In this document: one piece after another, positions 1 to 64,000 of the stretch
Layout of the letters: every line of letters begins with the position of its first letter
Position numbering within the stretch: position 1 is the stretch's first letter
Assembly (NCBI GenBank): GCA_945861895.1
Contig: CAMAWF010000002.1
Location: forward strand, 41,073-105,072
Length of the DNA stretch: 64,000 nucleotides
Direction of reading: 5' to 3'
From: Rhizobium sp. Q54
Lineage (GTDB): Bacteria > Pseudomonadota > Alphaproteobacteria > Rhizobiales > Xanthobacteraceae
Notes under the pieces: generated by a model
Database searches by the model: none
Told to the model about the DNA's origin: nothing
Seen by the model: the letters and a program-made list of their open reading frames with translations, nothing else
Made by a program: the position numbers and the translations under genes

Positions 1-1
1 G

Positions 2-256
2 AAGGAGCTTGGCTACAACGTCGAATATTATTTGTGGGTCGGCATCTTTGCGCCGAAAGGAACGCCGCCGCAAATCGTGTCGACACTGAGCACAGCCATC
101 GACAAGGCCGCCAACACCGATGCGTTCAAAAGCGCGATCGCCAATCTCGGTCTCGACATCGGCTATCTCAACGCGAAGGACTTCGCCGCGTTCTGGGACG
201 CCGATGCCAAGCGTGCCGACGACGCCGTGAAAACGATCGGCCGCGTGCAGGGATAG
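2..256 (+). CDS. TctC/Bug-family substrate-binding protein, C-terminal fragment
   Basis: This is the 3' end of a gene that begins before the window; the frame is open from base 2, so the ORF-track start at 32 is internal. The tail (FAPKGTPPQIVSTLSTAI, then a segment ending in a lone TAG) is characteristic of the periplasmic Bug/TctC solute-binding proteins, where a 'P.G.P..IV..L' stretch precedes the last helices. It is followed one base later by a TctB-like and then a TctA-like gene, so it should be the binding subunit of a tripartite tricarboxylate transporter (TTT). The substrate cannot be read from this fragment. Only about 84 residues are visible. Confidence 0.85.
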   Translation, partial: KELGYNVEYYLWVGIFAPKGTPPQIVSTLSTAIDKAANTDAFKSAIANLGLDIGYLNAKDFAAFWDADAKRADDAVKTIGRVQG

Positions 257-257
257 A

Positions 258-704
258 ATGAAAATTCGTTCCGATCACGTTGCCGGGGCGACGTTCGTCA
301 CATTCGGCGTTGTGATATTCGCACTCAGCGGCGATCTGCCGACCGGCCGGCTATCGATGCCGGGCGCGGGCTTTCTGCCGAAGCTCGTCGCTACGCTGAC
401 GATCGTGCTTGGGGCGGCGCTATTCCTGCGCGCGCGCGAAAGCGAGCCGTTTTCCAGCCTCGGCTGGTCGGACGGCAAGCACGCCATGCTGGTGATGGCG
501 ATCACCGCGGCCGCGACCGCGCTCTATACCTGGCTCGGCTTTATCTCCTCCATGGTGCTGATGATGCTCGGCCTGCTGGTCGTCATCGAACGGCGGAATC
601 TCCTGCGCGCCGGGGTCTACAGCCTATGCACGGTCATGGTCACCTATGGCGTATTTATTTGGGTCCTCAAGGCGCCGCTACCGAAGGGCCCGCTGGGTTT
701 TTAG
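258..704 (+). CDS. TctB-like small membrane subunit of a TTT transporter
   Basis: The 148-aa protein is mostly hydrophobic, with about four membrane segments, and has the 'PGAGFLP' stretch near residue 35 common in TctB proteins. The ATG lies one base after the TctC stop, so the genes are co-transcribed and probably translationally coupled. TctB is the poorly conserved small membrane component that works with the large TctA channel in the inner membrane. The length fits the family (about 140-180 aa). The name rests on size, topology and position between tctC and tctA, since sequence conservation in TctB is weak. Confidence 0.85.
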   Translation: MKIRSDHVAGATFVTFGVVIFALSGDLPTGRLSMPGAGFLPKLVATLTIVLGAALFLRARESEPFSSLGWSDGKHAMLVMAITAAATALYTWLGFISSMVLMMLGLLVVIERRNLLRAGVYSLCTVMVTYGVFIWVLKAPLPKGPLGF

Positions 705-713
705 GTCCGATCC

Positions 714-2243
714 GTGGAAAGCACTCTCATCAGCCTGCTGCACGGATTTTCGGTCGCCTTGCAGCCGGACAATCTCTGGTACGCGTTTATCGGCTGTCTG
801 GTCGGTACGCTGGTCGGCGTGCTGCCGGGCATCGGCCCGCTCTCCGGCATCAGCATCCTGCTGCCGGTGACATTCGGGCTCAACGCCACGCAGGCCGTCA
901 TCATGCTCGCGGGCATTTATTACGGCTCGCAATATGGCGGCTCGACCACTTCGATCCTGATGCGGATTCCGGGCGAGGCCTCCTCGGTGATGACCTGCAT
1001 CGACGGCAACGCCATGGCGAAAAAGGGCCGCGCCGGGGCGGCGCTTTGCATCGCCGCGGTGGGCTCCTGGATCGCCGGCACCTTCGGCATCATCATGCTG
1101 ACGCTGATCGCGCCGCCGCTGGCGACGATTGCGCTGCGCTTCGGGCCGCCGGAGTACACCGCGCTGCTCGTGCTCGGGCTTATTTTTCTCGCCTATATGT
1201 CCTCGACCTCGCTGGTGCGCACGCTGCTGATGGCCTGCATCGGCTTGATGCTGGGAATGATCGGCATCGACAACATGACCGGTCATTTCCGCTACAGCTT
1301 CGGCCTGGCGGAACTGGGCGACGGCATCGGCATCGTGCCGGTCGCGGTCGGCTTGTTCGGGCTTGGCGAAATCCTGGCGACGCCAAGTCACAAGGTCGTG
1401 GGCGAAGTCATCGCGCCAAAATTGCGCGAACTGCTGCCGAGCCGTCAGGAATGGCGCGAAGCGAGTATGCCGATCGCGCGCGGCAGCGTGCTCGGTTTCA
1501 TCATCGGCATCATCCCAGGCTCGGCGCACATCATTTCCAGCTTCCTCTCCTATGCGCTGGAAAAACGCATCTCCAAGCGTCCGGAAGAATTCGGCAAGGG
1601 CGCGGTCGCCGGCGTCGCCGGCCCCGAAGCGGCCAACAATTCAGCATCTACCGGCGCTTTTGTGCCGATGCTGGCGCTTGGAATCCCGACCGGGCCGATC
1701 ACCGCCGTGCTGATCGGCGCGCTGATGATCCACGGCGTGCCGGCAGGCCCGCAACTGGTAAGCGACCACCCCGACGTGTTCTGGGGCTTTGTCGCCTCGA
1801 TGTATGTCGGCAATCTGATGCTGCTCGCGCTCAATCTGCCGCTGGTCGGCCTGTTCGTCAGCCTGCTGCGAATCCCCTATGCCTATCTCTATCCGCTCAT
1901 CATCATGTTCTGTGTGATCGGCGTTTACGAGGTGAGCCACTCGATCGTGGACGTGTGGATCATGCTGATCATGGGCGTGTTCGGCTATGCCTTGCGCAAG
2001 TTCAATTTCGACCCGGCGCCGCTGGTGCTCGGCCTCGTGATCGCGCCAATCTTCGAGCAGAGCCTGCGGCAATCGCTCATCATGTCGAACGGCAATTATC
2101 TGATTTTCTTCAGCCGCCCGATTTCGCTCGGGCTGGTGATCGTCAGCATCGGTCTGCTGGCGTTGTCGGCGCTTGCCTTCGTGCTCAACCGCAAGGACTG
2201 GCGCACCAAGCTGGCGGAGGCTGAGGTCGGCAAAACGCCGTGA
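714..2243 (+). CDS. TctA-like large membrane subunit of a TTT transporter
   Basis: This 509-aa polytopic inner-membrane protein has the TctA hallmarks: 'GVLPGIGPLSG' near residue 37, 'YYGSQYGGSTTSIL' near residue 69, and a second glycine-rich motif 'GIIPGSAHIISS' around residue 265. Full length is about 500 aa, as here. It begins at a GTG nine bases after tctB, completing a C-B-A operon for secondary, binding-protein-dependent uptake of an organic acid. No two-component regulator for the transporter lies in the window. The large ORFs at 626-2224 and 678-1529 are shadows of this gene. Confidence 0.93.
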   Translation: MESTLISLLHGFSVALQPDNLWYAFIGCLVGTLVGVLPGIGPLSGISILLPVTFGLNATQAVIMLAGIYYGSQYGGSTTSILMRIPGEASSVMTCIDGNAMAKKGRAGAALCIAAVGSWIAGTFGIIMLTLIAPPLATIALRFGPPEYTALLVLGLIFLAYMSSTSLVRTLLMACIGLMLGMIGIDNMTGHFRYSFGLAELGDGIGIVPVAVGLFGLGEILATPSHKVVGEVIAPKLRELLPSRQEWREASMPIARGSVLGFIIGIIPGSAHIISSFLSYALEKRISKRPEEFGKGAVAGVAGPEAANNSASTGAFVPMLALGIPTGPITAVLIGALMIHGVPAGPQLVSDHPDVFWGFVASMYVGNLMLLALNLPLVGLFVSLLRIPYAYLYPLIIMFCVIGVYEVSHSIVDVWIMLIMGVFGYALRKFNFDPAPLVLGLVIAPIFEQSLRQSLIMSNGNYLIFFSRPISLGLVIVSIGLLALSALAFVLNRKDWRTKLAEAEVGKTP

Positions 2244-2263
2244 GCGCCAAGACGCCGTGAGCG

Positions 2264-3127
2264 CTAGGCGCGTGCGTAGCCCATGCCGCGCACGGCCTGC
2301 GGCACCGGCGGCTCCTTCATCAGGCGCTGGCGCATCAGCCCGATGAGCTGGCCTTTCGGCATCGGCTTGGCGAACAGAAAGCCCTGCCCGACATTGCAGC
2401 CGATGCCCTGCAACTTGTGGCTCTCGTGCGTGGTCTCGATGCCTTCGGCGACGGTCTTCAACCCAAAGCGCTTGCCAAGCTCGACGATGGTTTCGCACAA
2501 CCCGCCATTGAGCCGGTCCGAGTTGCAATTCATCACATAGCTGCGGTCGATTTTCAGTTCGCTGAACGGAAGCTGGCGCAGACGCGCGAGCGAGGAATAG
2601 CCGGCGCCGAAATCGTCGAGCGCAAGATTGCAGTTGAGATCGCGCAGCGCCGCGGCAACGTCATTGGCAAGATTGAGGTCATGGATGATCTCGTCCTCGG
2701 TGACTTCCAGCACCAGACCCGGCCAATTGGCGGCGCGCGGGCGGCCCTCGCGCAACATCTGCGCGATCGGCAGCTTGACAAAGGCGGAGACCGGAACGTT
2801 GACGGCGAATTTCATCGACACGCCATGCTCGGCGAACAATTCCCAATCTGCCAGCGCGGTCATGATGACGCGCTCGGTCAGATCCAGCAGTTCATCCTCG
2901 CTGGCGTCGGGAAGAAAGAAAAACGGGCTGACGACACCGCGCTGCGGATGGCGCGCGCGCACCAGCGCCTCGGCGCCGACCAGGCGCATGGTCTTCAAGT
3001 CGATCTTCGGCTGGTACCACAGCTCGAACCAGTCCCGCCGCAGCACTTCGCCGAGCGGTATTTTGTCCTTCGGGTCGGCGAATTGCTCCGCCCCGGCGCC
3101 GAACATTTTCCGCATGGCTTTGAGCAT
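2264..3127 (-). CDS. EAL-domain cyclic-di-GMP phosphodiesterase
   Basis: The 287-aa protein is essentially a stand-alone EAL domain (about residues 25-270) that hydrolyses cyclic-di-GMP to pGpG. The catalytic set looks complete: 'GAEALVR' carries the EAL glutamate and arginine, 'VNVP' the metal-binding asparagine, 'LEVTEDE' the next glutamate, 'DDFGAGYSSL' the two aspartates of loop 6, 'LKIDRSYV' the lysine, 'VAEGIE' the late glutamate and 'GQGFLF' the glutamine. There is no GGDEF or sensory domain and no signal peptide, so it should be a cytosolic phosphodiesterase. It converges with tctA and has no obvious operon partner. Confidence 0.93.
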   Translation of the reverse strand: MLKAMRKMFGAGAEQFADPKDKIPLGEVLRRDWFELWYQPKIDLKTMRLVGAEALVRARHPQRGVVSPFFFLPDASEDELLDLTERVIMTALADWELFAEHGVSMKFAVNVPVSAFVKLPIAQMLREGRPRAANWPGLVLEVTEDEIIHDLNLANDVAAALRDLNCNLALDDFGAGYSSLARLRQLPFSELKIDRSYVMNCNSDRLNGGLCETIVELGKRFGLKTVAEGIETTHESHKLQGIGCNVGQGFLFAKPMPKGQLIGLMRQRLMKEPPVPQAVRGMGYARA

Positions 3128-3274
3128 GGTGGAACCCGCGTTGCCGCGCTGACTATCGTGCAGACGCGGAGTTCTACGACAGGCGGGGCGGACGCCCGGT
3201 TAATGGCCAGGCGGGGGCCAAGATTATGCTTTGCAAATGGTAACGGCGATTGGGAAAGTACGACGCATCTACCC

Positions 3275-3374
3275 GTCATTCCGGGACGGACCGAAGGGCC
3301 GGGCCCGGAATCCATAATCCCAGTCTGTGAATATGGATTCCGGGCTCGCCGCTAACGCGTCGCCCCGGAATGAC
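3275..3374. repeat. Palindromic repeat, family A (GTCATTCCGG...CCGGAATGAC)
   Basis: A roughly 100-bp imperfect inverted repeat has ends GTCATTCCGG / CCGGAATGAC and a second inner pair, GGAATCCATA / TATGGATTCC. A close relative lies inside the coding sequence at 8538-8634. It fills most of the 250-bp space between the EAL gene and the EF-G-like gene, both of which read leftward. Nothing else gene-like is visible there. Confidence 0.9.
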
Positions 3375-3380
3375 AAGAAG

Positions 3381-5444
3381 CTACGCCGCCGCCTTGCGCG
3401 CCGCGACGATCTGATCCGCCGTGCGGCCGGTGAGCTCGGCCATGTGGTCGAATTTGGAGGTAAAGCTGCCGACCCCGGCGGTGGCCGAACGCACCTCGAT
3501 GATGAGATTCCCGATTTCCGTCTCCGGCATCATCGCCCGCACCGTGTCCCAGCCCTGCCAGCCTTCGCGGGTGTCGAAGCCGAGAATTTGCCCGCGCCGC
3601 CCCGACAGGATGGCGTTTATTTTCGCGGTCGCCTCCGACGGGCAGACGATTTCCACCGCAAGGATAGGTTCGAGCAGCACCGGCTGGCATTGCGGCAGGC
3701 CCTCGACGATACCGATGCGGCCGGCGGTGCGGAACGCCATGTCGGAGGAATCCACCGTGTGATAGGAGCCGTCGATCAACGCCACGGCGATATCCACCAC
3801 CGGGAAACCCAACGGTCCGTGCTTGAGCGCGTCGATGACGCCTTCCTCGACCGACGGAATGTAATTGCGCGGCACGACGCCGCCGGTGATTTTTTCCTCG
3901 AAGCTGAATCCGGAGCTGCGCGGCATCGGCTTGATTTCGAGCACCACGTCGCCGAACTGACCGTGGCCGCCGGACTGCTTCTTGTGCCGTCCGCGGATCT
4001 GGATCGGCTTGCGGATGGTTTCGCGGTAGCCGACGGTCGGCGGCCGGGTTGTCACCGCAACGCCGAAGCGGTCGGCAAGCCGCTCGCCGGCGACCCGCAG
4101 ATGCATTTCGCCCTGCCCCCATATGACGATCTCATGGCTCTCGGCGTTGTGCACGATGCTGAGCGAGGGATCTTCCTCGGTAAGCTTGGCGAAAGCCTGG
4201 CCGAGCTTGACGTCGTCCTTGCGTTCCTTCGCCGACACCGCGATGGCGAGCACCGGCGCATTCGGCTTCACGGCGATGACGGAAGCATGCGCCTGCTTGC
4301 CGGTCGAGAGCGTATCGCCGGTCTTGGCATGATCGAGCTTGCCGAACGCGACGGTATCGCCGGCCTGCGCCTGCCCGCGCTTCTCGGTGTTCTGGCCCAT
4401 GAGCTTGAACACGCCGGCCACGCGGCCGGCCTCCCGTTCGGGCGTATTGAACGTCGTGCCGTCACCGGCCTGTCCTGCCAGCACGCGGGCGACCGACATC
4501 TTGCCGCCGTGACCGGTGTGGAAGGTCTTGAGCACCGCGGCGACTGCCTCGCTGCCGGGTTTGACGCCGAGACGTTTGGCGGTGTCGGCGATGCCGGGCG
4601 CTTCATGACGCAGCGCCTTCATCAGCCGCAGTACGCCGTTGGTGCGGCTGGCGACGCCCATCAGCACTGGACAGACCAGGCCTTGGCGCAATTCCTTGGC
4701 GAGATCGTCGAACACCTTGTCGCGCGGCGGCGGGATGTCTTCCAGCAGCTGTTCCATCAACTCGTCGTCATGATCGGCCAGCGTCTCCAGCATGGAGAAA
4801 CGCGCGGTCTTCTTGCGATTGAGAGTGTCGCCTTCGAGCGCGACGACTTCGGAAGCGGCGTGCTCCTTGTAGACGAAGGCGCGCTCGAGCGCGAGATCGA
4901 CGAAGCCGGTGATGATGTCGCCGGAAAAGGTCGGAATCTGCCGCAGCAGCAATTTGCAGCTCGACGCCGGCTGCAGCAGTTTCAGGACATCGTGAATGGT
5001 GGTGTCGGCCTTGTCGATCTTGTTGAGAAAAAGAAAGCGCGGAATTTTCTGTTGATCGAGCTCGCGCAAAATGAGCTGAAGCTGGGGAATTTTCTTTTCG
5101 TCCATCTCGCAAACGACGATAGCCGCATCGACGCCGGACAGCGCGGCGCGCATGTCGTGGACGAATTCGACGGAGCCGGGACAATCGATGAAGGTATAGC
5201 TGTCGCCCATGAACTCGGTGGTGGCGACCGAGACTTCGATGCTCATGCGGTGGTGGCGCGCCTCTTTGCTGGCGTCGCCGACCGTGGTGCCCGCTTCCGT
5301 CGTGCCCTGGCGCTGAATCGCGCCGGTGCGGGCGAGGATCGCCTCTAGCAGCGTGGTCTTGCCGCTCTGAAAGGGGCCCACCAGCGCAATGCACCGTGGA
5401 CCCGAATTCCTTATGACATTGGGATCAGCACCGTTCTGTCCCAT
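3381..5444 (-). CDS. EF-G-like translational GTPase (paralogue of elongation factor G)
   Basis: The protein has 687 aa and the EF-G domain order: GTPase domain (about 15-280), domain II, then the EF-G IV/V-type C-terminal domains with 'QSGGHGQFGDV'. The G motifs are visible: 'GPFQSGKT' (P-loop), 'DCPG' where canonical EF-G has DTPG, and 'NKID'. The DCPG variant and the divergent switch I ('EAGTTVGD') match the EF-G-like paralogue group found beside true fusA in many alphaproteobacteria, whose role is not settled. I moved the start from 5498 to 5444 because GGGAGG sits seven bases before that ATG. The gene is not in a ribosomal operon. Confidence 0.9.
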   Translation of the reverse strand: MGQNGADPNVIRNSGPRCIALVGPFQSGKTTLLEAILARTGAIQRQGTTEAGTTVGDASKEARHHRMSIEVSVATTEFMGDSYTFIDCPGSVEFVHDMRAALSGVDAAIVVCEMDEKKIPQLQLILRELDQQKIPRFLFLNKIDKADTTIHDVLKLLQPASSCKLLLRQIPTFSGDIITGFVDLALERAFVYKEHAASEVVALEGDTLNRKKTARFSMLETLADHDDELMEQLLEDIPPPRDKVFDDLAKELRQGLVCPVLMGVASRTNGVLRLMKALRHEAPGIADTAKRLGVKPGSEAVAAVLKTFHTGHGGKMSVARVLAGQAGDGTTFNTPEREAGRVAGVFKLMGQNTEKRGQAQAGDTVAFGKLDHAKTGDTLSTGKQAHASVIAVKPNAPVLAIAVSAKERKDDVKLGQAFAKLTEEDPSLSIVHNAESHEIVIWGQGEMHLRVAGERLADRFGVAVTTRPPTVGYRETIRKPIQIRGRHKKQSGGHGQFGDVVLEIKPMPRSSGFSFEEKITGGVVPRNYIPSVEEGVIDALKHGPLGFPVVDIAVALIDGSYHTVDSSDMAFRTAGRIGIVEGLPQCQPVLLEPILAVEIVCPSEATAKINAILSGRRGQILGFDTREGWQGWDTVRAMMPETEIGNLIIEVRSATAGVGSFTSKFDHMAELTGRTADQIVAARKAAA

Positions 5445-5532
5445 CGCAACCTCCCTTGCTGGCCGGGAGTTGGACCTTTGCCCGGGCCAGTTGCCCATAT
5501 CGTCTCAGGCATCGCAGAGTCTGGCAAGGTCG

Positions 5533-6561
5533 TTATTTCGGCAAATTGCTGTGGCCCTTGACGAAGCTGAGATCGAGTACGTTGCGCGCATCCACGCTGG
5601 CCTCGACCAGCCCCTGGGATTTGTACCAGGCGATCTGGGCATAGACGTCGCCGACATCGAGCCGCGCCTGCGCATCGACGTAATAAGCCGAGCTCTCGAT
5701 CAGCGCCACCGCGCGTTCTGGGGCTTGCGACGGATAAATATATCTCGCGATCACAAGCGCGACCGCGCGTGAATTGACGTCCGAAACGCGCTTGCTGTAG
5801 CGATCGCGCCGCAACATGCCGGCGGCAAAATCGGCGGCCCCGCGCTGATAGGCGCGCACGAACTTATCCACAGTCTCGCGCCGGCTCTGGATAATTTTCG
5901 CCGTGGCGAAAAGCCCGCCCAATTGCTGCTCGTCCAGCTCCGAATACCAGCCCACGAGCTTGGCCTGGCTCGCCATCAGCATTTCGCGCGCGTGTTGCAC
6001 GGGAAGAATGGCGGCATCGACCTGGCCCGCGGCGAGCGCCGAGACCATGGCGTCGAGCGATTGCAGCGGCTTCAAAGTGACGGTCTTGAGATCGAAGCGC
6101 TTGAGGCGCGCAATCTGGCCGATCTGATAGTGGAACGATGAGCCGAGCTGGGTGATGGCGAGCGAATGGCCGGACAGATTTTCCGGCTTGCGCAGACCTT
6201 TGGCATAGGCGGCGTTCGACGCCAGGATTTCGTTGCCCTCGAAATCCCTTTTTTCCCGTGCCTGGGCGGCGATCACCTTGATTGCGCCTTTGCCGGCGAG
6301 ATTGAACAGTTCGGCGGTGAAGGCCGTGGCGCCGAGATCGATTTCGCCCGCGGCCAGCGCCGCCGCCACCGGCTGCGCCGCCGGATAAAACTTAAACTCG
6401 ACGTCGAGCCCTTCCTGCTTGAAATAGCCCTTGCCGGCGGCGAGGAACAGCGCGCCATTGGTGACCAGACGCAGCGCGCCGACCGTGACGCGCTCCTGCG
6501 CGGCGGCAGGAGCAAACAGCGATGCAAGAAAAATGATGGAAACGAGCCCGCAGCGAATCAT
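5533..6561 (-). CDS. ABC-transporter solute-binding protein, NMT1/SsuA-like
   Basis: The 342-aa exported protein has a clear signal peptide ending 'FAPAAAQE'. The mature part starts 'VTVGALRLVTNGALFLA' and continues 'GYFKQEGLDVEF', the usual opening of the NMT1/THI5-like and sulfonate/nitrate/taurine periplasmic binding proteins. The 'AALAAGEIDLGATAF' stretch near residue 90 also fits. No permease or ATPase gene lies next to it, so it is an orphan binding protein and its ligand cannot be deduced. It starts just downstream of a large repeat pair and ends shortly before the EF-G-like gene start. Confidence 0.85.
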   Translation of the reverse strand: MIRCGLVSIIFLASLFAPAAAQERVTVGALRLVTNGALFLAAGKGYFKQEGLDVEFKFYPAAQPVAAALAAGEIDLGATAFTAELFNLAGKGAIKVIAAQAREKRDFEGNEILASNAAYAKGLRKPENLSGHSLAITQLGSSFHYQIGQIARLKRFDLKTVTLKPLQSLDAMVSALAAGQVDAAILPVQHAREMLMASQAKLVGWYSELDEQQLGGLFATAKIIQSRRETVDKFVRAYQRGAADFAAGMLRRDRYSKRVSDVNSRAVALVIARYIYPSQAPERAVALIESSAYYVDAQARLDVGDVYAQIAWYKSQGLVEASVDARNVLDLSFVKGHSNLPK

Positions 6562-6604
6562 GCGTGGCAGATTAGCGGAGACGCGCGCGATTCGCTCCGT
6601 CTTT

Positions 6605-6751
6605 ACCTCGCCCCGCTTGCGGGGAGAGGTCGGCGAGCGTGAGCGAGCCGGGTGAGGGGGCTTCGAGAACGTTACAGAAAGGGATAGGCCCCCTCACCCG
6701 CCTCGCCGCTTTGCGGCTCGGCACCCTCTCCCCGCACGCGGGGAGAGGGAA
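6605..6751. repeat. Two inverted copies of a palindromic repeat, family C
   Basis: Two units, at 6605-6660 and 6688-6751, face each other. Each carries a CTCTCCCCGC...GCGGGGAGAG type hairpin plus a GGTGAGGGGG / CCCCCTCACC end. Related hairpins occur at 19724-19771 (inside uvrB), 21925-21948 and at the right edge of the window. The pair lies between the solute-binding-protein gene start and the 3' end of the aminotransferase gene and could fold into one large cruciform or RNA hairpin. Confidence 0.9.
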
Positions 6752-6757
6752 AGCGGA

Positions 6758-8050
<1,293 letters not shown>

Positions 8051-8121
8051 CTATCAAGGTTGTTGATGATCTAACCCTCCTTTAATCCGCCCCTGCTAGA
8101 CCGGCCTTTTCCGGAGGCCGC

Positions 8122-9408
8122 ATGGACGCCCTCTTCGACAGCCTGCGCAGCGGCTCATGGCTCACCCGCGAGCGGATGCAGCTGGTGGCGCTTGCCGTGC
8201 TGGCCGCCTCGCTGGCCGGCTTGATCTGGCTGGTGGCGGCCTCCGATGGGCTCAACGACCGGCTCGGCCGCCCGCTCGGCACTGACTTCTCCAATGTCTA
8301 CGCCGCCGGCACGTATGTGCTGGAGGGCCGTCCCGCGGCGCCGTTCGATCCCGCCGCGCAGTACGCCCGCGAGCAGGCGATCTTCGGCCAGGCCACGCCG
8401 TTTTACGGCTGGCACTATCCGCCGTTTTTTCTGGCGCTCGCCGCGTTGCTGGCGCTGATGCCGTACACCTTGGCGCTGGCGCTTTGGCAGGGCACGACGC
8501 TGGGGATTTATCTGTGGGCCGTTCGTTTCATTTTCTTGTCATTCCGGGGACCGCGAAGCGGGAGCCCGGAATCCATAACCACCATCGAGACTATGGATTC
8601 CGGCCCGCGCGCGGACGCGCGCGACCGGAATGACAACACGATCTTCCCCCTCCTTCTCGCGCTGGCCTTCCCCGCTGTCTTCGTCAATCTCGGCCACGGC
8701 CACAACGGATTCCTCACCGCGGCGTTGTTCGCGGCCGCATTGCTCGCGCTCGACCGGCGGCCGGTCCTTGCCGGCATCCTGTTCGGCTGCCTTGCCTACA
8801 AACCGCAATTCGGCGTGCTGATTCCGCTGGTGCTGGCGGCGAGCGGGCGCTGGCGCGCCTTCGCGGCGGCGGCGGCGGCCGTGGCGATATTCGCGCTCGC
8901 GGTCACGCTTGCCTTCGGGCCCGACGTATGGCGCGCGTTCATCGCATCGACCGAGTTCACACGCACAGTTGTGCTGGAAGCCGGCGACACCGGCTGGCAC
9001 AAAATCCAGAGCGTGTTTTCGTGGGTGCGGATGTGGGGCGGCGGCGTCACGCTCGCCTACATCGTGCAGGGCGTAGTCACCCTCGCCGTTGCCGCCGCGC
9101 TGGTCCGGCTCTGGCGCAGCACTGCCGCCTTCCCGCGCAAGGCCGCCGCGCTGCTGATCGGCACCGTTTTGGCGACGCCCTACAGCCTCGACTACGACCT
9201 GATGCTGCTGGCGCCGGCCATCGCCTTGCTCGCCGCCGACGGATTTGCGCGCGGCTTTTACGCTTGGGAAAAATCCGCGCTCGCGGCGCTCTGGATCGTG
9301 CCGCTGATCGCCCGCTCCATCGCCGAGGCAACATTAATCCCGCTGGCGGTGCCGGCGATGCTCGCGGCTTTCGTATTGCTGTTGCGAGATCACCGCCCGC
9401 CCGGATGA
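8122..9408 (+). CDS. GT87/DUF2029 membrane glycosyltransferase-like protein with an in-frame repeat insertion
   Basis: This 428-aa polytopic membrane protein begins eight bases after GGAGG. 'GTDFSNVYAAG', 'FYGWHYPPFFL' and 'YKPQFGVLIPLVL' are typical of the GT87 (DUF2029) family of polyprenyl-phosphate-dependent mannosyltransferase-like proteins. A second member lies at 15515-16738. Residues about 139-171 are encoded by a family A palindromic repeat (see 8538-8634) and form a polar, Arg/Asp/Ser-rich loop between two membrane segments where the paralogue is continuous. The frame remains open, so the gene may still work. Sugar donor and acceptor are unknown. Confidence 0.8.
   Translation: MDALFDSLRSGSWLTRERMQLVALAVLAASLAGLIWLVAASDGLNDRLGRPLGTDFSNVYAAGTYVLEGRPAAPFDPAAQYAREQAIFGQATPFYGWHYPPFFLALAALLALMPYTLALALWQGTTLGIYLWAVRFIFLSFRGPRSGSPESITTIETMDSGPRADARDRNDNTIFPLLLALAFPAVFVNLGHGHNGFLTAALFAAALLALDRRPVLAGILFGCLAYKPQFGVLIPLVLAASGRWRAFAAAAAAVAIFALAVTLAFGPDVWRAFIASTEFTRTVVLEAGDTGWHKIQSVFSWVRMWGGGVTLAYIVQGVVTLAVAAALVRLWRSTAAFPRKAAALLIGTVLATPYSLDYDLMLLAPAIALLAADGFARGFYAWEKSALAALWIVPLIARSIAEATLIPLAVPAMLAAFVLLLRDHRPPG
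8538..8634. repeat. Family A palindromic repeat inside a reading frame
   Basis: The element has the same outer ends (GTCATTCCGG... ...CCGGAATGAC) and inner pair (GGAATCCATA / TATGGATTCC) as the intergenic copy at 3275-3374. It lies wholly within the GT87 gene and is translated as a hydrophilic segment of about 33 residues without a stop codon. This is comparable in kind to palindromic elements reported inside genes in Rickettsia. Confidence 0.88.
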
Positions 9409-9806
9409 TCCATCGGCCAGCCGTTGCAGTGTCCATATTCGTGACGGCGCAGCCGCGCCTGCGTCACGCGATCGATATTCTCGCCATCGGCGCGTGGAAT
9501 TAAAACGATGCAGAAATTTTTCAGCGGAAAAGCGCAGGCCTCGAAACGGGCCGGCATGCCCGCCAACCCGCGCTCGGCAATGCTTCCCATGCGGGCGCGG
9601 CAGGCCGCATCGATCGCCCAATAATCGAGTTGCTTCTCGACAACGCGCCCGCGCGGCTTGTAGTCGAACTGCACAGGCGGAAGCCAGACATACGGCCCGT
9701 TGGCGCCCGCGGGCCACGCCGGCTTTGATTTGCCGCGCGCGCCCGTCTCGCCAATGGCGCAAAAGCAAAGCGTGAACGAAGTTGCCAGGAGCAATGCGGC
9801 CTTCAC
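9390..9806 (-). CDS. Small exported protein with a HEYGH motif
   Basis: The protein of about 138 aa has an N-terminal signal peptide ('KAALLLATSFTLCFCAIG') and four further cysteines in the mature part. Its C-terminus carries 'RRHEYGHCNGWP', a HExxH-like arrangement (H-E-Y-G-H) followed by an aspartate/histidine pair, suggesting zinc binding and possibly a minimal metallopeptidase. This is inference from the motif; I do not recognise a named family. The ORF track gives a TTG at 9821; GTG at 9806, with a G-rich stretch just upstream, is at least as likely. It converges with and overlaps the GT87 gene by 19 bases. Confidence 0.65.
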   Translation of the reverse strand: MKAALLLATSFTLCFCAIGETGARGKSKPAWPAGANGPYVWLPPVQFDYKPRGRVVEKQLDYWAIDAACRARMGSIAERGLAGMPARFEACAFPLKNFCIVLIPRADGENIDRVTQARLRRHEYGHCNGWPMDHPGGR

Positions 9807-9907
9807 GACAAGCACCCCCAAAGCCGAGCTATCCGCCGCTGCGGTAATCCCATCGCGATCTGTGCGAATCGAAAGAGCATTTCGCGATTTGGATGAAAAA
9901 GCCTAGT

Positions 9908-9929
9908 CTTGCCGCTTATGTGCGGCAAG
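9908..9929. other. Intergenic stem-loop
   Basis: CTTGCCGC and GCGGCAAG form an 8-bp stem with a 6-base loop in the 240-bp space between the HEYGH-protein gene and the phytanoyl-CoA dioxygenase gene. A run of six T's follows about 25 bases later, too far away for a classic intrinsic terminator. The function is unknown. Confidence 0.45.
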
Positions 9930-10047
9930 CGGGCTGCAAAACGCCTCCCAGCTTTTTTCGCTCCTCCTGCCGATGGCGTTTTTCCGCCCGCACAATAGAA
10001 TAGGCGCAACAGACGGCCCAAAGGCCGCTGGATCAAGGGAGTGCGCC

Positions 10048-10866
10048 ATGCAGCTCAACGCCGAGCAACTCAAGGCCTTTGACGAGCAGGGCTACGTCTT
10101 CTTCCCGAATTGTTTCTCCGAGGAGGAAATCCTGCTGATGCGGGCAGAGGCCGACAACATTCTCAAGCTCGACCGCCAGGAAGTCTGGCACGAGAAAACC
10201 GGCGCGCCGCGCACCGCCTTTGCCGCGCATACGTTCAGCGAAGTGTTCGGGCTGCTGGCCCGGCATCCGCGCCTGGTCGAGCCGCTGCGGCAATTGTTCG
10301 GCGAAGACGTCTACGTCCACCAGTTCAAGCTCAACGCCAAGGCCGCCTTCGAAGGCGACGTCTGGCAATGGCACCAGGACTACGGCACCTGGGCGCGCGA
10401 CGACGGCATGCCGCAGGCACGCGCCATGAACATCGCCGTATTCCTCGACGAGGTGCTGCCGATCAACGGCGCGCTGATGGTGATCCCGAAAAGCCACAAG
10501 CACGGCACGCTCGCCGCCGGCCACGACAAGTCGACGACGTCCTATCCGCTGTGGACGCTCGACAACGAAACAGTCACGCGGCTTGCGGCAGAGGCAGCGG
10601 AGCCCGGCGGCGTCGGCATCGTGGCGCCCACGGGCAAACCCGGCTCGGTGCTGATGTTCCACGGCAATCTGGTGCACGCCTCGCCGCCCAACATCACGCC
10701 CTACCCGCGCAAGATCGTTTACCTGACGCTCTGCGCGGTCTCCAACCACATCACCAAATTCACCCGCGCGGAGTGGATCGCGCATCGCGACTTCACCCCG
10801 ATCGTGCCGGTCGACGACGGCGCGTTGCTGGATTATGCGCGCGCGCATCGGCAGGCGGCGGAATGA
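10048..10866 (+). CDS. Phytanoyl-CoA dioxygenase (PhyH) family protein
   Basis: The 272-aa protein is a predicted Fe(II)/2-oxoglutarate-dependent oxygenase. The iron triad is visible as H-x-D in 'WQWHQDYGTW' (about residue 110) and a distal histidine in 'FHGNLVHASPPN' (about 215); 'KIVYLTL' follows in the double-stranded beta-helix core. The start is the ATG at 10048 after AAGGGA, which gives the family's 'L...GYVFFPNCFSEEE' opening. PhyH proteins hydroxylate varied substrates, and there is no biosynthetic neighbour to indicate which one applies here. Confidence 0.87.
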   Translation: MQLNAEQLKAFDEQGYVFFPNCFSEEEILLMRAEADNILKLDRQEVWHEKTGAPRTAFAAHTFSEVFGLLARHPRLVEPLRQLFGEDVYVHQFKLNAKAAFEGDVWQWHQDYGTWARDDGMPQARAMNIAVFLDEVLPINGALMVIPKSHKHGTLAAGHDKSTTSYPLWTLDNETVTRLAAEAAEPGGVGIVAPTGKPGSVLMFHGNLVHASPPNITPYPRKIVYLTLCAVSNHITKFTRAEWIAHRDFTPIVPVDDGALLDYARAHRQAAE

Positions 10867-11035
10867 CTTTCTTCCGCACAGTGACGCGGAAGCAAACTTT
10901 GTTTCAAATGCGGCACGGCGGGGAACCGCTTGTGCTGTTTTGAAATGATCTCATAAGTCCGCCTTGCAATCGCCGGACTTTGTCCGCTCTATCCGGCGCG
11001 ATTTGCTTTGACGGAAACCCGCGCAAGGCGGCGAC

Positions 11036-11668
11036 ATGTACACGCTTTATTCGATGCAGCGCTCCGGCAATAGCTACAAGGTGCGCCTCGCGCTCGCCAA
11101 GCTCGGCATTCCGCACAAACTTGTCGAGGTCGATATCCTCCAGGGCGAGAGCCGCACGCCGGAGTTTCTGGCCAAAAATCCGAACGGTCATGTGCCGCTG
11201 CTTGAGGCCGCGCCCGGCCGCTATCTCGCCGAGTCGAACGCCATCCTCTGGTACGTCGCCGGCGGCTCGACGCTGGCGCCGGAGGATCGCATCGATCGCG
11301 CCGACGCGTTGCAATGGATGTTCTTCGAGCAGCACAGCCTGGAGCCGAATATCGGCGCGGCATTCTTCTGGCTGGCGCTGATCAAGGGCGGCCGCGATCT
11401 GCAACGGCACGCGCACGAGGACTGGATGGAAGACGGCTACCGTTCTCTCGGCGTGATGGAAAAACATCTCGCCGGCCACCGCTATTTCGCCGCCGACCGC
11501 TACACCATCGCCGACATTGCGCTCTACGCCTATACCCACGTCGCGCACGAGTGCGACTTCGACCTCACGCGCTTTCCCGCCATTCGTGCCTGGCTCGACC
11601 GGGTCGCCGCCGAGCCCGGCCATGTGACGATGGATTGGCAGGCGGAGACGCTGGCGGTCGCGGAATAG
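11036..11668 (+). CDS. Glutathione S-transferase family protein
   Basis: A 210-aa two-domain GST. The N-terminal thioredoxin-like domain opens 'MYTLYSMQRSGNSYKVRLAL', with the active-site serine region near residue 10, and includes the cis-proline motif 'NGHVPLL' and the glutathione-binding 'ESNAILWY'. The all-helical C-terminal domain contains 'YTIADIALYAYTH', the conserved N-capping box. Length and layout match soluble bacterial GSTs. It stands alone; the preceding 169 bases carry no recognisable site beyond a weak AAGGCGG before the start codon. Confidence 0.9.
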   Translation: MYTLYSMQRSGNSYKVRLALAKLGIPHKLVEVDILQGESRTPEFLAKNPNGHVPLLEAAPGRYLAESNAILWYVAGGSTLAPEDRIDRADALQWMFFEQHSLEPNIGAAFFWLALIKGGRDLQRHAHEDWMEDGYRSLGVMEKHLAGHRYFAADRYTIADIALYAYTHVAHECDFDLTRFPAIRAWLDRVAAEPGHVTMDWQAETLAVAE

Positions 11669-11840
11669 GCCCCTTTTCTGGGTCATGAGTCTTCGTTTGC
11701 GCCGGCTGTTCACCTTTCGTTAACCAAAGCCACGAAATCGCCGCGGTTCAATACGGCCTTCGCCCAAGTCCGGTCGAACGACTGCCGGTTTCGCGCATCA
11801 TCATGCGGTCATGGAAAGAGTAATTTTTCGCAGGCCCGAC

Positions 11841-12137
11841 ATGAAGCACTCCTCTGACCGGGGCGGGTTCCAGCACCCGACCCGCCGCGAATTGCGCGGC
11901 GAACGCCGCAGCGGCGCGCTCGCCGGACTGATCGCAACCGCCGCGCTCGCCGTTTCGACCGTCGTCGCCGCAATTGTGGTGTCGATCGGCTTTGCGCGTG
12001 CAAGCGCCGCCGATGCGCTGCTCGACAACGAAGGTGGCATTTTCGCCATCGCGCTGCTGCTCGGCCTGCTGTTCGCAGGCATGGGCGGCATCAGCATGCT
12101 GATGCTGCCGGGCGACCGCACAGCCCAGCGCGAATAG
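11841..12137 (+). CDS. Small two-helix membrane protein, unknown function
   Basis: The protein has about 98 aa, a charged N-terminus rich in Arg ('PTRRELRGERRSGA') and two hydrophobic segments, roughly residues 25-52 and 68-90, separated by 'SAADALLDNEGG'. I do not recognise the family. The start is uncertain: the ORF track begins at 11811, but the ATG at 11841 has an AGG at a better distance and still keeps both helices. No operon partner is evident; a family B repeat lies immediately downstream. Confidence 0.55.
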   Translation: MKHSSDRGGFQHPTRRELRGERRSGALAGLIATAALAVSTVVAAIVVSIGFARASAADALLDNEGGIFAIALLLGLLFAGMGGISMLMLPGDRTAQRE

Positions 12138-12179
12138 GCGGCGCACCCGCGCCCAGTGAATTTCCTGGAACTCTGCCTT

Positions 12180-12279
12180 AGAGTCTGATCGGCTCCGATT
12201 GAATCAGAGCTTGGCTCTATCTTTTTTTTGAGCATGATCTTTTCCGAAAACCGGTTCCCACTTTTCGGGATCATGCTCT
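12180..12279. repeat. Palindromic repeat, family B (GAGCATGATC...GATCATGCTC), intact copy
   Basis: A 100-bp unit has two parts. The leader, AGAGTCTGATC...GATTGAATCAGAGC, is itself a small inverted repeat followed by a T-run. The main hairpin is GAGCATGATC...GATCATGCTC, with CCGAAAA / TTTTCGG inside. Related copies are at 13462-13532 (variant), 24398-24537 (interrupted) and 53949-54049. The T-run after the leader hairpin could act as a terminator for the upstream gene. Confidence 0.93.
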
Positions 12280-12318
12280 ATGCTGGCCGTCGATGCGGGC
12301 GGCGGTGAGGTAGTTTTC

Positions 12319-13449
12319 ATGCGGTGGCGGGCGGCATGCGCGGTCTCGTTATTCGTCCTCGGCAGCGCGGTGCCTGGCGCGGCGCTGACCTTTCGCACTG
12401 AAGCCGGCAACATAACCGTCGAGACCGTCGCCGGCGGGCTGGCGCGCCCCTGGGCGCTCGCCTTTCTGCCTGATGGGCGCATGCTGGTGACCGAACGGCC
12501 GGGCCGCATGCGCATCGTCACCCGCGATGGAAAACTTTCCCCGCCGCTCGGCGGCCTGCCGCGCGTATTCGCCTCCGGGCAAGGCGGAATGCTCGATGTC
12601 GCGCTCGACCGCGGCTTTGCGCGCAACGGCACAATTTATTTCTGCTTCGCCGAACCGGCCGAATCCGGCGGGCGCACGGCGATGGCGCGGGCGCGGCTCG
12701 CCGAGGACGGCGGTGCGCGGCTGGAAGACGTGAAGGTGATATTCCGCCAGCAAGGCCCGCTCTCGTCCGGCAATCATTTCGGCTGCCGCATCGTGCAGAT
12801 GCCCGACAACAATTTGTTCCTCACCATGGGCGACCATTACGGCCCGCGTGACGAGGCGCAGAACCTCGCCAATCATCTGGGCAAGATCGTCCGCGTCGCG
12901 CCCGACGGTTCGGTGCCGAAGGACAATCCGTTCGTCGGCAAAGCCGGCGCGCTGCCGGAAATCTGGAGCTATGGCCACCGCAACGCGCAGGGCGCCGCGA
13001 TCAACCCGGCCTCCGGTAAATACTGGATGCACGAGCACGGCCCGCGCGGCGGCGATGAGGTCAATATTCCGCAAGCGGGAAAAAATTACGGCTGGCCGGT
13101 GATCGGTTACGGCGTCGACTACAGCGGCGCGATCATCCATGAGGGCACGCACAAGGCCGGCATGGAGCAGCCGGTCAAATACTGGGTGCCGTCGATCGCG
13201 CCGTGCGGCATGGCGTTCTACACCGGCGATATGTTTCCGGCCTGGAAGGGCAACCTGTTCATCGGCTCGCTCGCCAGAGCAACGCTGGTGCGGCTCGAAC
13301 TCGACGGCGAAAAAGTGACGAAGGAAGAGCGGCTGCTGGACGACCTGAACGAACACATCCGCGACGTGCGGCAAGGCCCGGACGGCGCGCTCTATCTCCT
13401 CACCGACAACAGCGCCGGCCGTATCCTGCGCGTCACGCCGGCGAAGTGA
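12319..13449 (+). CDS. PQQ-dependent aldose sugar dehydrogenase family protein (soluble GDH type)
   Basis: The 376-aa exported protein is of the glucose/sorbosone dehydrogenase beta-propeller family, which oxidises sugars in the periplasm with PQQ. A signal peptide precedes 'LTFRTEAG'. Family motifs include 'LARPWALAFLPDGRMLVTERPGR', 'GQGGMLDVALD' (about residue 85), 'SGNHFGCRIV', 'LFLTMGD' and 'WSYGHRNAQG' (about 215), and then 'WMHEHGPRGGDEVN' and 'NYGWPVI'. I start at ATG 12319; the track start at 12280 lies against the end of a repeat. No PQQ synthesis genes are in the window, so the cofactor is assumed from the family. Confidence 0.9.
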   Translation: MRWRAACAVSLFVLGSAVPGAALTFRTEAGNITVETVAGGLARPWALAFLPDGRMLVTERPGRMRIVTRDGKLSPPLGGLPRVFASGQGGMLDVALDRGFARNGTIYFCFAEPAESGGRTAMARARLAEDGGARLEDVKVIFRQQGPLSSGNHFGCRIVQMPDNNLFLTMGDHYGPRDEAQNLANHLGKIVRVAPDGSVPKDNPFVGKAGALPEIWSYGHRNAQGAAINPASGKYWMHEHGPRGGDEVNIPQAGKNYGWPVIGYGVDYSGAIIHEGTHKAGMEQPVKYWVPSIAPCGMAFYTGDMFPAWKGNLFIGSLARATLVRLELDGEKVTKEERLLDDLNEHIRDVRQGPDGALYLLTDNSAGRILRVTPAK

Positions 13450-13461
13450 CGCTCATTTTTT

Positions 13462-13532
13462 AGAGCATGATCCCGAAAACCGGTTCCCACCCCGGATCAA
13501 ATCCAGAGCAGGCTTTTTCGGGATAATGCTCT
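13462..13532. repeat. Family B palindromic repeat, divergent copy
   Basis: AGAGCATGATCCCGAAAACC at the left and TTTTTCGGGATAATGCTCT at the right form the outer stem. The centre ('CCCCGGATCAAATCC') differs from the other copies and the AGAGTCTGATC leader is missing. It fills the gap between the sugar dehydrogenase gene and the first of the tandem SH3-like genes. Confidence 0.88.
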
Positions 13533-13563
13533 ATTGTCCTGGCGTCCGATTGAGGAACCGATC

Positions 13564-14361
13564 ATGCCTCGAAGCACAGCGGTTGCCGCCCTGGCGCTCG
13601 TTCTGACCGTTCTGCTTGGGGTTGCGCCCGCGCTGGCGCAGGCCCCGAAAGCTTCCGCGCCGAAACCCTCCGCCTTGCCGGCGCAAGCGCCATACGCCCC
13701 AGTGGCGGTGACGATCTCCGGCGTGCCGGACGATCCGAACATGGCGGCGTTCCGCAATGAGCTGACGGCGGTGGTCAAGGGCCGCGTCTTTGCCGATCTG
13801 GCGCGACTGGTGGTGCAGCGCGGCTTTTTCTGGGATCGCGACTTCGGGGGCGGCTTCGACCCGAAAAAATCCGGCGCCGAGAATCTCGCCGCTGCCATCG
13901 GTCTTGAACACGGCCGCGGCGCCGGCTGGAACCGGCTGGCCTGGCTGGCGGCGGAAGCCGCGGGCGGGAAGCTAGGCGCGCGTCCCGGCATCGTCTGCGC
14001 GCCGGCACGGCCGCAATTCAACGAATTCGATTTCGACCGGCTGATGCAGACGACGAAAAGCGATGCGTTCGCGTGGACCTATCCGCGCGCGGCCGGCGCC
14101 GAACTGCGCGCGGCATCGCGGCCGAATGCGCCGGTGATCGAAAAGCTCGGCCTGCATCTCGTGCGCGTGCTCGGCTATGAGGCCAAGGATGATGACCCTG
14201 ACGCAACGCGGACCGCGTGGGCGCGCGTGGTGGCGCCGTCCGGCAAAGTGGGATTCGTCGCGCCCGCGCTGCTGCTGTCGCCCTATGCCGAACGGCTCTG
14301 CTATGCCAAGGACGTGACCGGCCGCTGGCGAATCGCGGGATATATCGGCGGCGGCGATTAA
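13564..14361 (+). CDS. Exported SH3-like protein, first of a tandem pair
   Basis: The 265-aa protein has a signal peptide ending 'PALAQAP', a linker, and a domain with 'LARLVVQRGFFWDRDFGG' and 'KKSGAENLAAAIGL'. The C-terminal part contains 'GAELRAASRPNAPVIEKLG', 'PSGKVGFVA' and 'GRWRIAGYIGGGD', the pattern of a bacterial SH3-type fold. The next gene has the same organisation throughout, so this is a tandem duplication. The start at 13564 follows GAGGA and leaves a normal signal peptide. No enzymatic motif is visible. A periplasmic peptidoglycan- or protein-binding role is only a guess from the SH3-like end. Confidence 0.75.
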   Translation: MPRSTAVAALALVLTVLLGVAPALAQAPKASAPKPSALPAQAPYAPVAVTISGVPDDPNMAAFRNELTAVVKGRVFADLARLVVQRGFFWDRDFGGGFDPKKSGAENLAAAIGLEHGRGAGWNRLAWLAAEAAGGKLGARPGIVCAPARPQFNEFDFDRLMQTTKSDAFAWTYPRAAGAELRAASRPNAPVIEKLGLHLVRVLGYEAKDDDPDATRTAWARVVAPSGKVGFVAPALLLSPYAERLCYAKDVTGRWRIAGYIGGGD

Positions 14362-14442
14362 GAGATAGGCTGCGCCCGCCGCACGGCGGTCGCATTTGCG
14401 CTCTATCGCTGCGCGCTCTGCATCGAACCTTGGAGTATCGCG

Positions 14443-15234
14443 ATGCGCCACATCTGCATGACGACTTTCGCCGCCACCTTGTTGTCCGCCGGAATATTGC
14501 TGCCTGCGCCGGTCGGCGCGCAAAACAAACCGCAGGGCGCGCCGGCGCAAACCCGGCCGGCACCCGCCATGCCGTACAAGACCTTGGCGATCACCCCGGC
14601 GCGGCCGATGCAGGACGCCGGCCTGGATGCGCTGCGCAAGCAGATCGGCGAAGCCGCAAAAAAGAAGGACCGCGCCGCGCTGGCCAGGCTCGTCGCCGGC
14701 CAGGGCTTCTTCTGGGATGGCCAGGAGGGCAAGGGCGCCGACAAGAAAAAATCCGGCGGCGACAATCTCACTGCCATCATGGGCCTCAACCGCAAGGACG
14801 GCGCCGGCTGGGACATGCTCGCCGGCATGGCCGCCGACCCGACCGTTTCCGAATCCGCCGACCACAAGGGCGCGGTCTGCGCGCCGGCCGAACCGGGCTT
14901 TAACGACAAGGAATTCGACGACCTGATCGCGGCCACGCAGACCGACCTGCTGGATTGGGGCTACACGCTCGTCAACGGCGCCGAGGTGCGCGCGACGCCG
15001 CAAACCGGCGCAGCGGTGGTCGAGAAGCTTGGCCTGCATCTGGTCCGCGTCATGCCCGATAACAATCCGGCGGCTGCGGTTGCCGCCTATATCCGGGTCG
15101 TCACGCCCGCAGGCAAAACTGGCTATGTGGCGGCCGACGCCATCGCGCCGCTCGGCAGCGACCAGCTCTGTTTCGTCAAGGAGGCCGGCGGCTGGAAGAT
15201 CGGCGGCTATATCGGCGACGGCGACGCGCAATAA
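14443..15234 (+). CDS. Exported SH3-like protein, second of a tandem pair
   Basis: The 263-aa paralogue of the preceding gene shares 'LARLV.GQGFFWD', 'KKSGGDNLTAIMGL', 'GAEVRATPQTGAAVVEKLG', 'GKTGYVAADA' and the terminal 'GGWKIGGYIGDGD'. It has its own signal peptide ('LPAPVGAQN'). The two differ most in the central region around the shared 'GAGW' motif. The gene is followed nine bases later by the CWC-type Cys-rich gene, so those two are probably one transcript. Function is unknown. The conserved cysteines ('AVCAPAEP', 'QLCFVK') may form one disulfide in the periplasm. Confidence 0.75.
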   Translation: MRHICMTTFAATLLSAGILLPAPVGAQNKPQGAPAQTRPAPAMPYKTLAITPARPMQDAGLDALRKQIGEAAKKKDRAALARLVAGQGFFWDGQEGKGADKKKSGGDNLTAIMGLNRKDGAGWDMLAGMAADPTVSESADHKGAVCAPAEPGFNDKEFDDLIAATQTDLLDWGYTLVNGAEVRATPQTGAAVVEKLGLHLVRVMPDNNPAAAVAAYIRVVTPAGKTGYVAADAIAPLGSDQLCFVKEAGGWKIGGYIGDGDAQ

Positions 15235-15242
15235 GACGCCGG

Positions 15243-15455
15243 ATGAGCGCGGCCGAGCACACTCCAGCCCTCGCACGGCGCGTAAATTGCGCACGTTGCG
15301 GCGCAGCGTTCGGATGCGGCCTCGGCGGCGACTGCTGGTGCGCGGCCGAGCCTTACCGGATGCCGATGACCATAGCCGCGGCGGAAGATTGCCTGTGCTC
15401 CGAATGCCTGCGAAAGGCGGCGGCCGGCCGAGTGAGCGGCGGACCGCCGCAGTAA
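15243..15455 (+). CDS. Cysteine-rich CWC-family protein
   Basis: The 70-aa protein contains 'CARCGAAFGCGLGGDCWC' followed by 'CLCSECL', the arrangement of the cysteine-rich CWC family, presumably a small zinc- or metal-binding domain. Seven of its cysteines fall in a C-x2-C-x5-C...C-W-C...C-L-C-x2-C layout. It begins nine bases after the second SH3-like gene and precedes the second GT87 gene by under 100 bases. No function is established for the family that I can name; confidence concerns the family call. Confidence 0.8.
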   Translation: MSAAEHTPALARRVNCARCGAAFGCGLGGDCWCAAEPYRMPMTIAAAEDCLCSECLRKAAAGRVSGGPPQ

Positions 15456-15514
15456 GGAAATAGCAAGGCGGGGCCGTCATTTTGCATGACCGCCACCGAT
15501 CCGGACCCCGGCCC

Positions 15515-16738
15515 ATGGCCATCGCGCCCAGCGGCGACGTTTCGAAACATGACGGCGCGCAAGCGAACCGCGATGCGGTCCGCGCTTTCGCGATCCTGGG
15601 CGCGTTTTTCTTCGTGGCGACCGCGGCCGCCTACGTCTATACGCTCGCCCTCGCCGCGCCGATCCCGCGCGACGGCTCGACGCTGGTGGTCGGCCGCGAC
15701 TTTTTGAATTTCTGGATGTATGGCCGCGCCGCGCTGCTGCCGGAGCCCGGCCGCTGGTATGACGTGGTCTTGTATCAGCGCGAGCTGGCCGGCCTGCTCG
15801 GCGCGGACTATCCCGGACAGAACTGGTCCTATCCGCCCAGCATCATGCTGATCGCCGCGCCGTTCGGGCTGCTCGGCTATATGCAGGCGCTGCTGATCTG
15901 GACGCTGCTCGGGCTCGCGGTGTTCATTGCGGTGGCGCGCAATCATTTCGGCGATATGCGCGTGCTGGCCGCGCTGGTGTTCTCGCCTGCCGCCGTGTTC
16001 TGCCTGATCTCAGGCCAGAGTTCGTTGCTCACCGCGGCGATGCTGATCGGCATATTCGCCTGGCTCGACCGCAGGCCGGTCGCCGCCGGAGTTCTGATCG
16101 GACTTTTGACCCTGAAGCCGCAGCTCGGCCTGCTGTTTCCGGTCCTGCTGATCGCATCCGGGCGCTGGCGCGTGTTCGCCGCCGCCGCCGTCACAACGCT
16201 CGCGCTCGCCGCGTTCAGCGCCGCGCTGTTCGGTCCGCAGGTGTGGATCGATTTCGTGCTCAAGGCCCTGCCGACGCAAAATCTGGTGCTGGCCGATCCG
16301 CAAGCCATCGCGACGCCGTTTTATCCGACCGTGTTCATGAACCTGCGCGGCATCGGCGCGAGCTACACGGTGGCGATGGCGGTGCAGCTTGGCTTTTCGC
16401 TGGCCGCGGCCGGCGCGGTGGCCTGGGTCTGCCGCCGGCGCAGGGACGCCGACCCGCAACTCCTGGCCGCGCTGTTTTTCGCCTGCGCGATCGCCGCTGT
16501 GCCTTATCTTTTGTCCTACGACACGCTGGCGCTCACGTTCGCCGCGCTCGGCCTGCTCGCGGCCGGAAATCTCGATCGCCAAGGGCGCCTGCTGGCGCGT
16601 CTCGCCTATTGGCTGCCGCTGCTGCAAATCGCGCTCGGCTCTTTGCACATCCCCGGCCCGGCTTTGATCGCGCCCGCTTTTGCCGGCTATATCCTGCTGC
16701 GGCTGAAAGCTTCGCCGCCGCGGCTTTGTCGTGTATAG
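15515..16738 (+). CDS. GT87/DUF2029 membrane glycosyltransferase-like protein
   Basis: A 407-aa polytopic membrane protein, paralogous to the product of 8122-9408. Shared family features are 'VVGRDFLNFWMYG', 'NWSYPPSIMLIA' and 'LKPQLGLLFPVLLIASGRWR' around residue 190, plus a C-terminal 'PYLLSYDTLALT'. Unlike the first copy it has no repeat insertion, so it shows what the uninterrupted protein should look like. The ORF track begins at a TTG (15482); ATG 15515 is preferred but has only a weak ribosome-binding site. Polyprenyl-phosphate-sugar transfer on the periplasmic side is inferred from the family. Confidence 0.82.
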   Translation: MAIAPSGDVSKHDGAQANRDAVRAFAILGAFFFVATAAAYVYTLALAAPIPRDGSTLVVGRDFLNFWMYGRAALLPEPGRWYDVVLYQRELAGLLGADYPGQNWSYPPSIMLIAAPFGLLGYMQALLIWTLLGLAVFIAVARNHFGDMRVLAALVFSPAAVFCLISGQSSLLTAAMLIGIFAWLDRRPVAAGVLIGLLTLKPQLGLLFPVLLIASGRWRVFAAAAVTTLALAAFSAALFGPQVWIDFVLKALPTQNLVLADPQAIATPFYPTVFMNLRGIGASYTVAMAVQLGFSLAAAGAVAWVCRRRRDADPQLLAALFFACAIAAVPYLLSYDTLALTFAALGLLAAGNLDRQGRLLARLAYWLPLLQIALGSLHIPGPALIAPAFAGYILLRLKASPPRLCRV

Positions 16739-16775
16739 ATCGGCGCGCGAGGCCCGCGCGTGAGGAAGCAACATC

Positions 16776-17075
16776 ATGGTTCTTGAAATCGCCCAGATCG
16801 ACATCAAGCCCGGCATGGAAAGCGAATTCGAAGCCGGCGTGAAGCAAGCGACGCCGCTGTTCAAGCGCGCCAAGGGCTGCAAGGGCATGGAATTGCAGCG
16901 CTCGGTCGAGAAGCCAGGCCGCTTCCGGCTGTTCGTGCAATGGGACACGGTGGAGAACCACACCGTCGATTTCCGCGGCTCGGCGGATTTCCAGGAATGG
17001 CGCAAGCTCGTCGCCCACTGCTTCGCCTCACCGCCGGAGATCGAGCACACCAGCCAGGCGGTGAAGGGTTTCTAG
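16776..17075 (+). CDS. Antibiotic biosynthesis monooxygenase (ABM) domain protein
   Basis: The 99-aa single-domain protein has the ABM dimeric alpha/beta-barrel pattern: '[21 protein letters not shown]' (strand and helix), '[35 protein letters not shown]', then '[12 protein letters not shown]'. Members include quinol monooxygenases and haem-degrading enzymes, but many are uncharacterised. The conserved histidine in '[10 protein letters not shown]' is typical of the subgroup annotated simply as ABM. It ends 50 bases before uvrB and may be co-transcribed with it. Confidence 0.85.
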
Positions 17076-17125
17076 AACACCGGCGCTCTTTCTTCTTCCG
17101 CCGACTCCACCCATATTTGGGGGCG

Positions 17126-19927
<2,802 letters not shown>

Positions 19928-19990
19928 GTTCAACAGCGCCAATTGACTTTGACTGCGTAGTGCACTCCACAGCTTTTCAACCTTATTTTC

Positions 19991-20340
19991 TATATTGTTT
20001 TCAATAGGATACTTGCCGAAGCGCAAAATCATTAAACTTTTTTCAGAATGGAACCTTGTTCCGCCGCTTTTCGCCACCATCTCATTCGTGCCTTTAGACA
20101 ATTGGGCTAAGGGGGAAGGCGTAAGCTTCGTCAAGTGCGCCGGTCGTTCCGACCAGGCACTCGACGATAGCTTCGGTCATCGTCATGAAGATGATGATGG
20201 TGATATGAAGCATGGCGTTATGTCCTTCTTGATTATAGCGCATCGCGTAATTTTGCGGACGACTACGGATGATGGTCGAAAGTAAGTTGGTTTCGGAGGG
20301 GACATTGGCAGACGCGCGCCAGCGCCCCTCCGAACTTGCT
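19991..20340 (+). ncRNA. Candidate structured ncRNA upstream of the reverse transcriptase
   Basis: The AT-rich gap between uvrB and the RT gene contains three strong, ordered stem-loops. SL-A (20123-20173) has paired arms AAGCT/AGCTT, CGTCAAGTGC/GCACTCGACG (9 of 10) and GGTCG/CGACC around a TTC loop. SL-B (20171-20210) has CATCGTCAT/ATGATGATG and CTTC/GAAG. SL-C (20281-20340) has TTCGGAGGGG/CCCCTCCGAA, extended by AGTAAGTT/AACTTGCT. A TATATT at 19991 could be the -10 box, giving an RNA of about 335 nt that ends 17 bases before the RT start codon. DRT2-type antiviral RTs carry their template ncRNA in exactly this position. Ends, promoter and function are inference; the stems are seen directly. 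Confidence 0.6.
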
Positions 20341-20356
20341 AATTCATGGACCGCGT

Positions 20357-21637
20357 ATGTTTCAGAAGCGAAAAGTCCGACAAGACGGCTGGTATATTAA
20401 AAAGTCATTTCCGCACTTCGATTTGCCGCTCAATTTCGAAGAAGCAAAAACAATCGTCACCGACCCAATTTACGTATCTCATAAATCATTTTGGCCTTTT
20501 ATTGGGTTTGTCGATCAAAAGCGAAAATTCAAAAAAATTGATGGCGAAGTCACCATTAAATTAAAAGAGCGACCACTTCGTTATTGCTCTCATCACGATG
20601 GGTATGTCCATTCATATTATGCAGCGCAGCTTACCGCAAAATACGAGGCGCGCATTAAGGCTGAAAAAATCGACAACGTGGTAATCGGCTATCGCCAAAA
20701 TGTTGGCACGAACGTTCACATGGCTAAAGCTGCGTTTGATGAAATTCGTAGGCGCGGTGACTGCGTTGTCATTGCTCTTGATATAGAAAGTTTCTTTGAC
20801 AGCATTGATCATAGAATACTGAAAGCCAATCTCCAGTCAGTCTTGGGCGTGCCGCGACTCACTACAGATTGGTTCAAGATTTTTAGGTCGATGACTGAGT
20901 ATTCATGGGTCGAGATTGCTTCGCTTGCACAGCGGCTAGATTTTGACGTTCGCGAACCGCCGCGACCACTATGCTCGGCTCCGGAATTCAGAAAGATAGT
21001 GCGCGGCGATGACGGTGTTTTACCAAGCGTTGTGCAGACGAACGCTAAAAATTACGGGATACCACAGGGGTCGCCGATATCTGCGGTTTTCTCCAACGTC
21101 TATATGCTGTGCTTTGACCAGGCGTGCGTGAAGCATTTTGATGTAATCGATGTATTTTTTCGTCGCTACTCGGATGACATTATCGCGATCTGCAATGCGA
21201 GCCAGCAAGCAGCGGTGATAAATTTCATCACTAACGAAATATCTAACCTCGGACCTTCGATGAAGGTTAGCGCTGAAAAGACAGAAACCTCATCATTCTC
21301 CTTTTCGCTCGACTGGGCATTATCTTGTGATCGACCCATCACCTATCTTGGACTGACGTTTGACGGAGCGCGAACGCTCCTGAGAGGGCGAACTGTCTCT
21401 CGATACTATCGGCGAATGACGTATGCAGCGCGACATACCGCTAAGACCGCTGCGAGAGCAAAATCGAAAAAAATATTTATGCGGAAGCTTTATAGTGACC
21501 TGTCGCACCTCGGCAAACAGAACTTTTATTCTTACGCTAAAAGCGCAGCCGCAACGTTAGGTGACAACGCTCCAGTTCGTCAGCTAAGGCGGCACGTAAA
21601 AATTCTGCGACGTAAGGTGACCACGCTCGGGCGATAA
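20357..21637 (+). CDS. Solitary reverse transcriptase, DRT2 (UG2)-like antiviral defence candidate
   Basis: The 426-aa protein has RT motif A in 'VVIALDIESFFDSIDH' (about residue 140), motif B in 'YGIPQGSPISAVFSN' (about 235) and the catalytic 'FRRYSDDIIAI' (about 275). There is no maturase, endonuclease, protease or integrase domain, and no group II intron RNA around it. The N-terminus ('FPHFDLPL', 'RPLRYCSHHDGYVHSYY') and 'KAAFDEIRRRGD' resemble, from memory of the family, the DRT2 group of defence reverse transcriptases. Base composition and codon use are much AT-richer than in the neighbours, which points to transfer. ATG 20357 is chosen over the TTG at 20336, which lies inside the upstream hairpin. 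RT identity is certain; the DRT2 subgroup is likely, not proven. Confidence 0.88.
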   Translation: MFQKRKVRQDGWYIKKSFPHFDLPLNFEEAKTIVTDPIYVSHKSFWPFIGFVDQKRKFKKIDGEVTIKLKERPLRYCSHHDGYVHSYYAAQLTAKYEARIKAEKIDNVVIGYRQNVGTNVHMAKAAFDEIRRRGDCVVIALDIESFFDSIDHRILKANLQSVLGVPRLTTDWFKIFRSMTEYSWVEIASLAQRLDFDVREPPRPLCSAPEFRKIVRGDDGVLPSVVQTNAKNYGIPQGSPISAVFSNVYMLCFDQACVKHFDVIDVFFRRYSDDIIAICNASQQAAVINFITNEISNLGPSMKVSAEKTETSSFSFSLDWALSCDRPITYLGLTFDGARTLLRGRTVSRYYRRMTYAARHTAKTAARAKSKKIFMRKLYSDLSHLGKQNFYSYAKSAAATLGDNAPVRQLRRHVKILRRKVTTLGR

Positions 21638-22062
21638 TATGTCTACTCCTTATTGACAATCACCACATCTAGGATTATATTCCACAATCCCATCCACTGA
21701 GGGCGTTTTCATGAGACGTCATGACAGCGGGCGGGATGGGAGCGGCCCCTGCGCGCGGGGACCAGCGGCGGCGCCCGCGCGCCCGAAACAACAGGGGCGG
21801 CGAAGCTTGCGCGCTCGTCATCCTGAGGTGCGCGCACTTGCGCGCCTCGAAGGATGACGGCGAAGCGCCCCCACCCGCCGCCTTATTTGCGCAAGTCGCA
21901 AACATGCGACTTGCGTGGCGGCTTCCCTCCCCCGCAAGCGGGGGAGGGATAAAGAAGTGGCTGTTTGAAAATCGAATCCGTGGCAACGCAAGCGCGCAAG
22001 CGTCTGGACGAAACGCGCGTTGGCGTAGATGCTATCCCGGCCGCAACCGGCAGGAGCAAAAA
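21638..22062. repeat. Right flank of the RT island: repeat cluster, families C and D
   Basis: After the RT stop there are about 80 AT-rich bases without a clear terminator. From about 21715 the sequence becomes very GC-rich. A family D palindrome, GTCATCCTGAGG...CCTCGAAGGATGAC, occupies 21817-21858, and a perfect family C hairpin, CCCTCCCCCGC / GCGGGGGAGGG with an AA loop, lies at 21925-21948. No gene is visible; the long ORF 21721-22323 is the next gene's frame read backwards through repeats. The change in composition marks the likely right edge of the acquired segment. Confidence 0.8.
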
Positions 22063-22323
22063 ATGCACCGCACGTTGTGCCGCCTCTCCGCCCTCGCCGC
22101 ATTGGCGGCGCTCGCCGCGTGCACCGTCAGCGGCACCGTCAACCAGCCCGCGCCGAGCGAAGCCGCCGCGCCCGCCCTCTCGCCGGCAGAGCAAACGCAA
22201 CAGGCGCGAACGGAATGCTGGATGCGGATCGAAAAGCAGAACGCCGCCCAGAACATCGACAAGCGCATCGCGCTGGTCGACAAATGCGTCAGCGATAAAA
22301 TGAAGGCGCAGGCGGCCCAATGA
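22063..22323 (+). CDS. Small lipoprotein, unknown function
   Basis: The 86-aa precursor has a signal sequence and lipobox 'LAALAAC', predicting lipidation at the cysteine. The mature part is short, polar and helical ('TQQARTECWMRIEKQNAAQNIDKRIALVDKCV') with two further cysteines that could pair. The start at 22063 is fixed by CAGGAG seven bases upstream; the longer ORF-track version runs through repeats. Its stop overlaps the next start (ATGA), so it is translationally coupled to the SH3 gene. No family recognised. Confidence 0.72.
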   Translation: MHRTLCRLSALAALAALAACTVSGTVNQPAPSEAAAPALSPAEQTQQARTECWMRIEKQNAAQNIDKRIALVDKCVSDKMKAQAAQ

Positions 22324-22643
22324 CGCGTTGCAGGCTCACGTTAGCGGCCTTCGGGCTCGCCGCGCTCGGCTTGGCCGTCACGGCGCAGCCGGCGGACGCG
22401 AGCCTGTTCTGCACCGTACTCAAAAGTCCCGATGGGTTCGTCGCGCTACGCGAAAAGCCGGACGCCGGCGCGCGCATCGTCGAGCGCATGCGCGCGGATG
22501 ACGAGGTGCAGGCGCTGGAAGGCCGCCGCGGCCGCTGGCAGGAAGTGCTGCATTGGCGCGGCGACGCACGCTACCACGAGGCGACGCGCGGCAACACCCG
22601 CAAAGGCTGGGTGCATATGCGCTACATCAGCGAGTGCGGGTGA
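22320..22643 (+). CDS. Exported SH3-domain protein
   Basis: The 107-aa precursor has a signal peptide ending 'QPADASLF' and a mature bacterial SH3-type domain: 'VALREKPDAGARIVERMRADDEV', a short strand 'RGRWQEVLHW', and 'TRKGWVHMRYIS'. Two cysteines ('LFCTVL', 'SECG') frame the domain and probably form a disulfide. It overlaps the upstream lipoprotein gene by four bases, so the two small envelope proteins should be made together. A binding role at the cell wall is inferred from the fold only. Confidence 0.78.
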   Translation: MTRCRLTLAAFGLAALGLAVTAQPADASLFCTVLKSPDGFVALREKPDAGARIVERMRADDEVQALEGRRGRWQEVLHWRGDARYHEATRGNTRKGWVHMRYISECG

Positions 22644-22652
22644 CCGGCCGGC

Positions 22653-22907
22653 TTAATTCAACGCCGGACGCTTGAGCGGATAGTCCGCGCTCTCGTAAAG
22701 CTGGCGGATGTCCTGGTGGCCAAGCCGCTCCTCATTGACCTCGATATAGGCGCCGAGCAACAGCGGCTCCGGCATCTTCTCGATGGCGAACTGGATGGCG
22801 TCGGCTGCCTTGTCGAAACGGCGGTATTTCATCGATTGCGCCATTTTCACTTTGCGGCTGCGCGAGGGAAACAGCTCCGCCGGAACGTTGTAATCAAATT
22901 TGGCCAC
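22653..22907 (-). CDS. Small conserved protein, paralogue A (LYESADYPL family)
   Basis: An 84-aa soluble protein. It shares with the product of 25582-25830 the N-terminal 'ELFPSRSRK', the middle 'RF..AA.AI.FA.E..P..LLLGAY.EV' and the C-terminal '[12 protein letters not shown]'. More than half the residues are identical, so the two are paralogues three kilobases apart on the same strand. No membrane segment or catalytic motif is visible. I cannot name a function. A palindrome (TCAAATCATTTGA) lies 21 bases upstream of the start. Confidence 0.72.
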   Translation of the reverse strand: MAKFDYNVPAELFPSRSRKVKMAQSMKYRRFDKAADAIQFAIEKMPEPLLLGAYIEVNEERLGHQDIRQLYESADYPLKRPALN

Positions 22908-22928
22908 GGTATTTCTCCAAAATAACGC

Positions 22929-22941
22929 TCAAATCATTTGA
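22929..22941. promoter_or_regulatory. Palindrome upstream of the paralogue A gene
   Basis: TCAAATCATTTGA is a perfect 13-base palindrome in an AT-rich stretch just upstream of the minus-strand gene at 22653-22907. Its size and position suit an operator. No matching copy stands in front of the paralogue at 25830, so shared control is not supported. Confidence 0.35.
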
Positions 22942-23173
22942 ACGATCATTGTCCTCTATATGGGGGTGCGGTTGGGTTTAATCGAGGCATCGGCGCGCTT
23001 TATCTGCGCGTAACGTGAATTTTGCCCGCCAGAGCCCGGCGAATGGCTGCCATGCAGTAAAACCACTACCTGCGCGGGAATAATTAGTTTAAGCTTCAAA
23101 TAATTTGCAATTGGGCCGCACACCCGGTTTTTCCGGGCCAGACGGGCTGCCCGCAAACCCGCTTCCGGGGATA

Positions 23174-23599
23174 ATGAAGATGACCCTTGAGACCATGCGC
23201 GCGTTTTGCGACGATTTGGCGGCGCGGCAGACGCAGCGCGTAGCCCCTCTGCTCGACGACAATATCGAATGGACCGCGTTCGGCCCGATCGACCTGTTTC
23301 CGTTTTTCGGCCATCGCCGCGGCAAAACGGCGGTGCTCGCCATGTGCGGCGAGATCGCCGCATCGCTGCAACTGCGCGGCTGCGACAAGGAAAGCACGCT
23401 GACCGACGGCGACCAGGCCGCCTCGCTGCTCAAGCTCAATGCCGTCTACACCCGCACCGGCCGCGTGTTGAGCCTGCGGCTGGCGCTGTTCGCGCAGTTC
23501 CATGACGGCAAACTGCTGCGCCTGCGCGCCTTGTTCGACAGCTTCGACGCCGCCGAGCAGGCGCTGGGCCGGCACATCGATCTGGGCGCGGTCGCCTAA
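23174..23599 (+). CDS. SnoaL/NTF2-like protein
   Basis: The 141-aa protein has the cone-shaped NTF2/SnoaL pattern: helix 'TLETMRAFCDDLAARQTQRVAPLLDDNIEWTAFGP', a central 'GHRRGKTAVLAMCGEIAA', then beta-strands ending 'FAQFHDGKLLRLRALFDSFDAAEQAL'. The family includes ketosteroid isomerases, polyketide cyclases and many uncharacterised proteins, and no catalytic set can be assigned here. The ATG at 23174 with CCGGGGA before it is preferred over the ORF-track start at 23105. It converges with the VanX-like gene, with eight bases between. Confidence 0.8.
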   Translation: MKMTLETMRAFCDDLAARQTQRVAPLLDDNIEWTAFGPIDLFPFFGHRRGKTAVLAMCGEIAASLQLRGCDKESTLTDGDQAASLLKLNAVYTRTGRVLSLRLALFAQFHDGKLLRLRALFDSFDAAEQALGRHIDLGAVA

Positions 23600-23607
23600 C
23601 CGGGCTG

Positions 23608-24291
23608 TCACTGCACCACAAAATCGAAATACGTCCGCGGAAACGGTTCGTTCCGCAGCGTAAAGTGCCACCATTCCTTGTCGTAGGGCCGGAAACCGCG
23701 CTGCCGCATGGCGGCGGCGAGCAATGCGCGGTTCGTGCGCTGCTGTTGCGTGACGCTGCCATCGCCCGGCGCCGAGCGCGGGCTGAACAGGTCGAACGCG
23801 GTGCCCATGTCGAGCTCTTCATGGCCGCCGAGCCGCACCAGCGTGAGATCGACGGTCGAGCCGCGCGAATGGCCGGAGCGCGCGGCGATGTAGCCCAGCC
23901 GGAACAGATCGCGCTTATCGACCTGCGGATAGAACTCGGCCTTGCGCGCAGTGTCGGCGGGCTCGCGCGCCCAGCGCATGAAATGCGCCACCGCGCGGGC
24001 CGGCCGGTAGCAGTCGAACAGTTTGAGCCCGAACCCGCGCGCATGCAGATCGCGCTGCACGGCGGCAAGCGCAGTAGCGGCCTGTTGCGTCAGCAGGCAG
24101 CGCGCGCGCCGATAGCCGTCGATCGGGCGTCCGACGAAATTATGCGGACCGGCATAGCGCATCTCGACCACCGCGCCCTCGATCTGATCCGCCGCATCGA
24201 CAAATCCGGACGGCATCTCCTGCGCCTGCGCGTTGGCGGCCAACGCGGCGAGCAGCATGGCGCTGGCAATGGTGGAGCGCGGGCGGGGCAT
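23608..24291 (-). CDS. VanX/DdpX-like D-alanyl-D-alanine dipeptidase
   Basis: A 227-aa exported zinc peptidase of the M15D family that cleaves D-Ala-D-Ala. A signal peptide ('ALAANAQAQ') sends it to the periplasm, where it would recycle peptidoglycan dipeptide. The zinc ligands are visible in 'SGHSRGSTVDLTL' (His and Asp) and 'KEWWHFTL' (catalytic Glu and third His). 'FDCYRPARAV' carries the conserved substrate-binding arginine. The start is the ATG at 24291; the ORF-track N-terminus is read from repeat sequence. There are no vanH/vanA neighbours, so a housekeeping role is more likely than glycopeptide resistance. Confidence 0.88.
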   Translation of the reverse strand: MPRPRSTIASAMLLAALAANAQAQEMPSGFVDAADQIEGAVVEMRYAGPHNFVGRPIDGYRRARCLLTQQAATALAAVQRDLHARGFGLKLFDCYRPARAVAHFMRWAREPADTARKAEFYPQVDKRDLFRLGYIAARSGHSRGSTVDLTLVRLGGHEELDMGTAFDLFSPRSAPGDGSVTQQQRTNRALLAAAMRQRGFRPYDKEWWHFTLRNEPFPRTYFDFVVQ

Positions 24292-24397
24292 CGCGGCTTT
24301 CTGATCTGCGGCCTGGGAAACATGGGTTTTTATCACGGCATCGCCTGCCGCTGAATGGGACGCCGCCGAAGGGCAAGTCCCCTCGCGCGCGCCGCAT

Positions 24398-24537
24398 AGA
24401 GTCTGATCCACTCCAATTGAATCAGAGCCTGGCCCTATCTTTTTGTTTGAGCATGATCTTTTCCGACCTTCCTTCGCCCGCCGAAGCGGGCTTCGCGAAG
24501 GCGGGAAACCGGTTCCCACTTTTCGGGATCATGCTCT
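24398..24537. repeat. Family B palindromic repeat interrupted by another palindrome
   Basis: Leader AGAGTCTGATC and outer stem GAGCATGATC...GATCATGCTC match the intact copies. Between CTTTTCCGA and AAACCGGTTCCC, however, there are about 39 extra bases (24467-24505) that form their own hairpin, CCTTCGCCCGC...GCGAAGGCGGG. It occupies most of the 317-bp gap between the VanX-like gene and the next gene; nothing else is evident there. Confidence 0.92.
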
Positions 24538-24608
24538 AACCGGTGTGAACCTTTCGGCCCGTCCGCGCGACCAATGCTCGAAGTGCAGGTACCGTTGGGG
24601 GTTGCGCC

Positions 24609-24968
24609 ATGACACGCCGTATCGCTTTTGTCCTTGGCCCGCTGCTGGTGATCGCCGCGCTGGCCGCCTGTACGCTGGCGTTGTTCGCGGCGTCCGCCCG
24701 GCCGGCGCCGCTCGAAATACCCGGCTGCGAGCGCAATCTCGCCGAATCCTCCGCCGGCATTGCGGCGATCCAGGCCCGGCTAAAAAGCCTGGGCGCGGCG
24801 CGCAGCCCGGAAACCTGCACCGCCACCCGCCTTTATTTCCTCGAAGCGGTGAAAGCGCGCGCGGTCACGGCGCTGTGCAAAACCGGCCTGGAGCGCGAGC
24901 GAGAACTCGGCCGGCTGGATGCCGATGTCGAGCAGATCAACGCCGCCATCGCCTCGACCTGCGGCTGA
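24609..24968 (+). CDS. Exported or membrane-anchored small protein, unknown
   Basis: The 119-aa protein has a single hydrophobic N-terminal segment ('RIAFVLGPLLVIAALAACTL'), either a signal anchor or a lipoprotein signal with 'LAAC'. It is followed by a polar helical region with cysteines in 'IPGCERN', 'PETCTATR', 'ALCKTG' and at the end 'STCG'. Four cysteines in about 90 residues suggest two disulfides outside the cytoplasm. I do not recognise the family. GGGGTTGCGCC precedes the ATG. Confidence 0.6.
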   Translation: MTRRIAFVLGPLLVIAALAACTLALFAASARPAPLEIPGCERNLAESSAGIAAIQARLKSLGAARSPETCTATRLYFLEAVKARAVTALCKTGLERERELGRLDADVEQINAAIASTCG

Positions 24969-25282
24969 TGCCGGCGGCCGCACGCCTGAACCGCCTCGCC
25001 CGGGTTGTCCGGGACAACGCCGCAAGCAACACGAGGTTGCATGACCGCACCGTGAGCGTGCCCGAAATTTATCCTGTGGATTGCAGGGAGATCGGAACCT
25101 GCCGCCCCCGACTCACGCAATACGGGTCTACACTCGGTTTGTTCGAAAGCGGTGGACGGGAGTTCCCCTCGCCGGAAACCGTGGGCCCACGCAAAGATGC
25201 TGGGGCCCGCTTCGGGCAATCCTCCCAATAAACTTGGCCCCGCTCCGGCGGGGTCTTCTTGCGTTGTACGGCAAAGCTTGGA
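24969..25282. other. Gap with small hairpins and a terminator-like hairpin
   Basis: No convincing reading frame is present in 314 bases. CCCCGC TCCG GCGGGG followed by TCTTCTT at 25239-25261 looks like an intrinsic terminator for plus-strand transcription. Upstream, GGGCCCGCTTCGGGC is another hairpin. A small RNA ending at this terminator is possible but unsupported by anything more. Confidence 0.35.
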
Positions 25283-25441
25283 TTAGCGCCCGGGCATCGA
25301 TATCGCGCGCAGATTTCCGCCATCGAGACTGAGACGCCCGGCAATGTGATGAGTGACCACCACGGCTCCGATCAGCATCACGGCGGCGGTGACCCCGCCG
25401 AGGATGTAGCCGATCAATCCGAGCGTGCCCCGGTCCGCCAT
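25283..25441 (-). CDS. 52-aa single-helix membrane protein (absent from the ORF track)
   Basis: The ATG at 25441 (GGGAG five bases upstream) opens a frame of 52 codons beginning MADRGTLGLIGYILGG and continuing as one hydrophobic helix ('VTAAVMLIGAVVV'), then a short tail 'THHIAGRLSLDGG' that ends MPGR. The hydrophobic helix with a polar tail is the pattern of a small inner-membrane protein. Function unknown. It is too short for the ORF track, and the lines given there for this stretch are other frames. Confidence 0.55.
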   Translation of the reverse strand: MADRGTLGLIGYILGGVTAAVMLIGAVVVTHHIAGRLSLDGGNLRAISMPGR

Positions 25442-25534
25442 CGCCGGCTCCCAAATTCCCGTCGTGCGACTATTCGCTCACCGCCGGGAAAACGCGCCCG
25501 GCGGTGTTTCGTTCCGGCCGGGCTGCCGAAATGA

Positions 25535-25556
25535 AAATGGCCCCGAAGGGCCATTT
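25535..25556. terminator. Intrinsic-terminator-like hairpin
   Basis: AAATGGCCC CGAA GGGCCATTT is a perfect 9-bp stem with a tetraloop between the 52-aa gene and the end of the paralogue B gene. With A's on the left and T's on the right it would serve transcription from either side, most plausibly the leftward operon ending at 25582. Confidence 0.65.
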
Positions 25557-25581
25557 CGTCATGCGTTTTCAGGGGTAAGGG

Positions 25582-25830
25582 TTAATTTGCCGCCTTGCGC
25601 GGCAGCGGATAGTCGGCGCTCTCGTACAGCTGGCGGATACCATTGCCGTCGAAGCGCACCTCCTCGACCTCCAGGTAAGCGCCGAGCAGCAGGTCGGACG
25701 GCAGCTCCTCCATGGCGAAACGGATTGCCTCCGCCGCGGTGGGAAATCTCTTGTACCCGATTGGCCGCCGTGCCTTGCGGCTTCGGCTGGGAAACAGTTC
25801 GGATGGGGCCCGATAATTGATCATCGCCAT
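25582..25830 (-). CDS. Small conserved protein, paralogue B (LYESADYPL family)
   Basis: An 82-aa protein, closely similar to the product of 22653-22907 ('ELFPSRSRK', '[13 protein letters not shown]', '[12 protein letters not shown]'). The start at 25830 has a strong GGAGGT seven bases upstream; that ribosome-binding site lies inside the last codons of the preceding, frameshifted ORF, so the two were probably coupled. The ORF-track version (to 26172) runs through that upstream ORF in the wrong frame. Function unknown. Confidence 0.75.
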
Positions 25831-25831
25831 T

Positions 25832-26108
25832 TTACGCAACCTCCAGCGCATAATATGGGGCCACGGCGCGCAGAAATCTAGGCATGGCAGGCGATGCCTG
25901 CCTTGCGCGGTTGACAGGGTAAATACCGCCCGCGGCCTGGCCCATGAAATGCCGCGGCCCGGCAGTTGCCGGCACGATCTGCTCGACGGCCGCACGAAAG
26001 GCGTCGTCCGCCTGCGGCGGAGGTTGCGGCGGTGGCAGCCCCGATTCCTCCCGCCAGCGTAAGCGCCAATGTATATGCGACGGTAACATGAAGCAGACGA
26101 ATCCGCAT
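25832..26108 (-). pseudogene. Frameshifted small exported protein
   Basis: From ATG 26108 one frame gives a good signal peptide ('[18 protein letters not shown]') that then degrades into Arg/Cys-rich nonsense. One base over, the frame continues as a plausible mature protein ('[18 protein letters not shown] ... YYALEVA') ending at 25832, against the next gene's start. The total is 277 bases, one more than a multiple of three. Removing one G from the GGGG run near 26040 would join them. This could be a real mutation, a sequencing error or programmed slippage; the first two seem likelier. Confidence 0.55.
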
Positions 26109-26252
26109 GGCGTTCCCGCATGCAGCCGCTTTGCGATCTGGCGAGAACGGCCAGCGCACCGATTCGTTTCATCGCACCGCAGTCATTTACCGAAAGCAGC
26201 GACTCGGATACCAGCCATGGCGAGATTGATTCGCCGGGGCTTGGAGAATTGA

Positions 26253-26645
26253 ATGATTCTCGAAACGCTTTTCGGGGTATCGCTGGTCATCTCCGCCTCG
26301 CTCGAGATCGGTCCGCCGCCGCCGGCAGGACCGACAACCTGGACGCAGATGTCGGTGCGGCAGAGAGATGCCGCTTTGCTGCCGCTGGTGCATTCCGCCA
26401 CCGATTGCATCGTCCGCAATGTCACCGCCGATGCGCGTTTCAACGAGACCCTGCGGCCGGGCGAAATCAACGATCTGATCGTCGATTCCATGAACGCCTG
26501 CGCCGGGCCCGTGCGCGCGATGATCGACGCCCACGACCGCCTGTTCGGCGACGGTTCGGGCGAGGCATTCTTCATGGGGCCCTATCTTGAAGTGCTTCCC
26601 GCCGCCGTCAGCGTGCAGCTGAAGGCACCCGCGAATAGCCGCTAG
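26253..26645 (+). CDS. Hypothetical exported protein
   Basis: The 130-aa protein has a hydrophobic N-terminus ('[18 protein letters not shown]') and a mature region with '[14 protein letters not shown]', '[25 protein letters not shown]' and '[21 protein letters not shown]'. The two mature cysteines probably form a disulfide. I do not recognise a family. It runs up against the 3' end of the MFS pseudogene on the other strand, overlapping by four bases. Confidence 0.6.
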
Positions 26646-27534
26646 GATTTCGCGGCGGCAAGCGCCGGCCGCAGCGCCAACGCGATCGGCAACGTGAGCA
26701 ACGCCGTCGCGGCTGCGGCTGCAAGCGCCACGGGCACACCGGCGGCATCGCCGAGCAATCCGTAAAGCGCCGGAGCGATGGCGCCCGAGCCGATGGTGCC
26801 GGTATAGAAAATTCCGAATGCGCGCGGGCGCCGCGACGGCTCAACGACGTCCGGCACCGAACCGTAGAGCACCGAAGAGGTGCCGTTGAGCCCGATCCCT
26901 ATTACCGGCAGCAGCAACAAAATGACTTCGACCGGCAGCGGCAGTATTCCGACGATGCTCACTGCGGTCACCGTTTCGGTCAGCCACACGGTCGCCACCG
27001 CGCCGATGCGCGACCCGATGAATACGCAAATCAGCTTGCCCGCGGCGCCGCCGGCAGCGTCATCTTGCCGATATCGCCGGAGAAGTTGTAAGTGCCGAGC
27101 GCCTTGAACGAACGCGATCCGGCAAAGGCGCGCGCGATCAGCGAAGACGCCAGCGGATGCTGCGTGCTGGCGCCGAGCCCGCCGATAAAAAGCGCCGCCA
27201 CGAGAAAGATAATTCCGCTGCTTGCGCCCGCCAGACAGTAGCCAAGACCGGCCAGCGCGGTGCCGGCGGCCAAAACAGCGGCCGCGCCGGCCCGCTCGGC
27301 CAAGATCCCGGCGGGAACCTGGAACGCAGCAAGCGTGCCGGAAAAGACCGTCTTGAGCAGACCCAGCGCCGCATAGCCAAGGCCGAATTCCGCCTGCCAG
27401 ATCGGCAGCAGAACATAAATCAGATCGGTATAGCCGTCGTGCAACGCATGCGCGCCGAAGGCGACGCCCGCGGCGCGGCGTTCGTTGCGCCGGGTGGCTG
27501 GCGCTGCCGGCGGGATCTCCTGGGTGGCTGTCAT
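26642..27534 (-). pseudogene. MFS transporter with an internal deletion and frameshift
   Basis: The N-terminal half (start 27534; 'ALHDGYTDLIYVLLPIWQ', 'GTYNFSGDIGKMTLPAA') and the C-terminal half ('LNGTSSVLYGSVPDVV', 'FGIFYTGTIGSGAIAPALYG') are typical of a 12-helix major facilitator, but they lie in different frames. The N half stops at 27031 after '...LPAAPRAS', while the C half reads in through 'AAGKLICVFIGSRIG'. Together they give only about 310 residues, whereas relatives have about 400. Helices 6-8 are therefore missing and the join lies in GCCGGCGGCGCCGC. It overlaps the MaoC gene by four bases, as an intact operon would. Confidence 0.8.
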
Positions 27535-28013
27535 GGCGATGCCGGACGCCGCGCCACGAAAGTGGTGCTGACGAAAGAGATCGCCGTCTCGCGGCGCTGG
27601 TTGACGCCGGTGCTTAGCATCGTCAGTAGACCCCATCCCGGCCTGCTGTTGGATGACCGTGTTGCCGTCACCTCGGTGACGTAGCTGATCGTATCGCCGA
27701 CATAAACCGGCTTGAGCCATTTAAGATCGCGAACGCCGGGCGACGGCCCGAGCATGGCGACAGCATCGCCGCGTGCGCGCAGCGCCTCATCCTCGCGGCG
27801 GTGGTATTCCACCATCAACCGCATCCACACCACCGCGGTATGCCAGCCCGAGGCGCAGAGCGCGCCGAAATGCGAACGGCCGGCGGCGCTCTCGTCGAGA
27901 TGAAACAATTGCGGATCGAAACGGCCGGCGAAGGCCTTGATCTCGGCAGCGGAAAACGTGTGCTGCCCGACCGCATAGCGATCCCCGACGCGAATGTCGT
28001 CCCAATATCGCAT
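27531..28013 (-). CDS. MaoC-like dehydratase/hydratase, second of a pair
   Basis: The 160-aa hot-dog-fold protein has the MaoC/(R)-hydratase pattern: 'TFSAAEIKAFAGRFDPQLFHLDE', where the aspartate and histidine are the hydratase residues, then 'FGALCASGWHTAVVWMRL' and 'RDLKWLKPVYVGDTISYVTEV'. The partner gene begins where this one's start codon lies (28013) and is clearly paralogous. Paired MaoC proteins may form a heterodimer acting on an acyl-CoA. The operon continues into the broken MFS gene. Confidence 0.87.
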   Translation of the reverse strand: MRYWDDIRVGDRYAVGQHTFSAAEIKAFAGRFDPQLFHLDESAAGRSHFGALCASGWHTAVVWMRLMVEYHRREDEALRARGDAVAMLGPSPGVRDLKWLKPVYVGDTISYVTEVTATRSSNSRPGWGLLTMLSTGVNQRRETAISFVSTTFVARRPASP

Positions 28014-28477
28014 CAGGCCGCACTTTTGTCCGATGGACGGCGGCCAAACATCAGATTGGTCGTCAGGGTCATCACCTGCGCGTCCGTCTGATCGAGCGTT
28101 TCAAACAGGAATCTGACAAATCCCATTTCCGGACGGCTATTCGACGGGCGAACTTCCAGCACCGTGGCGCGCACGGCGAGCTGCATACCCGGCCGCATCG
28201 GCGCCAGCCATTTTACTTCCTCGACGCCGGGACCGCCCATCGAGCTGGAATTGAGAATGAACCCGTCGGCGATGATCCGCATCATCAGGCAGCAGGTATG
28301 CCAGCCGGATGCGGCCAGCCCGCCGAACATGCTGCTGCGCGCGGCGCTCTCGTCGAGATGCATCGGTTGCGGATCGAATTCCGCCGCGAACGCCACGATT
28401 TCTTCGCGGGTCACGAGCCGCGGCCCGTATTCGGCGACGGCCCCCAGCGTGAAATCTTCCCAATAAAGCTTCGGCAT
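28013..28477 (-). CDS. MaoC-like dehydratase/hydratase, first of a pair
   Basis: A 154-aa hot-dog-fold protein. 'LVTREEIVAFAAEFDPQPMHLDE' holds the catalytic Asp/His pair; 'FGGLAASGWHTCCLMMRI' and 'VEEVKWLAPMRPGMQLAVRATV' match the second MaoC gene, with which it shares one base at the junction (translational coupling). Substrate unknown; short- to medium-chain enoyl-CoA hydration is the family norm, but no beta-oxidation gene is adjacent. It starts 18 bases after a small hypothetical gene in the same direction. Confidence 0.87.
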   Translation of the reverse strand: MPKLYWEDFTLGAVAEYGPRLVTREEIVAFAAEFDPQPMHLDESAARSSMFGGLAASGWHTCCLMMRIIADGFILNSSSMGGPGVEEVKWLAPMRPGMQLAVRATVLEVRPSNSRPEMGFVRFLFETLDQTDAQVMTLTTNLMFGRRPSDKSAA

Positions 28478-28495
28478 GACAGGGGAAGCCGGGGC

Positions 28496-28771
28496 TCAAT
28501 AGGCTTTCAGGATCGACATATAGGCGGATTCGGCGGCGCTGAACGCGGCCTTGGTGTTGGCGGAGAGCACGATCTCGGCGACCGGCTGCTTGGCCGGATT
28601 GTAACGCACCAGCGCGTAAATCTTGGCGGGCGCCTCGTCGAAGGACTGGCCTTTCGGCGCCAGCATCTGCACTCCCAGTTCCTGGCTCGCTTCCTTGTGC
28701 TCGGCCCAGCCGTCCGGAACCGCGATCGCGGAAACGATGCCGATGCGGCAAACGGCGGGCAAGGCTGGCAT
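28496..28771 (-). CDS. Hypothetical protein at the head of the MaoC operon
   Basis: A 91-aa protein. The sequence 'GWAEHKEASQELGVQMLAPKG', 'KIYALVRYNPAKQPVAEIV' and 'AFSAAESAYMSILKAY' looks like a small globular domain of one or two strands plus helices. The N-terminus ('PALPAVCRIGIVSAIAV') may be a shortened signal peptide. It lies 18 bases before the MaoC pair and probably shares their transcript. No family recognised. Another frame over the same bases (28137-28784) is longer but Arg/Ala-rich and shadow-like. Confidence 0.5.
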   Translation of the reverse strand: MPALPAVCRIGIVSAIAVPDGWAEHKEASQELGVQMLAPKGQSFDEAPAKIYALVRYNPAKQPVAEIVLSANTKAAFSAAESAYMSILKAY

Positions 28772-28847
28772 GGCAGCACCTCAAACAGCGTCCGGGCCTG
28801 GACGCATCCTCGCAGTGTCGCGCGGAATAGGCTTGCGATTCAATCGG

Positions 28848-29954
28848 TCAGGTGGCGAAACGGAAATGCATCACGTCGCCGTCGGCGACGGCATACTCCT
28901 TGCCCTCCAGCCGCAATTTGCCGGCGTCGCGGGCCGCGGCCTCGCCGCCGAGCGCGACAAAATCGTCGTAACCGATCGTCTCGGCGCGGATGAAGCCGCG
29001 CTCAAAATCGGTATGGATCACGCCGGCCGCCTGCGGCGCCTTGGTGCCCTGCGTGATGGTCCAGGCGCGCGCCTCTTTCGGACCCACGGTAAAATACGTC
29101 ACCAGGTGAAGCAGCCCGTAGCCGGCGCGGATCAGCCGGTCGAGCCCGGCCTCCTTCAGTCCGACCGCTTCGAGGTAATCCTTGCGCTCGGCCGACGGCA
29201 GCGTCGCGATCTCCGACTCGATCTTCGCCGAAATGACGACGGCGACGGCGCCCTCCTCCTTTGCGCGCGCCTCCACCTGACGGGAAAAGCCATTGCCCAT
29301 TGACGCCGACGCTTCCTCGACGTTGCAAGCGTAAAGCACCGGCGTCGAGGTGAGCAGACCGAGCGCGTGAAAGGTCTTTTCCTCCTCCGGCTTGCGCGTC
29401 ACGAAGCGCGCCGGCTTGCCTTCCCGCAGCAGCACGAGCGCACGCTTGACGAGATCGAGCGTCTCTTTCGCCTCTTTGGCGTCCTCGCCGGTGCCGCGCG
29501 TTTTCTTTTCGAGATTATCGACGCGCTTCTCCAGGCTATCGAGATCGGCAAGCATCAATTCTGTCTCGACCGTCTCGATGTCGGCGACCGGATCGATCTT
29601 GCCTTCGACATGCGTAACGTCGGCATCTTCAAAGCAGCGCACCACATGCACGATGGCATCGACCTCGCGGATGGTGGCGAGAAATTGATTGCCGAGCCCC
29701 TCGCCTTTCGAAGCGCCGCGCACCAGCCCGGCGATGTCCACGAAGGTGATACGCGTCGGCACGATCTGTTCCGACTTTCCAATCGCCGCGAGCTTGTCGA
29801 GCCGCGAATCCGGCACGGCGATTTCACCGACATTCGGCTCGATGGTGCAGAACGGATAGTTCGCCGCCTGCGCCGCCGCCGTTTGCGTGAGCGCGTTGAA
29901 AAGCGTCGACTTGCCGACATTCGGCAGACCGACGATACCGCATTTGAATCCCAT
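28848..29954 (-). CDS. ychF: Redox-regulated ATPase YchF (Obg-family)
   Basis: A 368-aa protein, close to the usual 363-367. It starts '[20 protein letters not shown]' (P-loop) and has '[14 protein letters not shown]', the DxxG motif '[20 protein letters not shown]', the family's NxxE in place of NKxD ('YACNVEEA'), and a C-terminal TGS domain from about residue 280 ('[15 protein letters not shown]'). YchF binds and hydrolyses ATP rather than GTP and associates with ribosomes and the stress response. It sits just downstream of pth on the same strand, as in many bacteria. The longer ORF-track N-terminus is an artefact. Confidence 0.96.
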
Positions 29955-30000
29955 GAAATTTTCCGTGCCGTTGTTGTTCTTGGGGCGCGCGCGCGCGCCG

Positions 30001-30612
30001 TCAATCCGCCGATGGCAAGGGCTCGCCCGGTTCTCCAAACCCTTTGGCCTGCATGGCAAGGTGGACCTTGTTCTGGAAACTCGAATCCTGACCCTTCGCC
30101 AGCAGCTCCGCATTGTCGGCAACGATCTCGCACAGCGCCGCGACCCATGCGCGGTCGCTTTTGGCGAAATCGCCGAGAACATGATGCGGCACCAGCTCCT
30201 TTACCTCCGGTTTGCCGATGCCGATGCGCACGCGCCGATAGTCGTTGCCGACATGCGCCGTGATCGAGCGCAGACCGTTATGCCCGGCGACGCCGCCGCC
30301 GGTTTTCACACGCAGCTTCGACGGCGGCAGATCGACCTCATCGTGGAAGACGACGATCTCGCCCGGCGCCAGCTTGTAGAAATTCGCAGCTTCGCCCACC
30401 GCGCGGCCGGACTCGTTCATGAAGGTGCCCGGCAGCAGCAGCAGCACGCGCTCGGCCCCGATTGCGCCTTCCACCGCTACGCCGTGGAAGCGGCGGCGCC
30501 AGGGCGCGATGTCGTGACGGCGCGCGATCGCCTCGACCGCCATGAAGCCGATGTTGTGGCGGTTCGCGACATGGCGCGCACCCGGATTGCCGAGGCCGAC
30601 GACGAGCAGCAT
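30001..30612 (-). CDS. pth: Peptidyl-tRNA hydrolase
   Basis: A 203-aa protein that releases tRNA from peptidyl-tRNAs dropped by the ribosome. It opens '[23 protein letters not shown]', which includes the substrate-binding Asn and the catalytic His of 'RHNIGF'. '[15 protein letters not shown]' and '[17 protein letters not shown]' (catalytic Asp region) follow, then '[13 protein letters not shown]' and '[10 protein letters not shown]'. The gene order L25-pth-ychF on one strand is the common bacterial arrangement. Confidence 0.96.
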
Positions 30613-30675
30613 GGCTTCAACAACCGCGTGGGCGCGAGACGAACTTTTCGGCCGGCGCGCGGAATTCCGCGCGCG

Positions 30676-31458
30676 TCACTTCTTGTCGGGTTTCGCCGGC
30701 GCCGCAGCGCCGGCAGCGGGAGCCGCTCCAGGCGCCGCGCCGGGAGCCGCTCCAGGCGCCGCACCGGGCGCCGCGCCGGGAGTTCCGGGCGCCGCACCTT
30801 CGGCGCCGGGCACCAGCCCGGCTGCGGCGGCAGCTTCGGCGGCTGCCGCAGCGGCAGCGGCCGCTTCCGCAGCGGCTTTCATTTCTTCCGCGTAGCCAGA
30901 CGGCGGCACGACCGTGACGAGGGTGATATCGCCCGGCATGACCACGCGAACATTCGGCGGTATCGTCACATCGCTCAGATGCCGGGAATAATTGATCTCG
31001 AGGCTGGAGATATCGACATCGATCGACTCCGGAATTTCCTCCGGCCGGCACTGCACTTCGATCGAGTGGGTGACGATATTGACCGCGCCGCCACGCTTCA
31101 CGCCCGGCGACTGGTCGGCATTGATGACGTGGACCGGAATATGCACGCGGATGGTCGCGCCTTCGCCGAGCCGGAGGAAATCCACATGGATGGGGAAGTC
31201 CATGACCGGATCGAGCTGGTAGTCGCGCGGGATCACGCGGTGCTTGGTGCCTTCAAGTTCGAGTTCGTAGATCGTGGTGAGGAAGCGCCCGGCATAGATA
31301 CGATGCCGCAGGTCGGCATGGTCGACCGAAATGGGAAGCGGGGGTTTATTGTCGCCATAGATCACGCCCGGCACGCGGCCGGCACGTCGCTCCGCCCGGG
31401 CGGCCCCCTTGCCGCTCTTCGGACGAGCCGTCGCCTTCATTTCCTTGACGGTCGCCAT
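30676..31458 (-). CDS. rplY: Ribosomal protein L25/general stress protein Ctc with Ala/Pro-rich tail
   Basis: A 260-aa long-form L25 that binds 5S rRNA. The N-terminal L25 domain (about 1-100: 'GKGAARAERRAGRVPGVIYG', 'FLTTIYELEL', 'RVIPRDYQLDPVMDFPIHVDFL') is followed by the CTC beta domain ('SIEVQCRPEEIPESIDVDIS', 'VTVVPP'). The last ~70 residues are a low-complexity tail: an alanine helix and then GAAP repeats, ending in a Lys-rich tip. The tail is coded by tandem DNA repeats at 30698-30799. It heads the pth-ychF operon. Confidence 0.95.
   Translation of the reverse strand: MATVKEMKATARPKSGKGAARAERRAGRVPGVIYGDNKPPLPISVDHADLRHRIYAGRFLTTIYELELEGTKHRVIPRDYQLDPVMDFPIHVDFLRLGEGATIRVHIPVHVINADQSPGVKRGGAVNIVTHSIEVQCRPEEIPESIDVDISSLEINYSRHLSDVTIPPNVRVVMPGDITLVTVVPPSGYAEEMKAAAEAAAAAAAAAEAAAAAGLVPGAEGAAPGTPGAAPGAAPGAAPGAAPGAAPAAGAAAPAKPDKK
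30698..30799. repeat. Tandem repeats coding the L25 tail
   Basis: Two adjacent 24-base copies (30718-30741 and 30742-30765) beginning GGGAGCCGCTCCAGGCGCCG differ at one base. They are followed by shorter partial units. They encode the GAAP-type repeats in the tail of ribosomal protein L25, so the tail length is likely to vary between strains. Confidence 0.85.
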
Positions 31459-31594
31459 GATAAATTCCTCACTGAATTCAACGCAAAAAGAGCGCGTTCA
31501 ACGGAAAAGACCGCAGCGAGCCTCCAGGGGTGCCGGGGGCCGCGGTCGGCCGGGTTTATAGCGATGGCAGCCGGAAATGACAAGAAAACCGGGA

Positions 31595-31873
31595 TCAGTC
31601 GCCCGGCGCGGAACCTGAGCTTTTCTTGGCCTGTTTAGCCTCCAGCGCGCCGATGCGCGCTTTCAACGCCTCATTTTCGTCGCGGGCGAGCCGGGCCATC
31701 TCCTTGACCGCCTCGAATTCCTCGCGCGGCACCACATCGAGGTCGCGCAGGATGCGCTCGGCCTGGCTGCGAAACAGGGTGTCGAACTCCCGCCGCACGC
31801 CCTGGGCGACGCCGGTGGCATCGTTCATCAGCCGTGCGATCTCGTCGAAGAACCGGCTTGAGGTCTGAGTCAT
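31595..31873 (-). CDS. UbiK-like accessory protein (BMFP/DUF526 family)
   Basis: The 92-aa protein has the pattern of the membrane-fusogenic YqiC/UbiK family: an amphipathic N-terminus ('SRFFDEIARLMNDATGVAQGVRREFDTLFRSQAERIL'), then 'LDVVPREEFEAVKEMARLARDENEALKARI', a trimeric coiled coil. In Enterobacteria this family assists ubiquinone synthesis. I start at ATG 31873; the ORF-track version is longer. It is divergent from lgt across a shared 150-bp upstream region. Confidence 0.85.
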   Translation of the reverse strand: MTQTSSRFFDEIARLMNDATGVAQGVRREFDTLFRSQAERILRDLDVVPREEFEAVKEMARLARDENEALKARIGALEAKQAKKSSGSAPGD

Positions 31874-32024
31874 TGCTAGCCTCTCGACTCGCGTATTGTT
31901 GTCAGTCTGAGAATGGCGATAGGGTCCGCGCACCGCAAGACCCGGAACTTGCTAAATTGACCTGCCGATTTGAGTCCGTGCGCGGCTTGGCCGCATCTTG
32001 CCGATATCGCCGGGACTAAAACAA

Positions 32025-32849
32025 ATGCCGCTGCTGGTCTTACCGTTTCCCGCTTTCGATCCGGTGCTCATCAGCATCGGGCCGTTCGCGATCCGCTGGT
32101 ACGCGCTGGCCTATATTTGCGGCATTCTGCTTGGCTGGGCTTACGCGCGCGCGCTGATCCGCCGCGAGCGGCTGTGGGGCGGACCGGCGCCGATGAGTGT
32201 GCTGGATTATGACGATTTTATTCTTTGGGTGACATTCGGCATCATCCTTGGCGGCCGCGCCGGCTATGTGTTGTTTTATAATCCCGCGCATTTTGCCGCC
32301 CATCCGCTTGAAATCCTGCAATTGTGGAACGGCGGCATGTCGTTCCACGGCGGCTTCGCCGGCTGCGTGGTTGCCGTCATTCTGTTCGCCCGCCGTCGCG
32401 GCATCCCCATCCTTTCGCTCGGCGACGTCACCTGCGCGGTCGGGCCGATCGGGCTGCTGCTTGGCCGCATCGCCAATTTCATCAACGGCGAATTGTGGGG
32501 CCGGGCAGCCGACGTACCGTGGGCGATGGTGTTTCCCGGCGGCGGAGGGGTGCCGCGGCATCCGAGCCAGCTTTATGAGGCGGCACTCGAAGGGCTGCTG
32601 CTGCTGATCGTGCTCGCGCTGCTCGTTCGCGGCGGCGCGCTGAAGCGGCCCGGCTTCATACTCGGCGCATTTGCGCTCGGCTATGGAATCGCGCGCTCGA
32701 TTTGCGAACTGTTCCGTGAACCCGATGCGCAACTCGGTTTCTTCTGGGGCGGACTCACCATGGGCATGTTGCTGTCGGCGCCGCTGATGCTGGCCGGCAT
32801 CGGCTTTATGACCCACGCGCTGCGGCAAGATGCCAGACGGCAGGTGTGA
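32025..32849 (+). CDS. lgt: Prolipoprotein diacylglyceryl transferase
   Basis: A 274-aa inner-membrane enzyme that transfers diacylglycerol from phosphatidylglycerol to the lipobox cysteine, the first step of lipoprotein maturation. About seven membrane segments are visible. Signature parts are '[12 protein letters not shown]', '[13 protein letters not shown]' (the essential His region), '[18 protein letters not shown]' (the Lgt signature with Arg, Asn and Glu) and 'RHPSQLYEA'. ATG 32025 is preferred to 31998. It overlaps the next gene at TGATG. Confidence 0.97.
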
Positions 32850-33949
32850 TGGTCTATATTCCGCCGCTCAATACCGAGATACGCCGGCTCATCGCGGCGG
32901 CGGGCCCGATGCCGGTCGCGCAATACATGTCGTTGTGCCTGACCGATCCGCATCATGGCTATTACGTCACGCGCGACCCCATTGGCGCCGCCGGCGACTT
33001 CGTCACCGCGCCGGAAATCAGCCAGATGTTCGGCGAGTTGATCGGCCTGTGGGCGGCCTCGACATGGCGGCAAATGGGCGCGCCGGCAAATGTGCGCCTG
33101 GTCGAGCTTGGCCCCGGCCGCGGCACGATGATGCGCGATGCGCTGCGCGCCGCGCAGGTGGTTCCAGAATTCAACGCCGCGGCGGTGGTGCATCTGGTCG
33201 AAATCAGCCCGGTGCTGCAGCGACTTCAGCAGCAAACGCTCGCCGGCATCTCAACGCCGGTATTCTGGCACTCCTCGCTCGAAGAGGTGCCGGCCGGGCC
33301 GGCGATCATTCTCGCCAATGAATTTTTCGATGCGCTGCCCGTGCATCAGGCCGTGAAACAGCCGGACGGCTGGCACGAGCGGAAAATCGCCATCGACCGC
33401 AACGGCAATCTTATATTCATCATCGCCCCGGAGCCGGTTCCGCATTTCGAGGGCATACTCCCCCCGCAGGTGCGCGCCGAGCCGAACAATTCCATCTTCG
33501 AGTGGCGCACCGACCATGTGGCGATGGAGATCGGCCGGCGGATAGCCCGCGCTAACGGCGCGGCGTTGATTATCGATTATGGTCACGCAGAAAGCGCGGC
33601 CGGCGACACGTTTCAGGCGGTCGGGCATCATGCCTTCGCCGATCCGCTGGCCGCGCCGGGCATGGCCGATCTCAGCGCGCATGTGGATTTCCAGGCGCTG
33701 GCGGAGGCGGCAAGCGGCATGGGTGTCAGTGTCTATGGCCCGATCGAGCAATCCGAATTGCTGGAGCGTCTGGGCATCAACACCAGGGCCGACACGCTGA
33801 AGGCCGGAGCCAGCCGGTCAGATGTCGTGGCGATCGAATTGGCGTTGCAACGGCTAATCGGCCACGGACGCACCGCCATGGGCACATTGTTCAAGGCAAT
33901 CGCCTTCGCCGATCCGAAAGTCGGCGTACCGCCGGGGTTCGAACGATGA
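32849..33949 (+). CDS. SAM-dependent methyltransferase, MidA/NDUFAF7-like (DUF185)
   Basis: A 366-aa protein. 'HHGYYVTRDPIGAAGDFVTAPEISQMFGELIG' and the SAM-binding 'LVELGPGRGTMMRDAL' are signatures of the family of mitochondrial NDUFAF7/MidA, an arginine methyltransferase for a complex I subunit. 'ILANEFFDALPVHQ' is the conserved NEFFDALP motif. In bacteria the target is unproven. It is fixed between lgt and pgeF by TGATG and ATGA overlaps, the usual alphaproteobacterial order. Confidence 0.9.
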   Translation: MVYIPPLNTEIRRLIAAAGPMPVAQYMSLCLTDPHHGYYVTRDPIGAAGDFVTAPEISQMFGELIGLWAASTWRQMGAPANVRLVELGPGRGTMMRDALRAAQVVPEFNAAAVVHLVEISPVLQRLQQQTLAGISTPVFWHSSLEEVPAGPAIILANEFFDALPVHQAVKQPDGWHERKIAIDRNGNLIFIIAPEPVPHFEGILPPQVRAEPNNSIFEWRTDHVAMEIGRRIARANGAALIIDYGHAESAAGDTFQAVGHHAFADPLAAPGMADLSAHVDFQALAEAASGMGVSVYGPIEQSELLERLGINTRADTLKAGASRSDVVAIELALQRLIGHGRTAMGTLFKAIAFADPKVGVPPGFER

Positions 33950-34731
33950 ATGCGGAACAGATTATGCTGCATGCTCCGTCACTGTCCGCGCTCGGCGGCA
34001 TCCGCCATGCATTTTTCACGCGCCACGGCGGCGTATCGAAAGGCATGTATGCGACGCTCAACGGCGGCACCGGGTCGAATGACGCGCCGGACCATATCGG
34101 AGAGAACCGCGCCCGCATGGCAGCGGCGCTCGGCGTCGCACCCGAGCGGCTGCTCACCGCCTATCAAATCCACTCCCCCGATGTGGTGGTTGCCGACCGG
34201 GCATGGACGCGCGAGGGCCGGCCGCGCGCCGACGCCATCGTGACGCGCACTCCGGCGCTCGCCATCGGGGTCTCCTCCGCCGATTGCGGCCCATTGCTGT
34301 TCGCGGAGCCCGCAGCACGGGTCATCGGGGCGGCGCACGCCGGCTGGCGCGGTGCACTCACCGGCGTGATCGAGGCGACGCTGGCGGCGATGGAAAAGCT
34401 TGGCGCCGACCGCGGCCGCATCGTCGCCACGCTCGGCCCGCTGATCCGTCAGCCCAGCTACGAGGTCGGCCCGGAATTCGTCGCTCGCTTCGAGCAGGAC
34501 GACACCGGCAATGCGCGCTTCTTCACCGCCTCGCCGCGCGCAGGATACGCGCTGTTCGACCTGCCGGGTTACCTCGCCGCCCGTCTCGCCCGCGCCGGCG
34601 TGGACAAATTCGAGGATCTTGGGCTTTGCACCTATGCCGATCCGCTCCGCTTTTTCAGCTACCGCCGCTCGACTCAGTTGGCCGAGGCGGACTACGGCCG
34701 GCACATCAACGCCATCGCATTGGCCGAATAA
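33946..34731 (+). CDS. pgeF: Peptidoglycan editing factor PgeF (YfiH family)
   Basis: A 261-aa multicopper-oxidase-like (laccase-domain) protein. In E. coli PgeF removes wrongly incorporated L-Ser from peptidoglycan precursors; polyphenol oxidase activity has also been reported for the family. The metal site residues lie in 'HAFFTRHGGVS' (first His), 'SADCGPLLF' (Cys) and 'AAHAGWRGAL' (second His). 'TLGPLIRQPSYEVGPEF' is the typical C-terminal segment. The ATGA overlap with the methyltransferase gene indicates coupling. Confidence 0.93.
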   Translation: MNAEQIMLHAPSLSALGGIRHAFFTRHGGVSKGMYATLNGGTGSNDAPDHIGENRARMAAALGVAPERLLTAYQIHSPDVVVADRAWTREGRPRADAIVTRTPALAIGVSSADCGPLLFAEPAARVIGAAHAGWRGALTGVIEATLAAMEKLGADRGRIVATLGPLIRQPSYEVGPEFVARFEQDDTGNARFFTASPRAGYALFDLPGYLAARLARAGVDKFEDLGLCTYADPLRFFSYRRSTQLAEADYGRHINAIALAE

Positions 34732-34884
34732 GCTAGCCGGACGACCGGTATCGCCGGATGCGGATTAACCGCATTCTTCACTTGCGTAAAAAAGCTTCGG
34801 GACAACGAATTCACTCATATTGCCGGGCTCATCGCCCCTTGTTATGACCACGCCGCCTACTGGGCGCGATGCTGGGAGACGGCA

Positions 34885-35838
34885 ATGGCGGCGAAAAACG
34901 GAGCGATCAAGCTCGTCGCCGGCAACTCAAATCCTGCGCTGGCCGAGGCGATTGCCCAATATTTGAAAACCCCGCTGACCAAGGCGGTCGTTCGGCGCTT
35001 CGCCGATATGGAGGTTTTCGTCGAAATCCAGGAAAACGTGCGCGGCGCGGATGTCTTCGTCATTCAGTCGACGTCGTTCCCGGCCAACGATCATCTGATG
35101 GAATTGCTCATCATTATCGATGCGTTGCGGCGCTCCTCCGCGCGGCGCATCACCGCAGTGATCCCGTATTTCGGCTATGCCCGGCAGGACCGCAAACCCG
35201 GGCCCCGCACCCCGATCTCGGCAAAATTGGTCGCCAACCTGATTACTCGCGCCGGTGTCGACCGGGTGATGACGCTGGATCTCCACGCCGGGCAGATTCA
35301 GGGCTTCTTCGATATCCCGGTCGACAATCTCTACGCCTCGCCCGAAATGGTGCGCGACATCCGCGACCGCTTCAAGCTCGACAATCTCATGGTGGTCTCG
35401 CCCGACGTCGGCGGCGTGGTGCGCGCGCGCGGCCTGGCGAAGCGGATCAATGCACCGCTCGCCATCATCGACAAGCGGCGCGAGCGCGCCGGCGAATCCG
35501 AGGTGATGAACGTGATCGGCGACGTTGCAGGCCACACCTGCATCCTGGTCGACGACATCGTGGACTCCGGCGGCACCCTGGTGAACGCCGCCGACGCGCT
35601 GCTCGAGCAAAAAGCCAAAGCCGTCTATGCCTATCTCAGCCACGGCGTGCTCTCCGGCGGGGCGGTCGCGCGCATCGTTGCTTCGCGGATCAAGGAACTC
35701 GTGATCACCGACTCGATCCAGCCGACCGCGGAAGTCAAAGCCGCCGGCAATATCCGCGTGCTGCCGATCGCGAACCTGATCGGCGAAGCCATCAGCCGGA
35801 CGGCGTCGGAAGAGTCGGTTTCCAGCCTGTTCGACTGA
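34885..35838 (+). CDS. prs: Ribose-phosphate pyrophosphokinase
   Basis: A 317-aa enzyme that makes PRPP from ribose 5-phosphate and ATP for nucleotide, His and Trp synthesis. Class I PRPP synthetase motifs are present: '[15 protein letters not shown]', '[19 protein letters not shown]', the signature '[19 protein letters not shown]' and the PRPP loop '[20 protein letters not shown]'. The upstream 150 bases have no distinctive regulatory hairpin. Independent of the pgeF operon by spacing. Confidence 0.97.
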
Positions 35839-36134
35839 TCGCGCCTTAACTTATCCACCACCGAGTCAACTTGTCGCAACATTCGCTGTGGAGAGTACGC
35901 CATGCGGCGTTGCGCGGATTCCGCAAATCACGGCTGATTGGCTTGGATGGTGCCTTTGGAGGCCGGAATCGAGCGAGTTATAGTCGGTTCGTCAAGTGAT
36001 TCGTTTTCACGGTCAAGGCACCCGTACCCCTCTGCGTCGAAATGCGACCGGGCCCCGTGGGCCTCACCCGTTGCGTCCCGGTACGCGTGCGGTGGCGTGC
36101 GTTTCCCACTTCCCAGCGGCAAGGTGGAGACGTC
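35839..36134. other. Intergenic gap after prs
   Basis: Nearly 300 bases contain no supported gene. I see no strong hairpin followed by T's, and no copy of the repeat families found elsewhere. The short ORFs here are Arg/Pro-rich and shadow-like. It presumably holds the promoter of the YbjN gene. Confidence 0.5.
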
Positions 36135-36635
36135 ATGTCCCTCATCAACTATTCGCACGAGCAACGAATCAATCCCCTCGACGTGGTTGAACGCATCGCG
36201 TCGGTCAACGACTGGTCGTTCGAGCGCGCCAGCGCCGACGAAATCACCATCCTCGTCGCCGGGCGCTGGAGCGACTATCAAGTCTCCTACACATGGATGG
36301 GCGACCTCGAAGCCCTGCATCTTGCCTGCGCCTTCGACATCAAGGTGCCGGAGCCGCGCTGCGGCGAGGTGCGCCAGTTGATCTCGCTGATCAACGAGCA
36401 GATGTGGGTCGGGCATTTCGATCTGTGGACGAAGGACGGCCTGGTGATGTTCCGCCACGCGCTGATGTTGACGGGAGGCGTCGAGGCCTCCGGCAAGCAA
36501 TGCGAGGCTTTGCTCGGCATCGCGCTGGAAGCCTGCGAACGCTATTTCCCCGCCTATCAATTTGTGGTGTGGGCCGGCAAGCCCGCGCGCGAGGCGCTCG
36601 ACGCCGCCATGTTCGAGACCTCGGGCGAAGCCTGA
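36135..36635 (+). CDS. YbjN-domain protein
   Basis: The 166-aa soluble protein has the YbjN/type III secretion chaperone-like fold: 'DVVERIASVNDWSFERASADEITILVAGRWSDYQVSYTWM', 'LHLACAFDIKVPE', 'LISLINEQMWVGHFDLW' and 'VMFRHALML'. YbjN proteins in enterobacteria suppress temperature-sensitive defects and affect motility, but no molecular activity is known. The ATG at 36135 follows AAGGTGGAG. It is 25 bases upstream of proC, an arrangement common in Rhizobiales, and is likely co-transcribed. Confidence 0.87.
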   Translation: MSLINYSHEQRINPLDVVERIASVNDWSFERASADEITILVAGRWSDYQVSYTWMGDLEALHLACAFDIKVPEPRCGEVRQLISLINEQMWVGHFDLWTKDGLVMFRHALMLTGGVEASGKQCEALLGIALEACERYFPAYQFVVWAGKPAREALDAAMFETSGEA

Positions 36636-36660
36636 GGCCGATGAACGGCCGATAACCGCA

Positions 36661-37497
36661 ATGGCCGCTCACGACACGCGCAAGCTGAAAGATTTTCGCG
36701 GCACGCTTGTTCTCGTCGGCGCCGGCAAGATGGGTTGTGCCCTGCTGGATGGTTGGCTCGCGCGCGGACTTAATCCGAAAAAAGTTGCGGTGCTGGAACC
36801 GCAGCCATCGAAGCAGATCAAAGCGCTCGGCAAGCGCGGGCTTCGTCTCAATCCTGCGGGCAAATTAAGCGAAGCCGCAGCGATCGTCGTCGCCGTCAAG
36901 CCGCAGACGGCGCCCGAAGTGATGCCGGCGCTGGCGCCGCTGATCGGCAAGTCGACGCTGGTGCTCTCGATCATGGCGGGGCGGCCGCTGCAATTCTTGG
37001 CGCGCGCTTTGGGCCCGAAGGCCGCCCTGGTGCGCGCCATGCCGAACACGCCGGCCGCGATCGGGCGCGGCATTACGGTTGCGCTCGCCAATCGCAATGT
37101 GTCGCCGCGCCAGCGCAAGCTCGCGGGCGAACTGCTTGCGGCCGCAGGTTGCGTCGAATGGATCCAGGATGAAATATTGATGGACGCGGTGACGGCAGTC
37201 TCCGGCTCCGGACCGGCCTATGTCTTTCTGCTGGTGGAAGCGCTCGCGCGCGCGGGCGTTGCCGCCGGGCTGCCGGCCGAACTTGCGGCGGTACTGGCAC
37301 GCGAAACCATTGCGGGCTCCGGCGAGCTGCTGCGCCGCTCCCCGCTCGACGCCGCGACGTTGCGGCAGAATGTCACTTCCTCGGGCGGCACCACCGCTGC
37401 CGCATTGGACGTGCTGATGGGCGCAGGCGGGCTTGAAGCCCTTATGACAAAGGCCATTGCCGCCGCAACCAGGCGCTCGCGCGAACTGGCCGGCTAG
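36661..37497 (+). CDS. proC: Pyrroline-5-carboxylate reductase
   Basis: A 278-aa enzyme for the last step of proline synthesis, reducing P5C with NAD(P)H. An N-terminal Rossmann motif 'LVLVGAGKMGCALLDGWLARG' is followed by 'VVAVKPQTAPEVM' and 'RAMPNTPAAIGRGITV', and the C-terminal signature 'LPAELAAVLARETIAGSGELL ... TSSGGTTAAALDVL'. All are intact. The start at 36661 agrees with the start of the Rossmann domain; the ORF-track N-terminus overlaps the YbjN gene. Confidence 0.96.
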   Translation: MAAHDTRKLKDFRGTLVLVGAGKMGCALLDGWLARGLNPKKVAVLEPQPSKQIKALGKRGLRLNPAGKLSEAAAIVVAVKPQTAPEVMPALAPLIGKSTLVLSIMAGRPLQFLARALGPKAALVRAMPNTPAAIGRGITVALANRNVSPRQRKLAGELLAAAGCVEWIQDEILMDAVTAVSGSGPAYVFLLVEALARAGVAAGLPAELAAVLARETIAGSGELLRRSPLDAATLRQNVTSSGGTTAAALDVLMGAGGLEALMTKAIAAATRRSRELAG

Positions 37498-37569
37498 CGT
37501 CCTTGCCCTAGAACGGTCGCGTTTGCGGGCTTAAGCTGAAGCCGAACGACAGACCGACAGGAGGCCAGG

Positions 37570-38265
37570 ATGGCCCACAAACCCAAGCCGCGAAGCAGTT
37601 CGAACCCGCCGCCGCCGCGCGGCACGTCCGACCGCGACAAAGCGGTCGAGGCCCTGATGGCGCTGCTCGCCGAGCAGCCGTTCGAGCAGATCGGCCTTGC
37701 CGAAATTTCCGCCCGCGCCGGATTGTCGCTGTCGCAATTGCGCGGCGAATTCCCCTCGACGCTCGCCATTCTCGCCGCCCACATCAAGGAGATCGACCGC
37801 GCGGTGCTTGCCGGCGGCGACGGCGATATGGCCGAGGAGCCGCCGCGCGAGCGGCTGTTCGATGTGCTGATGCGCCGGCTGGAAGCACTCGCCCCCTACA
37901 AGGCGGCGGTGCAATCGCTGTTGCGCTCGGCGCGGCGCAATCCTGGTCTTGCTTTCGCCCTCAACGGCATGGGCGTGCGTTCGCAGCAATGGATGCTCAC
38001 AGCCGCCGATATCGGCGCCTCCGGCCCCAAAGGCATGGTGCGCGCGCAAGGCCTGGCGCTGATATTCGCACGCGTGCTCAATGAATGGATCGACGACGAC
38101 GATCCGGGCCTGGCGTTCACCATGGCCGAGCTCGATCGCGCACTCGCACGCGGGCAACGCTGGTCGGGCTTCCTCGACGATCTTTGCGCCATTCCCGCGC
38201 GCTGCTGCCGCGGTTCGCGCCGCCGCCGCCGTCGCGATCGGGAAGAAGAAGTCGCTGCCGCGTGA
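37570..38265 (+). CDS. TetR-family transcriptional regulator
   Basis: The 231-aa protein has an N-terminal helix-turn-helix ('DKAVEALMALLAEQPFEQIGLAEISARAGLSLSQLRGEFPS') followed by an all-helical ligand domain ending near 'WSGFLDDLCAIP'. The last 20 residues are odd: a run of arginines then glutamates ('RRRRRRDREEE'). In the HTH the residue after 'LRGEF' differs from the usual YYHF. The target is unknown; it is convergent with the histidine-kinase gene, 13 bases away, and follows proC. Confidence 0.85.
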   Translation: MAHKPKPRSSSNPPPPRGTSDRDKAVEALMALLAEQPFEQIGLAEISARAGLSLSQLRGEFPSTLAILAAHIKEIDRAVLAGGDGDMAEEPPRERLFDVLMRRLEALAPYKAAVQSLLRSARRNPGLAFALNGMGVRSQQWMLTAADIGASGPKGMVRAQGLALIFARVLNEWIDDDDPGLAFTMAELDRALARGQRWSGFLDDLCAIPARCCRGSRRRRRRDREEEVAAA

Positions 38266-38278
38266 GTGGATCGGCCGG

Positions 38279-39676
38279 CTAAACCGGCACTCGCACCGTT
38301 GCGCGCAATCCACCGAGCGGGCTATCGCCGAGCGCGATGTCGCCGCCGTGCGAGCGCGCAATGTCGCGCGCGATGGCAAGGCCAAGGCCGGTACCGCCCT
38401 CATCCTGGTTGCGCGCGTCGTCAAGCCGCAGAAACGGCTTGAACACTTCCTCGCGCAGAGCGATTGGAATGCCCGGGCCATCGTCATCGACGGTGACGGT
38501 GAGCCAGCGGTGGTCGCGGTGCCCGGTGATCGAGATCGAGGATGCGTGCCGCGCCGCGTTCGACACCAGATTGGCGAGGCAGCGCTTGAAGGCGGCGGGC
38601 CGCACGGTCACCACCGGCGGGCCGTGGAACACCACGCTTGAGGCATGGCCGTTGCGCTCGGCATCGCCCTTGAGTTCTTCGAGGAACGCGGCCATGTCGG
38701 TCGGCGCCGACTGCTCGCCGAAATCGCCGCGCGCGAAGGCAAGATAGGCCTCCAGCATGCGGCTCATTTCGTCGATGTCCTTCTTCATCGCCTCCACTTC
38801 AGGGCTGTCCCCGATCAGCGCCAATTCCAATTTGAAGCGCGTGAGGATGGTGCGCAGGTCGTGCGACACGCCGGCCAGCATCGTCGTGCGCTGCTCGATG
38901 CTGCGCTCGACGCGGCCTTTCATCTCGATGAAGGCCTGCGCGGCACGGCGAACCTCGCGCGCGCCGCGCGGCCGGAAATTCGGCACATCGCGGCCCTTGC
39001 CGAAGCTTTCGGCGGCGTCGGCCAGCCGCAGGATCGGGCGGATCTGGTTGCGCAGGAACCCGATGGCGACGGCAAGCAACACGGCCGAAGTGCCGACCAT
39101 CCAGAACAGGAAGATTTCCGAATTCGAGGCGTAGGCGGCGTTGCGGCGGGCAAAAACCCGCATCACCGCGTTGTCGAGCTGGATGCGAATTTCGACCAGC
39201 GCGGACTTTCCAACCGTGTCGATCCAGAACGGCCGTGCGATCTGCTTGCGCAGCTCGATGGACAGCGCTTGATCGAGCAGCGAAAAAAACGGCTTCGGCC
39301 CGGGCGGCGGCATTTCGCTCACCGGCAGAAAGTCCACCACCAGCCCGAGGCGCTCCTGCGCGATCCGCCGGATCTGCGCGTGATCGGCGTCCTGCGGATA
39401 GCCGCGCTGCACGTCGATCAGCGCCGCGATGTCCTGCACCACGCCGGCGGACAGGCGTTGCGTCACCAGATTCCAGTGGCGCTCCATGAACACGAACGCC
39501 ACGACCGACTGCAAAATCACCATCGGCGCGATGATGATGAGCAGCGCACGGGCGTAGAGGCCCTTCGGCATCACGCTGTTGAGCCAGCGGCTCATCCGGC
39601 GCCAGCCATCGCCGACGCGGCCGGCGGCCGTGCGGATGGTGCGAATCGTGGCGATGCCGATGTCGAGACTGGTCAT
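38279..39676 (-). CDS. EnvZ-like membrane sensor histidine kinase
   Basis: A 465-aa sensor. It has transmembrane helix 1 at about residues 43-65, a periplasmic loop, helix 2 near 190-210, a HAMP linker ('RNQIRPILRLADAAESFGKG'), an H-box 'AGVSHDLRTILTRFKLELAL' with the phospho-accepting His, an N-box 'LVSNAARHA', and G-boxes 'DDDGPGIP' and 'GGTGLGLAIARDIARSHGG'. It overlaps its response-regulator gene by ATGA. The layout matches EnvZ/OmpR, but the stimulus cannot be inferred. Confidence 0.93.
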   Translation of the reverse strand: MTSLDIGIATIRTIRTAAGRVGDGWRRMSRWLNSVMPKGLYARALLIIIAPMVILQSVVAFVFMERHWNLVTQRLSAGVVQDIAALIDVQRGYPQDADHAQIRRIAQERLGLVVDFLPVSEMPPPGPKPFFSLLDQALSIELRKQIARPFWIDTVGKSALVEIRIQLDNAVMRVFARRNAAYASNSEIFLFWMVGTSAVLLAVAIGFLRNQIRPILRLADAAESFGKGRDVPNFRPRGAREVRRAAQAFIEMKGRVERSIEQRTTMLAGVSHDLRTILTRFKLELALIGDSPEVEAMKKDIDEMSRMLEAYLAFARGDFGEQSAPTDMAAFLEELKGDAERNGHASSVVFHGPPVVTVRPAAFKRCLANLVSNAARHASSISITGHRDHRWLTVTVDDDGPGIPIALREEVFKPFLRLDDARNQDEGGTGLGLAIARDIARSHGGDIALGDSPLGGLRATVRVPV

Positions 39677-40383
39677 GTGGAAATCACCAGCCGGTAGCCG
39701 ATGCCGCGCACCGTTTGCACAATCAACGGATTGGCGGGATTGCGCTCGATCTTGCGGCGCAGGCGGTTGACTTGTACATCGACCGCACGCTCGTTGATCG
39801 CAGCCCCGCCGTTGCCGGCCAGCGCGAGGCGCGGCACGGTTTCGCCGGGCGTCGTCGCCAGCACGCGCAGCATTTCACGCTCGCGATCGGTGAGACGGAT
39901 GATCTCTTCGCCGCGGCGCAATTCACCGCGTCCCATATGAAAAACAAATTGTCCGAAGCGCACGGACTCAATCGACGGCGCCGCGGCCGGCTGCGCGCGC
40001 TTGAGGATGTTGCCGATGCGCAACGACAATTCGCGCGGCTCAAATGGTTTGGCGACATAGTCGTCGGCGCCGCTTTCCAGCCCCTCGATCCGGCTCTCGG
40101 TCTCGTCGCGGGCGGTGAGCATCAGGATCGGCACCGCCGAAGAGCCGCGGATCGCCTTCGCCAGATCGTAGCCGGACTCGCCCGGCATCATCACGTCGAG
40201 GATCAGCAGATCGAAACTCAAGCCGCCAAGCTTGGCGCGCGCATCGGCCGCGGTTTCCGCCGTCGTCACCCGGTAACCCTCGCTCGCCAGGAAGCGCGAG
40301 AGCAAATCGCGAATGCGGCGGTCGTCGTCGACGACCAGCAGGTGCGGCGCGTCGTCGGCGAGAACGGCAGGGGCGATGGTCAT
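39673..40383 (-). CDS. OmpR-family response regulator
   Basis: A 236-aa protein. The receiver domain has 'LLVVDDDRRIRDLL' (acidic pocket), 'LLILDVMMPGESGYDL' (phosphorylated Asp) and 'KPFEPREL' (conserved Lys); the winged-helix DNA-binding domain ends 'VDVQVNRLRRKIERNPANPLIVQTVRGIGYRLV'. It lies between a MarR regulator and the kinase. The MarR-OmpR order recalls petP-petR of Rhodobacter capsulatus, named here from memory as a parallel, not as an assignment. Confidence 0.94.
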   Translation of the reverse strand: MTIAPAVLADDAPHLLVVDDDRRIRDLLSRFLASEGYRVTTAETAADARAKLGGLSFDLLILDVMMPGESGYDLAKAIRGSSAVPILMLTARDETESRIEGLESGADDYVAKPFEPRELSLRIGNILKRAQPAAAPSIESVRFGQFVFHMGRGELRRGEEIIRLTDREREMLRVLATTPGETVPRLALAGNGGAAINERAVDVQVNRLRRKIERNPANPLIVQTVRGIGYRLVIST

Positions 40384-40404
40384 GCGCCGCGCTCCCCGCG
40401 CACG

Positions 40405-40965
40405 TCAGGTGTTCGGCCGGCGCGCATGATCGGCGCGCGCAATAAGCCGCAGCACCCGGTCGCGGCCGGCGGGATCGAGCATGGCGGTGAGAAACCGGCG
40501 CGCGACGTCGTGCGTACCAGGCCCAAGCTCGGCGAGCGCGCGGGCAATCCGCGTGGTTTGCAGTCCGGCGAGCTTGAGCGCCAGCGCCTCGCCCTTCGGC
40601 GTGACATAGAGCAGCCGTTGGCGCCGGTCGTTGGCGCCTTCCTTTTGCAACACATAATTCTGATCGACGAGCTGCTTGAGTACGCGGCCGAGCGATTGCT
40701 TGGTGATTTTCAAGATGTCGAGCAGGTCGGCGACTTTCATGCCTGGATTGCGGTTGACGAAATGCAGCACGCGGTGGTGCGCCCGTCCGAAGCCTAATTT
40801 CGCCAGCACTTCGTCCGGGTCGCCGACGAAATCGCGATAGGCGAAGAACAAAAGCTCGATGATGTCCCATGCCGGCTCCGGCGCAGATGCCGGACGCGCC
40901 GTGCCCGATGCAGAAGACCGGTTTGCCAAGTCAGCCAGCTTGGCAGTCAGATTTATGTCAGCCAT
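40405..40965 (-). CDS. MarR-family transcriptional regulator
   Basis: The 186-aa winged-helix regulator contains 'LGFGRAHHRVLHFVNRNPGMKVADLLDILKITKQSLGRVLKQLVDQNYV' (HTH about residues 60-110) and the wing 'EGANDRRQRLLYVTPKG'. The ATG at 40965 is preferred because the product then starts at the family's normal length; a palindrome spans this start codon. It heads the operon with the OmpR-type regulator and the kinase, 21 bases ahead of the former, and is divergent from the aminotransferase gene. Confidence 0.9.
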   Translation of the reverse strand: MADINLTAKLADLANRSSASGTARPASAPEPAWDIIELLFFAYRDFVGDPDEVLAKLGFGRAHHRVLHFVNRNPGMKVADLLDILKITKQSLGRVLKQLVDQNYVLQKEGANDRRQRLLYVTPKGEALALKLAGLQTTRIARALAELGPGTHDVARRFLTAMLDPAGRDRVLRLIARADHARRPNT

Positions 40966-40973
40966 ATTGACAT
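40955..40973. promoter_or_regulatory. Candidate MarR operator over the start codon
   Basis: ATGTCA and TGACAT are separated by seven bases, forming an inverted repeat centred on the MarR start codon, with AT-rich flanks. Size, symmetry and position suit an autoregulatory MarR site. It also lies upstream of the divergent ilvE-like gene, which could share the control. Inferred from symmetry only. Confidence 0.45.
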
Positions 40974-41198
40974 ATTTCGGTTTTATTGTTACAAAAACAC
41001 TACCGCCAACGAAAGGATCGTGCCGGGGCGGACGGTTCCAGAGCGAACGTTGCGTCGTATCCGGAAGCGCGCTCTCATAAGCGGTCCACTCATACCGGGT
41101 GTTGACCCACGAAGCAAAGAGTTGAGCCGCCACGCAAAAGCGGCATAAAGACAAGGAAAACGGTGCCCTGTGCCGGGGCGGCCCTGAGGAGAAATGCC

Positions 41199-42092
41199 AT
41201 GGCTGCGCAGTCCTACGACCGGCTTGAGGGTGTCATCTGGTTCGATGGCAAGCTCGTTCCCTGGCAGGACGCCAATGTGCATGTGCTCACCCATGGCCTG
41301 CATTATGCGAGCGCCGTGTTTGAGGGCGAGCGCGCCTATGGCGGCCGTATCTTCAAATGCAGCGAGCATTCCGAGCGGCTGAAAAAATCCGCCAAAATGC
41401 TCGATTTTGAAATCCCCTATTCGGTCGCCGAGATCGACGCCGCCAAGCGCCTGGTGCTGGAGAAGAACGGCAAGCAGGAAGCCTATGTGCGCCCGGTCGC
41501 CTGGCGCGGCTCCGAGATGATGGGCGTCTCGGCGCAGAAAAATACCATTCACCTCGCGATCGCCTCCTGGGAATGGCCGAGCTATTTCGATCCCGCCGAA
41601 CGGCTCAAGGGCATCCGGCTCGACCTCGCCGACTATCGCCGGCCCGACCCGAAGACCGCGCCATGCCGCGCCAAGGCTGCCGGCCTTTACATGATCTGCA
41701 CGATTTCCAAGCACGCGGCCGAGCGCAAAGGCTATGCCGACGCCATGATGCTCGACTGGCAGGGCCGCGTCGCGGAATGCACCGGCGCGAATATTTTCTT
41801 CGTCAAAGACGGCAAGATCTACACACCTATCGCCGATTGTTTCCTCGACGGCATCACCCGGCGCACGGTGATCGATCTCGCACGCAAGCGCGGCTTCGAG
41901 ATAATCGAGCGGCGCATCATGCCGGAGGAGCTGAGCGAATTCTCCGAATGCTTCATCACCGGCTCGGCCGCCGAAGTGACGCCCGTCTCCGTGATCGCGA
42001 ATTGGAATTTCAAACCCGGCGGCATCACGCGGCAATTGATGGACGATTACACCGCGGAAGTGCACCCGAAGGGCAAGGCCGCAGCCGCCTGA
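41199..42092 (+). CDS. ilvE: Branched-chain amino acid aminotransferase
   Basis: A 297-aa fold-type IV PLP enzyme that interconverts Leu/Ile/Val with their 2-oxo acids. It begins 'GVIWFDGKLVPWQDANVHVLTHGLHYASAVFEGERAYGG', the family opening; 'YVRPVAWRGSEMMGV' and 'CRAKAAGLYM' (PLP lysine) follow, and 'DAMMLDWQGRVAECTGANIFFVKDG' and 'LDGITRRTVIDLARKRGFEI' carry the class IV signature. The length is typical. GAGGAG lies before the ATG at 41199. D-amino-acid aminotransferase or ADC lyase are less likely alternatives. Confidence 0.93.
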   Translation: MAAQSYDRLEGVIWFDGKLVPWQDANVHVLTHGLHYASAVFEGERAYGGRIFKCSEHSERLKKSAKMLDFEIPYSVAEIDAAKRLVLEKNGKQEAYVRPVAWRGSEMMGVSAQKNTIHLAIASWEWPSYFDPAERLKGIRLDLADYRRPDPKTAPCRAKAAGLYMICTISKHAAERKGYADAMMLDWQGRVAECTGANIFFVKDGKIYTPIADCFLDGITRRTVIDLARKRGFEIIERRIMPEELSEFSECFITGSAAEVTPVSVIANWNFKPGGITRQLMDDYTAEVHPKGKAAAA

Positions 42093-42141
42093 TCGCGGGC
42101 GAGCCGCCGCTTGCCGTGATACTCCACGACCCGTTGGCCGA

Positions 42142-42942
42142 TTACAGCGCCGCCTGGACGGGTGCGGTTTCCTCGGCCCGCAGCAGCGTGACGTAACGTA
42201 CCTTATTGGCCGCGGCAAAACGGTCCATGCGTTCGTCCAACACCCGATGCCGGCTTTTGGATGCGTGGCGCAGCAACAACTCGCCGTTGCCGCCGAAGGC
42301 CACGAAGCCGGTGTGGAAATAGTCCAGATTGGATTTTTTGGTGACGAAGCCGACGATATCGCCGTTCGCGAGCAGATGTTTGTTCGATAAAAAAGTGGCG
42401 CGCGGTATGCCGTGCATGAGAAATCGCCGCTTCCCGAGTTCAGGATGCCAATTCACCGTCTTGTCGATCTCGACCGAGCCGTCCATCGCAATCGGGCGGC
42501 ATGTCTTGTTTTCAACGTTATGCTGGCTCCATTCGAAAAAATAGTGATTGCGCTGATCCCAGCTCACTTGGCCATTTCGATAGCGAATTTGCCGTAGCGC
42601 CGGCTCGAATTCGCCGAAATCATGCGCTATCGCGGCCGCCAGAACGGTTTCGCAATACGTGACGCAGTCGAACGCGTCGTCGTGCACCACGAATTTTTCC
42701 GGTTGCTTAGGCCCGCCGATGAGCGGATTTGCTTTGTACTTCGCGCCCAGCAGCGCGCGGGATATGAAATCGATGCGCTGCGAAATTCGCGTATAATTAC
42801 TCGCCTCGGCGATCAGGCGGCCGATCACGGTTTCGCCGGCGAAAGCGGGCCATGCACCGGCGGCGATAATCGAGCCGCCGGCAAGGATTTGCAGGACGCT
42901 TCTGCGGCTGACGCCTCGATCGCATGATGCCATGCCGGTCAT
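42142..42942 (-). CDS. DUF1460 N-acetylmuramoyl-L-alanine amidase-like protein
   Basis: The 266-aa protein has a Tat-like signal ('SRRSVLQILAGGSIIAAGAW'), so it is probably exported folded. The DUF1460 domain resembles NlpC/P60-type cysteine hydrolases: 'AFDCVTYCETVLAAAIA' carries the nucleophile cysteine and 'DYFHTGFVAF' the histidine. Members are predicted cell-wall amidases. It follows the Vgb-like gene on the same strand by 21 bases and may be co-transcribed. Confidence 0.85.
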   Translation of the reverse strand: MTGMASCDRGVSRRSVLQILAGGSIIAAGAWPAFAGETVIGRLIAEASNYTRISQRIDFISRALLGAKYKANPLIGGPKQPEKFVVHDDAFDCVTYCETVLAAAIAHDFGEFEPALRQIRYRNGQVSWDQRNHYFFEWSQHNVENKTCRPIAMDGSVEIDKTVNWHPELGKRRFLMHGIPRATFLSNKHLLANGDIVGFVTKKSNLDYFHTGFVAFGGNGELLLRHASKSRHRVLDERMDRFAAANKVRYVTLLRAEETAPVQAAL

Positions 42943-42963
42943 CCGTTTAGCCGGGCACTGTTT

Positions 42964-43917
42964 TCAATCCCTGACCACCACAAGACGGTCGTTCCCCGAT
43001 TCCGCGCCCCAGGCCTCGCCCGCGCGGCCGAGCATCTGCCGTACCGAAGCGCCGCGCTTGTCGCTCGCAAACCGCTCGAATTTTTCCGTCGCCGGATCGA
43101 ACCGCACAATGGCATTGGCGGCGAAATCGGTGAGCCACACTTTGTCCTTGTCATCGACATAGACTGAGTAGCAGCCGGATTTGCTGTTCGGCAGGCTCCA
43201 CACTTTCCATGTCTTCGCCGCCGGATCGTAGCGGCCGACTTCGCCGGAATGCCAGAAGCTGACCCAGAGAAGACCCTTCGAATCCGACCAGACACGGCGC
43301 GGTCCGACGCCCGGTTTATGCGGCGCAACCACCATGACATCGCCGCTCACCGTGTCGACTTTTGCAAGGTGGTCGCCGGCAAGCGAGACATACCAGACAT
43401 CGCCGTTCGGCGTCGTCGCGATGCCGTAGGGGCCATTGCCCTTCGGCGCCTTCCAGGCATCGACCTTGCCGGTCGCCGGATCGACGCGGCCATAGACGCC
43501 GCTCTGGCCGGTGAACCAGAGAATTCCCTTTTTGTCGAAGGTCGCGGTGTTGAGATTGGCGTTTGGAAATTCCTTCGGCAACGGAAACAGCTTCACCGCT
43601 TTGGTCGCGGGATCGACGCGTGCGATCGCGTTCTGACCGCTCTCGGTGATCCAGGCTGCGCGGTCGGGACCGACGATGACGCCGTGCGGCGAAGCGCCGG
43701 GGCCGAGCGGGATCTGCTGCACCTTGCCGGTTTTCGGATCGAGAATACCCAACGCACCCTGGCCTTGGGCGGTATACCAGACCGTGCCGTCCGGCGCCGG
43801 TGCGACATCGTGCGGACGCGCGCCGCGCGGCACATCGAAATAGACGACCTGCGCCGCGGGCGCGGTGCTGACGCCTAATATGTAAGCGGCAACTGCGGTG
43901 GCCACCATCGGTAGCAT
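42964..43917 (-). CDS. Vgb-like beta-propeller protein (virginiamycin B lyase/NHL type)
   Basis: A 317-aa exported protein with a signal peptide ('ILGVSTAPAAQVVYFDVP') and repeated propeller blades with the motif 'W.T....N.I.R.DP.T': 'AWITESGQNAIARVDPATK', 'LWFTGQSGVYGRVDPATGK', 'VWLTDFAANAIVRFDPATEK'. This matches the streptogramin-lyase family, but export and the lack of resistance neighbours argue against antibiotic lysis as the role. I start at 43917, after a strong GGAGGG; the ORF-track start at 44082 overlaps moaE. Confidence 0.82.
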   Translation of the reverse strand: MLPMVATAVAAYILGVSTAPAAQVVYFDVPRGARPHDVAPAPDGTVWYTAQGQGALGILDPKTGKVQQIPLGPGASPHGVIVGPDRAAWITESGQNAIARVDPATKAVKLFPLPKEFPNANLNTATFDKKGILWFTGQSGVYGRVDPATGKVDAWKAPKGNGPYGIATTPNGDVWYVSLAGDHLAKVDTVSGDVMVVAPHKPGVGPRRVWSDSKGLLWVSFWHSGEVGRYDPAAKTWKVWSLPNSKSGCYSVYVDDKDKVWLTDFAANAIVRFDPATEKFERFASDKRGASVRQMLGRAGEAWGAESGNDRLVVVRD

Positions 43918-43957
43918 AACAATCCCTCCGATAGAGTTCCTACGTTTTCGCGTGCGA

Positions 43958-44443
43958 TCACTCCGCCGCCTCGCGCCGGGCTGCGGTCCGCGTCCATCGA
44001 TCGGCTGCGGCGTCGTCGGTCTTTTTTGCCTCAATCCAGCTCGTCCCGTCCGCGCGCTCGACCTGTTTCCAGAACGGCGCACGGGTCTTGAGAAAATCCA
44101 TCAGAAATTCCGCAGCGGCAAACGCCGCTTCCCGATGCGAGGAGGCGGTGACGACAAGCACGATGCCGTCGCCAGGTTCGATGCGCCCATGGCGGTGGAT
44201 CACGGTAACGCCGGTCAGCGGCCAGCGCTCCTTGGCGTCCGCGACATGGCGTTCAATCTCGGCCTCGGCCATGCCGGGAAAATGCTCGAGCGTGAGCGCG
44301 GCGATCGGTTCGCCCGCTTCGTCGCCGCGGCAAATGCCGGTGAAGGTGACAAGCGCGCCGATATCGCTGCGCCCCCGCGTCAGCAGCGCGGTCTCGGCGG
44401 CGGCGTCAAACGGCTCGCGTTGCAGACGCACGGTCGGGATCAT
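43958..44443 (-). CDS. moaE: Molybdopterin synthase catalytic subunit MoaE
   Basis: A 161-aa protein that converts precursor Z to molybdopterin with sulfur from MoaD. 'GALVTFTGICRGDEAGEPIAALTLEHFPGMAEAEI' and 'VTVIHRHGRIEPGDGIVLVVTASSHREAAFAAAEFLMDFLKTRAPFWKQVE' are the family core, with the MoaD-contacting lysines near the end ('FWKQVE', 'WIEAKK'). It follows moaD by 43 bases on the same strand. Confidence 0.96.
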   Translation of the reverse strand: MIPTVRLQREPFDAAAETALLTRGRSDIGALVTFTGICRGDEAGEPIAALTLEHFPGMAEAEIERHVADAKERWPLTGVTVIHRHGRIEPGDGIVLVVTASSHREAAFAAAEFLMDFLKTRAPFWKQVERADGTSWIEAKKTDDAAADRWTRTAARREAAE

Positions 44444-44486
44444 GCCGGATAATCTACTCCCGTCGCCGTCAATGCGCGAGAGGGCG

Positions 44487-44744
44487 CTAACCGCCGGTCA
44501 TTGGCGGAAAAAAGGCGATTTCACGGGCGTCTTTTATCGCGGTATCCGGCCGCGCATGGGCGCGATCGATCGCCGCGCGGATGACGTTGCGATTTTCGAA
44601 AGCGTAGGCGTATTCCTCGCCGCGCCCGGCGAGCCAATCCATCAAGCCGCCGACCGTCGTTACGCTGGCAGGGGGCAAAATTTCTTCCTCGGGCTTGCCT
44701 ATCCGCTCGCGCACCCAGGCGAAGTAACGCACTTTCACGCTCAT
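44487..44744 (-). CDS. moaD: Molybdopterin synthase sulfur carrier subunit MoaD
   Basis: The 85-aa ubiquitin-fold protein starts 'MSVKVRYFAWVRERIGKPEEEI' and ends 'AREIAFFPPMTGG'; the C-terminal Gly-Gly is the thiocarboxylation site. The ATG at 44744 overlaps the pgsA stop (ATGA). The longer ORF-track version runs back into pgsA in a wrong frame. It works with MoaE to build molybdopterin. Confidence 0.95.
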   Translation of the reverse strand: MSVKVRYFAWVRERIGKPEEEILPPASVTTVGGLMDWLAGRGEEYAYAFENRNVIRAAIDRAHARPDTAIKDAREIAFFPPMTGG

Positions 44745-45349
44745 TCCTCGATCAGATAGCGCAGGCCGGCGCGCAGATAGTCCCAGCCGGTGTACAGCGT
44801 GAGCAGCGCCGACAACCAGAGCAGCGTCAATCCGACCGAGGTGGTGAACGGAATGATGGCGTCGCCCGCCTTGCCGGCGAGCAGAAAACCGATGGCGACG
44901 AGCTGCCCGGTGGTCTTCCATTTTGCCAGCCGCGTCACCGGCACGCTGACGCGCAACTCGGCGAGGAATTCGCGCAAACCCGACACCAGGATTTCACGGC
45001 AGAGGATGATGATGGCCGCCCACAGCGACCAGCCGCGGATGGTGCTGTCGGCCGCCAGCATCAACAGGCAGGCGGACACCAGCAGCTTATCGGCGATCGG
45101 ATCGAGCATGCGCCCGATCGCGGATTGCTGTTGCCAGGCGCGGGCGATATAGCCGTCGAGAATGTCGGTGACACCGGCGGCGATGAAAATCGCAAGCGCG
45201 ACCCAGCGCAGCCACAGCCCGCCCTGTAGAATGTCCTGCCAATACAGGCAGGCGACGACCGCCGGCACCGCGACGATGCGGCCATAGGTCAACAGGTTCG
45301 GCAAGGCGAGCGGACGTGACGGCAGCGGCTGGGTGGTGACGGATTTCAT
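44741..45349 (-). CDS. pgsA: CDP-diacylglycerol-glycerol-3-phosphate 3-phosphatidyltransferase
   Basis: A 202-aa inner-membrane enzyme of phosphatidylglycerol synthesis. The CDP-alcohol phosphotransferase motif D-G-x2-A-R-x8-G-x3-D-x3-D is fully visible in 'DGYIARAWQQQSAIGRMLDP' and the next 'IADK'. It begins 'PNLLTYGRIVAVPAVV', as usual. The order pgsA-moaD-moaE downstream of uvrC is common in Rhizobiales; here a dioxygenase gene separates uvrC from pgsA. Confidence 0.96.
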   Translation of the reverse strand: MKSVTTQPLPSRPLALPNLLTYGRIVAVPAVVACLYWQDILQGGLWLRWVALAIFIAAGVTDILDGYIARAWQQQSAIGRMLDPIADKLLVSACLLMLAADSTIRGWSLWAAIIILCREILVSGLREFLAELRVSVPVTRLAKWKTTGQLVAIGFLLAGKAGDAIIPFTTSVGLTLLWLSALLTLYTGWDYLRAGLRYLIEE

Positions 45350-45411
45350 AAATTAAAGGAATACCCTTGGCGCAGTTCCGTCAACCGTCCGGCGTCCGCG
45401 ATCCCCGCTGT

Positions 45412-46302
45412 TTATTGGATAGGCGCTTTCGGCAGCCGGCTTTCGCCCGGTTCCATCGTGAAAGCCTGATCGAGCGAATACCACTCACCTTTGACATCCG
45501 GCGCCGGCGCGGGCCCGTCATGACGGACATAATCTCCGACCAGCGCGCGGGTGACGCCGAACTGCACGTCGGTTTCGAGGTGCTTGTCGCCGTTGACGTA
45601 AATCTGCGAGATCAGAGTCTTGAAGCCCGGCTTATGAATCAAGAAATGCAGATGCGCGGGGCGATAGTTGTGGCGCCCGGTCGCGCGCACGAGATCGCCG
45701 ACCGGGCCGTCGATCGGGATCGGATATCCCGCAGGCTTCACGCTGCGGAAGCCGAAATGCCCTTGCGCATCGGTGATGAATTTGCCGCGCAGATTCATGT
45801 CGGCCTGCTTGGGGTCCTGCTGTTCGTAAAACCCCTCCGGCGAGGAATGCCAGATATCCACTTCCGCGCCTGCGACCGGCGCACCCTTTTGATCGCGCAC
45901 CCGGCAGTTCACGAAAATCGCCGGCCCCGGCGTCGGCGAGCGCACGATCGACGCGCCGCTTTCCGTGCGCGGGGAATTCAGCCGCCAGAACGGGCCGAGC
46001 AGGTTCGCCGTCGTCTCGGTCTGCCCGTTGTTGCCGTTGTTGAGCAGACAGATCAGCGTGGAGAAACCAAGCGAGCCCGACATCAGCACGACTTCGTTGT
46101 GGGACGCCGTCGTGCGCTGGCCGAGCGCGGTGACGTAGCCGACCGCCTGCTCGAATTCCCGCTCCGTCAATTTCACCTCGCGCGCAAACTCGTGCAGGTG
46201 GCGCACCAGTGCAGCAAGTATTTCCCGCAGGCGCGGGTCGGCCGTGCTCTTGAAGGCGTTGAGCACCGCATCGGTTACGTGTTCTTGCCGTTCGATGATC
46301 AT
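45412..46302 (-). CDS. Intradiol ring-cleavage dioxygenase (hydroxyquinol 1,2-dioxygenase type)
   Basis: A 297-aa non-haem Fe(III) enzyme. The N-terminal dimerisation domain ('TDAVLNAFKSTADPRLREILAALVRHLHEF') and 'NGQTETTANLLGPFWRL' point to the hydroxyquinol/chlorocatechol subgroup. The iron ligands are the Tyr in 'AGYPIPIDGPVG' and Tyr-His-His in 'RHNYRPAHLHFLI'. It would open 1,2,4-trihydroxybenzene to maleylacetate, but no maleylacetate reductase or hydroxylase gene is nearby. I start at 46302, where GGAG precedes the ATG. It lies between uvrC and pgsA. Confidence 0.9.
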   Translation of the reverse strand: MIIERQEHVTDAVLNAFKSTADPRLREILAALVRHLHEFAREVKLTEREFEQAVGYVTALGQRTTASHNEVVLMSGSLGFSTLICLLNNGNNGQTETTANLLGPFWRLNSPRTESGASIVRSPTPGPAIFVNCRVRDQKGAPVAGAEVDIWHSSPEGFYEQQDPKQADMNLRGKFITDAQGHFGFRSVKPAGYPIPIDGPVGDLVRATGRHNYRPAHLHFLIHKPGFKTLISQIYVNGDKHLETDVQFGVTRALVGDYVRHDGPAPAPDVKGEWYSLDQAFTMEPGESRLPKAPIQ

Positions 46303-46331
46303 CGAAGCACTCCGCCGGTTTGGCCCCAAGA

Positions 46332-48356
46332 TTAGCGCGCGGCCTCATGGAAGAAATCATAAATCTTTCGCGCTGTCTCCGCGTTAATCCCGGGAACCTG
46401 GGCGAGATCGGGCAGCGAGGCGCGCTCAATTGCTTTCAAGGTGCCGAAATGACGCAGCAGCGCGCGCTTGCGCGTCGGTCCGATGCCGGGAATTTCCTGC
46501 AACCCGGCCTCGCGGATATCGCGTTTGCGCCGCGCACGGTGCGAGCCGATGGCAAAACGATGAGCCTCGTCGCGCAAGCGTTCGACGAAATACAGCAGCG
46601 GGTCGCGCGGCGGCAGCTTGAACGGGCTGCGCCCGGGCGTGAAAAACGTCTCGCGGCCGGCGTCGCGGTCGGGCCCCTTGGCGACCGCGACCAGCGGCAC
46701 GTCGGCAATGCCCAGCGCGGCCAACGTCTCCTTGGCCGCCGCAAGCTGGCCCTGGCCGCCGTCGATCAGCACCAGATCGGGCCATGGCGAGACGATATCG
46801 TGTTCGGCATCGTCGGACAGGACTGCCGCGAGCGCGGTAGCAGCGTCCACGCGCGGCGATTCATCGAGCAGCCGCTTGAAGCGCCGCTGCAGCATCTCGC
46901 GCATCATTCCGTAGTCGTCGCCCGGCGCCAGGTCGGCGGAGCGCATATTGAATTTGCGGTATTGGTTTTTCTGAAATCCCTCCGGCCCCGCGACGATCAT
47001 CGCGCCCACCGGGTTGCTGCCGGAAATATGGCTGTTGTCGTAGACCTCGATGCGGCGCGGCACGCGCGGCAGCGCAAATGTCTCCGCCAGCGTCTTGAGC
47101 AATTTCTGCTGCGATGAAGTGTCGGCAAGCTTGCGCGCGAGCGCTTCGCGCGCGTTGGCGAGCGCGTGAGTGACAAGCTGCTTCTTCTCCCCGCGCTGGG
47201 GCAAGGCGACTTCGACTTTGCGGTTGTTCTTGGCGCTCAAGGCCGCGGCGAGCAATGCGCGCTCCTCGAACTCGTGCGAGATGAAAACCTGCGCCGGACA
47301 GGGCTTGTCGTCGTAAAACTGCGCGAGGAACGCACCCAGCACTTCGCCCGCATCGAGCGAGCGGTCGGCCTTGGGAAAATAGGCGCGGTTGCCCCAATTC
47401 TGCCCGGTGCGGAAGAAGAACACCTCGATGCAATTGAACCCGCCGGCCTGATGGATCGCGAACACGTCGGCCTCTTCGACCCCGCGCGGATTGATGCCCT
47501 GATGCGACTGGATGGCGGAAAGCGCGGCAAGACGGTCGCGATAGATCGCGGCGCGCTCGAAGTCGGTCTGCCCGGAGGCCACTTCCATGTCGGCGGCGAG
47601 TTGCTCCTGCACCGCGCGGCTGCGGCCGGATAGAAATGCGTTCGCCGCGCGCACCAGCTCGGCATATTCGGGAAAGCCGATCTCGCTTGTGCATGGCGCC
47701 GAGCAACGCTTGATCTGGTGCAACAAACATGGCCGCGTGCGGCTTTCGAAGAACGCATCGGAGCACGAGCGCAGCAAAAACGCGCGCTGCAGCGCCGTGA
47801 TGGTGCGGTTGACCGCCGAGGCGGCCGCGAACGGGCCGTAATAGTTTCCCTTGCGCGTGCGCGCGCCGCGATGCTTGAGCATTTGCGGCGCCCAGTGGTC
47901 GGACGTAATCAGGATATAGGGGAACGATTTGTCGTCGCGCAGCAGCACGTTAAAGCGCGGACGCAGGCGCTTGATCAGATTGGCCTCAAGCAGCAGCGCT
48001 TCGGTTTCGGTCGCGGTGGAAACGAATTCAAGCGCGGTGGTCGCCGCGATCATGCGGGTGATGCGCGTATCGTGGCCGGCCGGCCGCGCATAGGCGAGTA
48101 CCCGCTTCTTGATGTTCTTGGCCTTGCCGACATAGAGCACGTCGCCCTTGGCATCGATCATGCGATAAACGCCGGGAGACGACGGCGCGTGCTTGGCATG
48201 CTTGAGAATGGCGGCGCGGCCTGCCGCAAGCGGGCCGGATGCCGTCGTCAGTTCTTGCTCTTCCTCGATTTCCGGCAGCGACGGCTCTTCCTCGTCCTCG
48301 ATGAGGACGGTCTCAGGCTCGACGTCTTTCTTGGTGTCTTTGCTGGGGCCGGTCAT
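46332..48356 (-). CDS. uvrC: UvrABC system protein C (excinuclease subunit)
   Basis: A 674-aa dual-incision nuclease of nucleotide excision repair. An acidic N-terminal extension of about 55 residues precedes the GIY-YIG domain ('[26 protein letters not shown]', active Arg/Tyr visible). The UVR motif lies near residue 255, the RNase H-like domain has '[20 protein letters not shown]' and '[12 protein letters not shown]', and a helix-hairpin-helix tail ends '[22 protein letters not shown]'. All are present. uvrB is separate, at 17126-19927. Confidence 0.97.
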
Positions 48357-48407
48357 GGGAGGAAAGTAATGCGCCGGTCGACTTCGGACCAGACCGGCGC
48401 CGCAACG

Positions 48408-49184
48408 CTACTCCGCGACCCTGGAATCGGCGGTCTGCCAAGCCAGGCTCTGGCCGCCATCGACCGCGATGGTCTGCCCGGTCACGCTTGCAGCCGAGGC
48501 AAGGTACACCACCGCCTCCGCGACCGCTTCCGGGGTCGGCCCGCGGCCAAGCGGCAACGCCGAGGTCTGGCGCGCGAAGTCCTCCGGCGCCTGACGCTGG
48601 CTTGCGAGCACCGGGCCGGGTGCCACCGCGTTGACGCGGACACCGGGCGCCAACGCCTGGGCGAGCGTGGTGGTGGCGGCAAACAGCGCATTCTTGCTCA
48701 GGGAATAAGAGACAAAATGCGGGGTCGGCTTGAACACCCGCTGATCGAGCAGATTGACGATCGAGGCATCGGCCCCGGCCGGAGCCTGGGCGGCAAATAC
48801 CTCGGATAGAAATAGCGGGGCACGCAGATTGACCGCCATTGTGCGGTCAAAGCGCGCGACATCAAGCGAGCCGATCTCGTCGCGCTCGAATTCGCCAGCG
48901 TTATTGACCAGCAGCGTCAACGCGCCGAACGCCGTGGCCGCCGGAATCAGGCGGCGCACATCGCCGTCTTGCGCAAGATCTGCGAGCACCACGGCGGCAC
49001 GCCCGCCCTGCTTGGCTATCTCGGCGCAGAGTTGCTCGGCTTCGTCGCGCGAGCGATGGGCATGCACCACGACTGCATAACCCGCGCGCGCCAGCGCAAG
49101 CGTAATCGCGCGGCCGATGCGCCTGGCGCCGCCGGTGATGAGCGCCGCGCGCGGCGGCGCGGATGTTCCCATGGTCTTCGGCAT
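48408..49184 (-). CDS. Short-chain dehydrogenase/reductase, FolM/pteridine-reductase-like
   Basis: A 258-aa SDR. The cofactor motif 'ALITGGARRIGRAITLALARAGYAVVVHAHRSRDEAE' with its Arg-rich glycine loop is typical of pteridine reductase/FolM and of NADPH preference. 'LVNNAGEF' and 'FVSYSLSKNALFAATTTLAQALAP' hold the catalytic Tyr and Lys. The usual catalytic serine position reads 'IVNLLDQRV', as in FolM-type members where it is often replaced. ATG 49184 is preferred over the GTG at 49199. It is followed by uvrC on the same strand. Confidence 0.82.
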   Translation of the reverse strand: MPKTMGTSAPPRAALITGGARRIGRAITLALARAGYAVVVHAHRSRDEAEQLCAEIAKQGGRAAVVLADLAQDGDVRRLIPAATAFGALTLLVNNAGEFERDEIGSLDVARFDRTMAVNLRAPLFLSEVFAAQAPAGADASIVNLLDQRVFKPTPHFVSYSLSKNALFAATTTLAQALAPGVRVNAVAPGPVLASQRQAPEDFARQTSALPLGRGPTPEAVAEAVVYLASAASVTGQTIAVDGGQSLAWQTADSRVAE

Positions 49185-49612
49185 CGAAGCTTCCGTCACG
49201 GCCTGTCCTACGCCGCGAAGATTGAACCTGTCACCGCATATCGGTTTGGCGGTCCGCCCGACGTATTGCCGCGATTTCGCGGCCGTCTCCAGCGCACGCC
49301 AATTATAGTAAATGCAGTCTGACCCGACATGGTAAATACAGAGCGTGTCGATCCGCGCAAACTAAGAGTTCTTTAGGGATAACAACTGTTGCTTACTTAG
49401 CAATTCATAACCGCTTAACTTAAAATACGCGATAAATCTTCCACGAAAATGTCGATCTTTCGCCATTCAACCGGCCTTGCGACCCCTTAATCGCAACTAG
49501 AATTTGCGGATTAATGAGTCGGCGGCCAGCCGGAATGCAGGATCTGCGCAACAAGTGACCAGGACGCCGCCGCCAAGCGGTCCGTGCCCGGGGTACTAAA
49601 GTGGAGGTAGCA
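49185..49612. other. AT-rich intergenic region before the outer-membrane protein gene
   Basis: About 430 bases hold no supported gene. The part from 49310 to 49520 is distinctly AT-rich. TTAGCA (49397) and TAAAAT (49421), 18 bases apart, could be a promoter with a long leader for the gene at 49613. Two similar short strings, AGTAAATGCAG and GGTAAATACAG, lie 22 bases apart near 49310 and 49340. Nothing further is recognised. Confidence 0.4.
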
Positions 49613-50233
49613 ATGAAGAGTGCGATTTACGCCGCGGCCACGGTCGCTATGACGCTTGCGGCAGGCGCCGCAGCCGCAGCCGACCTCCCGCGCAGCCCGG
49701 CCCCGTATTATTCCGCCCCGGCGCCGCAAACCTACAATTGGACGGGTCCCTATGCCGGCGTGAATGTCGGCTATCAATGGGGCGACACCACCAACAATGC
49801 GACCGAACCGTCCGGTCTACAGGGCGGCTTGCAGGCCGGCTACAATTGGCAAGCCGGCCAGTTCGTGTTCGGCGCCGAAACCGACATCCAGCTTTCGGGC
49901 AGCGACGATACCTTCGCGCCGTGGAAGTTCTCCAATCCGTGGTTCGGCACATTGCGCGGCCGCGCCGGCGTCGCGCTCAACAATATTCTGTTCTACGGAA
50001 CCCTGGGTCTCGCTTATGGCGGCGTAAAAGGCGAGATCTCGGGTCTGGCGGAATCCAAAACTCATCCCGGCTGGGCCGTCGGCGCCGGCATGGAAGTGGG
50101 CCTCACTCCGAATTGGTCGGCCCGCGCAGAATATCTCTATGTCGATCTTTCGGACCGCAACTATACGGTCACCGGCAGAGGCAACGGTATCGAGTCGAAC
50201 CTGATCCGCTTCGGCGTCAACTACCGCTTCTGA
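49613..50233 (+). CDS. Omp25/31-type outer-membrane beta-barrel protein
   Basis: A 206-aa exported protein with a signal peptide ending 'GAAAAADLP'. The mature start 'APAPQTYNWTGPYAGVNVGYQWG' is the hallmark of the rhizobial/Brucella Omp25-Omp31 porin-like family. Alternating amphipathic strands follow ('GGLQAGYNWQAGQFVFGAETDI', 'WSARAEYLYVDLSD') and the protein ends in phenylalanine ('FGVNYRF'), the barrel-assembly signal. GGAGGT stands six bases before the ATG. A strong terminator follows the gene. Confidence 0.93.
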   Translation: MKSAIYAAATVAMTLAAGAAAAADLPRSPAPYYSAPAPQTYNWTGPYAGVNVGYQWGDTTNNATEPSGLQGGLQAGYNWQAGQFVFGAETDIQLSGSDDTFAPWKFSNPWFGTLRGRAGVALNNILFYGTLGLAYGGVKGEISGLAESKTHPGWAVGAGMEVGLTPNWSARAEYLYVDLSDRNYTVTGRGNGIESNLIRFGVNYRF

Positions 50234-50256
50234 TCGCGGCATAAATCGTCGCACTA

Positions 50257-50287
50257 AAAAAGCCCCGCATCCCGGTGCGGGGCTTTT
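50257..50287. terminator. Intrinsic terminator, bidirectional
   Basis: AAAAAGCCCCGCA and TGCGGGGCTTTT form a stem of about 12 bp with a 6-base loop just after the outer-membrane protein gene. A's on one side and T's on the other make it usable from both strands, so it may also end the leftward cold-shock transcript. Confidence 0.9.
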
Positions 50288-50400
50288 GCTTTGCGCGTGC
50301 TGCTTGCGCCAACTGCCTTGAAAACGCAGGTCGCGATAGCCAAGCGCGCAGGCGAGCGCGATCTGTCCGACAACCGGCAGCCGATCCAGCCGCGGCCCGC
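50288..50400 (-). pseudogene. Remnant of a GST C-terminal domain
   Basis: Read leftward, one frame gives 'PRLDRLPVVGQIALACALGY' and then 'RDLRFQGSWRKQH', which closely follows the helix of many proteobacterial GSTs that runs 'IALACALGYLDFR...WR..HP'. It has no start codon or N-terminal domain, begins six bases after the cold-shock gene stop, and runs into the terminator. I read it as a gene stump of about 35 codons left by a deletion. Short length limits certainty. Confidence 0.45.
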
Positions 50401-50405
50401 GCAGC

Positions 50406-50621
50406 TTAGCCGGTGACGACCAGATTTACCGCCTTGGGACCCTTGCCCTTCTTGTCGGGCTCGACATCGAAGCTGATGCGCTGCCCTTCGTTCAGGGATT
50501 TTAGCCCCGCCTGTTCCACCGCGGTGATGTGGACGAACACGTCGCGTCCGCCGTCGTCCGGCTTCACGAAGCCATAACCCCGCTCGCCATTGAAAAACTT
50601 TACGGTACCGGTCTGCGCCAT
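50406..50621 (-). CDS. Cold-shock-domain protein (CspA family)
   Basis: The 71-aa nucleic-acid-binding OB-fold protein carries RNP1 'ERGYGFVKPD' and RNP2 'DVFVHIT' after 'TGTVKFFN', the standard CspA signature. The ATG at 50621 is set by GGAGG about ten bases upstream. The ~195-base stretch up to rlmJ is mostly leader, GC-rich, and may fold; no Csp-type cold box is obvious. It acts as an RNA chaperone or growth-phase regulator by family. Confidence 0.94.
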   Translation of the reverse strand: MAQTGTVKFFNGERGYGFVKPDDGGRDVFVHITAVEQAGLKSLNEGQRISFDVEPDKKGKGPKAVNLVVTG

Positions 50622-50817
50622 CGGGAAACTCCTCCCCCAATTGCTTCGCCGCCCGCCCCCACGGCGGGAGGCTCGGCCGGACATTCACAATCGGGGAAAG
50701 CGTCAGCCAGTTACGGCCTTCGTCACTCCGCCGGCCCCCCAAAATGGAGGCGGAACGCCAAAGCCAGCCTCTAAGAGCTAAACCAACCCGGGCCCTGTGA
50801 AAAGAGGCACGCGGTCG

Positions 50818-51672
50818 CTAGACCCGTTCGCCGGCCAGCCAATCGAGGCAAAATCCGCCCTGGCCGTCGCGCCCCAGGAGTGCGGCCAGCGCCGGCAGCA
50901 GGGTTTTAAGCTCGCCCTCCAGCGGCCAGGGCGGATTGACCAGGATCAGCCCGGAGCCGTTCAAACGGCTCACATCGTCGAGCCGCGCGACGGTAAGTTC
51001 CGCGCGCAGAATCTTGCCGATGCCGAGGCGCTGCAGGCTTTTGGCCAGGGCATCCGGCTCGCGGCGGGCCTTGATCGGATACCAAAGCGCGTAGATGCCG
51101 GTCGCCCATTTGCGATGCGCCGCCGCCAGCCCGTTCGCCAGCCGCGTGAAATCGCCGTCCTCTTCGAATGGCGGATCGACCAGCACCAGCCCGCGGCGCT
51201 CGACCGGTGGCACATAGGCGGCAAGCGCCGTCCAGCCGTCGATGCGCAAGCTCTTGATGCGCACATCCCCGCGCAAATTCGCCTCCAGCGCCTTCGCCGC
51301 CTTCGGCTCCGTCTCGCACAGGATGAGGCGATCCTGCGGGCGCAACCAGGCGCGCGCCAGCGCCGGCGAGCCCGGATACGTGGTCAGCCGGCCGGGTGCG
51401 TTGAGCGCCGCGATGACGTCGAGATAGGGCACAAGCAGCGCGGCGATGGCGGGCTCAAGCCGGGCGGCGAGCAGGCGTTCGATGCCGTGATGCCATTCGC
51501 CGCTGCGATTGGCCTCCGGCCCGGCGAGATCGTAGAGGCCGGCCCCGGCATGGGTATCGATCACGCGATAGGCCGCCGGCTTGCCGCACAGATAAGTGAG
51601 AATGCGGCAAAGCACGGCATGCTTGAAGACATCGGCAAAACTGCCGGCGTGGAAGGCGTGGCGGTAGTTCAC
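50818..51672 (-). CDS. rlmJ: 23S rRNA (adenine(2030)-N6)-methyltransferase RlmJ
   Basis: A 284-aa SAM-dependent rRNA methyltransferase. 'MNYRHAFHAGSFADVFKHAVL' is the characteristic opening, followed by 'VIDTHAGAGLYDL' (SAM site), 'YPGSPALARAWLRPQDRLILCETEP' and the catalytic 'LVLVDPPFEEDGDF' (DPPF/Y motif). RlmJ modifies A2030 (E. coli numbering) on naked 23S rRNA. The gene is monocistronic here. Confidence 0.95.
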   Translation of the reverse strand: MNYRHAFHAGSFADVFKHAVLCRILTYLCGKPAAYRVIDTHAGAGLYDLAGPEANRSGEWHHGIERLLAARLEPAIAALLVPYLDVIAALNAPGRLTTYPGSPALARAWLRPQDRLILCETEPKAAKALEANLRGDVRIKSLRIDGWTALAAYVPPVERRGLVLVDPPFEEDGDFTRLANGLAAAHRKWATGIYALWYPIKARREPDALAKSLQRLGIGKILRAELTVARLDDVSRLNGSGLILVNPPWPLEGELKTLLPALAALLGRDGQGGFCLDWLAGERV

Positions 51673-51752
51673 GTTGGCGCGCCCAGTGACGATTGAGGTC
51701 GCTGCACTATAAGGCGGCGGGCCGCTTGCGTCGTCGCGGCTGCAATGGCCGG

Positions 51753-52463
51753 TCAGCGCGCGTCGGCCGCACGCCCCCCGCGCACCGGCGGCATGATGAT
51801 CTTGTCACGCCGGCAACTGCGGCGGTCGACCTCCGCGCAGTCGCGGAAGTTCAGGTCCTTGCTCAGGCACACCCGGACTTCGCTCAACCGTTTGTGGTCG
51901 CAATTCACCGCGATGCCGACGCGGGTCATGCCGGGATTGGCCTTGACGAAAGCGTCCTCGACCTCATCCGGCGTCACGCTGAGTAGGCTGGTGACGTCGG
52001 TGAACTGCTCGGGGATTTTCACTGCCGCGCGCGCTTTGCGCACGGCCTCGAAATACCCATGCGGCGATAAGCCCGAGCAGGTGCCGTGCCGGTCCCATTG
52101 ATTGAAGACCAGGCGCGGGCTCGGCATCAGGTCCAGCATGGACGACATGATATTGCGATCGAGCCGCGGCGCCGGGACCTGACAGTCGCGCGGGAAGCCG
52201 CGCTCGAATTGCGGCCACAAGCCATGCACGACGAAGGAATAGGGCCGCGCACCGCATTGATCGCGCGGCGCCTCGCGCCCGCGCTCGGCACTGGCCTCGC
52301 AAAACGACGGCGACCAGGACAAGGCAAGGACATAGAAGTCGAACCGGCCCGGCTCGCTTTGACGCCGGTCCTGCGCGAAGGCGGTTACGATGGCGAGGAA
52401 GAGAATGGCCGTCACGGCCGCCGTGACGTGGATGGCTTGCTCGATCGCGGATCGGCGGAACAT
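51753..52463 (-). CDS. RNase T2-family ribonuclease, exported
   Basis: A 236-aa precursor with a signal peptide ('VTAAVTAILFLAIVTAFAQ'). Catalytic segment CAS1 is 'SFVVHGLWPQ' and CAS2 is 'FNQWDRHGTC'. CAS2 normally reads E-W-x-K-H-G-T-C; here the glutamate is glutamine and the lysine arginine, while both histidines are present. Eight or more cysteines suggest disulfides. Periplasmic or secreted RNA degradation is the family role; the Glu-to-Gln change could lower activity. The start is ATG 52463. Confidence 0.88.
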   Translation of the reverse strand: MFRRSAIEQAIHVTAAVTAILFLAIVTAFAQDRRQSEPGRFDFYVLALSWSPSFCEASAERGREAPRDQCGARPYSFVVHGLWPQFERGFPRDCQVPAPRLDRNIMSSMLDLMPSPRLVFNQWDRHGTCSGLSPHGYFEAVRKARAAVKIPEQFTDVTSLLSVTPDEVEDAFVKANPGMTRVGIAVNCDHKRLSEVRVCLSKDLNFRDCAEVDRRSCRRDKIIMPPVRGGRAADAR

Positions 52464-52565
52464 GGGGCGCCCCCTGGCACATGAAATACGCCAGGGAACC
52501 CTAGCGAAGCAAAAAGAACAATTCAAGAACAAAATGCAGATAAAACGGGTTCGGACGCTCCCGCC

Positions 52566-53021
52566 TCAGGGCCGGGCCATCTTGCACCCTGGATTATACG
52601 CCCAGTTGCGGTCGAGACCGACCACGCAAAATTCGACGCCCCAGCTGGCGCCGATCCGGCCGGTATCCTCGCCAATCCAGTAATGCACCTGCCGCCAGCG
52701 CCCGTCGGAAATCAGCGCCCGCGCACTGCAAAAGCGCCGCGGAATGGTGTTGGCCGCCCACGGCCGGAATGCCGTCTGCCGGACGCGTTCGAAGTCGACG
52801 ATATGCAGGCTGGAATTCCAGAACCGGCTTTCCTTGGTGGCAAAACGCGAAGCGACCCAGCCGAGGCCGGCTTCGCATTCCGGCACCGCGCCATCGTAGC
52901 GCGGACCCGACAGCCCAAAATTCATTTCCAGCCAGCTCGCCGCCCGCGCCTCGCCGGCAACCGCAAGGCCGGCCAGCATCAGCGCCGCGAACAATCGCCG
53001 GAAACGAACACCGCCAGCCAT
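52566..53021 (-). CDS. Exported hypothetical protein
   Basis: The 151-aa precursor has a signal peptide ('LFAALMLAGLAVAGEARA'). The mature region is Trp-rich: 'SWLEMNFGLSGPRYDGAVPECE', 'FWNSSLHIVDFERVRQTAFRPWAANTIPRRFCSARAL', 'WRQVHYWIGEDTGRIGASWGVEFCVVGLDRNWAYNPGCKM'. Four cysteines are placed to pair. I do not recognise a named family, though the sequence looks well constrained. AGGAAAG precedes the ATG at 53021. An in-frame ATG at 53036 is an alternative. Confidence 0.68.
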   Translation of the reverse strand: MAGGVRFRRLFAALMLAGLAVAGEARAASWLEMNFGLSGPRYDGAVPECEAGLGWVASRFATKESRFWNSSLHIVDFERVRQTAFRPWAANTIPRRFCSARALISDGRWRQVHYWIGEDTGRIGASWGVEFCVVGLDRNWAYNPGCKMARP

Positions 53022-53198
53022 GACGTCTTTCCTCATCGGGACGGCCGCCAGATTACCACAGCTTTCTCTGCCCGAACGGAAATTGACCACAGCTTTCGCG
53101 CTGCCCGGACTCCGTCATGCTATGGCGCACCGGCATCATGCGTGTCTCGATTCGCGTCGCATCGGTAGTGCCGGCGTGCGGGCTGAAGGAGACGGAGC

Positions 53199-53675
53199 AT
53201 GTCGGTCGCACTGCGGCGGTTGGAAACATCCGAGCAGGAGTTCGGATTGCAGGCGGCGGCGCGCTTGATGACCGAAGTATTGGCGCCCTGGGTGCAGGAT
53301 CTCGATCTGCTGGTCGAAAGCGTGGAGAGCGGCCGGCCGGCCGGCGCGCCGGACGATTGGCAGCCGGGCGCGGTGCTGCGGCTGGTATTCTCCAAGAAGA
53401 TTTGCCGCGATGGCGGCGTCGCCTGCGGCCAGGCGTTGATGGCGCTCGCCGATACCGCGATGGTGTTTGCCTGCGCGGCGGCGTGGAACGGCTACCGGCC
53501 GATGACCACGATCGACCAGACCATGCACTTCCTCCGTCCGGTGAACTTCGATGTCATCGCCGACGCGCGCGTGGTGCGGATCGGCCGCACCACCAGCTTC
53601 GGTCGCGTGATGATGTCGAGCGCCACCGACAAGCGGCCGGTAGGAATGGTATCGAGCGCCTATGCATTGTTGTGA
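53199..53675 (+). CDS. PaaI-like hot-dog thioesterase
   Basis: The 158-aa protein has the PaaI/YbgC hot-dog pattern: 'GGVACGQALMALADTAMVFACAAAWNGYRPMTTIDQTMHFLRPV', which corresponds to the central helix and the strand with the catalytic Asp ('LADTAM'), and then 'DVIADARVVRIGRTTSFGRVMM'. These enzymes hydrolyse acyl- or aryl-CoA. There is no phenylacetate operon nearby. Its 3' end leads into a small lipoprotein gene that may start within its stop (GTGA). Confidence 0.87.
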   Translation: MSVALRRLETSEQEFGLQAAARLMTEVLAPWVQDLDLLVESVESGRPAGAPDDWQPGAVLRLVFSKKICRDGGVACGQALMALADTAMVFACAAAWNGYRPMTTIDQTMHFLRPVNFDVIADARVVRIGRTTSFGRVMMSSATDKRPVGMVSSAYALL

Positions 53676-53689
53676 AGCGAGCAAATACG

Positions 53690-53950
53690 ATGTCAGCTAG
53701 TCCGGCGGCATTCACGGCGCTTGCCATTGGCGTGCTGCTGAGTTCCTGCGCCGGCCCGGGCTCGGGGCTGACCGGAAACGATACCGGCGGGATCGTTCCC
53801 TGGTCGCCGGAAAGCCGCGAATACGCGGCCGACTGGGCCGCCGCGCACTGCGCGCGCTACGGCAAGATTGCGCGCATCACCAGCGTGCGCGCCGGCTACG
53901 GCAATTACATCGGATTTTCCTGCCGGTTTGACCGGCGTGCGGTCCGCTAG
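53690..53950 (+). CDS. Small lipoprotein, unknown function
   Basis: The 86-aa precursor has a lipobox 'LLSSCAG' after a hydrophobic segment. The mature part includes 'GIVPWSPESREYAADWAAAHCARYGKIARITSV' and 'YIGFSCRFD', with two cysteines that could pair. ATG 53690 is used; a GTG at 53672 overlapping the thioesterase stop is possible and would give six more residues. The TAG stop lies inside the first bases of a family B repeat. The ORF-track version beginning at 53117 is the same frame read through the thioesterase gene. Confidence 0.65.
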   Translation: MSASPAAFTALAIGVLLSSCAGPGSGLTGNDTGGIVPWSPESREYAADWAAAHCARYGKIARITSVRAGYGNYIGFSCRFDRRAVR

Positions 53951-54049
53951 AGTCTAATCGGCTTCGATTGAATCAGGGCCCGGCGCCAGCTTTTTGTTTG
54001 AGCATGATCTTTTCCGAAAACCGGTTCCCACTTTTCGGGATCATGCTCT
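53949..54049. repeat. Family B palindromic repeat
   Basis: An almost complete copy: leader AGAGTCTAATC...GATTGAATCAGGGC, then a T-rich stretch, then GAGCATGATC...GATCATGCTC with CCGAAAA / TTTTCGG. The main hairpin is identical to that at 12231-12279. It separates the small lipoprotein gene from the rsmE 3' end, where it may act as a terminator. Confidence 0.93.
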
Positions 54050-54065
54050 GACAGCATACCGCCGC

Positions 54066-54872
54066 TCAGACTTTATTTTTTTCGGTCTGCGCGCCGCGCC
54101 AATCGCCGAGCACGGCCTGCACCAGCGTCAGCGCCGCAATTGCGGCGGTGTCGGCGCGCAGGATGCGCGGCCCGAGCGCCAGCCGCAATACATTGGGCTG
54201 ATTGAGCAATTCGGCGCGCTCGTGCTCGGCAAAGCCGCCTTCCGGGCCGAGCAGCACCGCCAGCGGCGTTGCGGCCGCGGTCCCGATCGACACCAGTGCG
54301 GCCGGCTGCGGGCGCGCGGCGGCGAGCGCCGCCACCGGGTCCTGCACCGGCGCATCCTCGTCGCAAAATATCAGCAGCCGGCTCGGCTCCCTTTTCGCCA
54401 GCATCGCCTTGAAAGCGACCGGCGCGGCGATCTCCGGCAGCGTCAGGATGCCGCACTGCTCGGCCGCCTCGATGGCGTTGGCGCGCATGCGTTGCAAATT
54501 CACCCGCGCCACCTGGGTGTGGCGGGTCAAAACCGGCTGCAAGCTCGTCGCCCCCATCTCCACGGCCTTTTGCACCATGTAATCGAGCCGGGCATGTTTG
54601 AGCGGCGCGAACAGCACATGCAGATCGCCGGCCGGCGGCTGGGCGCGCGTCTGTTCGCCGACGACGATGGATGCCCCGCGTTTGCCGGCCTCGCCCGGCA
54701 TTCCCCGCCATTCGCCGTCGCGGCCATTGAAAAGCAGCACGCCATCGCGGGGTTTAAGCCGCAACACGTTGAGCAGATAATTCGCCTGGGCGCGGTCGAG
54801 CTTGATCTGCGCGCCGCCGGCGAGCGGCGCATCGATATAGAGGCGGGGGCCGGTGAAATCGTAGCGGGGCAT
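54066..54872 (-). CDS. rsmE: 16S rRNA (uracil(1498)-N3)-methyltransferase RsmE
   Basis: A 268-aa SPOUT-class methyltransferase with an N-terminal PUA-like part ('QANYLLNVLRLKPRDGVLLFNGRDGEW') and the knotted C-terminal domain. 'HARLDYMVQKAVEMGATSLQPVLTRHTQ', 'LLGPEGGFAEHE' and 'LRLALGPRILRADTAAIAAL' are the family motifs; the last two bind SAM in the knot. It methylates U1498 in the 30S decoding region. Confidence 0.95.
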   Translation of the reverse strand: MPRYDFTGPRLYIDAPLAGGAQIKLDRAQANYLLNVLRLKPRDGVLLFNGRDGEWRGMPGEAGKRGASIVVGEQTRAQPPAGDLHVLFAPLKHARLDYMVQKAVEMGATSLQPVLTRHTQVARVNLQRMRANAIEAAEQCGILTLPEIAAPVAFKAMLAKREPSRLLIFCDEDAPVQDPVAALAAARPQPAALVSIGTAAATPLAVLLGPEGGFAEHERAELLNQPNVLRLALGPRILRADTAAIAALTLVQAVLGDWRGAQTEKNKV

Positions 54873-55061
54873 GCTCTGTCCCGGGTGCAGGCGGCTTGGT
54901 TTACTCAGCCGTGGCCGGGCTTACCAGGGGAGCGGCAAGCCGAATTTTCGTTTTCTGCCGCCTTCTGGCCGGATTCGGCGGGTTATTATGTAGGCCACTC
55001 AATTCCGGTACTTGTATTCCAGTGGCTGTATAATGCGTGCCGGAATCAATGAGGATATGCC

Positions 55062-55535
55062 GTGAATTTGCGCCGGGCGCTTCCACTTGCAATGGCCATG
55101 TTCCTGTCCGCCGCCGGCATGGCGGCGGCGCAGGGGCCGCCGCAATGTATGAAAGACTTCGTGCCGCTGCGCGACGACGCCACCAAGAAGGCTGCCGCGA
55201 TCAGGGCTGCGAGCGAGCGCAAAGTGCCGCCGGCCGAGGCCTGCTCGTTGTTCAAGGTGTTCGTAGCGGCCGAAGCGAAGGTGATCAAATACGCCCGCGA
55301 CAACGCCACCTGGTGCGGAATTCCACCCGACGCCATCGCTCAGATGAAGAAAAACCATGACCACTCGCTGGCGCTGCGCACCCAGGTTTGCAAAGTCGCC
55401 GCGGCGCCGCAACGCCCGGCCGCTCCGAGCTTGAGCGACGCGCTCGGCGCGCCGAACGCCGCGGCGCCCGACACCATCAAGCCCGGCCGCGGCACCTTCG
55501 ATACGCTGACCGGCACGCCGCTCGGCGCCAAATGA
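55062..55535 (+). CDS. Exported hypothetical protein
   Basis: The 157-aa precursor starts at GTG after GAGG. A signal peptide ('PLAMAMFLSAAGMAAAQ') precedes a helical domain, 'CMKDFVPLRDDATKKAAAIRAASERKVPPAEACSLFKVFVAAEAKVIKYARDNATWCGIPPDAI', with cysteines suited to two disulfides. The tail is Pro/Ala-rich and disordered. No function known to me; the architecture suggests a small periplasmic helical protein. It ends 13 bases before ubiA and may be co-transcribed. Confidence 0.7.
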   Translation: MNLRRALPLAMAMFLSAAGMAAAQGPPQCMKDFVPLRDDATKKAAAIRAASERKVPPAEACSLFKVFVAAEAKVIKYARDNATWCGIPPDAIAQMKKNHDHSLALRTQVCKVAAAPQRPAAPSLSDALGAPNAAAPDTIKPGRGTFDTLTGTPLGAK

Positions 55536-55548
55536 GCGGGCGCGGCAA

Positions 55549-56478
55549 TTGACCGAGAGCCCGGGGCGCGTTGCCGATGCGACCGGCAATTGGGTCGACG
55601 GCCTCGCTCCCGCATTCACGCGGCCCTATCTGCGGCTCGCCCGCCTCGACCGGCCGATCGGCTCGTGGCTGCTGCTGATGCCATGCTGGTGGTCGGCGGG
55701 GATCGCCGCGGTGCATGGCGGCCGGCCGGTGAATGTCTGGCATGTTCTGTTGTTCTTCGTCGGCGCCTTCGCCATGCGCGGCGCGGGCTGCACCTGGAAC
55801 GATCTGGCCGACCGCAATCTCGACAAACTTGTCGAGCGCACGCGCTCGCGGCCTATCCCCTCCGGCCAGGTGAGCGTGGCGCAGGCCGCAGCCTTCCTCG
55901 TGCTGCAAGCGCTCGTCGGCCTCGCGGTGCTGCTGCAATTCAACGGCTTCACCGTCGGCATGGGAATTCTCTCGCTCGTCACCGTCGTGGTCTATCCGTT
56001 TCTCAAGCGCGTCACTTACTGGCCGCAGATCGGATTGGGGCTGGCGTTTTCCTGGGGCGCGCTGATGGGCTGGGCCGCCGCCTTCGGCCGGCTCGATTGG
56101 CCCGCGGTCATTCTCTATGCCGGGTCGATCGCATGGGTGATCGGCTACGACACCATCTACGCGCATCAGGACCGCGAGGACGACGCGCTGATCGGCATCA
56201 AGTCCACGGCGCTGCTGTTCGGCGAAAACACCCGGCCGATGCTGGCAGGTTTTTATGCCGGCGCGGTGGCGCTGATCGGCATCGCCGGCGCGATGGCCGG
56301 CGGCGGATCGATCTTCGCGCTCGGGCTTGCCGCGTTTGCCGCGCATCTGGCGTGGCAGGTGGCACGGCTGAACATCGCCGACCCCGCGCATTGCCTGATG
56401 CTGTTCAAGTCGAACCGCGACGCGGGGCTGATCTTGTTTGCGGCGCTGGTGGCGGAGGCATGGGCGGGGCGGGTTTGA
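55549..56478 (+). CDS. ubiA: 4-hydroxybenzoate polyprenyltransferase
   Basis: A 309-aa inner-membrane prenyltransferase that attaches the polyprenyl tail to 4-hydroxybenzoate in ubiquinone synthesis. Both Asp-rich Mg-diphosphate motifs are present: 'CTWNDLADRNLD' (about residue 82) and 'YDTIYAHQDREDD' (about 200), with eight or nine membrane helices. The start is a TTG at 55549; it follows the previous stop by 13 bases. The last 85-130 bases are repeated, with few changes in the core, at 57179-57308, after a toxin-antitoxin pair. Confidence 0.94.
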   Translation: MTESPGRVADATGNWVDGLAPAFTRPYLRLARLDRPIGSWLLLMPCWWSAGIAAVHGGRPVNVWHVLLFFVGAFAMRGAGCTWNDLADRNLDKLVERTRSRPIPSGQVSVAQAAAFLVLQALVGLAVLLQFNGFTVGMGILSLVTVVVYPFLKRVTYWPQIGLGLAFSWGALMGWAAAFGRLDWPAVILYAGSIAWVIGYDTIYAHQDREDDALIGIKSTALLFGENTRPMLAGFYAGAVALIGIAGAMAGGGSIFALGLAAFAAHLAWQVARLNIADPAHCLMLFKSNRDAGLILFAALVAEAWAGRV

Positions 56479-56546
56479 AGCATTCGCACTCCGCATTGTC
56501 ACTTGGTGCAATGCTGCCCATAATGCGCATTCGAGAGGAAACGGAT

Positions 56547-56780
56547 ATGGCCAATCTCCTGGACCGCATCAGCATCGACCCGGAGGTCTGCGGCGGTAAG
56601 CCTTGCATCAAAGGGACGCGCCTCTGGGTGTCCCTCATTCTCGACATGTTGGCCACCGGCATGCCGGAGGCCGAGGTGCGCGCGGAATATACGCAGTTGA
56701 CGCACGACGACATCCTCGCGGCCATCGCCTACGGGGCGGAAGCTGCGCGCGAGCGCGTCATTGCGGTGCCGGCGGTGTGA
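56547..56780 (+). CDS. DUF433 antitoxin-like protein
   Basis: The 77-aa protein contains 'LLDRISIDPEVCGGKPCIKGTRL' and 'VSLILDMLATGMPEAEVRAEYTQLTHDDILAAIAYGAEA', the DUF433 helix-turn-helix family often paired with DUF5615 PIN-like toxins. GAGAGGAA precedes the ATG by a few bases. Its TGA overlaps the GTG of the next gene (GTGA), the coupling expected of a toxin-antitoxin operon. It should bind DNA and neutralise the neighbouring protein. Confidence 0.87.
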   Translation: MANLLDRISIDPEVCGGKPCIKGTRLWVSLILDMLATGMPEAEVRAEYTQLTHDDILAAIAYGAEAARERVIAVPAV

Positions 56781-57148
56781 GGATCAAGACCGACGAGAAT
56801 ATCGGACACCGCGGAGTCGAACTCCTGCGCGATGCAGGCCATGACGTGATGACTGTTCGCGAGCAGCAGCTTGCGGGCGCAACGGATGTGGCAGTGTTTG
56901 ATGCCTGCGCTTTCGAGGGCCGTACGCTGGTCACGCTGGATCGCGACTTCGGCCAAGTGCTCCGGTTTCCGCCGAAACAAAGCGCAGGCATCGTCATTCT
57001 CGAGCTTGGTGGCCCGGCGTCCCTGCGGCTTCTCCTTGACCGCTTGCGTGACTTTCTCACGCTGGCCGCGAGCCGACCGGTTGCGGGCGCGCTTTGGATC
57101 GTCGAGCCCGGCCGGCTGAGGGTCCACTTAGCGAAAGATGAAGAATGA
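56777..57148 (+). CDS. DUF5615 PIN-like toxin candidate
   Basis: The 123-aa protein starts at GTG inside the antitoxin stop. 'RIKTDENIGHRGVELLRDAGHDVMTV', 'ATDVAVFDACAFEGRTLVTLDRDFGQ' and 'GIVILEL' are characteristic of the DUF5615 PIN-like family. The acidic residues of the nuclease-type site are visible (Asp-Glu near residue 6, Asp-x-Asp in 'LDRDF'). It is the likely RNase toxin of the DUF433 pair. The longer ORF-track start at 56603 is inside the antitoxin gene. Confidence 0.87.
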   Translation: MRIKTDENIGHRGVELLRDAGHDVMTVREQQLAGATDVAVFDACAFEGRTLVTLDRDFGQVLRFPPKQSAGIVILELGGPASLRLLLDRLRDFLTLAASRPVAGALWIVEPGRLRVHLAKDEE

Positions 57149-57178
57149 TATTGCGCTGAGGGACGGCGCGACGCAGAT

Positions 57179-57308
57179 CGTTTGGCAGATGACGCGGCTC
57201 GACATTTCAGGCCCCGCGCATTGCTTGATGCTGTTCAAGTCGAACCGCGACGCGGGGCTGATCTTGTTTGCGGCGCTGGTGGCGGAGGCGTGGGCGCACC
57301 GCATCTGA
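57179..57308 (+). pseudogene. Second copy of the ubiA 3' end
   Basis: This stretch repeats the last part of ubiA: bases 57212-57297 match 56382-56467 at all but two positions, and the reading frame gives 'GPAHCLMLFKSNRDAGLILF' and 'AALVAEAWAHRI', then a stop. Upstream of the core it is still recognisably UbiA ('WQMTRLDI' against 'WQVARLNI') but more diverged. It has no start. The DUF433/DUF5615 pair lies between the two copies, as if inserted at the 3' end of ubiA with duplication or replacement of that end. Confidence 0.9.
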
Positions 57309-57332
57309 ACGCATTGCGCCGCTGCCGCTGCA

Positions 57333-57370
57333 TTGACATATCGCCGCCGCATTGATATGTCTAGACATAT
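57333..57370 (+). promoter_or_regulatory. Promoter and operator of the RHH/PIN toxin-antitoxin operon
   Basis: TTGACA at 57333 and TATGTC at 57356 are 17 bases apart, a plausible promoter. The perfect 16-base palindrome ATATGTCTAGACATAT (57355-57370) covers the -10 box and abuts the ATG at 57369, and another ACATAT half-site lies at 57336. This is the expected arrangement for an autoregulating ribbon-helix-helix antitoxin. Transcription would begin at or very near the start codon, implying a leaderless message. Confidence 0.65.
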
Positions 57371-57644
57371 GACAGAACGAACCACCGTCCGGCTGCCGGA
57401 AGATTTGCTCAAGCGCGCCAAACGCAAGGCCGCCGCGGAGGGCCGCACTCTCACCGCGCTGATCGAGGATGGACTGCATCGGGTGGTGGCCGACGATCGG
57501 CAAAAGCCCAAAGCAAGACGAAGCTCGCTGCCCGTCAGCAAAGCCACCGGTGGCCTCATGCCCGGGATCGACATCGCTGATTCTGCCGCTCTCCAAGAAA
57601 TGGACGACCGCGCATATGTCGAGCGGATGAAGCACTTTAAATGA
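57369..57644 (+). CDS. Ribbon-helix-helix (VapB-type) antitoxin
   Basis: The 91-aa protein starts 'TERTTVRLPEDLLKRAKRKAAAEGRTLTALIEDGLHRVV', a classic ribbon-helix-helix DNA-binding domain. A basic linker and a tail ('GGLMPGIDIADSAALQEMDD') follow that would wrap the toxin. An in-frame ATG at 57357 would give four more residues, but it lies within the operator palindrome. The stop overlaps the toxin start (ATGA). DNA binding at 57355-57370 is inferred. Confidence 0.88.
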   Translation: MTERTTVRLPEDLLKRAKRKAAAEGRTLTALIEDGLHRVVADDRQKPKARRSSLPVSKATGGLMPGIDIADSAALQEMDDRAYVERMKHFK

Positions 57645-58072
57645 TTTTGCCCGACGTTAACGTGCTAATCTATGCGTTCCGCACAGATGTCCCCCAACAC
57701 GCGATTTGTAATCCTTGGCTCAATAACGTCGTGGCGGGCAGCGCCCGTTTCGGCATCTCGCCGTTGACGCTCAGTGCGGTCATCCGGATAACGACCGATC
57801 AGCGCATCTATCGGAACCCGAGCAGCCTCCACGAGGCACACGCCTTCACTGACTATCTACTTGGCCAACCCAACTGTCAGGTTGTCGAGCCCGGCGAACG
57901 GCACTGGGAAATCTTCAAGCGCTTGTGCATCGCCACCGATACACGCGGATCGCGCGTGAGCGACGCCTGGTTCGCGGCGCTTGCCATCGAGTCGGGCTGC
58001 GAGTGGATCACGCTGGATCGCGACTTTGCGCGGTTTCCGGGATTGAAATGGCAGGTGCCGGAGATGGCGTAA
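57641..58072 (+). CDS. VapC-type PIN-domain toxin
   Basis: The 143-aa PIN ribonuclease opens 'ILPDVNVLIYAFRTDVPQH' (first catalytic Asp). 'RGSRVSDAWFAALAIESGCEWITLDRDFARFPGLKW' holds the later Asp residues and the family's 'DRDF..F.GL.W' end. The central Glu is in the 'HEAHAFTDYL' region, less certain. It overlaps the antitoxin by four bases. VapC toxins typically cut initiator tRNA or rRNA; the target here is unknown. Convergent with the extensin-like gene. Confidence 0.9.
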   Translation: MILPDVNVLIYAFRTDVPQHAICNPWLNNVVAGSARFGISPLTLSAVIRITTDQRIYRNPSSLHEAHAFTDYLLGQPNCQVVEPGERHWEIFKRLCIATDTRGSRVSDAWFAALAIESGCEWITLDRDFARFPGLKWQVPEMA

Positions 58073-58080
58073 CTTGCCGC

Positions 58081-59424
58081 CTAGTCCGCCTCATCCTCAT
58101 CGTCGAAAGCGCCGTCCTCGCCCGGAATGGCGGCCTTCAACGCGGGCGCGGGTGTTGCCGCCGCAGGCTTTGCGGATTTGCCCTTGGCGGACGCCGGCTT
58201 CGCAGGCGCTTGCGGGATCGATCCCGTGGTCACCGCCGCATCGTCGTCATCGTCATCCGCAAAATAGCCGTCCTCGCCGGGGATGGCGTTCTGCTTCGCG
58301 GAGGCTTGCGATTGCAGCGTGATCGAGCCGGTGGTGGTGGGATCGCCGCGCTTCGCCATGCGGCTGCGCCCGGCGCGCGCGGCCACCACTTCGCCGTCGA
58401 TGGCGTTCGGCTGGCAGACGCGCCGCCCGCTCGCGCGCCGCATCAGGTCGACATGGATGTGGTCGTAGTGAAACCGGTTGGAGCCCGGCGCCAGCACGGT
58501 GTTGAACTGCTGGCAGGCCGCGCCCTGCACGTCGTGCAGAAAGGCCTGCTCTTCCGGCGTTCCGTTCCAGCCGTTCTTGACGGTGATTTTACGGCCGTCG
58601 GCGAGCACGAAGGCGGCGATGTCGAGCGCGTTGCCGAAAGCGTGTTCGGAAATGCGCGCGCCGGCCTGGCCGTTCATGCCGCGGCAGGAATAGGCCGAAA
58701 TCTGCTTGATCTCGACAACCGGTTGATTGAACCAGCGCAGCGCCGCCGGCTGCACCGCGGCGGCGACCCATTGGTCCAGTGCCGAGACGATCGGACAGGC
58801 GAGTGTCGCGGTCGGCGTCACGGACGCTGCCGGCACCGCGCCGGTATAGCGGCCGCGCGCGGGGCCAAGCGGCGGCAAGGCGCGCTGCTCCGGTACGGCG
58901 CGTTGCGGCGGCGGACGATAGGCCGGCTGCGTCGCCGGCGCACGCCGGCTGGACGGCAATTCGGCGTCGTCGGGAATGTCATCCTCGTCGGATTCCTTGA
59001 TGCCGGGCGGCAGGATCGACAGCGGCCTTGCCGACGGCGCCGAGACGCTGCGCGGCGCCGGCGGCGCCGGATATTCCGAGGGCGGTGCGTAGCGCGGCGC
59101 TGCGGCCGGCCATCGCGGCTGCGCCGCCGAACCGTTGGGGATGGCTCCGGGCGGGCGCAGATCGTCGGCGTAACCGAGCGACAAGTTTGCGCCCAGCGCC
59201 GCCACCTTGAGCGGGAAATCCGCGCCGCACATGCCGGGGCCGGCGATCGGCTCCGCGCGCACGATTGCCGTGCCTACCTTCACGCTGCCGGTTTTCAAGC
59301 AATCGACCTCGGCCTGATGCCGCCAGCTGTCGCGGTCCTGGAGTTGCACCCAGGCGCGGCCACAGCCGGCCAACGCCACCAGGGCGACGAAGCCGACGAG
59401 ATACAGGCGCACTCCACGCGTCAT
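58081..59424 (-). CDS. Extensin-like family protein, lipoprotein
   Basis: The 447-aa precursor has a lipobox 'LVALAGC'. A Pro/Ala-rich linker (about 100-200) leads to the extensin-like C domain: 'LACPIVSALDQWVAAAVQPAAL', 'ISEHAFGNALDIAAFVLADGR', 'FLHDVQGAACQQFNTVLAPGSNRFHYDHIHVDL'. The His/Asp residues in 'SEHAFGNALDI' and 'HYDHIHVD' resemble the zinc site of M15-type peptidases, so a murein-related function is plausible. The C-terminus repeats 'AIPGEDG' twice, each followed by an acidic run. Confidence 0.85.
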   Translation of the reverse strand: MTRGVRLYLVGFVALVALAGCGRAWVQLQDRDSWRHQAEVDCLKTGSVKVGTAIVRAEPIAGPGMCGADFPLKVAALGANLSLGYADDLRPPGAIPNGSAAQPRWPAAAPRYAPPSEYPAPPAPRSVSAPSARPLSILPPGIKESDEDDIPDDAELPSSRRAPATQPAYRPPPQRAVPEQRALPPLGPARGRYTGAVPAASVTPTATLACPIVSALDQWVAAAVQPAALRWFNQPVVEIKQISAYSCRGMNGQAGARISEHAFGNALDIAAFVLADGRKITVKNGWNGTPEEQAFLHDVQGAACQQFNTVLAPGSNRFHYDHIHVDLMRRASGRRVCQPNAIDGEVVAARAGRSRMAKRGDPTTTGSITLQSQASAKQNAIPGEDGYFADDDDDDAAVTTGSIPQAPAKPASAKGKSAKPAAATPAPALKAAIPGEDGAFDDEDEAD

Positions 59425-59590
59425 GCCCCAAAAATGCGAGGGATTCCTTTAATGCCCTCTCAACGATGCGGTGAGCGGTTTTGTTAAGGATAAGAATTCG
59501 TTGCCGCCCCAGGACGCGGCCACATCCGCTTGATCCCTGCGGAGCTTTGGGGTGTCATCCGCCGCGCTGGGCAAGACAAAAGGGGGCGCA

Positions 59591-59824
59591 ATGGACGGCA
59601 AGACCAGGTTCATCCTCGCGGCTTTGATGTCCGCAGTGATGGTGCTCGTGGTGACGCTGCTGGTCACATATTTGAATCTCGGCCTGCGGGCGGATTTTCT
59701 CGCCCAATGGGCGAAAGCCTATTTCATCGCCTGGCCGGTGGCGGCGATCACCGGTTTCCTGGTGATGCCGATGGCGCGGCGCGCGGCCGACGGCATCGCC
59801 AGCCTGATCGGCGGCCAAAGCTGA
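59591..59824 (+). CDS. DUF2798 small membrane protein
   Basis: The 77-aa protein has two membrane helices, 'FILAALMSAVMVLVVTLLVTYLNLGL' and 'FIAWPVAAITGFLVMPMARRAAD', in the pattern of DUF2798. The ATG at 59591 follows AGGGGG; the ORF-track start at 59552 adds residues before it. Function unknown. It stands between the divergent extensin-like gene and a gap with a small ORF. Confidence 0.82.
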   Translation: MDGKTRFILAALMSAVMVLVVTLLVTYLNLGLRADFLAQWAKAYFIAWPVAAITGFLVMPMARRAADGIASLIGGQS

Positions 59825-59969
59825 CGTGGCGGTTTCGGGCGACAAATTTCACAAATAAAAAAATAATTCCGCGCCGCAAATTGCGGCAGGCCGTCATTTG
59901 CCTCGAACTATCAAACTGTTGGCAAAGCCATGCGCGTTGCGCATTGCGGCGGCGCAGCGCCTTTGGCGC

Positions 59970-59998
59970 TTCGGAGCCGGGGCGATTTCTGTTATACT
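59970..59998 (+). promoter_or_regulatory. Candidate promoter of the 27-aa ORF
   Basis: TTCGGA and TATACT are separated by 17 bases, a good -10 and a weak -35, placing transcription start near 60005 and giving a short leader before the GGGAGG at about 60019. The 145 bases between the DUF2798 gene and this promoter hold no supported feature. Confidence 0.5.
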
Positions 59999-60032
59999 TT
60001 AGTCATAGCAACGACCAAGGGAGGCCTATGCC

Positions 60033-60116
60033 GTGGAGCTTGCCTTGAAACTCAACGTGCTGGCGGTGTGCGTCGTGGTCGCGTTTATCGGCGCAATCTT
60101 GCTGGGAGCATTCTGA
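60033..60116 (+). CDS. 27-aa single-helix membrane protein (absent from the ORF track)
   Basis: GTG at 60033, eight bases after GGGAGG, opens a frame of 27 residues: 'MELALKLNVLAVCVVVAFIG' and then 'AILLGAF' before TGA. It is almost one uninterrupted transmembrane helix. The strong ribosome-binding site, the promoter 35 bases upstream and the terminator 67 bases downstream make a neat one-gene unit, unusual for so small a frame. A competing ATG at 60028 gives only six codons. Function unknown; I recall similar short ORFs in related genomes but cannot confirm that here. Confidence 0.6.
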   Translation: MELALKLNVLAVCVVVAFIGAILLGAF

Positions 60117-60182
60117 GTTCGGTAACCCAACGACTAAAGCCGACACCGACAAAACCGGATCAAGTCCGGCGCATCAAATCCA

Positions 60183-60213
60183 CACCGGGGAGCAAACTCC
60201 CCGGTGTTTTTTT
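60183..60213. terminator. Strong intrinsic terminator
   Basis: CACCGGGGAG CAAA CTCCCCGGTG followed by seven T's is a perfect 10-bp stem with a tetraloop. It ends plus-strand transcription from the 27-aa ORF; it stands six bases from the metH stop on the other strand. Confidence 0.95.
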
Positions 60214-60219
60214 ATCGCG

Positions 60220-63957
<3,738 letters not shown>

Positions 63958-63977
63958 TGCCCAACCCTCAGGCTTGC

Positions 63978-64000
63978 TTCTCCCTCTCCCCGTTGGGGAG
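63978..64000. repeat. Start of a family C repeat at the window edge
   Basis: CTTCTCCCTCTCCCCGTTGGGGAG begins a hairpin like those at 6605-6751. It is cut by the end of the window, so its extent is unknown. Confidence 0.6.

Follow-up and report, generated by a model that had tools for sequence, protein, structure and literature searches.

How does a palindromic repeat come to lie in frame within a membrane protein gene, and is its presence there a single event or a recurrent one? This question was raised by one locus in a 64,000-nucleotide stretch of the Rhizobium sp. Q54 genome (hereafter the window), in which the following features are concerned:

8122 to 9408, plus strand: GT87 (PimE-like) membrane glycosyltransferase gene, an open frame of 428 amino acids
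8536 to 8636, no strand assigned: in-frame family A REP dimer, two inverted CGTC-type REPs around a 14-nt spacer
8537 to 8575, plus strand: left REP, read from the sequence
8594 to 8636, minus strand: right REP, inverted, read from the sequence
3275 to 3374, no strand assigned: intergenic family A copy (G000:C2:44347-44448), the reference copy of the initial annotation
15515 to 16738, plus strand: GT87 paralogue without the insert

A REP dimer in the frame of a GT87 gene

The segment at 8536-8636 is a CGTC-tagged REP dimer of family A. Its outer arms (TTGTCATTCCGG / CCGGAATGACAA, 8536-8547 and 8625-8636) and inner arms (GGAATCCATA / TATGGATTCC, 8568-8577 and 8592-8601) are perfect, and the hairpin is predicted at -57 kcal/mol. 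The left REP consists of the tag TGTC (8537-8540), an 8-bp stem ATTCCGGG/CCCGGAAT (8541-8548 / 8565-8572) and the tail CCA (8573-8575); the inverted right REP has the tail TGG (8594-8596, CCA on the other strand), a slightly short stem of 7 bp (ATTCCGG/CCGGAAT, 8597-8603 / 8625-8631) and the tag GACA (8632-8635). CGTC-tagged REPs carry a CGTC tag (or TGTC/CCTC), a stem of 8-9 bp beginning with AT, a 4-5 nt loop and a CCA tail (PMC3733652). The left loop measures 16 nt as against the usual 4-5 nt, a length that is not strict since the CGTC-1 loops of Bradyrhizobium differ in length (PMC3733652); family B elements found in the same GT87 loop of relatives have a 9-bp stem and a 5-nt loop. With its TGTC tag, and with no PF01797 found in 11 genomes of the genus, the element does not fall into the GTAG class of REPs mobilised by RAYTs. 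As the initial annotation had noticed, the ends and inner arms of the copy at 3275-3374 recur within the gene, the intergenic copy matching the genic one at 78%.

The host gene was identified by a Pfam GT87 (PF09594) match that spans the insert (6.7e-43; 147.6 bits against a cut-off of 25) and by a Foldseek match to PimE (3.5e-06), which upholds the earlier description of an in-frame palindrome in a membrane glycosyltransferase-like gene. The best fold matches in the PDB were the PimE structures 9dm5 and 9dm7; a PDB sequence search with the GT87 profile gave no match, PimE being retrieved by the fold search only. The AlphaFold model of the 428-residue protein has a mean pLDDT of 92, and the insert is its only long low-confidence stretch, with pLDDT <50 at residues 147-151 and 153-158. 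PimE has 12 TM helices, both ends in the cytoplasm and a TM6 of 11 residues (PMC12041525); if residues 230-240 are taken as TM6, the insert would by analogy fall in the first cytoplasmic loop, which joins TM2 to TM3. Relative to L062, the nearest insert-free orthologue in our tree, the loop measures 177 nt instead of 84 nt, so that 93 nt (31 residues, near the 33 or so claimed previously) have been gained net. The insert would be translated into a mostly polar stretch of ~31 residues, which the model predicts to be disordered. The paralogue has only a short loop, as had also been observed. Flank dN/dS was 0.11-0.25, both when an insert-bearing orthologue was compared with an empty one and when the two carried different inserts; these values indicate that the gene around the insert is under purifying selection and therefore that the insert is tolerated as coding, as had been proposed.

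Family A copies in the host genome

A blastn search of the 3.77-Mb host genome with the 100-bp stretch gave 43 matches at E<=1e-3, corresponding to ~25-30 distinct sites as many sites match on both strands, and the best non-self match had a value of 3.6e-26 (87%). This number is far beyond chance, and family A is thus a dispersed, many-copy and mainly intergenic REP. Three of the ~25 sites lie in frame in conserved genes, namely the GT87 gene and two others revealed by the genome search for further genic copies that the initial annotation had suggested (gene names here and below, i.e., ileS, uvrD, glyS, ATP-dependent DNA ligase and DNA polymerase I, were read from translations):

G000:C5:72151-72249: family A copy in ileS, in frame
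G000:C149:1445-1544: family A copy in a uvrD-type helicase gene, in frame

Several long frames spanning genic copies proved to be GC-rich antisense frames of ileS, uvrD and others and were rejected. No Y1 transposase of the RAYT type (PF01797) was found in 11 genomes of the genus, the control being positive in 5 of 14; this is in line with CGTC REPs lacking a dedicated transposase, unlike GTAG REPs and their RAYTs (PMC3733652).

The GT87 loop in relatives

We collected 114 non-redundant orthologues from relatives and public genomes, 113 of them in frame, and measured loop length over about residues 126-184. In distant homologues the loop is short, 78 or 105 nt in many cases, while in the same genus and neighbouring genera it often reaches 135-249 nt, the extra DNA mostly matching repeats dispersed at other loci. 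Across the 114 orthologues, loops of 69-126 nt had almost no repeat matches and those of 135-249 nt mostly had them; many of the in-frame orthologues have a short loop free of repeats. The segment is therefore not a conserved domain shared by homologues. It is a dispersed repeat that most orthologues, and the paralogue, lack, and so was inserted. The suggestion that the repeat is mobile stands as a historical statement, borne out by dispersal and by presence and absence between relatives; this evidence does not extend to present-day movement, and no mobiliser was found.

Repeats could be assigned in 32 orthologues, all within this one loop. Family A occupies it in four (L030, which is the window locus, L075, L155 and L172), family B (CGTCATGGCC...) in eight (L035, L040, L042, L063, L079, L080, L082 and L089), family C (CCCTCCCC...GGGAGGG) in 14, and family D (CTCCCCGC...) in six, the last being a weaker assignment in which four have dispersed-repeat matches and two (L074 and L091) were assigned by eye. 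Every loop insert of families A, B and C matches dispersed copies of its own family. With 40 candidates scored in most genomes and many sites matching on both strands, family B gave 12-80 matches per genome in 14 genomes and family C 5-59 in 13 of the 14, with none in G062. Palindromes like family D fill the GT87 loop in some relatives (e.g., L156 and L184), and the window itself holds a similar one:

6601 to 6753, no strand assigned: inverted repeat with CTCCCCGC/GCGGGGAG arms, resembling family D by eye

Two further sequence features were seen. A module of the type GCGTTTACGC..TCTTCGACG..CTATGG, or its reverse, occurs inside the arms of both B and C (L051, L070, L079, L080), as if the repeats were mosaics. 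The window also contains three copies of another dispersed repeat, TAGAGTCTGATC...GAGCATGATCTTTTCCGAAAACCGGTTCCCACTTTTCGGGATCATGCTCT, at 12179-12279, 24397-24537 and 53948-54049.

Outside the loop, a single insertion of at least 10 residues was found in the 113 in-frame orthologues, 14 residues near the C-terminus of one distant homologue. Complete or near-complete genomes with loop inserts include G004 (family B), G011 (family C) and G034 (decayed family C), the first two being one-contig assemblies, so the pattern is not an artefact of draft assembly. Copies of families B and C are open in 44% of the six frames, and passing a frame filter is thus not rare.

Recurrence on the tree

A maximum-likelihood tree was built by quick search from the flanks only, with the loop left out. 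Family states require 24 changes over five states on this tree, and presence or absence 19, counts that do not separate gain from loss; at least 11 changes fell within disjoint clades at SH-aLRT >= 95. Well-supported clades with mixed states were the following:

L094 (C) and L184 (D)
L070 (C), L079 (B) and L150 (C)
L035 (B), L036 (C) and L067 (empty)
L039-L042, L051, L047 and L050 (B, C and empty)
L083 and L085 (C), L090 and L092 (empty)
L063 (B) beside four empty loci
L155 and L172 (A), L156 (D) and L182 (no assigned repeat)
L082 (B) beside three empty loci

The GT87 loop thus serves as a recurrent landing spot, and the gene that holds it still works. The spacers of same-family inserts resembled one another no more closely than spacers of random genomic copies do, a result compatible with mostly separate arrivals but no proof of them. 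When spacers were used to look for shared descent, only the pair L040/L042 exceeded the genomic null, so that the number of separate arrivals is uncertain, and some same-family inserts may have been inherited. In this pair of family B inserts both arms match exactly and all 6 differences lie in the spacer, as against 83% identity in the flanks; the arms here change more slowly than the surrounding gene.

Codon phase and insert boundary

Within the GT87 loop, families A (4 of 4) and B (8 of 8) were always read in phase 1 and family C in phase 0 (8 of 8 measured), and family A in uvrD was read in phase 0 in 15 of 15 cases. Other phases are often open as well (15, 10 and 8 of 24 family A copies and 11, 9 and 12 of 19 family C copies, by phase), so stop codons do not force a single phase per family. 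In hydropathy, phases 0 and 1 of family A differed little, as did the phases of family C; phase 0 of family B would be hydrophobic, which may explain the absence of that phase. Most inserts begin no farther than about 0-5 codons from the end of TM2, and families A and B have three start offsets in common (0, 3 or 6 nt apart). The starts vary by codon steps, and a search for a fixed target sequence at them found none. The single phase, like this boundary, could have come about through common ancestry of some inserts, through selection acting on the peptide, or through entry or exchange at a fixed site.

Other invaded genes

The ileS site is empty in most relatives: of the 30 read, 26 have 21 nt there and the other four no more than 45-63 nt, so that recurrent invasion is not seen at this place. 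In nearly the whole genus, the uvrD loop flanked by QYLWLRLL and KNICCVGDDDQS is invaded: it is enlarged in 28 of 30 loci (own genome included) and matches family A, B or C/D in 26, three of which (L201, L203 and L222) are out of frame. Among 40 family B and C copies, single in-frame genic copies were found in glyS (B, L273), an ATP-dependent DNA ligase gene (C, L282) and DNA polymerase I (C, L296).

In the middle of the uvrD inserts a peptide like (G)(V/L)SLEDTWDEP or SLADTFD recurs (L206, L207, L210, L212, L214, L219, L223, L224, L225, L226, L227 and L228), with outer parts from different families, and could be an old linker that has been retained between the two REP halves. A further type of uvrD insert (GLVLRDASPNSSTGRAERGPYGDAPQDEG) was seen in L216, which matches none of families A-D, and in L225, which matches only A, weakly.

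Origin of the insert

We consider it probable that a family A REP landed in a permissive TM2-TM3 loop, and that repeated arrivals, filtering and decay shape this loop. Small palindromic repeats of at least three, probably four, families would keep arriving from a large genomic pool; arrivals elsewhere in the GT87 gene, or out of frame, would be purged, and those in the short loop would persist if their net length were divisible by three and the frame open, thereafter decaying in frame, being lost or being replaced. The insert itself would be nearly neutral. Tolerance alone leaves unexplained the one codon phase per family and the tight 5' boundary; the failure to find a REP-associated transposase, and the chance that some same-family inserts were inherited, also count against this account. 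A second possibility is targeted entry or in-place exchange, in which a DNA-level site preference operates or a resident palindrome is swapped through recombination or repair, a small number of old insertions thus changing family repeatedly with their phase kept. Such a route, which we regard as unlikely, would suit the one phase per family in each loop, the offsets shared by A and B, the different families of sister genomes and the identical arms of L040/L042 with differences confined to the spacer. Yet the starts vary by codon steps with no common target sequence evident, same-family spacers other than those of L040/L042 are no more alike than unrelated genomic copies, and C and D have no obvious sequence in common with A and B. 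It is similarly doubtful that the GT87 and uvrD loops are coding exchange sites, which unrelated palindromes enter or replace at a fixed phase by a DNA-level mechanism; were this so, a gene would cycle through different disordered peptides.

A useful insert, whose peptide or mRNA hairpin would act in translation pausing between TM2 and TM3, in mRNA stability or as a binding motif, is less likely still: the strength of the hairpin, the unchanged arms of L040/L042 and the recurrence of the SLEDTWD-like peptide in uvrD are what such a function would lead one to expect, but unrelated families coexist with many empty orthologues and short apparent remnants, and no sequence is conserved across the GT87 inserts. 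That a broken gene or a misassembled repeat is being observed seems very improbable. Many of the genomes are drafts, and the L119 orthologue is out of frame, as are the three uvrD loci named above; for the general pattern, however, this reading is contradicted by the in-frame inserts of one-contig G004 and G011, by dN/dS well below 1 and by 113 of 114 orthologues being in frame. Least probable of all, with nothing found in its favour and refuted by the present results, is an ancestral domain lost in other lineages, since distant homologues are short-looped, unrelated sequences occupy the same place and the same sequences are dispersed in the genomes. Landing in a permissive loop, followed by filtering and decay, therefore remains the preferred account.

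Relation to known systems

In-frame intragenic REPs are already known. CGTC REPs sometimes lie in frame in UvrD, DNA polymerase I and tRNA synthetases, and the only same-site insertion reported in that study is for recB in two Xanthomonas species (PMC3733652). The elements described here share with them the TGTC/CGTC tag, AT stem, CCA tail, inverted dimers and a mostly intergenic, partly genic distribution, but the family A loop is longer and one protein loop is common to several unrelated families across genera. The family A element resembles Br-REP2 of Bradyrhizobium, and both Br-REP1 and Br-REP2 have the same ATTCCGGG...CCCCGGAATGA core; these are transcribed and reported in 3' UTRs and intergenic regions (PMC5082802), whereas the family A insert lies in a coding loop. 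PimE shares the Pfam family and fold, its 12 TM helices fitting the protein if the insert is placed in the TM2-TM3 loop, but the GT87 protein here bears a REP-derived segment. Literature on insertion hotspots and same-site RPE insertion yielded nothing relevant beyond PMC3733652, PMC2229807, PMC5082802 and PMC12041525.

The RPEs of Rickettsia are palindromes of ~100-150 bp that lie in frame in conserved genes and are translated, the one tested in guanylate kinase being roughly neutral (reviewed in PMC2229807). The likeness is one of behaviour only, and the present case differs in the bacteria concerned, in the large intergenic repeat pools and in one loop being recurrently filled by different families. 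What is new is the repeated colonisation of one loop by unrelated families, in at least two genes and with a single phase per family. The same loop, with different selfish repeats in dozens of species and empty relatives alongside, amounts to a natural repeated experiment, which allows insertion preference to be separated from tolerance for REPs that move without a known transposase and the route from repeat DNA to protein sequence to be followed.
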